Under the pieces are notes generated by a model. It searched no databases, had not been told where the DNA came from, and was given only the letters and a program-made list of their open reading frames with translations. Below, piece by piece: positions 1 through 38,925 of a stretch of 38,925 nucleotides of DNA. The DNA comes from an uncultured marine group I thaumarchaeote (GTDB lineage: Archaea > Thermoproteota > Nitrososphaeria > Nitrososphaerales > Nitrosopumilaceae): NCBI GenBank assembly GCA_902590655.1, contig CACIXQ010000006.1, forward strand, positions 1 to 38,925, read 5' to 3'. Position 1 is the first letter of the stretch; each line of letters starts with the position of its first letter. The position numbers and the translations under genes were made by a program.

Positions 1-3000
1 GCAGATATTTGGATCTTTGATATCGATGAAACAAAGCATTCAGATACAATCTTTGGTAATAATGGAACAAATAATCAGTTAAGTGCAGCAGAACTTGCTG
101 AAATGCAATGTGAGGATAACTGTTCATTAGTTTCTGACGTAACAACTGTTATCTCAGGTTATGATACTGTCACAATGACAGAATCATCCGAGAACAGTGC
201 ATACTTCGAATCATTTGATTTGAATGGTGAATCTCAGATTGAGATCATCGCAGAAGCAGTAGGAGATACAGTAACTGTATTCACATACGGAGATGATAGT
301 AGAGATATGATTATCACATATAATGACGCAACAATCGAATTCGATAATATCGACTCTTGGACTCCAACCCAAGTAGCAACATTTACAATAAATGACCCAG
401 ATCAAAACAAAAATCCATGGGACGATGAAGACCTAGAAATTGCTGATGAAACGGACGTAGTTCCAACAATCAGCATGGGTACAGGTGGTTTGTCTCTAAC
501 AGAGGGTAAGAATCCTCACATGGCATCTGGTAGTGCATCCACAGACGGAATGCACACTAGTTTGGGCATTACTATTGGTGATGAATCAGGTGGAGTCATT
601 CAGGGTGTTAATGTCTATAACACAACTGATAACAGCGATCGATTAAGAATTGTTCACAACGGCACAGAATCTGGCGGTGGTATGGGTAGTGCTACAGCAA
701 CTTGGATTAACGTTACAACAGGTCACTCAATAGCTGACTTGAGGGCGTTACCAGGTACTATAGTCCTCAGTTATAACATTGAGGGCCCAGCAAACCTAGT
801 CAGTGCAACTGATGTCGATGTATACATAAAAGGTACAGGTGACAACGAAACTGACACAGCAGGAGATGAAATTACCATCAACGAGTCCGGTAACGCATAC
901 AAAGGTGTATACGATCTGGATGATGGAACTCAATTCTTCAGAAATGTTGATGTAGGAGATTCCGAAGGATTCTCTAAAGCAGCAAACACTGTGTTCGTTG
1001 GAATCGCATTCGAATTAACTCACGCAGCAGGCAATGACCTTGGCACAAGTGCAGACTATGCAATCTCAGCTGACTTCTGTAACTTTGACCAGAACAACGC
1101 TTCTGGCACAGTACACAACTGTACTTACAGAGTTGAAGCATCAGAAACCGGTGACGACACTGGAATCTTCGAGGGCACAGTCGAGTATATCAACTTGGTT
1201 AACTCAACAACACAAGGTACCATAAGTGGTGAACACGATGGTAACGACTTTGAAGTTGAGAATCTCTTAACCGATATGGGTGAAGATGGTCACGCAATTG
1301 TCGTATTACAAGATGCCGTTGATGGCGTTGATGCAGTACGTGTCATATACAATGATACAGATGCATTACAGTCTTCAACTGAAATCGGTGCACAACTAGA
1401 TACCAATACCTACACAGGTACTGCGGAACTAGATGCAGACGAATATGAGGCAGACGACATGGCAACAATTACAATTGTTGATGCTGACTTAAACCAAGAT
1501 AGCGAAATCCGTGATACATACCAAAACAGTTCTACTACATTCAAAATGACCGTAACTGGCTCCGATGGAACATCTCATCAACCATTTGCAACAAAACCAA
1601 TGACAATTATAGAAACAACTCCAGATTCTGGTATATTTGTCGGAACATTCACTGTTCCTGACTACAATGGCCAAGATCTAGAATTGACATACTATGATGC
1701 TCGACCGGCATCTGGCGTAGCTGTCGAAATTTATGATGAAGCCACTGTTACATCAAACAGCGGTTCTATATCATTAGATAGATCAGTTTACCCAGTACCA
1801 TTCGACTCTGACGATTTGAAGCAAGGTGACGATTCAACCGCATACTCCGTTACAGGAGGCTATGATGGTAACGTTACCGTTACAATGGTTGTTCATGATG
1901 CAGACTTTACTGATGATACATTGACTACTGGCAGCACAACTGCAGCCGGTACAGTCTCAGTTATGATTATCGAAGGCACAACTACTTCTACTTGCTTCAC
2001 TGCAGGTAGCATAGCAGCTTTCGATAAGACAGCAGGCACAAGTACAGTCCAGGAACTTGGACCACTCACAGAAATTGTGAGAGATTCATTTGATTATGAA
2101 CTCGAGTTCACTGTTGACAAAGTACAACATTGTGGTGCAAACATGAGAACAGTATCATCTGGTGACGTTATACAAGTAAGTTACATCGATTCAAGTGATG
2201 ACTCTGGAAGTGTATCCACTTTCTATGATTCATCAACATTCGACTTAAGAACTGGTTCTCTTTCAGTTGACAAAGATGTCTATGTACTAGGCAGCGATAT
2301 GGTTGTAACATTAACCGATCCTGACTTGAACTTAGATGCTGGTTCAATGGAAGATTACTCAGCAGAATTAATCGAGTGGGACTCTGATGCAATATCATCA
2401 GTAATGCTTGACGATAACGACTTTACTAACAATCCATCATTGCTAACGGAAACTGGTGACGATACTGGTGTATTCCAGACCGTAACCACACTTCCAGAAG
2501 CTTCAATCAACAGCAATACTATTGACTTTGGTGAAGCAGTCATTCTGACTTACGCAGATCAAGGCTTATCTGGTGAAGATAACTATGGTGACGACACTGT
2601 AGATGTTGAAACATTCTTCAGCATCTCAAACTTTGGTGCACTCGTTGAACTAGACAAGGCAGTCTATAACTGGACTGACACAGTCTATGTTACAATCACA
2701 GCACCTGATCACAACACCAACAGTGCCGGTGAAGAAACAATTGGTACAACAGCACTTCCAATTCAGGTAACAACCCGACATGGAAAGATGTGTACCACAG
2801 CAACCACTGGCAGCGCAACCTATGTTGCAGCCGAAACCGGCCCAGACACAGGAGTCTTCACAGCTGAAGTAGCATTAGAAGGATATGCATTAGCACAAGC
2901 ACACAATACACCTACAGTAGGTGATGTATGTAGTGCCACAGATGACACTGCTGGAGAAAAACAAACAGCAGGTCAGACTGACGGTGTCTCTGTCTCATTC

Positions 3001-3759
3001 GAGTACAATGATGGCTCCGTAGTAGTAGCATCCGCTTCTATTGTCTTCAACATTGCAGAAGCAAGCTTTGACACATCTACAGCATCATCTGGCGGTTCAG
3101 CAGTATTCACTGTTGTAGACGCAGATGAGAATACAAATGATAGCGTAATCGATACATTCGAAGTAGCCGTCTTCTCCGATTCGGATAGCGGTGGTTTCAA
3201 GATGAGCATGTATGAGACAGACGAAGATACAGGAGTCTTCGAAGGAACGGTATTCTTTACCTCCGACGATGCAACTTCCGGTAACAACTTACGAGTCTCA
3301 GAGGGCGACACTGTAACTGCTGAATATGACGACTACACATTACCTGAACCTTACACTGATAGCGATGACTTGACTATAGCTGGTACATTAACAATCGGTA
3401 CAGCATTCCCACCACTTGAGAGAGCACCTGCTGCTAACGCACGTGTCGTCGATGCATTCGGCGCCTCCGTAGCGGAAGTTTCAGTTGGTCAACAAGTACA
3501 GATTGCAGCCGATGTGTCAAATGGACAGGGCAAGGATCAAGCATTTGCTTACTTAGTACAGGTACAAGATGGTAATGGAGTAACAGTATCATTAGCATGG
3601 ATTACAGGTTCTTTGACTGGTGGACAATCAATGAGTCCAGCATTGTCATGGACACCTAGCGGTTCCGGATCATACACTGCAACAGTGTTTGTCTGGGAGA
3701 GCGTAGATAATCCAACAGCGTTATCACCAACTGTATCAGTAGACATCGACGTAGTATAA
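1..3759 (+). CDS. S-layer protein, C-terminal 1252 residues (5' partial)
   Basis: The reading frame is open from base 1, so the gene begins upstream; the ATG at 103 is internal. The product is large, very rich in Asp, Thr, Ser and Gly, and poor in Lys/Arg, as expected for an extracellular lattice protein. It is built of Ig-like beta-sandwich modules. Five copies of an ET-x-x-DTG-[IV]-F motif occur (codons from about 1144, 1612, 2449, 2833 and 3214), and modules also carry D-x-D-x-N turns. The C-terminus is a canonical beta domain with no membrane segment. Several Cys occur in close pairs and may form disulfides. Size, acidity and position just before the complex III operon match the N. maritimus S-layer protein Nmar_1547 (1734 aa), so roughly 480 N-terminal residues are probably missing. 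The acidic lattice is thought to concentrate ammonium at the cell surface (established for Nitrosopumilus; inferred here). Confidence 0.85.
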   Translation, partial: ADIWIFDIDETKHSDTIFGNNGTNNQLSAAELAEMQCEDNCSLVSDVTTVISGYDTVTMTESSENSAYFESFDLNGESQIEIIAEAVGDTVTVFTYGDDSRDMIITYNDATIEFDNIDSWTPTQVATFTINDPDQNKNPWDDEDLEIADETDVVPTISMGTGGLSLTEGKNPHMASGSASTDGMHTSLGITIGDESGGVIQGVNVYNTTDNSDRLRIVHNGTESGGGMGSATATWINVTTGHSIADLRALPGTIVLSYNIEGPANLVSATDVDVYIKGTGDNETDTAGDEITINESGNAYKGVYDLDDGTQFFRNVDVGDSEGFSKAANTVFVGIAFELTHAAGNDLGTSADYAISADFCNFDQNNASGTVHNCTYRVEASETGDDTGIFEGTVEYINLVNSTTQGTISGEHDGNDFEVENLLTDMGEDGHAIVVLQDAVDGVDAVRVIYNDTDALQSSTEIGAQLDTNTYTGTAELDADEYEADDMATITIVDADLNQDSEIRDTYQNSSTTFKMTVTGSDGTSHQPFATKPMTIIETTPDSGIFVGTFTVPDYNGQDLELTYYDARPASGVAVEIYDEATVTSNSGSISLDRSVYPVPFDSDDLKQGDDSTAYSVTGGYDGNVTVTMVVHDADFTDDTLTTGSTTAAGTVSVMIIEGTTTSTCFTAGSIAAFDKTAGTSTVQELGPLTEIVRDSFDYELEFTVDKVQHCGANMRTVSSGDVIQVSYIDSSDDSGSVSTFYDSSTFDLRTGSLSVDKDVYVLGSDMVVTLTDPDLNLDAGSMEDYSAELIEWDSDAISSVMLDDNDFTNNPSLLTETGDDTGVFQTVTTLPEASINSNTIDFGEAVILTYADQGLSGEDNYGDDTVDVETFFSISNFGALVELDKAVYNWTDTVYVTITAPDHNTNSAGEETIGTTALPIQVTTRHGKMCTTATTGSATYVAAETGPDTGVFTAEVALEGYALAQAHNTPTVGDVCSATDDTAGEKQTAGQTDGVSVSFEYNDGSVVVASASIVFNIAEASFDTSTASSGGSAVFTVVDADENTNDSVIDTFEVAVFSDSDSGGFKMSMYETDEDTGVFEGTVFFTSDDATSGNNLRVSEGDTVTAEYDDYTLPEPYTDSDDLTIAGTLTIGTAFPPLERAPAANARVVDAFGASVAEVSVGQQVQIAADVSNGQGKDQAFAYLVQVQDGNGVTVSLAWITGSLTGGQSMSPALSWTPSGSGSYTATVFVWESVDNPTALSPTVSVDIDVV

Positions 3760-3776
3760 GACTAGAAAACATCTAA

Positions 3777-3799
3777 CCCCCCCTTTTTTCTTTTTTTTT
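3777..3799 (+). terminator. C-run/T-run terminator after the S-layer gene
   Basis: Eighteen bases after the S-layer stop codon there are seven C, then six T, one C and nine T. Archaeal RNA polymerase terminates at such T tracts without needing a hairpin. A strong terminator is expected after a very highly expressed gene. The remaining bases up to 3901 are AT-rich leader; a TATA-like AATTTATTC lies at 3858-3866. Confidence 0.7.
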
Positions 3800-3901
3800 A
3801 ATAATCTAACCTAAAGGATATTTACAAATGATATTTTCCAGTATCAAATTCAAGAGAATTTATTCAGAAACAATATCTACAAGTCAAAATTAAGATAAGC
3901 A

Positions 3902-4885
3902 TTGAAATTTCTAATTTTCACTATAATTGGTTTACTAGTAATCATTGCTTCACCACAAGTGTTTGCAGAAGAACTACTTGCATTTACTAATCAGCAAATA
4001 TACACTACACAACATCCATTGTTGGTGTATGGTACTGGACCTGAAAATGCACCGTTGGTTATACGTTTGTTTGCACCAGATGGTACAAGTGCAGAGTTTC
4101 AGCAAATTACAACCAACTCTGACGGTTCATTTAGCTATAAGATTTTAGACTGGCCAGAATCCTCAACAAAGTATCCCTTTGGTACTTACACTGTTGAAAT
4201 ACTAACGAACGTTGGCTTAAACCAAAAAATAGACATAAAGTTTGCATCATCAACAGAACTTGAACTAATACCAATAGAACGAAGAATTACTACTGAAGTG
4301 TTTGCACCAGAGATGGCTGCTGCAGATAGACCTTTCCGCGTGTTTGTACAGGTTACAACAGATGGTCTCTTAGTTAGCGGTGATGCAAAGAAAGTCCTCT
4401 CCTCATCACACATACACACTCCTGACGGTAAAGTACACAGTCTTGCAATGTCAATAGAAATGTTACACGAAGGTTTGTACTTTGTTGAGTATACGCCTAG
4501 ATCGGAGGGTACTTACATTTTTCACATGGTAGCATTTTCTGAAGGAACACAGTCTCATGGTTCTGCTGCCACTCTTGTTTTGGGCGAAGACATAGCAGGA
4601 ATATCTAGACAGATTATCACTCTAAATGACGTTTTAACAACTGCATCCACTGAACTTGATACATTACAAACTGACATACATGGATTTGGTACTACACTTG
4701 AAGATGCTAGTGCAAAGCTGGAAAACAGTGTAACAGTCATTGATTCAAGCGTATCTGCCATGTCATCGGCGGTTGAAAATATAGAACAGGCGTCATTACA
4801 GGTTAATTCATTATTATTTCCGATAATGGGTGCAATTGCGGTTATACTTGCTCTGCAGATTTCAATAATTGCGCGAAGAAGATAA
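3902..4885 (+). CDS. Secreted, C-terminally membrane-anchored coiled-coil protein
   Basis: The product has 327 residues and begins with TTG; an in-frame TAA only two codons upstream leaves little choice of start. Residues 1-22 are a signal peptide ending in VFA. A beta-sandwich follows (about 25-120, Ig/MG2-like with a GSFSYKI turn), then a second beta-rich region to about 225. A helical stretch at about 235-295 has heptad-like Leu/Ile/Val spacing and suggests a coiled coil. A single transmembrane helix at about 303-324 is followed by Arg-Arg-Arg, so the bulk faces outside. It lies between the S-layer gene and a surface protease, which suggests a cell-envelope role, perhaps as an S-layer anchor or spacer. 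That role is inference; I do not recognise a named family. Confidence 0.7.
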   Translation: MKFLIFTIIGLLVIIASPQVFAEELLAFTNQQIYTTQHPLLVYGTGPENAPLVIRLFAPDGTSAEFQQITTNSDGSFSYKILDWPESSTKYPFGTYTVEILTNVGLNQKIDIKFASSTELELIPIERRITTEVFAPEMAAADRPFRVFVQVTTDGLLVSGDAKKVLSSSHIHTPDGKVHSLAMSIEMLHEGLYFVEYTPRSEGTYIFHMVAFSEGTQSHGSAATLVLGEDIAGISRQIITLNDVLTTASTELDTLQTDIHGFGTTLEDASAKLENSVTVIDSSVSAMSSAVENIEQASLQVNSLLFPIMGAIAVILALQISIIARRR

Positions 4886-4893
4886 TTATAATA
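4886..4893 (+). promoter_or_regulatory. TATA box for the subtilase gene
   Basis: TTATAATA lies 25-32 bases before the ATG at 4918, overlapping the end of the upstream gene's trailer. This spacing places the transcript start at or next to the ATG, a leaderless mRNA, and shows the protease can be transcribed separately from the upstream surface protein. Confidence 0.55.
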
Positions 4894-4917
4894 ATCGTAC
4901 ACAAATAATTTCTAATA

Positions 4918-7900
4918 ATGTCTAAGCTCGCAATATTTTTAGCTGTATTTTTTGTACTGTTATTATTTCAACAGAGCTCTTATGGTTTTCTTGAAGGGAC
5001 TGATATTCCTGCATTTTCAGGTTTTGATGTTGAAGGAGTATCAGATATTATATCGTTAGATCTATCTCCCCAGGAAAATGTATCAAAAAGATATTTGGTC
5101 TATGGTTCAGGTTCTCTAAGCAATGTATACGTAGATACAAAAGATGTTGTATATGGAATTGACTCTGACAAGGGATTTTTCTCAGTTGGAATATTAACAG
5201 AAAATGAGGCGTACAAACTCAAATCAAACGGATATCATGTAATAGAAGACTTTATGCTAGATTTTCACTCTAAATATATTTCAACTAATGCAATTACCAA
5301 AACCTCACAACTTGGAAACATTGCAAATTCAGAACGTGTTCATGACCTCTATGATGTAACTGGCAAGGGAGTCACAATTGCCGTAATGGATACTGGAGTT
5401 GACTTTTCAAATCCTGATATTATGGAATCTTTGGCACGAGATGAAGATAACAAACCTATAATGCTTGATGCTGATGGGCAGGGCTTGGTACTTACCAATT
5501 CTACATATGCTGCAAACATAAAGTACGGTAAAATCTATAACTTCACAAAAAGTGAATTGGTGGAACTAGACACAACATCTTATGTGTACAAGTCCAAGAA
5601 TGGTATATTTTTGAGCTCCGCAACTGCAAACAATGCTACGCTTTCTATTTACAATTCACTGTATCCGTATATGGGTCAATCTCATGTACTCCATGCTAAG
5701 GTAACTGGCGACTTGAAAATTGGAAATAATGAAAAAAACTTTATCCAATCTCAAAGTGGAGTTTACCATCTAGGCGCAATTATTGCCGCTCATCTTGGCA
5801 AACTTCAGGTTCTGATTGTTCTAGTGACTGATCCTAACGAAGCTGGAGTATATGATACCATTATACCAGACATGGCAACTTCTTGGCAGGATTACACTAG
5901 AGACCCAAACAAAGAGCAGGGTTATGATTTTGATTTTACTGATGACACACCAATCACAATTGGTGATGGAAATGAATTCTTACTTTATGATTCAGACAAC
6001 GATGGCATAAATGATTATTCTGCGGGAACTGTGGGAGCAAGAATAGTTGACATATATGGAATTTTTTCAGATGAAGCAGAAATTGATTATAAGCTGGGCG
6101 CAGTTAATGGAACACTATTACCTGCAATGGATAAGAATGGTAATTACTTTGGAATAATGAATGATTTTTTCGGACATGGAACTGCTAGCTCTGCCACAAT
6201 TGTATCAAAGGGAAAGATGGAATATGATATCTATAATGATACCAAGAAAACTACAATATTGGGTATAGCCCCAGATGCCAGTATAATACCGGTAAAGTCA
6301 TTGTGGTTTGGTGATATATTTTATGGATGGATGTGGTCTGCTGGGTTTGAAAATAACGAGAACAAGTGGATATATTCCGGTGAACCAAAAGCTGATATCA
6401 TTTCAAATAGTTGGGGAGTCAGCAATTTTCCAAGTTTAGATTATGCGCCAGGTCTGGATATATCATCACAGATACTTAACACACTAGTTATACCAAAATC
6501 AATTCATCAAAATTATACAGGTACTACAATAATATCTAGTGCTGGAAACTCGGGGCATGGATATGGCACAATGGGTATGCCAGGAATTTCATCGTTTGGT
6601 ATATCAGTTGGTGCTGTGACAAATAACGATATTGTTGGGTATGGACCATTCGAAGGTCAACCACGATTTGGTAACACAACAGATCATTCAGATCATGTTG
6701 TTGACTTTTCCAGTAGAGGTCCAGGAATTATTGGTGACCCAAAGCCAGATTTAATGAGTATTGGAGCATATAGCTTTGTACCTTCAACTATCACAAAAAT
6801 TCCTGATGAGCCTAGTGAATCATTCAGTGTTTATGGAGGTACCAGTATGTCTGCACCAATTGTTGCAGGTAGTGCAGCTCTTGTAGTTGAAAGTATGAAA
6901 GAGAATTCAGTAGAATATGATCCATTCACAATCCGCAACTTGCTCATGTCATCTGCACATGATTTACGTAACGATCCGTTAACACAGGGAGCAGGATTAG
7001 TGGATGCATTGGATGCCGTAAGAATTGTGAATGGACACGCGGGTAAATTCATGGTACATAATGACGCATCGTTTTCAAACATAAAAGAAGTGATAAAACC
7101 TACATTATCATCAGTTAATTCCGATTTGTTAGGTATTGATTCTGAATTTGATCTTGATGACAAAACATTCCCTATGACAAGTTGGTATGGAGGAAGACTG
7201 AACCCAGGAGAAGAAACAACCACAACTTATACAATTAAAAATCTAAATGACTATACGATCAATGTTAAAATCACCCCTCAAACTCTAAAGTTAATTGACA
7301 GACTAGAAATGAGTGGAATCACCGAACCACTTCTTCAGGATCCAATCTTAAATGAGGAAGATACGTATAGACCAAATTACATAAAATTAAGCAATATACC
7401 TGCTGAGCACATAACTTCGAATGAAACTAACACAATTCATCCTGAATCCTCGCTTATGATTTTGAATGCCCATTTTCCCTTTGATGTTTTTATGAATCAG
7501 ACGACTACAAATTATGCAGACAGTTTGCAAATCTCTTCTCTTTATGTTTATGATTGGGAAGACAAAAATACAGACGATGAAATTTCAAGCGATGAATTGT
7601 CAATGGTAAGTAGAGGCGGTTCTTGGGGAACAGTTCAAGAAATTCGTCTCTCAGATCCTGTCGACAAATTTGAACACGAACCAGTTATCGGAGTATATCC
7701 TGTCCCAAAAATATTTTCTTTCTGGCAAGGAAATACCCAACAAAACGCAACAGCAATGGATTACTCTCTTTCTATTAGCTACTATGAAGATGTTTTATGG
7801 GATGATATTACTGTAAACAATCCTGAAGTTATAATTTTGGATAACGACTTTACTGATGTAGTTGCTACACTTTCAGTACCACCTGATAGCCAAAGTGGTG

Positions 7901-9090
7901 TTTATCAGGGATTCTTAAAATTTGAAGGAAAATATCATACAGTTAAATCACCAGTATCATATGGCGTACTGGAAAATGGTTACGTAAAGGGAGCCTTTGA
8001 TATGACAAGCAGATACATGGCTGGTGATTGGAGACAATATTATTTTGATATACAGGATAAGACGATTAATTCTGCCACAATTGACTTTGAATGGGAAAAT
8101 GATCACACAAATTTTACTGCATTTATGATTGATCCTGATGGGAAAATTGTTCAGACAAATTTTCCATCAGGTGTGTTTGGTGAGTTTCTTGGCTGGCCAA
8201 CCGGTGATTGGCTTGGTACATCACCATTTAGTGGAGGAGGTACATTCTATCCTCTAAAAAACAAAGACGCTACATCGACTGTACTGTTTGCACCAATTAA
8301 CCAGACTGGAACCTATACTCTACTTGTTCATTCTACACTATTTGATGGCACATCAATAGTAGAACCTATCTCAGTTGCTGCAAAATTTACTACAATTGTA
8401 CCTGATGATAAGCCACCTCAAATAACATTCAAAGTTCCTAAATTAATAAACAAAAAATTCAATGTTTTGCCAGAAGTAATTGAGAAGAACCCTGATACCG
8501 CGAAATATTATCTAGATGGCGAGGAACGTACGAAGCAGCAATTGCCTTTAAACTTTGGAATGCTACCGGATGGAGAACATGAATTAAGAATACATGCAGT
8601 TGATATTGTTGGTAATGACGCAGAAAAGACATTTTCATTTACTGTAGATAACACACCGCCAGAAATCTTGGTAAAATCACCAATGGATGGTACAACAGTA
8701 GCAGACTCGCTAAAAATCAATTTCAAGGTGGAGGATGAAAATTTGGCTGAAGATGGAGCGATCAAAATTTTATTACCAGATGGGGAATCTTTAGAAGATA
8801 TAACATCTTATTCGCTTGATGTGACTGATATGGATGATGGAGTTTATAATTTGACGATCATGGCTGTTGATATTGCTGAAAATGAACAAAACATGATGAT
8901 CGAATTTAATGTTGATCATACGTTTGTGCCAGAGTCACCTGTTATATCCAAAGACACGGAACCATCATCCGAAAATGACGTCTTAATTGTGATTGGTGCT
9001 ATTATTGTCGCAGCAATCGTGATCCCAATTATTATTAAAAGAATTAGAAAAACTCCTACAGAAAATAAAATTTTGAAAGAAGATTTATAA
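4918..9090 (+). CDS. Giant membrane-anchored subtilisin-like serine protease (S8)
   Basis: The product has 1390 residues, with a signal peptide at about 1-23 and a transmembrane helix at about 1355-1375 followed by a basic tail; it is an ectoenzyme. The S8 catalytic triad is intact: Asp158 in AVMDTGVDF, His420 in GHGTASS and Ser643 in GTSMSAP, with oxyanion Asn544 in SAGNSG. The 262 residues between Asp and His are far more than in subtilisin and include a Ca-binding type DxDxDGxxD loop starting at Asp358. A second, EF-hand-like loop spans 882-893. Two Ig-like repeats (about 1165-1340, one with a VDNTPPEI linker) precede the anchor. It has its own TATA box. Its position beside the S-layer gene suggests maturation or turnover of surface proteins (inference). 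Family assignment is firm; substrate is unknown. Confidence 0.9.
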   Translation: MSKLAIFLAVFFVLLLFQQSSYGFLEGTDIPAFSGFDVEGVSDIISLDLSPQENVSKRYLVYGSGSLSNVYVDTKDVVYGIDSDKGFFSVGILTENEAYKLKSNGYHVIEDFMLDFHSKYISTNAITKTSQLGNIANSERVHDLYDVTGKGVTIAVMDTGVDFSNPDIMESLARDEDNKPIMLDADGQGLVLTNSTYAANIKYGKIYNFTKSELVELDTTSYVYKSKNGIFLSSATANNATLSIYNSLYPYMGQSHVLHAKVTGDLKIGNNEKNFIQSQSGVYHLGAIIAAHLGKLQVLIVLVTDPNEAGVYDTIIPDMATSWQDYTRDPNKEQGYDFDFTDDTPITIGDGNEFLLYDSDNDGINDYSAGTVGARIVDIYGIFSDEAEIDYKLGAVNGTLLPAMDKNGNYFGIMNDFFGHGTASSATIVSKGKMEYDIYNDTKKTTILGIAPDASIIPVKSLWFGDIFYGWMWSAGFENNENKWIYSGEPKADIISNSWGVSNFPSLDYAPGLDISSQILNTLVIPKSIHQNYTGTTIISSAGNSGHGYGTMGMPGISSFGISVGAVTNNDIVGYGPFEGQPRFGNTTDHSDHVVDFSSRGPGIIGDPKPDLMSIGAYSFVPSTITKIPDEPSESFSVYGGTSMSAPIVAGSAALVVESMKENSVEYDPFTIRNLLMSSAHDLRNDPLTQGAGLVDALDAVRIVNGHAGKFMVHNDASFSNIKEVIKPTLSSVNSDLLGIDSEFDLDDKTFPMTSWYGGRLNPGEETTTTYTIKNLNDYTINVKITPQTLKLIDRLEMSGITEPLLQDPILNEEDTYRPNYIKLSNIPAEHITSNETNTIHPESSLMILNAHFPFDVFMNQTTTNYADSLQISSLYVYDWEDKNTDDEISSDELSMVSRGGSWGTVQEIRLSDPVDKFEHEPVIGVYPVPKIFSFWQGNTQQNATAMDYSLSISYYEDVLWDDITVNNPEVIILDNDFTDVVATLSVPPDSQSGVYQGFLKFEGKYHTVKSPVSYGVLENGYVKGAFDMTSRYMAGDWRQYYFDIQDKTINSATIDFEWENDHTNFTAFMIDPDGKIVQTNFPSGVFGEFLGWPTGDWLGTSPFSGGGTFYPLKNKDATSTVLFAPINQTGTYTLLVHSTLFDGTSIVEPISVAAKFTTIVPDDKPPQITFKVPKLINKKFNVLPEVIEKNPDTAKYYLDGEERTKQQLPLNFGMLPDGEHELRIHAVDIVGNDAEKTFSFTVDNTPPEILVKSPMDGTTVADSLKINFKVEDENLAEDGAIKILLPDGESLEDITSYSLDVTDMDDGVYNLTIMAVDIAENEQNMMIEFNVDHTFVPESPVISKDTEPSSENDVLIVIGAIIVAAIVIPIIIKRIRKTPTENKILKEDL

Positions 9091-9114
9091 CCAATTTGAC
9101 GAATGTGAGCTTGA

Positions 9115-9717
9115 ATGTCTGAGCAGGAAAAGGGACCTGGTGGTATGTCCAGGAGAGATTTTCTAAAGCTTATGGGTGCTGCAGGAACATCTGTTGCTTT
9201 TGCACCTTTCGTTTCTTGGGGCAAGTTTCTGCCCAATCCATCATCTGTAACTTTAACCAAAGTACCTGTAATCTTGCCTGACGGTACGCAGGCAAATCTT
9301 AACACTTTTCCAATAAATCATGCTGAGGTTATCACTTATCCAGAAACGGAGGATGAAGTTTTAAATGAAGAGGCATTTAGAAAATGGCAATTTATCAGAC
9401 TCCCTGAAAAATTTGGTGGAGAGAGAAAAGAGGTATCTTCATTTAGAGCATATAGTATGGTATGTCTTCATTTGTGGTGTTTGTGGAAGTACTGGCCGGA
9501 TGAAGGAAGAATGAGAGGAGAGTGTCCATGTCATGGAAGTATGTATGATGTTCGAACTGGTACCTCCTTTTTAGGGCCAGCATCACTGCAGGCAGCTCCT
9601 TCAAACACACTACCACAACTTAATTTTGAGGCTGATTCTGATGGATTTATGTTTATTTCCCCTCCAAAATGGGGAGTTAATGAAAATGGAGTTGTAGGAT
9701 ATGGCCGTTTCGCTTGA
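9115..9717 (+). CDS. Rieske iron-sulfur protein of complex III
   Basis: This 200-residue protein carries the [2Fe-2S] cluster that takes electrons from quinol in a cytochrome bc-type complex. A twin-arginine signal (SRRDFLKL) followed by a hydrophobic stretch at about 17-30 directs folded export and leaves a membrane anchor. The cluster motifs are Cys117-Leu-His119-Leu-Trp-Cys122 and Cys137-Pro-Cys139-His140-Gly-Ser. Both cluster Cys/His pairs and the two disulfide Cys are therefore present, but the usual Gly of CTHLGC is Trp121. The last 17 bases overlap the cytochrome b gene, so the two are translated together. In ammonia oxidisers the complex links quinol from hydroxylamine oxidation to the terminal oxidase. 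Confidence 0.93.
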   Translation: MSEQEKGPGGMSRRDFLKLMGAAGTSVAFAPFVSWGKFLPNPSSVTLTKVPVILPDGTQANLNTFPINHAEVITYPETEDEVLNEEAFRKWQFIRLPEKFGGERKEVSSFRAYSMVCLHLWCLWKYWPDEGRMRGECPCHGSMYDVRTGTSFLGPASLQAAPSNTLPQLNFEADSDGFMFISPPKWGVNENGVVGYGRFA

Positions 9718-11161
9718 GAGACGCAACGGTTTACTCGAATTCATTTATTGGATTTGGAATGAGTTAGACAGAACCATATTTACTGGAATAAAGTTTTCAT
9801 TTCCAGCTCGGTTTGTAAGTCCATTTGGATTTTTGGGAATGCTCACATTCGTCGTATTTATCACTCTTGGTGTAACTGGCGCATTACTAATGTTCTATTA
9901 CGAACCAATCATGACAAGATCATGGGACAGTGTTGCATTTATCAACAACGAAGTACCGTTTGGATTTCATCTTAGAAATCTACACTATCATGGCTCAAAT
10001 GCAATGGTAATGTTAGCAATTCTTCATATGTATTACCAATACTTTAGTGGACGATACAAAATAAGAAATGAAATTTTGTGGGTAACAGGTGTCATACTTG
10101 GTACTGTAACGATTCTTGAAGCATTCACTGGATATGATATAATTTTCAGTGAAAGAGCAGAACTTGCAATCAGCATTGCTGCATCATTAACTAACTCGAT
10201 TCCTGTTGCTGGGCCGTTCATACGTGAGCTGGCGTTTGGTGCAGGGTTCCATGACTTTGTACTTCGGTTTTATGCACAACATGTTTTCATTTTACCAATC
10301 GTCATGCTAGGATTAATGGCTGTACACTTCCCACGATTCTTGGTTTTTGATGTACCAATGGTTATGGCAATATGTGGTGCGATGTTTTTGGCAGGTGGTG
10401 TCTTCCCTGTTGACTTGGGATTCAAGTTTGAACCAACTGTACCTCCTGGAATTACCGTTCCAGAATGGTATCTTACAGCACTATACGCATTTTTGAGGAC
10501 TCAGTATGACAAGTTTCTTACAGGTGTGTTATGGCCTGGACTGTTTATAGCTGTTCTATTGCTTACACCATTTTTAGACAGATACAAAAAATTCTCATGG
10601 AAAGATCGTCCATGGATTACTGCGTTGGGCATTACGGGAATTGCTCAGATATTGGTGACTACATATTGGGGATTCTATATTCCGCCAGACACTACAATTC
10701 CGCTGGTAGAGAGACTGGTTATTGATCCAATTAACCTGTATCTAGTTATGATATTACTTGTACCACTTAGCTTTGGGTTCACATTAATGATGATCCACCT
10801 TGCAAAGGATGCTGAGAGAAAGGCAAAGCTTGCCAAGGAAAATGGACCCAAGAAGGTGTCAGGAATCAATCTATCAGTAAAATGGACTAACTGGATGCTT
10901 GTTGCTTTGCTTGCCTTCCAAGTCTTCCTGAATATAGCTGCATTTAACGCGTTTCTGTCTGGTATGAATAATGTTAACCTATGGTTAACTGGTGTCATAT
11001 TGATAACATTTGCTGGATTCTTCCACCTTTACCGATATGCTAGTGCTCAATCAAAAAATGTTCCAAAGCCACCAAAACTTCCTACTACAAAGAAACTAGA
11101 AACTTCACAGGAATCACTACCAGAGACAGATACATCTAAACCATCTGAGGAAAAGACATGA
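9701..11161 (+). CDS. Cytochrome b (b6 and subunit IV in one chain)
   Basis: This 486-residue integral membrane protein is the quinol-oxidising core of complex III. Haem-ligand His pairs are visible: His-x13-His in the LHYHGSN...ILH helix and His-x14-His in the AQHVFIL...AVH helix. The quinol-site motif appears as PEWY. The N-terminal four-helix part and the subunit IV-like part lie in one gene, as in bc1, although the x14 spacing in the second pair is the b6 type. The C-terminus is a hydrophilic Lys/Pro/Glu-rich tail of about 45 residues after the last helix. The start overlaps the Rieske gene and the stop overlaps the next ATG in ATGA, indicating a coupled three-gene operon. Confidence 0.95.
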   Translation: MAVSLERRNGLLEFIYWIWNELDRTIFTGIKFSFPARFVSPFGFLGMLTFVVFITLGVTGALLMFYYEPIMTRSWDSVAFINNEVPFGFHLRNLHYHGSNAMVMLAILHMYYQYFSGRYKIRNEILWVTGVILGTVTILEAFTGYDIIFSERAELAISIAASLTNSIPVAGPFIRELAFGAGFHDFVLRFYAQHVFILPIVMLGLMAVHFPRFLVFDVPMVMAICGAMFLAGGVFPVDLGFKFEPTVPPGITVPEWYLTALYAFLRTQYDKFLTGVLWPGLFIAVLLLTPFLDRYKKFSWKDRPWITALGITGIAQILVTTYWGFYIPPDTTIPLVERLVIDPINLYLVMILLVPLSFGFTLMMIHLAKDAERKAKLAKENGPKKVSGINLSVKWTNWMLVALLAFQVFLNIAAFNAFLSGMNNVNLWLTGVILITFAGFFHLYRYASAQSKNVPKPPKLPTTKKLETSQESLPETDTSKPSEEKT

Positions 11162-11634
11162 GTACAACCACAGGAAGTCAGTATGGTGTTGGTTTGATTA
11201 CACTTTTGGTCGCTGCAAGTATTGCAGTAGGTTACTACCAAATGTATTGGTTACCAGAACAGCTTGCAAAACCTGCAGTTGATGAACATGTTTTACATCC
11301 TGTAAAGTCTACCATCATTGAGATGATTGTAGGATCTGCAAATGCTGACCAGCAGGATAATTATGTACCAAAACTCGTCAATCTGCAATTAAGCATTGAT
11401 AATCATGTTATATGGAAAAATGTAGACGAAACTGCGCATACGGTAACACCGGACCATCGGTATACTGATAGTTATAGTGGAGACTTTGGTTCCACAGGTG
11501 TCATTAAACCCGGCGAAGAATATGAATTCTTATTCACAGATGCACCACCAAATACACCAGTAACTATCGAATACCACTGTGATCCACATCCTTGGATGAC
11601 TGGAAAGGTTGTAGTATCAAAGGCTAGATTCTAG
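11158..11634 (+). CDS. Membrane-anchored type 1 blue copper protein (plastocyanin/amicyanin-like)
   Basis: The product has 158 residues. A transmembrane helix at about 9-28 anchors a cupredoxin domain outside the membrane. Copper ligands are a His in ETAHTVT and the C-terminal Cys-Asp-Pro-His-Pro-Trp-Met loop. This C-x2-H-x2-M loop is the short amicyanin form, not the longer plastocyanin loop. It starts inside the cytochrome b stop codon (ATGA), so it belongs to the complex III operon and is the likely electron acceptor in place of cytochrome c. Copper-based electron transfer is characteristic of ammonia-oxidising archaea, which lack c-type cytochromes. Its stop overlaps the next, convergent gene by four bases. 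Confidence 0.92.
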   Translation: MSTTTGSQYGVGLITLLVAASIAVGYYQMYWLPEQLAKPAVDEHVLHPVKSTIIEMIVGSANADQQDNYVPKLVNLQLSIDNHVIWKNVDETAHTVTPDHRYTDSYSGDFGSTGVIKPGEEYEFLFTDAPPNTPVTIEYHCDPHPWMTGKVVVSKARF

Positions 11635-11981
11635 GCTGAGAACTTTGCAAATAATTGAATACTTTCTACTTCTTTATGTTGCTCTATAATTGAAGCGCGG
11701 AATTTAACCTCATGAGATTTCTCAGGTTCAAATTCAATCGATGCGGTAAAATCTGCTTTATTATCAGGCATTACATCCTTACTTATGAATAGCCGTGAAA
11801 CATTATTAGATATCTTTTCACCATTATATGACTTGTAAACTATCAGTTCATTTGAATCCATAATCAGAGTATTGATAACAATGCCATCATAAGCACCAGG
11901 ATAATCCACGATTACATGCCCGTTAATTTCAACATTTGGCTTTATGCTGAGATCATCTAAGGTAAGTTTGATGTATCCCAT
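11631..11981 (-). CDS. Small beta-rich protein of unknown function
   Basis: The product has 116 residues, is soluble and has no signal. Alternating hydrophobic strands with a G-x-V-x-V-D-Y turn near residue 20 give a beta-sandwich look, faintly like an arrestin-type N-terminal domain; I would not name it on this basis. The gene is monocistronic: it converges on the blue copper gene with a four-base overlap of stop codons. A TATA-like TTATTTATT lies about 23-31 bases upstream of its ATG (forward bases about 12004-12012), consistent with a leaderless transcript and a real gene. No catalytic motif is seen. Confidence 0.6.
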   Translation of the reverse strand: MGYIKLTLDDLSIKPNVEINGHVIVDYPGAYDGIVINTLIMDSNELIVYKSYNGEKISNNVSRLFISKDVMPDNKADFTASIEFEPEKSHEVKFRASIIEQHKEVESIQLFAKFSA

Positions 11982-12029
11982 TGTTGTTGAATGATTTAGT
12001 TAGAATAAATAATTTTGTTAAGAAGATAG

Positions 12030-12104
12030 TGGGCCCAAAGGGCTTCGATCCCTTGACCATTGGATTAGAAGTCCAACACTCTATCCAAGCTGAGCTATGA
12101 GCCC
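12030..12104 (-). tRNA. tRNA-Arg (anticodon UCU)
   Basis: The complement folds as a full 75-base cloverleaf. The seven-pair acceptor has one G-T pair, the D stem is GCTC/GAGT, the anticodon stem TTGGA/TCCAA encloses loop CTTCTAA, the variable loop has five bases, and the T stem is AAGGG/CCCTT. The anticodon at loop positions 34-36 is TCT, reading AGA. The T loop begins with A where most tRNAs have U54. CCA is not encoded and no intron is present. It lies between two minus-strand genes; the 70 bases on its 5' side, up to aCPSF2, are AT-rich with no gene. Confidence 0.95.
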
Positions 12105-12174
12105 AAGAATCAAAAAAATTTTTACTCTATTAAGGGTTTTACAGGCACGTTTTTGATGAAAAATTTTTTAATTT

Positions 12175-13443
12175 TTAGATTTCTATTTCTTCACCAAGTT
12201 TTGGTGCATACGCATCAAACCCAAACTTTTCTTGAATTTCTTCTGCAAATCTTGTACAGGAATCTTCATCCCCATGCACAGTTAAGACCTTTGGGTCTCC
12301 TTTGATATTTTTCATCATATCAAATAGAGCTGTTCTATCTCCATGACCAGAAAATTCAAATCTTTTTACGCTTGCTTTCACTTTCATTTCTTTTCCGCGT
12401 GTAGAGATCTTACCTGTTTCTAACAGTTTTTTTCCTGGTGTACCATCGGCTTGATATGAAACCATAGCTACCCCATTTCTATCATTAGAAGCAATTTCTT
12501 GCATGTAAAATACAGCATTTCCACCTACTAACATACCAGCAGGAGAAATAACAACGCATGGTTCTGAGATCGCCCTTTTTCTATCCCCATGATTTCTTAC
12601 CAAAAATGCATCATTAATTGCATCAGAGAATGTGTTCACATCTTTCAGGTATTCAGGATAACGAAACATAATATCATTTACCTTTAATGCCATACCATCC
12701 ATAACTACCGGATGTTTGAAATTCGCATTCTTTAACACACATGCAATTTCTTGCGATCTCTCTACAGAGAATGAAGGAACAAACAATACTCCTTTCCTAT
12801 CCATAACCTCATTTGCAAATTCAATCAATCCATCCTCGGATTTCTCTCGTGGCATCTGATCTGTTTGTGAATAAGTGCTTTCTGTGATCACCATATCAAC
12901 ATCACCTATTTCTAAATCTGCCTTGGGTAACATCCTTGAGCCATTAGGATTAATATCACCAGTATAGAACAGGCGTTTATTATCAGCCTCAACTAATACT
13001 GTACTACCGCCCAAAACATGACCGGAAGATCGTAATTCAAATTTGGCATTTCCAACTTTTACTGGTTCCTTAAACGCAATTTCTTTAGAGTTTCTGAGCA
13101 TACTGTTTAGATGACCATAATCAAATGCAAGCTTTGCTTTTTCAATCTTCAACATATCTTCAATCAGTAGCATGCTTAGATCAAGAGTTGGCGGTGTGCA
13201 GTAGACCTTGGTATTACCACCATTAAACAAAGCTGGCACACAACCAGAGTGGTCCAAGTGAGCATGAGTAATTATTGTAGCATCCACATCCTTTGGTTTA
13301 ACATGAAGTGGATACGATGGAGGGTCATTACGTTTTCTGGCAAACATCACACCATAGTCCAAAAGCAAATTTGCACCATTAGATTTTACAAGGAAGCCAG
13401 ATCTACCAACTTCATTAGCTGCACCCAAAACTTCAACATTCAC
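12175..13443 (-). CDS. MBL/beta-CASP ribonuclease, aCPSF2 type
   Basis: This protein of about 422 residues is a metallo-beta-lactamase/beta-CASP nuclease of the archaeal CPSF family, acting in RNA 3'-end processing and decay. Motif 2 THAHLDHSG (His60, His62, Asp64, His65) binds zinc; later motifs include the YTGDIN aspartate, the SGHGD histidine near residue 365 and the C-terminal VHGDE histidine. There is no N-terminal KH domain, which separates it from aCPSF1 (about 640 aa) and fits the shorter aCPSF2. I prefer GTG at 13443, with AGGA eight bases upstream, over TTG at 13449. A TATA-like ATTATTTAAG lies about 30 bases upstream. It is divergent from the next gene, sharing a 100-base regulatory gap. 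Confidence 0.85.
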   Translation of the reverse strand: MNVEVLGAANEVGRSGFLVKSNGANLLLDYGVMFARKRNDPPSYPLHVKPKDVDATIITHAHLDHSGCVPALFNGGNTKVYCTPPTLDLSMLLIEDMLKIEKAKLAFDYGHLNSMLRNSKEIAFKEPVKVGNAKFELRSSGHVLGGSTVLVEADNKRLFYTGDINPNGSRMLPKADLEIGDVDMVITESTYSQTDQMPREKSEDGLIEFANEVMDRKGVLFVPSFSVERSQEIACVLKNANFKHPVVMDGMALKVNDIMFRYPEYLKDVNTFSDAINDAFLVRNHGDRKRAISEPCVVISPAGMLVGGNAVFYMQEIASNDRNGVAMVSYQADGTPGKKLLETGKISTRGKEMKVKASVKRFEFSGHGDRTALFDMMKNIKGDPKVLTVHGDEDSCTRFAEEIQEKFGFDAYAPKLGEEIEI

Positions 13444-13485
13444 GAACAAAATCCTGAGCCTACACCTTAAAATCTTCTTAAATAA

Positions 13486-13550
13486 TCAGATCAAATTACG
13501 ATCTGGAAAATAAGCCCAACCTTTAATTAGTGCTACCTAAGATCTGATCA
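13486..13550. promoter_or_regulatory. Divergent promoter region with three GATCTG copies
   Basis: The gap between aCPSF2 and the 70-residue gene contains TCAGATCA (13486-13493), GATCTG (13500-13505) and GATCTGATCA (13541-13550). The first two form an inverted repeat with a seven-base spacer, and the third lies just before the rightward ATG. TTTAATTA at 13522-13529, 25-32 bases before the ATG at 13554, is the rightward TATA box, preceded by a BRE-like AACC. The repeats straddle both promoters as operators would. A regulator is not known. Confidence 0.4.
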
Positions 13551-13553
13551 AAC

Positions 13554-13766
13554 ATGGGAAGATCTTATGCAGAATGGGAAGCACAACAAGACAAAGCACT
13601 TGTCGCAAAAGTTCGCGCAGGTGATGAGGCTAACAAACCATTACTAAACCAAGTAAACTGGATTTGGGTTCAAAATCTTATGAATCAAAAAGCAGATCTA
13701 AATCCAAGCTCAGCCGAACTATTGGACTGGGTTACTTCTGGTCAAATAGAAGCAATGCGAAAATAA
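13554..13766 (+). CDS. Small conserved-looking 70-residue protein
   Basis: This soluble, helical, Gln/Asn/Trp-containing protein has no signal, metal motif or membrane segment. The middle reads NQVNWIWVQNLMNQ, an amphipathic helix, followed by a probable helix-turn-helix-sized segment ending in QIEAMRK. I do not recognise the family. Support for a real gene comes from a TATA box (13522-13529) at leaderless spacing, a hairpin terminator immediately after the stop, and codon use like its neighbours. It is a single-gene unit between aCPSF2 and the ferredoxin. Confidence 0.65.
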   Translation: MGRSYAEWEAQQDKALVAKVRAGDEANKPLLNQVNWIWVQNLMNQKADLNPSSAELLDWVTSGQIEAMRK

Positions 13767-13798
13767 ACGTGAATATCACGTATTCTTTTTGTTTTTTT
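13767..13798 (+). terminator. Hairpin plus T-tract terminator
   Basis: A perfect six-base inverted repeat ACGTGA/TCACGT with a three-base loop (13767-13781) starts right after the stop codon and is followed by T-rich sequence to 13798. It ends the 70-residue gene's transcript. Confidence 0.65.
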
Positions 13799-13863
13799 AT
13801 TAACGTTAGTTCTGCCTAACCGATCACTATCAACTATAACCGTGTTATGGTTTTCAATCATGG

Positions 13864-13871
13864 TTTAAATA
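13864..13871 (+). promoter_or_regulatory. TATA box for the ferredoxin gene
   Basis: TTTAAATA lies 34-41 bases before the ATG at 13905, so the transcript should start about 10-15 bases upstream of the ATG. It separates the ferredoxin from the gene before it, which has its own terminator. Confidence 0.5.
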
Positions 13872-13904
13872 GCAAAAATAATGTTTTATTGTTAAGTGAA
13901 ATAA

Positions 13905-14207
13905 ATGCCAATCGCAATTTTACCAGACGTAGATGAGCAGAGATGTATCGGATGTGCACTATGTGTAGAAATCTGTACAACTCTAGGCCCTGACGTACTC
14001 CGTGTAAAACCAGTAGAAGGTTGGAAGAGAGGTAAAGCATTTGTATTTTATCCAGAGAGATGTATCTCTGATGGTGCATGCATCGGTGTATGCCCAACAA
14101 AGTCAATCTTTTGGATGAGACCAATGAATTACACTGCAGGACAACCTGTACCTCTTCACAAGAACGGTGTATTCGTTAAAGGATGGGCAGAAGACGCAGC
14201 ACTGTAA
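13905..14207 (+). CDS. Two-cluster ferredoxin with one Asp-ligated site
   Basis: This 100-residue soluble electron carrier has ferredoxin motifs Cys14-x2-Cys17-x2-Cys20-x3-Cys24 and Cys53-x2-Asp56-x2-Cys59-x3-Cys63-Pro. By the cross-ligation rule of bacterial-type ferredoxins, one cluster is bound by four Cys (14, 17, 20, 63) and the other by Cys53, Asp56, Cys59 and Cys24. An Asp at this position is the arrangement known from Pyrococcus furiosus ferredoxin, where the cluster converts easily between 3Fe and 4Fe. The stretch between motifs (28 residues) and a C-terminal extension of about 35 residues make it longer than the classical 55-60 aa. It probably serves 2-oxoacid oxidoreductases and biosynthetic reductions. 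It has its own promoter and T-rich terminator. Confidence 0.9.
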   Translation: MPIAILPDVDEQRCIGCALCVEICTTLGPDVLRVKPVEGWKRGKAFVFYPERCISDGACIGVCPTKSIFWMRPMNYTAGQPVPLHKNGVFVKGWAEDAAL

Positions 14208-14216
14208 AGCTGTCTC

Positions 14217-14243
14217 TTTTTAATCTTTTTTTATTTTATTTTT
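14217..14243 (+). terminator. T-rich terminator after ferredoxin
   Basis: Runs of five, seven, four and five T follow the ferredoxin stop with no hairpin. The tract reaches the stop codon of the convergent archaeosine transglycosylase gene. Confidence 0.55.
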
Positions 14244-15750
14244 AGAAAAATTTTCGTTTTGTACCTTTTGGCAATAACTTAACGAACGGCTTTAGAAAAT
14301 TATCATTTTTTGGTGTGTGTAGCACATCAAAATTATTTTTCAAAAAGAAAGCATTCCAGTTTTTCTTAAATGTTGGAAAATCTTCAGGTGAAAAATCTTT
14401 TCTCGGTGTTTCATAATGAGATGCCGGATACATGTCTGAGAGCTCCAGTGGTATTACACCAAGAAATTCATTATAAAAGCAAAACTGAATAGATTCAGAA
14501 TCTTTGAACTTCTCTCTAAGAATTGAGTAATCGTTTGTTAGATAAGCAGGTCTAATGTCGGTATTTTTGGTTAGAACCATGATCTTTTTCTTGGTTTTGA
14601 ACTTCTCTACTGTGGATTTGAATGCAAGTATTTCTGGTCTATATTGGTCATCTTTTGAAAATAGAAAGATGGATCTTTCTTTGAATTTTGGTGTAGTGTG
14701 TAGAAAGTAGTTAGAATTTTTAGTAAAAACATCAATCGCTTCAAACAGCTTTGGATGTGCACGCATTTTTTTCATTACATACTCCCAAAGCCTACCTTGG
14801 TGGATTGACTCCTTGACCCTATCTACCTCAGCCTTAATGGCGAATAAATTATGGAGTGCTATACTACCTATTTTTTCTTCAGATTCTAATGAGAGTATTT
14901 CCTTCGGAGTAAATTTTGTACATACTTCACATGTACATGAAAAATGCCTAATATCCGCAAGACGGCTTGTTTTGTCCTCCTCTATGTATCTATCATGCTT
15001 GGCATACAGTATGTATGATGCTGAGTCGAAAGTGTCACATCCAAGTGCTACGGCCAGAGGTATTGTCAATGGGTGACCTGCTCCAAAAAGATGTAATGGA
15101 ATTGCATCTGGCATCTCTTTTTTGGCGGTTATTATCATGGACGCTAGTAATCTATACTCGTATGACTCCATGAATTCAACAGGGCTACCAAGTGCTAGCA
15201 TAGAAAAGCCTTGTTTTACAAGATTCTTGGTAGAGTTTTTTACTAATTCTTGATGTTCTCCACCCTGAATTGGACCTATCCAAATTTGACCATTGTCAGA
15301 ACTATTGTCAAGTGTTTCCTTTGAAACCTTTAGAGTTTGATTAACATATGATTTTGCCTTTTTTTTACTAAGACCAAAACCAGTAGGCTTGTCTAGAGGT
15401 ATTGCAAAGTCTGTCATTATTCCTTTTTCAAATTCAGCCATCTCAGGTGGTTCTACATCTACGTCACCATATTCCAATACCTGATATCCACCCGAATCTG
15501 TCATGATAGCACCATCAAAATTGATTATATCATGAATTCCTTTTTTAGTTGCATCTTGCCCAAAATTTTTCATTGTAATGTAGGCGTTAGTAATTACAAG
15601 ATCAAAACCAATATCCTTGATTTTTTTGGTCGGAATTAACTGCTTTACAGGGTGAATTACTGGTACATATGCGGGAGTTTCGATTTTACCATGGTTTGTA
15701 TGTAAGATTCCTATTCTTCCAGATAAATCACTTTTAATTATCTCAAACAT
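14242..15750 (-). CDS. tgtA: Archaeosine tRNA-guanine(15) transglycosylase
   Basis: This 502-residue enzyme exchanges guanine-15 in the D loop of archaeal tRNAs for preQ0, the first step of archaeosine formation. Family marks are MTDSGGYQVL near residue 85 (substrate-binding Asp), GPIQGG near 155, the FDSASY nucleophile region near 240 and the zinc site CTCEVC followed by a downstream His in LHNL. The C-terminal about 160 residues form an extra domain. At 502 residues it is shorter than the Pyrococcus enzyme (582 aa) and I see no clear PUA domain at the end, so that module may be lost or encoded separately (inference). It converges on the ferredoxin and lies just downstream of the adenylate kinase-like gene. 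Confidence 0.93.
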   Translation of the reverse strand: MFEIIKSDLSGRIGILHTNHGKIETPAYVPVIHPVKQLIPTKKIKDIGFDLVITNAYITMKNFGQDATKKGIHDIINFDGAIMTDSGGYQVLEYGDVDVEPPEMAEFEKGIMTDFAIPLDKPTGFGLSKKKAKSYVNQTLKVSKETLDNSSDNGQIWIGPIQGGEHQELVKNSTKNLVKQGFSMLALGSPVEFMESYEYRLLASMIITAKKEMPDAIPLHLFGAGHPLTIPLAVALGCDTFDSASYILYAKHDRYIEEDKTSRLADIRHFSCTCEVCTKFTPKEILSLESEEKIGSIALHNLFAIKAEVDRVKESIHQGRLWEYVMKKMRAHPKLFEAIDVFTKNSNYFLHTTPKFKERSIFLFSKDDQYRPEILAFKSTVEKFKTKKKIMVLTKNTDIRPAYLTNDYSILREKFKDSESIQFCFYNEFLGVIPLELSDMYPASHYETPRKDFSPEDFPTFKKNWNAFFLKNNFDVLHTPKNDNFLKPFVKLLPKGTKRKFF

Positions 15751-15782
15751 TCTATAACATTTTCAAACTGTTCTATATTAAA

Positions 15783-16340
15783 CTAGTCTGGAAAAAATTT
15801 CTTTAAATCATTTTTTTGTGCTATGTCCGTTAACCAATCAATTACATCTCCTTTCGAAGTTCTGTTGATAACACCCTCAATTTTTTTTGCAGTTTCTTCA
15901 GCTGTAATTGATGTTGCATTGATTTGAAATGTTTTATTTTCACCCAAGTTTTGAATCGAATCATAAGCAATAATACCTAAAATTTCACTACCCAGATTAT
16001 CATTTTTTTTCTTATCAGAGTAGTTTCTTTTCTCATAAACGTCAATGAGTTCATATGGATTTTTCCTAAGTACAATCACTGTTGAAACTAGTTCCTTAGA
16101 AACAACAAATGGAGCCAAATGTCCAACAAGTAATGATTTGTCTGAAATTTTTTCTTCTAACAGCTTTTTTGTTTTTTCAACATCCACATCGATCGAATCA
16201 TTTTCTTCTGACATTCCAATCTTTACAGCTTCTTTGTTAACATCAATAATTTTGTATCCTAATGTCTCAGCTACTATCTTAGATACGGTATGTTTTCCTA
16301 CACCTGGATTTCCTGTTAAAACTAACACAAGTGTATTCAA
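15783..16340 (-). CDS. Fap7/AK6-type adenylate kinase
   Basis: This protein of about 185 residues is of the archaeal AK6/Fap7 family, which acts in late small-subunit maturation (20S pre-rRNA processing in eukaryotes) with weak adenylate kinase activity. The P-loop GNPGVGKHT lies at the very N-terminus, followed by VVLRKNPYELIDVYEKRNY, the family's lid-like Arg region. The open frame extends upstream to 16436, but that would add a non-homologous leader and overlap the divergent GTPase. TTG at 16340 (residues MNTLVLVLTG) or GTG at 16328 places the P-loop correctly. It is divergent from the TGS GTPase gene; the spacer is AT-rich. Confidence 0.8.
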   Translation of the reverse strand: MNTLVLVLTGNPGVGKHTVSKIVAETLGYKIIDVNKEAVKIGMSEENDSIDVDVEKTKKLLEEKISDKSLLVGHLAPFVVSKELVSTVIVLRKNPYELIDVYEKRNYSDKKKNDNLGSEILGIIAYDSIQNLGENKTFQINATSITAEETAKKIEGVINRTSKGDVIDWLTDIAQKNDLKKFFPD

Positions 16341-16398
16341 AATATGCTTGGTTAAAAATTTCTGTAATACTAATATGTATAGGCACGAATAATATGAT

Positions 16399-17592
16399 AT
16401 GCAGATTGGCCTTCTTGGCAAAGCCAATGTTGGCAAATCAACATTTTTCTCGGCAGCAACTGAAACTGTTGTTCAAACTGGTAATTTTCCATTTACAACA
16501 ATAGAACCAAACATAGGTGTAACCCATGTTAAAGTTGATTGTGCATGCAAAAGTCTTCAAAAAAGATGTGGAAATAATCTTTGTGTCGATGGGACTCGTT
16601 TTATCCCAATAAAGTTGATTGATGTTGCGGGTCTTGTTCCAGGTGCGCATGATGGTAAGGGTCTCGGAAATCAGTTTCTAACTGACGCCATGAAAGCTGA
16701 TGCATTAGTACATGTAGTTGACATTTCAGGTTCAACGGATATTCAGGGACAACCAGTAACCGTTGGTACACATGATCCATTAGAAGACATAAAATTTGTA
16801 GAAGACGAATTTGATCTCTGGTTTAAGCAGTTATTTGATAGGGAGTGGTCTAAACTTACTAAAGAAATTGAACAAAAACGTGCAAAGATTTCTGATGGAC
16901 TAGCACGGAGATTCACTGGTTTAGGAATAAAAGAAGCTGATATAGATCATGTGTTAAATTCAATGTCACTAAAATCAAAAAAACCTACAGAATGGTCAGA
17001 TGATGAAATCATAAAATTTTTAAAATCTTTAAGAAAAGTTGCAAAGCCTATGATTATTGCAGCTAACAAAGCGGATCTATGCGAGGATCTAACTATAACA
17101 AAAAATATTTCTGAGAACTTTACAATTATTCCTTGCAGTGCAGAAACTGAGCTTATGTTGAGGAGGGCTGTTAAAGCTGGACTGGTTCAGTATGTACCAG
17201 GCGGTGATGATTTTCAGGGAAAAGATGACAGGCAACTTTCTGATGAGCAAAATAAGGCATTACATCTTGCAAAAAACGTTTTCACGAAAATTGGTGTAAC
17301 AGGTGTTCAAAAAATTCTTAATTCCATTATTTTTGACATAATGAAGTTGATAGTTGTTTATCCTGTTGAAGATGAATCAAAACTTTCTAACAAGGATGGG
17401 CAAATCTTACCTGACGCACGATTATTAGATTCTTCTGCGACTGCAAAAGAACTCGCATTTACAATTCATCAAGACATTGGTAATGGGTTTTTACACGCTA
17501 TTGATGCAAAAACAAAACAAAGAATAGGTGCAGATCATCAACTAAAAAATGGCGACGTGATAAAAATAGTGTCTACACTAAGTAGGGGATAA
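16399..17592 (+). CDS. YchF/Obg-like GTPase with TGS domain
   Basis: This 397-residue P-loop GTPase has G1 GKANVGKST (7-15), G3 DVAGLVPGA and G4 NKAD, and a C-terminal TGS domain (about 320-395, ending IVSTLSRG). NKAD predicts GTP specificity, unlike true YchF/OLA1, which has an altered G4 and prefers ATP. A Cys cluster CACKSLQKRCGNNLC at about 49-63 could bind metal. Archaeal relatives associate with ribosomes or tRNA; the exact role is not settled. It starts at ATG and is followed after one base by kae1, so the two are co-transcribed. Confidence 0.88.
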   Translation: MQIGLLGKANVGKSTFFSAATETVVQTGNFPFTTIEPNIGVTHVKVDCACKSLQKRCGNNLCVDGTRFIPIKLIDVAGLVPGAHDGKGLGNQFLTDAMKADALVHVVDISGSTDIQGQPVTVGTHDPLEDIKFVEDEFDLWFKQLFDREWSKLTKEIEQKRAKISDGLARRFTGLGIKEADIDHVLNSMSLKSKKPTEWSDDEIIKFLKSLRKVAKPMIIAANKADLCEDLTITKNISENFTIIPCSAETELMLRRAVKAGLVQYVPGGDDFQGKDDRQLSDEQNKALHLAKNVFTKIGVTGVQKILNSIIFDIMKLIVVYPVEDESKLSNKDGQILPDARLLDSSATAKELAFTIHQDIGNGFLHAIDAKTKQRIGADHQLKNGDVIKIVSTLSRG

Positions 17593-17593
17593 T

Positions 17594-18577
17594 ATGCTTG
17601 GATTAGGAATTGAAAGTACAGCGCACACGTTTTCTTGTGCAGTACTAGAAAGGAAAGGGAAACATGGTGAAATTCTATCAGACGTTCGTAAAATTTATGC
17701 TCCACCTGATGGTGAAGGAATCCACCCAAGGGAAGCTTCTAGACATCATGTAGAAAACAGCAGCACTGCATTATCTGAAGCATTAAAGGAAGCAAATGTG
17801 TCTATATCTGATCTAGATATAATCTCCTATGCTGGTGGTCCTGGACTTGGACCATGTTTACGCGTTGGCGCAGTTGTATCAAGAGCACTTGCATCTTATT
17901 ATGAGATACCAATTTTTCCTGTAAACCATGCACTAGGTCACATCGAATTAGGAAAAATGTTGACTGGAGCCAAAAATCCTTTGGTACTGTTAGTATCTGG
18001 TGGGCATACTATGCTACTAGCATTTCTGAATAAAAAATGGAGGGTTTTTGGTGAGACATTAGACATAACTTTAGGTCAACTACTTGATCAGTTTGGAAGG
18101 TCAATTGGATTTGCATCTCCATGTGGAAAAAAAATTGAGGAACTTGCAGAAAAAAAATCTAAGTACATACCACTTCCTTATTCAGTAAAGGGAAATGATG
18201 TTTCATTTTCAGGACTTCTTTCAGCTACAAAAGATGTTGTTGATGAAGGCGTCGAGGAAGCATGCTATTCGCTTCAAGAAACTGCATTTGCAATGATTTG
18301 TGAAGCTACAGAACGTGCTTTGGCTTTTACCAAAAAAAAAGAGTTAATGATAGTAGGCGGAGTTGCAGCAAACAAAAGATTATCAAACATGCTACAAAGT
18401 ATATGTAAAAGGCAAAAGTGTAAATTTTTTGTAGTTCCGCAAAAATTTGCTGGTGATTGTGGGTCACAGATTGCTTGGCAAGGATTGCTTGAAGCATCAG
18501 TGAAAAAAGGATCTAGTTTGGAAAATACTTTCGTTAAACAATCTTGGAGATTGGATACTGTAGAAATTACTTATTAG
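17594..18577 (+). CDS. kae1: tRNA threonylcarbamoyladenosine synthase Kae1
   Basis: This 327-residue protein is the catalytic subunit of the archaeal KEOPS complex, which transfers threonylcarbamoyl to A37 of ANN-decoding tRNAs. Visible marks are the ASKHA fold start LGLGIESTAHTF, metal-binding His112 and His116 in NHALGH, SGGHTML, and the C-terminal GGVAANKRL and FAGDCGSQI motifs. It is a stand-alone Kae1 and not fused to Bud32 as in some archaea. ATG follows the GTPase stop after one base with a GGGG Shine-Dalgarno-like element inside the GTPase end. Bud32 lies 600 bases downstream on the same strand. Confidence 0.96.
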   Translation: MLGLGIESTAHTFSCAVLERKGKHGEILSDVRKIYAPPDGEGIHPREASRHHVENSSTALSEALKEANVSISDLDIISYAGGPGLGPCLRVGAVVSRALASYYEIPIFPVNHALGHIELGKMLTGAKNPLVLLVSGGHTMLLAFLNKKWRVFGETLDITLGQLLDQFGRSIGFASPCGKKIEELAEKKSKYIPLPYSVKGNDVSFSGLLSATKDVVDEGVEEACYSLQETAFAMICEATERALAFTKKKELMIVGGVAANKRLSNMLQSICKRQKCKFFVVPQKFAGDCGSQIAWQGLLEASVKKGSSLENTFVKQSWRLDTVEITY

Positions 18578-18588
18578 AACGTTCTAAT
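18573..18588. repeat. Perfect 16-bp palindrome spanning two convergent stops
   Basis: ATTAGAACGTTCTAAT is a perfect palindrome. It contains the TAG of kae1 (18575-18577) and, on the other strand, the TAG of the 64-residue gene (18584-18586). It could fold as a short hairpin in either transcript or bind a dimeric protein. No T tract follows on either side. Confidence 0.6.
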
Positions 18589-18778
18589 CCTCTGCATCTT
18601 CTGCTCGGATAAATTCATCATGAGTTTGCGATATAAATTTGCAAAAGTCACGAAAATCTTCTTTATTAATTACTTTTGTGACTCCATCAGCAAGAAATTC
18701 AATTCCAACAACTTCACCATCATACCATGATTCAAAATCTTCTGTTCCTGCTAAAATATTATCATCTTCTTCGCTCAT
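18584..18778 (-). CDS. Small acidic protein, 64 residues
   Basis: This very acidic protein (repeated Glu/Asp at both ends) has a central short beta region VVGIEFLADGVTKVI. It has no signal, Cys or known motif, and I do not recognise it. A clear Shine-Dalgarno (AGGTGA, about five bases before the ATG) and the 20-base gap after the upstream 118-residue gene show a two-gene operon. Together these genes form a reverse-strand pair between kae1 and bud32. Confidence 0.65.
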   Translation of the reverse strand: MSEEDDNILAGTEDFESWYDGEVVGIEFLADGVTKVINKEDFRDFCKFISQTHDEFIRAEDAED

Positions 18779-18798
18779 GTTTTCACCTACCTAACATT

Positions 18799-19155
18799 TC
18801 ATTTTTTACTCTCTAAAAAGTTTTCTAGAGTCTTTTCAAATGTTTTTCTCCAACTTCCATTACTAAACACACCAAACTTGTATGTTTTTTCACCATCATC
18901 TGTTTTTGCAGTAAAACATACTTTTTTCATCAACAAACCTTCTTTCCAAACTTTTGTAATATTTTCTAGTGGTACATCTAATATTGTATCACCTATTGTG
19001 CCTGAAAAGTCCATTACCCTAGCGTGTTTTTTATCAAACGCAGCACGCTTGTTTGTAAGAGTTAAAATTCCAACTCCTAATGTATCCTCATTACAATCCT
19101 CCTGCCTAATTCTCTTTTCGTCTGGATCCATGATAGATTTTAATCTGTTAATCAT
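18799..19155 (-). CDS. PH/GRAM-like small protein
   Basis: This 118-residue soluble protein has a pattern of about seven strands followed by a C-terminal helix (GSWRKTFEKTLENFLES), resembling the bacterial PH/GRAM-like fold. GILTLTNKRAAF is the typical second-strand phrase of that fold, and the middle carries ILDVPLENIT. The fold call is from pattern and is tentative; ligand and role are unknown. It is first of a two-gene operon with the 64-residue acidic protein. It is divergent from bud32 with 14 bases between the start codons, so promoter elements overlap coding sequence. Confidence 0.6.
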   Translation of the reverse strand: MINRLKSIMDPDEKRIRQEDCNEDTLGVGILTLTNKRAAFDKKHARVMDFSGTIGDTILDVPLENITKVWKEGLLMKKVCFTAKTDDGEKTYKFGVFSNGSWRKTFEKTLENFLESKK

Positions 19156-19169
19156 TGAATATAATATTA

Positions 19170-19790
19170 ATGAAATTAATTAGAAAAGGAGCTGAAGGGG
19201 ACCTTTTTTTTACTACTTGGAATGGTAAAGAAGCCATTTTAAAATCAAGAAAGAAGAAAGATTATCGTAATTCATCTCTTGACTATCGACTTAGAAAGCA
19301 GAGAACCATTAGGGAATCTCAGATCATGTCAGAGGTAAAAGAATTTGGAATTCGTACACCATTAATTCATTTCATTGATATAAAAAACTGTGATATTATA
19401 ATGCAAAAAATTGATGGTGTTTTAGTTGGTGATTTATCAAATGCTAAATTGGTAAATGCTTGTAAAAAAATTGGTAAGTTGGTTGGAATAATGCATAAAA
19501 ACGGAATTGTACATGGTGACTTGACCACATCGAATTTTATCAATTCCAGTAATAGCATTTTCATAATTGATTTTGGCCTTGCAAATAGAACTAGCAAATC
19601 TGATGATCATGCAGTTGATCTAAGATTATTCAAAGAGATTCTAAACAGCGCACATGCGGATGTTTTTGAAAAAGCATGGTCTAATTTTCTATCCGGTTAC
19701 AAGTCATCAGTTGGGAAAGAGCGTTTTGCAAAGATTACAAACAAAGTTATGATAATTGAAAGTCGTGGGAGATATGCCAAAGTCGTATGA
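19170..19790 (+). CDS. bud32: KEOPS protein kinase/ATPase Bud32
   Basis: This 206-residue minimal RIO-like kinase is the KEOPS partner of Kae1, acting as an ATPase to support threonylcarbamoyl-adenosine formation. Visible motifs are an N-terminal KGAEGDLF loop, the catalytic HGDLTTSN (His115, Asp117, Asn122), the metal-binding DFG (Asp134) and the C-terminal RGRYAKVV characteristic of Bud32. ATG at 19170 is preferred to an in-frame TTG at 19155, because the family starts immediately before KGAE. The pyrophosphatase frame overlaps its 3' end. Confidence 0.93.
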   Translation: MKLIRKGAEGDLFFTTWNGKEAILKSRKKKDYRNSSLDYRLRKQRTIRESQIMSEVKEFGIRTPLIHFIDIKNCDIIMQKIDGVLVGDLSNAKLVNACKKIGKLVGIMHKNGIVHGDLTTSNFINSSNSIFIIDFGLANRTSKSDDHAVDLRLFKEILNSAHADVFEKAWSNFLSGYKSSVGKERFAKITNKVMIIESRGRYAKVV

Positions 19791-20331
19791 TATGCTTTTC
19801 GCTTCATCGAACACTCACAAATACGAAGAGGCGGAAAAAATTCTTGCAGAATTTGATATAGAATTGGGTTTTTTCCAAACAGAATTAATAGAAATTCAAG
19901 ATGATTCACTGTCGAAAATAGCATCACAGAAGGCATTGAATGCATATGAAAAATGCAAAAAACCAGTTATAATTGAGGATGATGGTCTTTTCATCAATTC
20001 ATTGTCTGGTTTTCCAGGTCCATATTCATCTTATATTTTCGACACAATTGGAAATAATGGAATTCTAAAGCTGCTAGGAGATAATAGAGATGCACAATTT
20101 GTAGCAATAATTGCTTTCTGTGATTCTAGTAATGAACCTACTTTGTTTGAATCTAGTGTGGCAGGAACAATTTCAAAAAATATTCAAGATGGTGGTTGGG
20201 GTTATGATCCAATCTTTATTCCAGGAAAACAAAACAAGACTTATGCGGAACTAGACAACAAAAACAAGCTTTCTCATAGATACGAATCATTGAAAAAATT
20301 TGCTATCTGGTTTAACAATAAGCTGGTATGA
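19774..20331 (+). CDS. XTP/dITP pyrophosphatase (HAM1/RdgB family)
   Basis: This enzyme of about 185 residues hydrolyses non-canonical purine nucleotides (XTP, dITP/ITP) to monophosphates, cleaning the nucleotide pool. Motifs are FASSNTHKYEEA at the N-terminus, IEDDGLFI near residue 70, the GWGYDPIFIP block and a C-terminal LSHRYESLKKF. Possible starts are TTG 19756, ATG 19774 and ATG 19792; the last would begin MLFASSN, closest to the family, and lies one base after the bud32 stop. I use 19774, so the N-terminus is uncertain by six residues. It is co-transcribed with bud32 and overlaps the convergent taw1 by 20 bases. Confidence 0.9.
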   Translation: MPKSYDMLFASSNTHKYEEAEKILAEFDIELGFFQTELIEIQDDSLSKIASQKALNAYEKCKKPVIIEDDGLFINSLSGFPGPYSSYIFDTIGNNGILKLLGDNRDAQFVAIIAFCDSSNEPTLFESSVAGTISKNIQDGGWGYDPIFIPGKQNKTYAELDNKNKLSHRYESLKKFAIWFNNKLV

Positions 20332-21331
20332 AACGATCCATAAATCGTTTCTTGTTTTGTAATATCACTATTCTTGATATTTCACTTTCATCCATAACTG
20401 TAAAGGCGCTATTTTCCTGAGCTAATTTATTTGCAAAACTTCTAACCTCATCCATTTCTAGCATATCTGAATATTCTAGTCGGTTGGTTGATCTTCCTAT
20501 ATGCATGTATGATTTTATTTCAACAAAATGAACATTTGATTTTTGTAAGAGTGATGCAAAAGCTGGAAGCATTTCTTCATTATCATTATATCCTCTGATC
20601 AAAGTAAGACGAAGAACAGTTCTGGTATCAAGAGTTGATAGCATCCCCAAAGTTCTGTTCCATCTTTCCCAAGAATCATCATATCTAGGTCTGTTGATTT
20701 TCAAAAATGATTCGTAATCTGCCGCGTTGGTTGAAAGATAAAGCTGGGTTGGGAGTGCATCTTCATCTGCAAGTCTCTGTATCATCTCTGGTTCTTGGCC
20801 ATTTGTGACCAAAAAAATTGATTTTGTCGCTTCAAGGGATTTCAAATATTTGATTAGTCCTGGTAATTTTGGATACATGGTTGGTTCTCCAGATAGTGAA
20901 ATTGCATAATGATTTGGGAGCAGTGATTCATCCAGTTTCTTTTTGTCTTGATTTGGATCACCATAATGTCCCATGATCAATTTTTTTCTTTCAGCCATCA
21001 ATTTGGTCATAATATCTTCTGGTTCAGCAACATTATCTGGTTCCATTTTCATGGAATCATAGAATTCCATTGGTCGCCAGCAGTATACACATCTGTTTTC
21101 ACAATACATTCCAGCAGGGGAAAATTCCATACATCTGTGCGTGCTAATTCCATAAAACTTGTGTTTGTAGCACGTCCCTTCATCTCTAAATGATTTTTTT
21201 GTCCAATGACATAACTCAACTGTAGAATGATCAGATACACCATATTTTGCCTTCTTTAGTTGTTTTACGATGGAAGGTCTGATTTGAATCAATTCTGGTT
21301 CTTTTTCTACAACTTCTCCAGAACAGCTCAT
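20312..21331 (-). CDS. taw1: tRNA 4-demethylwyosine synthase Taw1/TYW1 (radical SAM)
   Basis: This enzyme of about 339 residues builds the tricyclic wyosine base at G37 of tRNA-Phe from N1-methylguanosine and pyruvate. The radical SAM cluster motif is CENRCVYC (C-x3-C-x2-C). Three further Cys in ELCHW, GTCYKH and HRCMEF are spaced exactly 13 residues apart, as in the second 4Fe-4S site of archaeal Taw1. SLSGEPTMYP (the GE-type SAM motif) follows. ATG 21331 is chosen over TTG 21337. It is the second tRNA position-37 modification enzyme in this neighbourhood after Kae1/Bud32, and is divergent from the following secreted protein. Confidence 0.95.
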   Translation of the reverse strand: MSCSGEVVEKEPELIQIRPSIVKQLKKAKYGVSDHSTVELCHWTKKSFRDEGTCYKHKFYGISTHRCMEFSPAGMYCENRCVYCWRPMEFYDSMKMEPDNVAEPEDIMTKLMAERKKLIMGHYGDPNQDKKKLDESLLPNHYAISLSGEPTMYPKLPGLIKYLKSLEATKSIFLVTNGQEPEMIQRLADEDALPTQLYLSTNAADYESFLKINRPRYDDSWERWNRTLGMLSTLDTRTVLRLTLIRGYNDNEEMLPAFASLLQKSNVHFVEIKSYMHIGRSTNRLEYSDMLEMDEVRSFANKLAQENSAFTVMDESEISRIVILQNKKRFMDRFIPAYC

Positions 21332-21418
21332 ATTCAAATTCTTGTGCAGGCTTACTTAAATTTGCATATACTATCAAATGATGGAAACATTCTATTACAA
21401 AATAAACAAAAATGAGTA

Positions 21419-22360
21419 ATGGATATTTTGAAACTCGTACCAGTGTTTGTTTTAATTCTATCTAGTTTTGGCATTCCTATGCCAGTGGTCAATGCTGAAG
21501 ATGTGACAGAAACATTTGAGGGTGGTATGGATTTGCAAATTACTTATCCTGAATCAGTAATGATTGGTAGAACATTTTCAGTTGCTATACATTTAGAGAA
21601 CAATGGTTGGGAAAATAAACAGAATATCTCATTTGCAATATCAAATCCAGATTTTGCTTTTAAATCACTAGGTAATGAAATAATCACAATAGAAGAACTA
21701 ACAACTTCAAGTTCATTTGGAACTACGCTTGATTATGAAGTTTCACAAAATACAAACGAAGGAACACACTTTCTTAACATTTCGTACTCTCAAGTTTTAG
21801 TTAGTAATAATGTTGATCCTATGCCAGCAACAAAAACTGCTATTGCTTTACCTATTATGGTTGTAAAAGAACCGGTTGTAACAGTTCAAACAACTACACC
21901 TGAATCAATATTTTCAAATACTGAATTTTCGTTTGAGGTAAGTGTAATTTCCCAGGACATAGACATCAATGATCTAACTGTACAAATTATTGTACCAGAT
22001 GATATCGAGTTTAGGGGAGACACATCATATAATATGTCACTGTTGGAAAAAGGAACACCGTTTAACGTAAAGGCGGAAATGATTACTCCCGCTAATATTT
22101 CCACAGAACATACAATACCTATCAAAGTCATAGTAAGTTATACTGATGACCTTGGTGATGAAAAATCAGATTCCTCATCAGTATCATTGTTACTTAGACC
22201 AAAAACTTTCTTGGAGATTACTAACGATGGCGGTCTCTGGATAGGAGATTTTTTCATAGCACCATATGTTAGCATAGGTACAATAGTTGGCATACCTGCA
22301 GGAACTATTTTTTCATTATTACTCAAAAGAGCTATAGAAAAAAGGAAGAAAAAAGCTTAA
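21419..22360 (+). CDS. Secreted, membrane-anchored beta-sandwich protein
   Basis: This 313-residue protein has a signal peptide at about 1-26 (ending VVNA), then two beta-sandwich domains. Each has alternating strands and phrases such as FSVAIHLENNGW and FSFEVSVISQD that look like CARDB/NEW3-type Ig folds. A C-terminal hydrophobic segment at about 282-302 (IGTIVGIPAGTIF) and a final Arg/Lys-rich tail make it a cell-surface protein anchored by its C-terminus. No enzyme motif is present and I do not recognise a named family. It is 30-60 bases upstream of the CorA-like gene, which has its own TATA box. Confidence 0.6.
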   Translation: MDILKLVPVFVLILSSFGIPMPVVNAEDVTETFEGGMDLQITYPESVMIGRTFSVAIHLENNGWENKQNISFAISNPDFAFKSLGNEIITIEELTTSSSFGTTLDYEVSQNTNEGTHFLNISYSQVLVSNNVDPMPATKTAIALPIMVVKEPVVTVQTTTPESIFSNTEFSFEVSVISQDIDINDLTVQIIVPDDIEFRGDTSYNMSLLEKGTPFNVKAEMITPANISTEHTIPIKVIVSYTDDLGDEKSDSSSVSLLLRPKTFLEITNDGGLWIGDFFIAPYVSIGTIVGIPAGTIFSLLLKRAIEKRKKKA

Positions 22361-22392
22361 ACCAACAAACTATTTTCCTAGTCTGAAAGGTG

Positions 22393-22398
22393 TATATT
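22393..22398 (+). promoter_or_regulatory. TATA box deciding the CorA-like start
   Basis: TATATT lies 22-27 bases before ATG 22420, giving a leaderless transcript. It sits inside the longer open frame that begins with GTG 22390, so that upstream start is unlikely. Confidence 0.5.
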
Positions 22399-22419
22399 GG
22401 ATATTTTAGTTACCTACTC

Positions 22420-23466
22420 ATGCTCAAGGCAGTCAGTATTGCAGGCATTGCGGAACAGGGAGTTCCATTTAAGAAAGAAAGTATTGCGCTTGATGAGGCT
22501 GCGCAAACACTTTCTATTGGAAACCTCACCTGGATTGAATGCGTTGTAGATGATATTGTTAGCGAGGCACCAAAAATTCTTGAAAAGCTTGATATCAAAA
22601 TGGATCCTAAGGTTCTACTATCAGGATATGTTTCAGCATACGAAGATATTGGTGATACTCTAGGTATAATGTTACCATTTATTGTTACAGGAGATAGTAG
22701 AACACAAACATCACCAGTTTTGATTTTTATGAAAAGAGATCTAATAGTAACTATCCATGACGACTATGGAGGAAAGATTACAAAACTTTACAATTATTCT
22801 AATTCATTGATGAGAAAACTTCCACAGGAACCGGAACAATGGGCAGATAGACAAACCATTTTGTTATTCAGATTGATAGATGAAGTCAGTGAGACAAACT
22901 TTTCCAGTTTAAGAACAATTGTAGAGCAAGCAGAACAGATAGAAATAGACCTTACTGGTCCAAGACAAATTGAACGTGATGTTGGTTTTGAAATATCTAA
23001 TATGAAAAGATCATTACTAACATTTCTCAACGCTGTATGGGCTACTCATGATACAGTTAGTAGTATCAAATACGGTGATCCTGATATGGTAACTGATGAT
23101 GATGATGTTCTTGAAAAGTTTGAGGTGATTTTGGGTAGACTTGACAGACAGATTCAGATGGCTGAAAACGTCATGGAAGTAATTTCTACAGGGGTGACTA
23201 TCATACAAGCTGAAACTTCTAACAAGCTAACAAAATTAATTGTCTGGCTAACTGTTGCTGCTACTGCTGTTTTGGTGCCTAATACAATAGCTACTATTTT
23301 TGGAATACCAGATCTACAACTTTCATGGAGTTGGGTTATCCCAGTATTGCTCGTTTCAACTTTGATTTCAGCAGTTGTTACATATCGTTGGACAAAACAA
23401 TTTAGAGTAAACCCATTCAGATCAGGAAGACTACAACGTATTGGAAATAAGTTTAGGAGAAAATAG
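22420..23466 (+). CDS. CorA-like divalent metal transporter lacking GMN
   Basis: The product has about 348 residues. A large N-terminal cytoplasmic alpha/beta domain with a long helix (about 185-265, including the RQIQMAENVMEVIS region) is followed by two transmembrane helices at about 273-293 and 305-325 and a basic C-terminus. This is the CorA/MIT layout. The first helix ends VPNTIATIFG295-Ile-Pro, where CorA has Gly-Met-Asn, the selectivity signature; ZntB-type proteins have GIN. The family is clear but the transported ion cannot be assumed to be Mg2+. The start is chosen from the TATA box; GTG 22390 would add ten residues. Confidence 0.82.
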   Translation: MLKAVSIAGIAEQGVPFKKESIALDEAAQTLSIGNLTWIECVVDDIVSEAPKILEKLDIKMDPKVLLSGYVSAYEDIGDTLGIMLPFIVTGDSRTQTSPVLIFMKRDLIVTIHDDYGGKITKLYNYSNSLMRKLPQEPEQWADRQTILLFRLIDEVSETNFSSLRTIVEQAEQIEIDLTGPRQIERDVGFEISNMKRSLLTFLNAVWATHDTVSSIKYGDPDMVTDDDDVLEKFEVILGRLDRQIQMAENVMEVISTGVTIIQAETSNKLTKLIVWLTVAATAVLVPNTIATIFGIPDLQLSWSWVIPVLLVSTLISAVVTYRWTKQFRVNPFRSGRLQRIGNKFRRK

Positions 23467-23482
23467 AGCTAGTATTACGTGA

Positions 23483-23590
23483 TTAGAACCACCAGTTTCC
23501 ATCGTGCCATGGAATCAAGGTGATAAATCCAGTATAAACTAATGTCACAGTTATTGCCATAGCAATGAACCAACCTTTACCATTTTTCAT
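23483..23590 (-). CDS. 35-residue single-span membrane peptide
   Basis: This short frame encodes MKNGKGWFIA followed by a hydrophobic segment (about residues 7-27) and a polar aromatic tail ending WHDGNWWF. The layout, with Lys before the helix and Trp/His at the other end, is typical of small subunits of membrane complexes. The ATG is preceded by in-frame stops and, 22-30 bases upstream, by TTTATTATT (forward 23612-23620), a TATA box at leaderless spacing. The stop lies 16 bases from the convergent CorA-like stop. The surrounding 232-base gap has no other gene before tRNA-His. Function is unknown; a subunit of a respiratory or ammonia-oxidation complex is one guess only. Confidence 0.55.
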   Translation of the reverse strand: MKNGKGWFIAMAITVTLVYTGFITLIPWHDGNWWF

Positions 23591-23611
23591 AATACGATTT
23601 TTTTATTAGGT

Positions 23612-23620
23612 AATAATAAA
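23612..23620 (-). promoter_or_regulatory. TATA box for the 35-residue peptide
   Basis: On the minus strand this reads TTTATTATT, 22-30 bases before the ATG at 23590. The spacing fits a leaderless archaeal transcript. Confidence 0.45.
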
Positions 23621-23698
23621 TCTAAAGGTTATTTTTGGTTTGAGTAATTAGTCGGAGTAAGTTAAGATTATTAGAAGAAAGAGAGGCATATTTTTTGT

Positions 23699-23771
23699 GG
23701 CCTTCGTAGTACAGTGGTTAGTATAGGGGATTGTGGATCCCCGGACAGGAGTTCGATTCCCCTCGAGGGCC
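23699..23771 (+). tRNA. tRNA-His (anticodon GUG) with encoded G-1
   Basis: The acceptor GCCTTCG (23700-23706) pairs fully with CGAGGGC (23764-23770). The base before it is G (23699) opposite discriminator C73, the identity pair of tRNA-His, so G-1 is encoded in the genome. The D stem is GTAC/GTAT, the anticodon stem GGGGA/TCCCC encloses loop TTGTGGA, and the T loop is TTCGATT. One A-C mismatch is present in the T stem (AGGAG/CCCCT). CCA is not encoded and there is no intron. Confidence 0.95.
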
Positions 23772-23782
23772 CTCGTTTTATG

Positions 23783-24130
23783 TTAAAAAATTCCGTATTT
23801 GCTAGATTCCATTTCTTCCTTAATTGCCAATTTTGCCTTTAGGTTTTTTTCCTGTATCTGCTGCGTAAACCAAGTTAGAAACTTCTTTTCTAAGCCCTTT
23901 CCTTTCAATTTTTGAAACCTCTCACCGATCTGGTCAGCTAATTTATCGACTAGTATCTTATTCACTGAAACAATATAGAAATGCCAGCCAAATGCAAATT
24001 CTGAATCTGTAATTACAAAACAATCTTCTTCATGAACCATTTCTTCAAGCTTTGTGAGTATAGCTCTTATACCGTTACTTGATTTTTCATAATCAGTCGC
24101 AGATACGTTAATGTTAATACGTTCTTCCAT
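23783..24130 (-). CDS. Conserved-looking 115-residue protein, unknown function
   Basis: This soluble alpha/beta protein has an N-terminal strand ININVSATDY, a middle part with EFAFGWHFYIVSV and Lys-rich helices at the C-terminus (about 75-110). It has no signal, Cys or catalytic motif. The first half looks like a small ligand- or nucleic-acid-binding fold, but I cannot name it. It sits 18 bases downstream of the methyltransferase-like gene on the same strand and is likely co-transcribed with it and UPF0147. It ends just beyond the tRNA-His gene. Confidence 0.6.
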   Translation of the reverse strand: MEERININVSATDYEKSSNGIRAILTKLEEMVHEEDCFVITDSEFAFGWHFYIVSVNKILVDKLADQIGERFQKLKGKGLEKKFLTWFTQQIQEKNLKAKLAIKEEMESSKYGIF

Positions 24131-24148
24131 AGTCAGATAAAACTTGGC

Positions 24149-24931
24149 TTAAAATTTAAGGTTGGTGTCATCTAGCAAATGTTCAACTTCAATGCCAAAA
24201 AATTTTTTTAAAATCCCCATGTAGTTTTTAATTGGAACTGGAATATCTTCACTACATGCAATACCAAGATTCTTTGCATTAATCCATATTACTAATGACT
24301 GCAAAATAGTTAAGAATCTATCATTTTCTGTATTGTGTGGTGCAATTGCATTTGTGTATCTTTCTGCATATTCCCAAGCACTGACAAAATCAATGCATTT
24401 TATTCCAAAAATTGCTAGAAGTTGTTCTTTCAAGTCAGCGTATTTGAAAGGAACTTGGTTTATTATGTATGGAAAATCTACTTGATCAGGAAGACATTCT
24501 GGCAGTGGACCCCAAATTGTGACTATCCTACATCCATTTTTTAAATTTTGAAATCTTTTCTTCATTTTTTCAACTATTTCTGTATCAGTAAACCAAAACA
24601 AAATAACAGTTGCATCATCGATCTTTGCTGTTATAACATCATCACACAAAAATTTTGCATCCTTCAACTGATTTTCTTCTGTTAGTTGTTTTGCTCGTTG
24701 AATTTTTTCTTTGTCGTTATCAATACCTATTGCATTTTTTACGTGAAATTCTTGTAAGGCTATTTTAATTCCTTCACCGTTACCGCAACCTAAATGATAA
24801 AAAATATCACTTTCATCAAGATTCAAAAATTCAAATATTTTTCTAAGTGAATCAGCTGGTAACTGAACTTCATTGCCAGAGATTATATCACTCGGCAGGG
24901 ATTTGATATATTCTTCAATCTTCACAGACAA
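24149..24931 (-). CDS. SAM-dependent methyltransferase-like protein
   Basis: The product has 260 residues. A class I methyltransferase core is visible: FYHLGCGNGEG (motif I, residues about 42-52, with Leu where Asp/Glu is commoner before GCG), then AIGIDNDKEKIQRA (motif II acidic residue), CDDVI and VILFWFTDTE. Methyltransferases of this Dot1-like archaeal type often start with a helical segment ending in SDIFYHLGCGNG. Substrate is unknown. The last 90 residues are helical with no family mark. The start is TTG 24931 (GTG 24925 is possible). It belongs to a minus-strand group with UPF0147 and the 115-residue gene. Confidence 0.75.
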   Translation of the reverse strand: MSVKIEEYIKSLPSDIISGNEVQLPADSLRKIFEFLNLDESDIFYHLGCGNGEGIKIALQEFHVKNAIGIDNDKEKIQRAKQLTEENQLKDAKFLCDDVITAKIDDATVILFWFTDTEIVEKMKKRFQNLKNGCRIVTIWGPLPECLPDQVDFPYIINQVPFKYADLKEQLLAIFGIKCIDFVSAWEYAERYTNAIAPHNTENDRFLTILQSLVIWINAKNLGIACSEDIPVPIKNYMGILKKFFGIEVEHLLDDTNLKF

Positions 24932-24950
24932 TTGTAAACATTTTAGGGAT

Positions 24951-25220
24951 TTATTCTCTTATGCTTTCTAATGTTGATACAGCCTGCCACAATGAAGTTC
25001 TAACATATGATGGCATGTTAGGATCCTGTGTAACATCGTCAAGTGAGCTAATTGTATTTGCAGCACGTACAGATATTGAATATTCATCGGATTTCAATGC
25101 TTCAACTATGTCAGAAATGTTTTTTCGAATGTTTTTAGGAGTTGAGGGATTAGTGGCTATTTGATTTAATGTGTTTATAGCATTATTAAGAAATTCTAAA
25201 TTCTCTTCTTTGGTTGTCAT
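24951..25220 (-). CDS. UPF0147 family helical protein
   Basis: This 89-residue all-helical protein matches the archaeal UPF0147 family: NAINTLNQIATNPSTPKNIRK at the N-terminus, a central ALKSDEYSISVRAANTISSLDD and PNMPSYVRTSLWQAVSTLE near the end. The function of the family is not established; it is widespread in archaea. The gene is first of the small minus-strand group, 19 bases ahead of the methyltransferase-like gene. Confidence 0.85.
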   Translation of the reverse strand: MTTKEENLEFLNNAINTLNQIATNPSTPKNIRKNISDIVEALKSDEYSISVRAANTISSLDDVTQDPNMPSYVRTSLWQAVSTLESIRE

Positions 25221-25279
25221 TTTTCTTATTTAGTACAATTTTTTCGTAATTTTAAGTCTACGTCTATCTAAATAATTGT

Positions 25280-26143
25280 CTAGGCAATAAATTTGACAGT
25301 ATTTTGAATTTTTCCAAGTTTTTCTATTTCCATATCAATTTCATCCCCATCATTAAGAAATGGTGTGTCTGGATTATTCAATGCGACACCTTCTGGAGTT
25401 CCTGTTGCAATTACATCCCCTTTTTCAAGAGTCATAACATTACTTAGTCTAGATAGAATAGATGATATGTTTATGAACATATTATTTGTAGATGAATTTT
25501 GCCTAATCTGCCCATTTATCTTAGTTGTCATCTGTAAATTCTGTACATCTGTTATTTCATCTGCAGTTGTTATCCATGGACCACATGGAGCAAAAGTGTC
25601 AAACGATTTACCCCGTGTAAATTGTTTATCCTGCATTTGTATGTCTCGAGCTGATACATCATTGAAAACCATATAACCAAAAACATGGTCTTTTGCTGAA
25701 ACTTCATCTATGTTTTTACAAGTCTTACCAATTATTACAGCAAGTTCCACTTCGTAATCTAATTCTTTGACAAAATTAGGACACATAATCGCCGATCCAT
25801 TTCCACATAATGTTGTTCGTGGTTTGATAAAGATTACAGGATCTTTCGTTGATTCATAATTCTGTTCTTTCGCGTGTTTAGGATAGTTAAATGCAAGACA
25901 AATTATCTTTGATGGGTTTGGAAGTGGAGCAAGTAAAGTAAATGTTTCAAGTTTATCCTGAAACATAGAAGTAGATACCTTAGTCTTAATTTCATCATAC
26001 CATCCCTCAAATAGAAAATCCATAATACTAAATGGAAGAGGAACGCCAGTTTGGTTTACGATACTATCTTTTGTTGCGACATTACCATCTCTTATCAAAC
26101 CATATGTCTCATTACCATCCCGCATTAATCTTGCAATTTTCAT
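25280..26143 (-). CDS. Fumarylacetoacetate hydrolase family enzyme
   Basis: This protein of about 287 residues has an N-terminal cap of about 80 residues and a FAH fold. Its metal-binding acids appear in DYEVELAVIIG and in VFNDVSARDIQ, and the C-terminal GDVIATGTPEGVA loop is also characteristic. Members hydrolyse or decarboxylate 2-oxo acids (acylpyruvates, oxaloacetate); the substrate here is unknown. ATG 26143 is chosen; GTG 26152 would overlap the gltX stop in GTGA. It is the last gene of the long minus-strand array that begins at rpoN. Confidence 0.88.
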   Translation of the reverse strand: MKIARLMRDGNETYGLIRDGNVATKDSIVNQTGVPLPFSIMDFLFEGWYDEIKTKVSTSMFQDKLETFTLLAPLPNPSKIICLAFNYPKHAKEQNYESTKDPVIFIKPRTTLCGNGSAIMCPNFVKELDYEVELAVIIGKTCKNIDEVSAKDHVFGYMVFNDVSARDIQMQDKQFTRGKSFDTFAPCGPWITTADEITDVQNLQMTTKINGQIRQNSSTNNMFINISSILSRLSNVMTLEKGDVIATGTPEGVALNNPDTPFLNDGDEIDMEIEKLGKIQNTVKFIA

Positions 26144-26148
26144 GTTAA

Positions 26149-27861
26149 TCACTTATGAGTAAAAATAGCCTGTTTGGATGAATCCTTTCTACAATATCCA
26201 AACCTAACAAACTGTATCTCTTCATCATTATTTAATTCCAAATAATGTGGCTCTGTGTATACATGTATTTCTTCTAAACTTTCCTCATTGAACTTGTCAT
26301 TAACAAACAACTGTTGTGGTATGAGAATTTTTAGTTCATGTGCATTTTTTTTGGAGACCCACTGCAATTTCATGAAATTTACATCATGGTCATCGCCAGT
26401 AAATTCTGCATCTATCTCTGAATTTATGGACGTGATTTTTACATTACCTAGTCCCATTAAGCGTAATTGATCCCCAACCTTAAGATCCTTAACATCTTCA
26501 GACGACAGAAACACACTATCTTCTATTGTAACTTTTCTCGTTCCCATTTTATTTGATGGATGGTTAGGAAGTTCTACAGTAGAATTAGGTAAATTACTAA
26601 TTTTCAATGTTTTAGGATCTTTTACCATAAATAATCTGATACTATTTTCGTCCACAATTTTTCTATTGAATGCCTCAAGTGAATCAAATGGCGCTAATGT
26701 ATCAGCTTTTGTAAGACTCAAAGACAGTGTAAATTTTCTAATTGCTTCTGGAGTAATTCCGCGTCGCTTCAGAGCTTCCAATGTTGGTAATCTTGGGTCA
26801 TCATACGAAGAAACCTTTCCTTGATCTATCAAGGGTCTTAAGACCCTTTTTGCAACTGGCATACCTTTGAACTCCAGTCTTGAAAATTCTAACATCTTAG
26901 GATGCTGCATTTCAAGTGCATCAAGTATTGCATGATACAATTCGTTTCTTAACTCATATTCTTTACTTCTTAATGCATGAGTTATGTTGTCAGTATAATC
27001 TTCAACAGCAACAGCAAAATCATAGCTTGGCCACACTCTGTATTTTTCTTCCAAACGTGGATGTCTTGCATCGTTGATTCTAAAAAGTACAGGATCTCGC
27101 ATCACAGTATTCTTAGATTCCATGTCGCCACGTAACCTGACAATTGCTTCTCCAGGTTTGTATTTATCAAACATTTTTTTCCATCTATCTTCATTTTGTT
27201 CGAGATCACCTGCACTACATTCACAAGACACCATCTCTTTCCTGTTCTTGCTTATAGTATCACGTTTACACGTACATACGTATGCATGATTTTTTTTTAT
27301 CATCTCCATGCATTTATCATAAAGTAATTCAATATCATCAGATGTATTTTTTTCATGATCAAATTTTATTCCAAGCCAGTCTAACCCCACTTTTATGGCA
27401 GCCCAATATTCTAACCGTGTATCCTCCGGGTTAGTATCATCAAATCTTAAAACTATCTTTCCGCCATACATTTTCGTATATTCCTCACTGATTATAGCCG
27501 CTTTTGCGTGACCAATGTGAGGGTATCCATTAGGCGCAGGTGTAAATCTAGTTACAACCTTACCATGCTCAGCACCATCCAACGGTGGTAAACCGACGCG
27601 TTCCTCCTTCACAGTTTCTTTCACGTTAAGAATTTCAGGGAAGTTATTCTGAATCTCAGTTTTTTGTTCTTCAATCGACATTCCATTAACCTGGGAAACA
27701 ATTGATGCAATTTCAGGGATCGCTTCCTTTACATTGTTTTTGAGTTCAGGTATTGTTCCTAAAGATTTTGACAGGACAGCCTTGTCCTTTGTCTTACCGT
27801 CATGCTCAAATGCATTCTGTAAAGCTATTTTTCTAATCTCTTTCTTTAAATTATCATCCAA
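26149..27861 (-). CDS. gltX: Glutamyl-tRNA synthetase (archaeal type)
   Basis: This class I synthetase of about 570 residues charges tRNA-Glu and probably also tRNA-Gln, because archaea use a tRNA-dependent amidotransferase. The ATP motif is PNGYPHIGHAK (about 117-127). The KMSKS-loop equivalent is VAKRVL, where most archaeal enzymes have SKR. A Cys cluster CTCKR ... CECS marks the zinc region. The N-terminal 80 residues are the archaeal/eukaryotic helical extension, and the C-terminal half is the beta-barrel anticodon domain. TTG 27861, one base after the upstream stop, is preferred to TTG 27885, which would overlap it. It follows the prenyl synthase gene. Confidence 0.94.
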   Translation of the reverse strand: MDDNLKKEIRKIALQNAFEHDGKTKDKAVLSKSLGTIPELKNNVKEAIPEIASIVSQVNGMSIEEQKTEIQNNFPEILNVKETVKEERVGLPPLDGAEHGKVVTRFTPAPNGYPHIGHAKAAIISEEYTKMYGGKIVLRFDDTNPEDTRLEYWAAIKVGLDWLGIKFDHEKNTSDDIELLYDKCMEMIKKNHAYVCTCKRDTISKNRKEMVSCECSAGDLEQNEDRWKKMFDKYKPGEAIVRLRGDMESKNTVMRDPVLFRINDARHPRLEEKYRVWPSYDFAVAVEDYTDNITHALRSKEYELRNELYHAILDALEMQHPKMLEFSRLEFKGMPVAKRVLRPLIDQGKVSSYDDPRLPTLEALKRRGITPEAIRKFTLSLSLTKADTLAPFDSLEAFNRKIVDENSIRLFMVKDPKTLKISNLPNSTVELPNHPSNKMGTRKVTIEDSVFLSSEDVKDLKVGDQLRLMGLGNVKITSINSEIDAEFTGDDHDVNFMKLQWVSKKNAHELKILIPQQLFVNDKFNEESLEEIHVYTEPHYLELNNDEEIQFVRFGYCRKDSSKQAIFTHK

Positions 27862-27862
27862 G

Positions 27863-28846
27863 CTACAAACGCCTTTTGATAACAAAATCCAATAATGAAA
27901 TTATTTCATTTTTTGCAGGACCAGTATATGATTTGAGTGACTTTTCAGCTTGTTGTGCATATTTCAATGTCATGCTTCTCACTTCATCTTCTACTCCCAA
28001 TGAACGGATTACATTGACTGCTAACTTGATCTGTTGCTTTGAAGCTTTAGAGTTTCCAAAAACACGCATTATTGTTTTTCTGTCCTTACCTTTTGCTTTC
28101 TTTATTGCAAGAATAATTGGAAGTGACTTTTTGCCTTCACGTATATCATTTCCTACAGGTTTTTTCGTAATCTTGCTGTCACCAATAATTCCAATAAGAT
28201 CATCCGTAATTTGGAATACTATTCCCAAATTCCTTCCAAACGATGAGAGGTTTTTTACATCCTTTTCCTTTCTTTTTGCGCAAATTGCACCCATAGCACA
28301 TGAAACCTCAAAGAGTACCGCTGTTTTCTTTTCAATCATTTTGATGTACTCTTTCCCAGTTGGAATCCTCTTGTTTTCAGCAAATTTAATGTCATCAACT
28401 TGTCCCTCACAAATCTCAATGCATGTCTTGGATAATTTTGATATTAGTTGTGTTGTATAATTGGTAGATAGTTTTGATTTGGACGAAATAGTATGGTATG
28501 CCTTTGAATACAAAACATCGCCTGCCAGAATTGCTAGTGGCATATCGAATTTTTTATGTGTAGTTGGAACCCCATGCCTCATCTCGTCATTGTCCATAAT
28601 GTCATCGTGTACCAGCGTGAAATTGTGAATCATCTCAACCGCACTAGCTGCTGCCATTGCATCAGATTGCTTCCCACCAAGTATTTGGCAACTCTTTAAA
28701 ACCAAAAATGGTCTTAGGCGCTTACCACCGTGAAGTATTAGATGTGAGGCTGCATCGTACAGTTGTTTCGGGTTGCCTTTGAGTTCTTTTTTTAAGAACT
28801 TGTTTACAAAACCTGCATTTTTTTTAATAGAATTTGTAGCTTTCAA
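27863..28846 (-). CDS. Polyprenyl diphosphate synthase (GGPP/FPP synthase)
   Basis: This protein of about 327 residues condenses isopentenyl diphosphate with allylic diphosphates to make the C15-C20 precursors of archaeal ether lipids. The first Asp-rich motif is HDDIMDND and the second is QITDDLIG; GGKRLRP near residue 45 binds diphosphate. The two residues before the first Asp motif (Leu-Val-His) do not on their own fix the chain length. TTG 28846 is chosen: it overlaps the isomerase stop in TTGA and has GGAG nine bases upstream. TTG 28861 would add five residues. It is the fourth gene of the mevalonate sub-operon. Confidence 0.93.
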   Translation of the reverse strand: MKATNSIKKNAGFVNKFLKKELKGNPKQLYDAASHLILHGGKRLRPFLVLKSCQILGGKQSDAMAAASAVEMIHNFTLVHDDIMDNDEMRHGVPTTHKKFDMPLAILAGDVLYSKAYHTISSKSKLSTNYTTQLISKLSKTCIEICEGQVDDIKFAENKRIPTGKEYIKMIEKKTAVLFEVSCAMGAICAKRKEKDVKNLSSFGRNLGIVFQITDDLIGIIGDSKITKKPVGNDIREGKKSLPIILAIKKAKGKDRKTIMRVFGNSKASKQQIKLAVNVIRSLGVEDEVRSMTLKYAQQAEKSLKSYTGPAKNEIISLLDFVIKRRL

Positions 28847-29481
28847 GGCACTAATCTCCAATTGTTGTCAGGTATGTAATGCTTAATTGCATTTTCATAT
28901 ACATGTTTCAAATCATCTGAAGTCCATTTTGTAATTAAAGAATTGAATTTTTCCAGCGTATTAGGGTCAGAATCCGCAAGAAAGTAAAGTGCTATTACCA
29001 TCCATGGGCAGTATACGTCCTTGTTCTGTTCAAGTTCATTTTTCAGTTCATCTGGGTTAATCCATTTGATCTCAGAAATTTCATCTTTAATCAAAGACGA
29101 TTCGTCAAAACTACTTATTGTCCCAATCAGCGTGCCACAAATTTCATTTTCAGAACCAATATCCTTGTATGGAACGTGATATTCAAATTTGTTAATGTAA
29201 TTCATCTTGCAGTCTATTCCTATCTCTTCTGGCATCCTTCGTTCTGCAGATGATACATAGGTTTCAGATTCTCTTGGATGGCTTGCAACAGTTCCATCCC
29301 AATCATTTGGCCATAGCATTTTGCCGTCACCCCTTTTTGTTAACAGTAATTTTCCATCATCATTGAATATCAACGCAGTAAACGCCCTGTGAAGCTTTCC
29401 GTTCGACAAATGACATTTTACTTTCTCTTCTTTTCCAATAGGATTGTCGTTTTCATCTACAAGAATAACATATTCTTCCAT
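28843..29481 (-). CDS. Type 1 isopentenyl diphosphate isomerase-like Nudix protein, catalytic Cys replaced
   Basis: This 212-residue member of the Nudix IDI family interconverts IPP and DMAPP in relatives. The metal ligands of E. coli Idi (His25, His32, His69, Glu114, Glu116) correspond to His24, His31, His68, Glu111 and Glu113 here, and the active-site Tyr is kept in FEYH. However, the essential Cys (position 67 in E. coli) is Ala66 in GTVASHP. The Nudix box reads RRMPEEIG. ATG 29481 is preceded by AGGTGA, whose TGA is the stop of the kinase gene; the longer frame to 29529 is unlikely. It lies between isopentenyl phosphate kinase and prenyl synthase, so a role in IPP/DMAPP balance is likely. 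Confidence 0.88.
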   Translation of the reverse strand: MEEYVILVDENDNPIGKEEKVKCHLSNGKLHRAFTALIFNDDGKLLLTKRGDGKMLWPNDWDGTVASHPRESETYVSSAERRMPEEIGIDCKMNYINKFEYHVPYKDIGSENEICGTLIGTISSFDESSLIKDEISEIKWINPDELKNELEQNKDVYCPWMVIALYFLADSDPNTLEKFNSLITKWTSDDLKHVYENAIKHYIPDNNWRLVP

Positions 29482-29485
29482 TTTA

Positions 29486-30223
29486 TCACCTGAATAGCGT
29501 ACCTTCAAACTTTTTACCAGAAACACCATCAGTGATTCTTTGTGGTTTGTTACCGTTTACGAAAAACACTTTCAAACCAGATTTTGACATTTTTGTAGCC
29601 TCTGTGATTTTTCGAGTCATTCCACCAGTTACATCCATCTTGTTTTTACTGATTATCGGTTTTTCTTTTTTGAAATCATAAATCAATTTTTTTGACTTTG
29701 TGTTAGAGTACACACCATCTACATCCAGAACAAAAACTGACAGTCTTGGCTTCAGTATTTTTCCAATTATAGTCATTATCACATCTCCAGACAAAATGTA
29801 AGATTTTTTCTGACCGTACCACAGTGCATCACCATATGTGACTGGAACAAGTCCAGACTTTGCAATCTCACCAATCTTCTGAATCTTATTTCTAATAGGC
29901 TTGTTTCCATTCATAAAATCTGTAGGTGGCATAGAGTATGTATTTAGTCTGTTTTTTGCTGCGCTATCCAAGATAATTTTGTCCAGTTCTATCATGGAGT
30001 TTTTTACGACTGAGAGTCCCTTCAAGCTGTATCTTGCAGGTTTTGTATGCATACCATATTTCACAGACCAGTAATGACCGTAAGAACCACCACCATGAAC
30101 CAAAATCACTGGCTCTTTAATCTTCTTGATTTGTTTTAGAATATTATCAATTGTCTTTCTTCTTGCCGATTCTGGTTTTTCCTTATTTGTGATTATTGAA
30201 CCACCCAATTTTATTAGAATCAT
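29486..30223 (-). CDS. Isopentenyl phosphate kinase
   Basis: This 245-residue amino-acid-kinase-fold enzyme phosphorylates isopentenyl phosphate to IPP, the last step of the archaeal alternative mevalonate pathway. The start MILIKLGGSIITNK, VHGGGSYGH (near residue 45, with the substrate-selecting His of the IPK family) and DVDGVYSNTKS with a GGMTRKI motif identify it. ATG 30223 overlaps the mevalonate kinase stop in ATGA; the GTG at 30241 would add six non-family residues. It is co-transcribed with mevalonate kinase and the isomerase. Confidence 0.94.
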   Translation of the reverse strand: MILIKLGGSIITNKEKPESARRKTIDNILKQIKKIKEPVILVHGGGSYGHYWSVKYGMHTKPARYSLKGLSVVKNSMIELDKIILDSAAKNRLNTYSMPPTDFMNGNKPIRNKIQKIGEIAKSGLVPVTYGDALWYGQKKSYILSGDVIMTIIGKILKPRLSVFVLDVDGVYSNTKSKKLIYDFKKEKPIISKNKMDVTGGMTRKITEATKMSKSGLKVFFVNGNKPQRITDGVSGKKFEGTLFR

Positions 30224-31176
30224 TCTTCTATCATACCCCACACTACTCCCTTTGTATCAATTTTTGCTGAAAAACATTCCTTATCCTTTCCTAAAAGTGC
30301 AGGCACTTTGTCCATATTATCATCCTGGACTAGTGCAATAATACATCCACCATCTCCGGCTCCGGTAATTTTTGAACCCAAAGATATTTGATTTAAGGAA
30401 TTTATCATATTCCGTAATGTATCATTTGAAATTTGTATCTCTTCAAGATATTCCTGGTTCTCTGACATTTTTAATCCCAATGTAGTGGAATCATTATTTT
30501 TCATGGCTGTAATTACTTCATCGATTAATCCATTTTCAAGATCACATAATTGTGAAAACCTCTCTTCATCATTTTCCTTAAATTTACTAACTCTTTCAAC
30601 ACTACTCTTCGTGCTATGCGGAATCATCGAATTTGCTATTACAAGATTAATCTGAAAAGTACTTTCAATTTTTCTAGTTCCACTAGATTGATCATATTCA
30701 ATCATTCCTCCATAAGTACAAACAGTACAATCTGCACCAGATGTATTAGGAAAGATTGTTTTCTCAGCTTCTATTGATAGATTTAGGATCTCTTCAGATG
30801 ATAATTTGTTAAATAATTCGGAGATTGAAGCTGCCGCAGCAACACAACACGCGGATGACGATCCAAGTCCTACTCCAATTGGAATATCAGAATCTATTGT
30901 AATTTCTAATCCTGTCACGTTTGGTTCTGAATTAATTATTTTATTTGCCAGATAAACAAACGGCTTAAACTCATTCTTTACATCTTCATGTGATGATAGA
31001 ATGGGTACTTCAATTGTTCCTAATTCTGAATTTATTTTTATAGTTTTATTCTCTGTAAAAATTGTGGTCACTGTCACTCTTTTGTCTATTGCAGCAAGAA
31101 TTGCCTTAGTTCCATGAACAACAAAATGTTCGCCGAAAAGAATTATTTTTGCCGGTGCTGACGCTATTGATTTCAA
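30220..31176 (-). CDS. mvk: Mevalonate kinase (GHMP family)
   Basis: This 318-residue enzyme phosphorylates mevalonate at O5. It starts SAPAKIILFGEHFVVHG, a textbook mevalonate kinase N-terminus, followed by the ATP-binding IGVGLGSSSACC near residue 95 and a C-terminal GAGDGGC motif. The start is TTG, with no better ATG upstream and only 22 bases after rps2. The last bases overlap the phosphokinase start. With IPK next to it, and no phosphomevalonate kinase or diphosphomevalonate decarboxylase in the cluster, this fits the archaeal branch through isopentenyl phosphate; those other enzymes must lie elsewhere. Confidence 0.95.
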   Translation of the reverse strand: MKSIASAPAKIILFGEHFVVHGTKAILAAIDKRVTVTTIFTENKTIKINSELGTIEVPILSSHEDVKNEFKPFVYLANKIINSEPNVTGLEITIDSDIPIGVGLGSSSACCVAAAASISELFNKLSSEEILNLSIEAEKTIFPNTSGADCTVCTYGGMIEYDQSSGTRKIESTFQINLVIANSMIPHSTKSSVERVSKFKENDEERFSQLCDLENGLIDEVITAMKNNDSTTLGLKMSENQEYLEEIQISNDTLRNMINSLNQISLGSKITGAGDGGCIIALVQDDNMDKVPALLGKDKECFSAKIDTKGVVWGMIEE

Positions 31177-31198
31177 TATTTTGGTTTAAGACGTTGCT

Positions 31199-31807
31199 CT
31201 ATAATTCTTCTTCCACTTCAGCAGTCTTGGTTTCAAAGTCATCAATTTCATATTTCATTTCTTCCGAATCTTGAAGAAGTTCACGAGCCAAGAGCCAGTA
31301 GACCGTTGCAAGGGATTTTCTTCCTCTGTTATTAGCAGGAATCACCAAGTCAAGTTCTGACGTAACATTATCAGTATTAGCAATTCCTATTACCGGAATT
31401 CCTGCATTTGTAGCTTCGGTAACTGCTTGAGCATCAACCTGAGGATCAGAGACTATGATTAGTTGTGGTTCTGAATAATATGGAAGTGCTGGATTTGTAA
31501 GTGTTCCAGGCATAAATCTTCCTAGCATTTTTCTTGCGCCGGTCAGTTCACAGAATTTTTCAATTGGTGTATTAGCATATGTTCTTCCAGAATATACAAT
31601 TACTTTCTTGATATCAAATTTTTTAATGAATCTGCTAGCAGTCTCAATTCTGCTTAGGGTTATATCCAAATCAAATAGGTAAAGACCCTCAGGACTGGCT
31701 TGTGTAATATATGGAATCATAAATTTTGTCTTTACTTCTGTTCCTACACGTATTCCAGTGGAAAGAATTTTCTTTTTAATCTCGTCATGTTCAGTCTGCT
31801 GGCTCAT
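31199..31807 (-). CDS. rps2: 30S ribosomal protein uS2
   Basis: This 202-residue archaeal S2 has GVRVGTEVKTKFM-like N-terminal sequence, YVYSGRTYAN-type phrase VYSGRTYANTP, MLGRFMPGTLTNP and IVSDPQVDAQAVTEA, all standard. The end is acidic (KTAEVEEEL). It follows enolase after seven bases and precedes mevalonate kinase. A GAGG stretch inside the enolase end lies about 12 bases upstream of the ATG. Confidence 0.97.
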   Translation of the reverse strand: MSQQTEHDEIKKKILSTGIRVGTEVKTKFMIPYITQASPEGLYLFDLDITLSRIETASRFIKKFDIKKVIVYSGRTYANTPIEKFCELTGARKMLGRFMPGTLTNPALPYYSEPQLIIVSDPQVDAQAVTEATNAGIPVIGIANTDNVTSELDLVIPANNRGRKSLATVYWLLARELLQDSEEMKYEIDDFETKTAEVEEEL

Positions 31808-31814
31808 TTTATTT

Positions 31815-33053
31815 TTAAACCTCTGCCATTCCTCGTATTAAATCATGCTCTGAAAGACGAATTAATTCATTTAATTTTGCAACTCTTTCCCCACCAACAA
31901 CACCAACTTTGAGCATTTTTGAATTGGTTCCTATTCCTATATGCGAAATTTGTGAATCTGTTGATTCTCCAGAGCGATGTGACGTGATCAGTTTAATATC
32001 ATTACTTTGTGCTGTCTTGGCAAATTCTAACGCATCGTATAAGCTTCCTGCCTGATTTACTTTTAAGATTGCAGCATTACATGACTTCTTTTCGATTGCT
32101 TTTTTTAATATCTCCTTGTTTGTTACAGTTAGATCATCACCAGTTATCATGGTTTTAGGAAATTTTGATACTAGTTCAGACATATCATCAAACGCTTCTT
32201 CATGCACTGCATCCTCTGCATAGATCAGTTTGTATTTTTCGATAATACCAGCAGCAAATTCAATTTGTTTTTCTGGAGTATTTTCAAACCCTGCCCTTTC
32301 ATATACATAAAGTTGTTTTTCTTCATTCCACTGTGTTGACGATGCAAAATCAACTCCTAAGGATACTTCCTTACCTAAAGTATATCCCAAGTTTTCACAA
32401 GCTTGTGCACAAAGATCTAATGCCTTTTCATTATCACATTTTGGGGCCCATCCACCTTCATCACCTCTTCCATTTGTAAAACTGGGATCTGTTTTTTCTA
32501 TCACGTTACGTAATTCCTTATGAACCTTGAAATTAGTTTCAATAGCATCTCTAATTGTTTTGGAGCCAGGTGCAGAAATCAAAATCTCTTGTATGTCAGG
32601 TGTTCCAGGTCCCGCGTGTGCACCGCCACCTAAAATATTCCCTATCGGAATAGGAAATTTGTAATCATTTTGCTCTGAAATTAATTCAAACAAAGGCTTT
32701 CCAGCTGATTTTGCTGCTGATTCCATTGAAGCAATTGTGACTGCATAAGCTAACGCTCCACCAATCTTAGAGTAGTTAGATGTTTTATCTATGGATTTAA
32801 TCACTTCATCAATTGATTTCAAGTCGTTTGATTCAAGTTCAAGAAATTTTGTTGAATTTTCATTTAAAATACGAAGGCTTTCCTCAGGACCTCCTTCTGG
32901 GAAACTAGCAGCCTCATACTTTCCAACACTCGCACCAGATGGTGCAGCTGTTCTACCAAGATATTGGTTGTCAGAGATAATGTCAACTTCTATAGTTTTA
33001 GTACCTCTACTGTTGTGAATTATTCTACCTTTAATTGACGAAATTTTAGCCAA
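31815..33053 (-). CDS. eno: Enolase
   Basis: This 412-residue enzyme dehydrates 2-phosphoglycerate to phosphoenolpyruvate. Conserved sites include HNSRG at the N-terminus, GGGAHAG, the catalytic Glu in GDEGGWAP, the catalytic Lys in AAILKVNQAGS and the SHRSGES loop. It starts at TTG, one base after the rpoN stop, so translation is probably coupled. Its position between rpoN and rps2 is a classic archaeal arrangement. Confidence 0.97.
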   Translation of the reverse strand: MAKISSIKGRIIHNSRGTKTIEVDIISDNQYLGRTAAPSGASVGKYEAASFPEGGPEESLRILNENSTKFLELESNDLKSIDEVIKSIDKTSNYSKIGGALAYAVTIASMESAAKSAGKPLFELISEQNDYKFPIPIGNILGGGAHAGPGTPDIQEILISAPGSKTIRDAIETNFKVHKELRNVIEKTDPSFTNGRGDEGGWAPKCDNEKALDLCAQACENLGYTLGKEVSLGVDFASSTQWNEEKQLYVYERAGFENTPEKQIEFAAGIIEKYKLIYAEDAVHEEAFDDMSELVSKFPKTMITGDDLTVTNKEILKKAIEKKSCNAAILKVNQAGSLYDALEFAKTAQSNDIKLITSHRSGESTDSQISHIGIGTNSKMLKVGVVGGERVAKLNELIRLSEHDLIRGMAEV

Positions 33054-33054
33054 T

Positions 33055-33291
33055 CTATTCTAGCTCTGACTGAATTTCTATATTCCTTTTGTACATAGCT
33101 TCATAGAATGGAATGACTTGTTGTATTGTTTCTACCGTGGTTAATAGCATTCGTCTACAACAGTATCTTTCTATTCCTAATGAATCTAATATTTTCGCAG
33201 GATCTTCACCTGATTTTACCCTATTTTGATATTCTTCAAATTTATCAGCCACAAGATTACCGCACGTAAAACATCTTACCGGTACTAACAC
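33055..33291 (-). CDS. rpoN: DNA-directed RNA polymerase subunit N (Rpb10)
   Basis: This 78-residue zinc-bearing core subunit of RNA polymerase shows the typical CFTCG (residues 7-11) and CCRRM motifs with the LVADKFEEY phrase. It starts at GTG. It heads the minus-strand array; the usual rpoK partner is not seen between it and enolase. A C-terminal extension (about 12 residues, NIEIQSELE) goes beyond the minimal 65-residue form. Confidence 0.96.
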   Translation of the reverse strand: MLVPVRCFTCGNLVADKFEEYQNRVKSGEDPAKILDSLGIERYCCRRMLLTTVETIQQVIPFYEAMYKRNIEIQSELE

Positions 33292-33312
33292 ATCTGCAAA
33301 GACAGTTAAGGA

Positions 33313-33321
33313 TTATAAAAA
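33313..33321 (+). promoter_or_regulatory. TATA box for tRNA-Leu
   Basis: TTATAAAAA lies 20-28 bases before the tRNA-Leu 5' end. It is also 22-30 bases upstream of the rpoN start, whose minus strand reads TTTTTATAA, so it may serve both divergent transcripts. Confidence 0.5.
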
Positions 33322-33340
33322 CCATACATGGGAATTATTT

Positions 33341-33425
33341 GCGGGCGTCGCCCAGCCTGGCCAAAGGCGCTAGCTTGAGGGGCTAGTCTCTCAGGAGTTC
33401 ATGGGTTCAAATCCCATCGCCCGCA
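33341..33425 (+). tRNA. tRNA-Leu (anticodon GAG)
   Basis: This 85-base tRNA has acceptor GCGGGCG/CGCCCGC with discriminator A. The anticodon stem CTAGC/GCTAG encloses loop TTGAGGG with anticodon GAG, and the T arm is ATGGG-TTCAAAT-CCCAT. The extended variable arm (TCTCTCAGGAGTTC) is the type II feature of Leu/Ser tRNAs. CCA is not encoded and no intron is visible. Confidence 0.96.
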
Positions 33426-33440
33426 TTTCTCAAAATTATA

Positions 33441-34049
33441 TTATTTTTTTGTTAAAGCTTTAACGAAATAGTTTCTTCTAATTTCTTCAGTAATTACAGC
33501 TCGCGTTTCTTCTACAAGAACACGGTTAACATCCAATTTTCTTCTTGCTTCTCTTACAATTTTATCATACATAGCGAATGGGTACAAAGTTTGATATAGA
33601 TTCTCCATAACATTAAAAATTCTATCAGCCTTCTTTAGTTCTCCATTTCTTATATTATCTAATACAAATCTCTTAAGCTCGCCAATGCAATCAAGTAATC
33701 CTAGAATGTATGCTTCCTCTGATACTTTTAGAGATTTTAATGAAGGAATTTCCTTATTTTCTACAATTGCTAAAAATGAATGAGCCTCGACAAATTCCTG
33801 TTCTGGTGTGATTAAATATTTTTTAAATTCATTCTTTGCTTTTTTTTGGTTTATTTTTAAAACTGATTCCGCTTTCTTGATTTTTTGTCTAGCCAATTTG
33901 AGATCACCCTTATGGGCTGCTATGATAGAATGACTACATAATATTACAACGTCTCTAGTATTTTTTATCAAAAATTCCCTTGATTCATTTGAAGTCTTCA
34001 GAGATTTTGAAATTCCTTTTAGTGATGATTTTACGTTCTTCAATGCCAT
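33441..34049 (-). CDS. Translin-family RNA-binding protein
   Basis: This 202-residue, all-helical protein matches the archaeal translin family. The N-terminal half has repeated helices with KNTRDVVILCSHSIIAAHKGD, the middle GLLDCIGELKRFVLDNIRNG is the classic translin core, and the end DVNRVLVEETRAVITEEIRR is family-typical. Translins form octameric barrels that bind or cleave single-stranded RNA/DNA. Archaeal roles are not well known, so RNA handling is inferred. It is a single-gene unit, divergent from NnrE, and ends near tRNA-Leu on the opposite strand. Confidence 0.85.
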   Translation of the reverse strand: MALKNVKSSLKGISKSLKTSNESREFLIKNTRDVVILCSHSIIAAHKGDLKLARQKIKKAESVLKINQKKAKNEFKKYLITPEQEFVEAHSFLAIVENKEIPSLKSLKVSEEAYILGLLDCIGELKRFVLDNIRNGELKKADRIFNVMENLYQTLYPFAMYDKIVREARRKLDVNRVLVEETRAVITEEIRRNYFVKALTKK

Positions 34050-34121
34050 AATTTGTTTTAAAAAAACTGGGATAAAGTCGTTTGCAAAAGCTCTTAATTG
34101 CCTTATTAATTTGATTTAGAC

Positions 34122-34775
34122 ATGTGCATAACCGTTCAACAAATGATGCAGATTGAGGAAAATGGTCATCAGATGGGATTTTTGAGAAAATTTATGATGG
34201 AAAACGCTGGTGCAGTATCAGTAAAAAGATTAATAGAAAAATTTGGAGATATTAAGTCAAAAAATGTTCTAGTTTTTGCTGGACTAGGAAACAATGGAGG
34301 TGATGGTCTAGTAATTGCGCGACATTTATCAGGATATGGTTCAAACGTAACTGTTTTTCTTTTGGGTGAACCAGACAATATTAGATCAGAAGAATGTTCG
34401 TGGAACTGGAATTTGCTAGAAAAAATCAAATCAGTAAAACTGTTTACTGGTGGAAATCTTGATCACATCAACAATTTAGAATTTGATATAATTATAGATG
34501 CAGTTTTGGGAACCGGTATTTCTGGTAAAATACGTGAACCACAAGCATCAGCTATTACATTTGTCAACAAATCAAATGCATTCAAGCTGGCTGTAGATGT
34601 TCCCTCTGGAGTCGATCCAGATACTGGAAATAAAAATTCACCACATGTTATATCAAACATAACGGTAACATTTCATAGAATGAAGGTAGGTATGCCAAAA
34701 GCGCAGGATGTGTGCGGTGAAATTTTTGTTGAAAAAATAGGAATTCCTATCGAGGCAGAGATTGGTATTCTATGA
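34122..34775 (+). CDS. nnrE: NAD(P)H-hydrate epimerase (YjeF N-domain)
   Basis: This 217-residue YjeF_N domain repairs the R form of hydrated NAD(P)H. Marks are GLGNNGGDGLVIARHL near residue 55-70, IIDAVLGTGISG and VDVPSGVDPDTG. Many archaea and bacteria fuse it to the NnrD dehydratase; here it stands alone, so the partner must lie elsewhere. Its stop overlaps the next ATG in ATGA; it is first of a three-gene operon. Confidence 0.93.
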   Translation: MCITVQQMMQIEENGHQMGFLRKFMMENAGAVSVKRLIEKFGDIKSKNVLVFAGLGNNGGDGLVIARHLSGYGSNVTVFLLGEPDNIRSEECSWNWNLLEKIKSVKLFTGGNLDHINNLEFDIIIDAVLGTGISGKIREPQASAITFVNKSNAFKLAVDVPSGVDPDTGNKNSPHVISNITVTFHRMKVGMPKAQDVCGEIFVEKIGIPIEAEIGIL

Positions 34776-35383
34776 AAGTATATCAAATTCCAGTAGGTCC
34801 AATGCAGAACTTTTCATACATTGTTGAGGATACATCTACACATGAGGCAATAGTGATAGATCCATCTTGGGATTTAGAAAAACTAACAAAAACTATTGAT
34901 GAACAAAACCTCAAAATCAAATACATTGTTAACACTCACTGGCATGATGATCATACTAGAGGAAACGAAGAACTGTCAAAACAACTAGGTGTAAAAATTA
35001 TTCAACATGAAGCATCTCAACTCAAAAGTGATTTGACAGTTTCAGATGGCGATTCAATAGAATTCGGCTCTTCATTTCTTATGGTCCATCATACACCTGG
35101 TCATTCAAAAGATAGTATATGTCTCCTTGGTGGAGGGAAAATTTTTACAGGTGATACATTGTTTGTAGGAAACTGTGGTAGAGTTGATCTACCAGGTGGT
35201 AGTGCCAAGGAATTGTATCATAGTCTGTTTGATGTTATTGCAAAATTCACCGATGGGTTGGTTTTGTATCCCGGTCATGATTATGGTTCATCTTCAACAT
35301 CTACTATTGGGAAGGAAAAACAAACAAACCCAGTAATGCAAAGGATATCTGAAGCAGAATTTATTGAACGTATGGGTGGGTAA
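34772..35383 (+). CDS. Metallo-beta-lactamase fold hydrolase (glyoxalase II-like)
   Basis: This 203-residue protein has a full binuclear metal site: THWHDDHTRG, then HTPGHSKDSI, FTGDTLF and YPGHDYG, in glyoxalase II/persulfide dioxygenase order. The chemistry is not fixed by sequence. It overlaps nnrE by four bases (ATGA) and is two bases before the CobT-like gene. Sitting with NAD repair and a nicotinate-nucleotide enzyme, a role in metabolite repair is possible (inference). Confidence 0.88.
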   Translation: MKVYQIPVGPMQNFSYIVEDTSTHEAIVIDPSWDLEKLTKTIDEQNLKIKYIVNTHWHDDHTRGNEELSKQLGVKIIQHEASQLKSDLTVSDGDSIEFGSSFLMVHHTPGHSKDSICLLGGGKIFTGDTLFVGNCGRVDLPGGSAKELYHSLFDVIAKFTDGLVLYPGHDYGSSSTSTIGKEKQTNPVMQRISEAEFIERMGG

Positions 35384-35385
35384 TT

Positions 35386-36450
35386 ATGTCTGATATCAAA
35401 ATTCATTGCAACGAGGAAAGAGGACAAGAATTCATTAAAGATGTTGAACAGAAAAGATTTCTTTTTTCATTTGTAACTTCCTATACAGAAACATGTGAAA
35501 TTCCTGGGATCACAGTTGCTGGCGCTGATGCGGACTTTGTTAAATTTACCCCTCCTGCAGATGCGGAATTTCTTCACTACGGTTACTGTAAGAGTATAGA
35601 TATGATTCCAATGACACCTGACGGAAAACCCACACCTGCACTTCTGACTAAGGCAGCTTTGGAATCTGCAAGCATACCACAAGTCATTATCGATGCAGGA
35701 AGTAAAATTCCTCCCAAACTACCGTATTTTCAAACTAATATTGCTCATGGAAAGAATATAGCAATAGAACCTGGACTTGACCAGTCTAATGTTGTACATG
35801 CAATTGATTATGGAAGAATACTTGGTCGAACACTAGGTTCATGTACTGATTGCCTTGTAATTGGGGAAAGTATTCCTGGTGGAACCACAACTGCACTTGC
35901 TGTTCTGAAAAGTTTGGGAATAGATGCCCAAGTCAGTTCAAGCATGCCAAAAAACCCTCAATCATTAAAGAATGGAGTTGTTGCAAAAGCATTAGAGCGC
36001 TCTGCTTCTAAGGAACCATATGATGTTATGGCAAACGCTGGAGATCCAATGATACCATTTGTTGCCGGCATGTTAAGTACAGCATCAGAGATTACAAACG
36101 TAATTCTTGCAGGTGGAACTCAGATGGCTGCTGTTCTTGCTATAGCAAAATCAACCGGATATGACGAAGGCAAAGTTGCACTAGGAACTACATCATACAT
36201 AATTGATGATAAAACTGCAAACTTGTTGGATATAGTAAAATCTGTTTCAGACATTCCTGTTTTATCTATTAATCCAAAACTAAAAGATTCAAAGTTTGAT
36301 GGTTTGCGTGCTTATTCGAAAGGATTTGTAAAGGAGGGAGTTGGGGCTGGTGGAAGCATGATTGCTTCAGTTCTCAAAACTGGAATTGATTCAAAAAAAT
36401 TGCTAGAATTAATTGATAAAGAATATGCGCGAGTTACTACTTCACAGTAA
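35386..36450 (+). CDS. CobT-like nicotinate-nucleotide phosphoribosyltransferase (UPF0284/TIGR00303)
   Basis: This 354-residue protein is of the archaeal family related to nicotinate-nucleotide:dimethylbenzimidazole phosphoribosyltransferase, which activates the lower ligand of cobamides. Distinctive segments are CTDCLVIGESIPGGTTTAL near 160, MANAGDPMIPFVAG near 225 and VILAGGTQMAAVLA. Thaumarchaea make cobalamin, so a role in lower-ligand activation fits; the UPF0284 family's exact substrate is not proven. It ends the nnrE operon and overlaps glmS by 14 bases tail to tail. Confidence 0.88.
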   Translation: MSDIKIHCNEERGQEFIKDVEQKRFLFSFVTSYTETCEIPGITVAGADADFVKFTPPADAEFLHYGYCKSIDMIPMTPDGKPTPALLTKAALESASIPQVIIDAGSKIPPKLPYFQTNIAHGKNIAIEPGLDQSNVVHAIDYGRILGRTLGSCTDCLVIGESIPGGTTTALAVLKSLGIDAQVSSSMPKNPQSLKNGVVAKALERSASKEPYDVMANAGDPMIPFVAGMLSTASEITNVILAGGTQMAAVLAIAKSTGYDEGKVALGTTSYIIDDKTANLLDIVKSVSDIPVLSINPKLKDSKFDGLRAYSKGFVKEGVGAGGSMIASVLKTGIDSKKLLELIDKEYARVTTSQ

Positions 36451-38191
36451 CTGACTTTGCAAGATTTCTTGGATAGTCAGGATTAGTTTTCTTTTCTAGT
36501 GCAGAGTAGTATGATAAAAGTTGGATAGGAATAATTTCGATTATAGGGTATAGTGATTCATCAATTTCTGGAATTTCAATCCAATAATCATAGACATCAC
36601 TTTTTTTATTTGATATTCCAATAATTTTTGCACCTCTAGCTTTGATTTCATTAGCACTGTTTAATGTGTCGTTATAGGTAGAATCATCTGGATTAATTAT
36701 TATCACATATACATTTGAATCCATTAAAGCTAATGGTCCATGTTTTAACTCTCCACCTGCTATACCCTCCGCATGAATGTATGAAAGCTCTTTTAGTTTT
36801 AGAGCAGCCTCCTTTGCAATTGGAAGATGAATGCCTCTACCAAGAACATAGATATCTGATATATCCTTAAGATCTTTTGCTATCTCCTTTATCCCTGAAT
36901 GATTTGATATAATTTTGGAAACTATGGATGATATTTTTTTCCAGTCTGGGTTAATACAACCATTACATAATTTATCAGTTATTTTGTATAGTATTGCAAG
37001 TTGAGATGTAAAGCTCTTTGTAGCAGCAACTCCAATTTCTGGCCCACAGTTTAATCCCATGACTAATGATGATTCCTGTGAAAGTGATGAGTTCAGATGA
37101 TTTACAATTGATAGAATATTTGTATTGGATTCTTTGGCAATTTTAACAGCCTCTAATACATCAGCACTTTCACCACTTTGTGAAACAGCCACAAGTGTTG
37201 AGTCAGACTCAATATCATCTGGTGAAAATGGTAATTCACTTGCAATTAGAGTATTTATTTTAATTTTTGCAAATTTTGACATCAAGTATTTTGCTACCTC
37301 AGCAGCATTGTAACTCGTTCCACTTCCAGTGATGTACAGATTTTTTGCTTGTTTTATACCATCAACAAATTGTTGGATTTGATCGTTATTTCCTGCCTGT
37401 GATATTGTGTCAGGTTGTTCTGAAATTTCCTTCAGGGTAAAGTGTGCATAATCTCCCTTGTAGACGTCTGCAAATTCTTTTGAAACTTTCGTAATTTGAT
37501 ATTTGACAGATGAACCGTCAAAACCATAAATGTGTATTCCTGTGTCATTTAGAATTACAAAATCTTCGTTATCTAAGTAAATTGCATCATCCGTTTTTTC
37601 TATGAAACCCAACACATCGCTAGACAAATAGTAACTATCTTTTCCTATACCTACAATTAGTGGTTCATGAAATCGTGCGCCAACAATTGTGCCATCCTCA
37701 AAAATTACAACAAAAGAATAATGTCCCTTCAGTTGTCCAACTGTTTTAATAATGGCTTGTTTGACATCTGGGATTTCGTCAAAATTAAGCTGAATAAGGT
37801 TAGCAATAACTTCCGTGTCTGTTTCACTATGGAAATCAAAGCCTCTTTTTTGTAAATCTGATTTTAATTCTTCATAATTTTCAATTATACCATTATGAAC
37901 AATCGCAATTTTACCAGAATTACTTTGGTGTGGGTGCGCATTATTTTCGGTTACTTTACCATGTGTTGCCCATCGTGTGTGACCTATACCAGTGTTACCA
38001 GGAAGTTCGTCAAGTTGTACAGAATTATTTACTTCAACAACTTTTCCAACTCCTTTTCTAAGAAGAATTTTATTCTTTGATTTAGTTGCAATTCCTACAC
38101 TATCGTATCCACGATACTCCATTCTTTGTAATCCATTGACCAAGATTGGTGCTGCGGAGTTCTTTCCACGATATCCTATAATTGAACACAT
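36437..38191 (-). CDS. glmS: Glutamine-fructose-6-phosphate aminotransferase (isomerising)
   Basis: This 584-residue enzyme makes glucosamine-6-phosphate, first step to UDP-GlcNAc for glycosylation of surface proteins. Cys2 (MCSIIGY) is the glutaminase nucleophile, GHTRWATHG binds glutamine, and two SIS domains follow (GSGTSYNAA, SQSGESADVL). The C-terminus DYPRNLAKSVTVK closes the active site. The full length is normal. It lies downstream of rps4 on the same strand with a 51-base gap and converges on the CobT-like gene. Confidence 0.97.
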   Translation of the reverse strand: MCSIIGYRGKNSAAPILVNGLQRMEYRGYDSVGIATKSKNKILLRKGVGKVVEVNNSVQLDELPGNTGIGHTRWATHGKVTENNAHPHQSNSGKIAIVHNGIIENYEELKSDLQKRGFDFHSETDTEVIANLIQLNFDEIPDVKQAIIKTVGQLKGHYSFVVIFEDGTIVGARFHEPLIVGIGKDSYYLSSDVLGFIEKTDDAIYLDNEDFVILNDTGIHIYGFDGSSVKYQITKVSKEFADVYKGDYAHFTLKEISEQPDTISQAGNNDQIQQFVDGIKQAKNLYITGSGTSYNAAEVAKYLMSKFAKIKINTLIASELPFSPDDIESDSTLVAVSQSGESADVLEAVKIAKESNTNILSIVNHLNSSLSQESSLVMGLNCGPEIGVAATKSFTSQLAILYKITDKLCNGCINPDWKKISSIVSKIISNHSGIKEIAKDLKDISDIYVLGRGIHLPIAKEAALKLKELSYIHAEGIAGGELKHGPLALMDSNVYVIIINPDDSTYNDTLNSANEIKARGAKIIGISNKKSDVYDYWIEIPEIDESLYPIIEIIPIQLLSYYSALEKKTNPDYPRNLAKSVTVK

Positions 38192-38242
38192 TTTGATTCT
38201 TAAAAGATTAGATTTTTGTATATTGATAAGCTTAACTTATGA

Positions 38243-38857
38243 TTATTCAGTTGATTCTTTCGTTGTGTCTTGTTTAACTGCCTGTTCTTTGCTTTCAGGT
38301 TGTTCATTGGTCTGAATTTCTAGATTTTCTGTTTCAGGGCTTCCCAAATCTGATTCTGGTTCAGATAACATTTCATTAAAGTGAGATTCTGGTGTTAAGT
38401 GAATTTTGTTTTCTTCTGCTGTTTTAACAACGTATGATGGAATTGTAACAACATTATCTCCAATCATTATATGTCCATGAACAATTGCTTGGCGCGCCTG
38501 ATATGGAGTTTTAAAAAATAATTTCTTTTGTGTAATAGTTTGTAAACGTCGTGACAGTAAATCATTAATCTGTAGGTTTAACACATCATCTAGAGTTGAA
38601 CCTTCATCAACTAACCCAATTTTTGTAAGTGATTGCATTAGTATAGGTTCTTTCCTCTCTCGTTCTTCTTGTCTTAATGCAAGTAAAGAACGAGCTTGTA
38701 GTCTAACTCGTGATAATTCAGTTTGTGTTTTCCACAACTCTTGTTTTGTTTTTAATCCAAATGTTCCAAGAGTTTTTAATTCATCCATCTTGAGATCATA
38801 ATTAAGTGGGCGTTTTGGTTTTTTCCAAACTTTTCTTGATGTTTTAGGATCTCCCAT
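38243..38857 (-). CDS. rps4: 30S ribosomal protein uS4
   Basis: This 204-residue archaeal S4 starts GDPKTSRKVWKKPKRP, then ARSLLALRQEE and the S4 RNA-binding domain (LSRRLQT...QARQAIVHGHIMIG, about 100-130). After residue 170 a Glu/Gln/Ser/Thr-rich acidic tail of about 35 residues goes beyond the usual archaeal length. It lies nine bases downstream of the partial gene at the window edge with AGGT before its ATG. The standard next gene, rps11, is absent; glmS follows. Confidence 0.97.
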   Translation of the reverse strand: MGDPKTSRKVWKKPKRPLNYDLKMDELKTLGTFGLKTKQELWKTQTELSRVRLQARSLLALRQEERERKEPILMQSLTKIGLVDEGSTLDDVLNLQINDLLSRRLQTITQKKLFFKTPYQARQAIVHGHIMIGDNVVTIPSYVVKTAEENKIHLTPESHFNEMLSEPESDLGSPETENLEIQTNEQPESKEQAVKQDTTKESTE

Positions 38858-38866
38858 CTCAATTAC

Positions 38867-38925
38867 CTATTTCTTTTTATCAGGTGCAGGTGCTTCTTTC
38901 TTTTTATCAGCTGCAGGTGCTTCTT
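38867..38925 (-). CDS. C-terminal tail of an upstream gene, probably ribosomal protein uS13 (partial)
   Basis: The minus-strand frame entering at the window edge encodes two near-identical nonapeptides, EAPA-[A/P]-DKKK, then stops at 38867. The Ala/Pro/Lys tail is of the kind added to ribosomal proteins in thaumarchaea. Because rps13 normally precedes rps4 in archaea, S13 is the best guess, but only tail sequence is visible. Confidence 0.5.
   Translation of the reverse strand, partial: EAPAADKKKEAPAPDKKK
38870..38923. repeat. Two tandem 27-bp repeats in a protein tail
   Basis: 38870-38896 and 38897-38923 are direct 27-base copies differing at one base (GCT against CCT for one codon). They encode the nonapeptide pair and may extend past the window. 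Confidence 0.8.

Follow-up and report, generated by a model that had tools for sequence, protein, structure and literature searches.

A Cys-less Nudix homologue of type 1 IPP isomerase as the probable IPP:DMAPP isomerase of the Nitrosopumilaceae

In the Nitrosopumilaceae, IPP is most probably isomerised to DMAPP by a Nudix protein that works without an active-site Cys, a reading to which we assign a probability of about 0.8. Judged from the genome sequences, this protein, a homologue of type 1 IPP isomerase (IDI-1), is the only detectable isomerase candidate in the family. The best evidence that it is a working isomerase is its apparent replacement, in place, of the FMN-dependent type 2 isomerase (IDI-2) in a conserved gene block.

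The window, contig CACIXQ010000006.1 with a length of 38,925 nt, belongs to a 0.91-Mb partial assembly that is 74% complete; all window features given below lie on its minus strand. The gene for the Nudix protein (28843..29481, 212 aa plus stop), recognised by its ORF, the profiles TIGR02150 and NF002995 and the fold of its product, is the third in the order MVK-IPK-IDI-GGPPS; the enclosing ORF spans 28843-29529, with the Met at 29481 as the most likely start. Directly upstream lies the gene for isopentenyl phosphate kinase (IPK; 29486..30241; NF040647, 197.7 vs. 120), which makes IPP, preceded by that for mevalonate kinase (MVK; 30220..31176; TIGR00549, 216.4 vs. 163). At its other end, the Nudix gene overlaps the gene for a geranylgeranyl-type diphosphate synthase (GGPPS; 27863..28861; PF00348, 250 bits), an enzyme that requires both IPP and DMAPP. 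The conserved block is opened by rpsB and enolase (31199..33053) and closed by glutamyl-tRNA synthetase (GluRS; 26149..27885). In most other families of the class, rpsB and MVK are separated by about 0.9 kb (L279, L280, L284), enough to hold a further gene; the window operon (31176-31199) lacks this interval. The window protein is 93% identical to a named record, and on this basis the window genome is probably close to Nitrosopelagicus; together with Nitrosopumilus, Nitrosotenuis, Nitrosarchaeum, Nitrosotalea and Cenarchaeum, this genus supplies the named records of the family Nitrosopumilaceae (f1).

In an alignment with E. coli IDI, His24 (29410..29412), His31 (29389..29391), His68, Glu86, Glu111 and Glu113 of the window protein correspond to H25, H32, H69, E87, E114 and E116, and Ala66 to C67. 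A sequence-only reading of this DNA, which had matched His24, His31, His68, Glu111 and Glu113 with the metal ligands of Nudix IDI and had placed Ala66 of GTVASHP at the position of the catalytic Cys67, is thereby confirmed on both counts. The motif W61-D-G-T-V-A66-S-H-P69 (29275..29301) stands against a canonical W-[STA]-N-x-[CV]-C-[GS]-H-P, with GCA as the codon of Ala66 (29284..29286) and Asp62 (29296..29298) at E. coli column 63. Ala is also found at the Cys67 column in the E. coli IDI crystal structures 1ow2/1q54 and 1hx3. Across the family alignment, the metal ligands H25, H32, H69, E114 and E116 are all conserved, as is E87, and the substrate-site residues K21, R51, K55, R83, Y104 and W161 are all retained (E. 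coli numbers). The segment E111-N-E113-I-C115 (29137..29151) holds a metal ligand, the catalytic Glu (E116) and an invariant Cys (E. coli C118). Tyr101 (29179..29181), the counterpart of the catalytic Tyr104, does not vary within the family or IDI-1, whereas hydrolase-like homologues mostly have another residue there. The Trp of the substrate pocket (W161), contained in C158-P-W160 (29002..29010), is likewise invariant in IDI-1 and the family and missing from most hydrolase-like homologues. Beyond it, the C-terminal part (28846-28996 in the window), in which Trp186 is invariant, is longer in the family proteins, of about 202-215 aa, than in E. coli Idi.

According to the available text of a review (PMC3509576), a Glu protonates the substrate in IDI-1 and a conserved Cys abstracts the C2 proton; the catalytic residues cited there and in the available text of PMC5925831 are Cys139/Glu207 in yeast and Cys67/Glu116/Tyr104 in E. 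coli. Loss of a Cys that is catalytic in both organisms should be severe unless compensated. The family proteins resemble type 1 IDI, as represented by E. coli Idi, human IDI1 and bacterial forms with WSNxCCSHP, in fold, metal ligands, diphosphate-binding Lys/Arg, catalytic Glu, Tyr104, Trp161, an RR Nudix box and profile cut-offs, but differ from it by Ala for the catalytic Cys and D-G for the preceding [STA]-N. Since Ala replaces this Cys in every family sequence, they are, in a strict sense, not canonical type 1 IDI.

The alignment of thaumarchaeal homologues at the Cys column, which the sequence-only reading had proposed, gave Ala in 92 of 92 distinct family sequences, encoded by GCA in 69, GCT in 15, GCG in 5 and GCC in 3; the use of all four Ala codons at an invariant position argues for selection at the protein level. 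The pattern W-D-[GA]-[TS]-x-A-S-H-P, searched at the DNA level, matched 219 of 250 family genomes; of the 131 good genomes it matched 127, and the reversed pattern used as a control gave 0 matches. The Nudix gene was found in 128 of the 131. Among the four good genomes without a pattern match, G016 does have the Ala, its mismatch being confined to a Ser codon; in G039, G246 and G170 the orthologue of the adjoining GGPPS gene is missing as well, which suggests a gap in these assemblies. That the Cys is missing through a sequencing error or decay of the gene is therefore next to impossible, given the four synonymous codons, the distribution of the motif and reading frames that are open and free of stops. 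Cys-bearing orthologues beside an erroneous codon, which would have undone the earlier observation, were not found, and sequencing error is refuted. The observation holds, and the case for it is stronger than first put: the Cys-less trait is clade-wide and, by its codons, evidently selected.

The sequence-only reading had offered a DMAPP supply by a type 2 IDI elsewhere in the genome as one way out, and had suggested a search for this FMN-dependent enzyme. A profile search placed IDI-2 over the cut-off in 0 of 250 family genomes, many of them complete; the best fragments reached about 25 bits against the 281 needed, with 7 of 14 control genomes above the cut-off. In the class sample, 85 genomes have IDI-2 over the cut-off; they cover nearly all other families and include none from f1 or the sister family f4, and the proposal is refuted in the form in which it was made. 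A second, Cys-bearing IDI-1 was not seen in the phylum survey, which gave one IDI-1 match per family genome with positive controls. An unrecognised IDI-2 or second IDI-1 elsewhere could be sought in the missing quarter of the incomplete window genome, yet the uniform result across the family makes it very improbable; for these two enzyme families this explanation is refuted, which would leave only an isomerase of a new kind.

In 11 other families (f2, f3, f5-f11, f14 and f16), IDI-2 was located at 20 loci within the block enolase-rpsB-MVK-IPK-IDI2-GGPPS-GluRS, directly before GGPPS in 19 of the 20 and downstream of IPK at all loci with a detected IPK, some rows of this set missing genes that fall below the search threshold. 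In the Nitrosopumilaceae, deep lineages included, the Nudix gene occupies the IDI-2 slot of the same block. The simplest reading is a non-orthologous displacement of IDI-2 by the Nudix gene in place, and a newcomer that displaced IDI-2 in this manner must do its job. The two proteins would then share an operon slot and, presumably, a reaction, in spite of unrelated folds and cofactors; the fold of the Nudix protein is not the FMN TIM-barrel of type 2 IDI (TIGR02151).

The main rival to an isomerase function is that the protein is a Nudix hydrolase acting on IPP/DMAPP or on nucleotides, for example converting DMAPP to DMAP in opposition to IPK or as a feed into the prenyl-FMN pathway, with DMAPP then coming from an enzyme of another kind. 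The window protein passes the equivalog cut-offs of IDI-1 (TIGR02150, 111.4 vs. 105.8; NF002995, 129.1 vs. 127). Its AlphaFold2 model, with a mean pLDDT of 94.8, found IDI-1 structures at ranks 1-16 of the PDB fold matches (E. coli, Salmonella, human IDI1 and IDI2), with a TM-score of 0.84, normalised by target, for the top matches such as 1hx3. Ranks 17-18 are held by DR0079 and YfcD, related proteins of IDI-like fold that are named putative Nudix hydrolases and lend the rival some weight, although they match more weakly in both sequence and fold. Both Glu of the EE pair of the Nudix box are also present. The box as a whole, by contrast, departs from the hydrolase form GX5EX7REUXEEXGU and reads SX5EX7RRMPEEIGI; in the degenerate segment R81-R82-M-P-E-E86 (29224..29241), Glu86 is retained and Arg stands for the hydrolase Glu of RE. 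This catalytic Glu is Arg in 92 of 92 family sequences and Glu in 19 of 22 hydrolase-like homologues, and RR for RE is described as the IDI form of the Nudix box in the available text of PMC5389931. Hydrolase-like homologues mostly keep RE..EE and lack the Tyr104 and Trp161 that the family retains, and they fall outside the IDI clade.

In trees that included the hydrolase-like homologues, the YfcD and DR0079 sequences themselves being left out, the forms from f1, f4, f63 and Nitrospirota group together with the Cys-bearing IDI-1, and the hydrolase-like group stands apart, a split that holds with the motif columns removed (99/93). Ten hydrolase-like homologues of the [AV][TS]GHV type come from outside the class, and 9 of the 10 host genomes have IDI-2 over the cut-off, so that these homologues are not needed as isomerases. 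The Nitrosopumilaceae gene, on the other hand, fills the IDI-2 slot in genomes with no IDI-2 left. Taken with the Arg at the RE position, the retained Tyr and Trp and the separation in the trees, this makes a hydrolase unlikely, and we retain the isomerase reading.

The sister family f4, of the same order, bears on the isomerase reading in both directions. Its IDI-2 slot is empty, with the IPK and GGPPS matches 47 bp apart in the complete genome G294 (L130; C1:596258-598960), and no IDI-2 over the cut-off was found in its members of the class sample. Twelve f4 genomes have a Thr-type Cys-less homologue (e.g. WDVSFTSHV), which lies outside the mevalonate cluster, a location that speaks against the isomerase reading; in G294, this homologue with its TSHV motif is found at 1436206-1436706, near riboflavin-kinase-like and Rrp41/42-like genes. 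The sole f4 genome without a Thr-type homologue, G340 (L103, L129), has a Cys-bearing IDI-1 with WANACCSHP instead, on a contig that is archaeal, as the gene adjoins cdvB/Vps4-like and IleRS-like genes. This exchange points to the Cys-less homologue as the isomerase, as a single case in a genome that is 90% complete.

Cys-less forms on the IDI side of the alignment comprise those of f1 (Ala), f4 (Thr), f63 (Ala, with one residue fewer in the loop), Nitrospirota (Ala) and the bacterium CSMAG_54 (Ser). All 38 of these rows have D or E at column 63 and no N at column 64, whereas the 27 Cys-bearing rows all read [STA]-N in these two columns. Because members of a group are related to one another, the rows stand for few independent events, five or so at the most and perhaps as few as two or three. 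The Nitrospirota forms (L240, L244, L245) read WDGTVASHP, WDGSVASHV and WDGTVASHV and occur without IDI-2. In CSMAG_54 (L242:1498-2851), the motif is WETTCSSHP, with Glu at 63, and the gene overlaps one for a UbiA-like prenyltransferase. The f63 genomes (L172 and L175; G604 and G538) encode a divergent IDI-like Nudix protein with WEFPASH and have no IDI-2 over the cut-off.

If the Nitrosopumilaceae protein is an isomerase, IPP produced by IPK would be held by Lys20, Arg50, Lys54 and Arg82 together with the metals, and part of it turned into DMAPP, the starter for the GGPP synthase of the adjacent gene. As in E. coli, Glu113 would protonate C4 with the help of Tyr101 and the metal; the C2 proton, which falls to Cys67 in the E. 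coli enzyme, would most likely be removed by another group. Of the two ways out considered by the sequence-only reading, a different acid/base is thus favoured over a type 2 source, and covariation in the alignment suggests a candidate in Asp62. This residue is Asp in 92 of 92 family and 12 of 12 sister-family sequences, and it is the lead candidate because an acid at column 63 accompanies the loss of Cys in every Cys-less group. That Asp62 replaces the Cys as acid/base may well be the case, although at less than even odds: it precedes Ala66 by four residues on a strand close to fully extended and could be too far from the substrate, and Asp at column 63 is also seen in 2 of 22 hydrolase-like homologues, so that its role may be structural.

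An isomerase without any dedicated replacement residue, a rival to this one step and not to the isomerase function, is also possible, if short of probable. In this case, either the proton transfers would be made from one face by Glu113/Tyr101 and the metal, or the C2 proton would go to a bound water or to the diphosphate of the substrate itself; Asp62 and Gly63 would be mere structural repacking. Such a course is consistent with the invariance of Glu113, Tyr101 and all metal ligands, and with the presence of Ala, Thr or Ser at column 67 according to lineage, which means that no single new group has arisen there; it has to be weighed against the covariation at column 63 and the standing of the Cys as indispensable to catalysis in yeast and E. 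coli (PMC3509576, PMC5925831, available text). Human IDI2 (2pny) offers it a parallel as a Nudix IDI in which the catalytic Cys is replaced, in this case by Ser; it is reported to be active, weakly. Unlike the family proteins, IDI2 has Thr at 63 and Asp at 64 and is a paralogue beside the Cys-bearing IDI1, not a sole isomerase. As for other Cys residues as substitutes, Cys115 (E. coli C118) is shared with E. coli and with bacterial relatives that have the catalytic Cys and is thus not specific, Cys158 occurs in just one of three Nitrospirota Ala forms, and Cys23 is Ser in one family sequence.

Tentatively, the Cys-less proteins of the Nitrosopumilaceae, their sister family, Nitrospirota and others may form a mechanistic class of their own among Nudix IPP isomerases, one in which a carboxylate, the Asp/Glu of E. 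coli column 63, does the work of the Cys. Such a class would possibly be older than the Cys form, and in ammonia-oxidising archaea it would have taken over the slot of the flavin enzyme. In the tree with the motif columns, the Cys-less lineages lie outside the Cys forms with moderate support; without these columns the inner order collapses, and the Cys may have been either gained or lost. The available text of PMC3533463 reports an IDI1 of Thaumarchaeota by Lombard and co-workers and ascribes it to transfer from bacteria, an origin consistent with the observed identity of 38-49% to IDI-1 of bacteria and Nanoarchaeia/Pacearchaeota. The Cys loss, the Ala motif and the slot replacement are not mentioned in the available text of PMC3533463, nor is the missing Cys in that of the other papers cited, and the open-access literature searched gave no assay of a thaumarchaeal IDI, subscription papers being outside this search.

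The clade-wide extent of the trait, its recurrence in other lineages and the replacement of IDI-2 in place had escaped the sequence-only reading, and annotation by family scores masks the change from Cys to Ala. The operon shows an enzyme swapped for an unrelated one in the same position. Isomerases that withstand oxidation and thiol reagents might be obtained from Cys-less forms, and the Nitrosopumilaceae enzyme makes the movement of the C2 proton without a thiol directly testable. Textbooks treat the Cys of type 1 IDI as essential, yet a large and abundant family of marine archaea appears to depend on the Ala form for all its membrane lipids.
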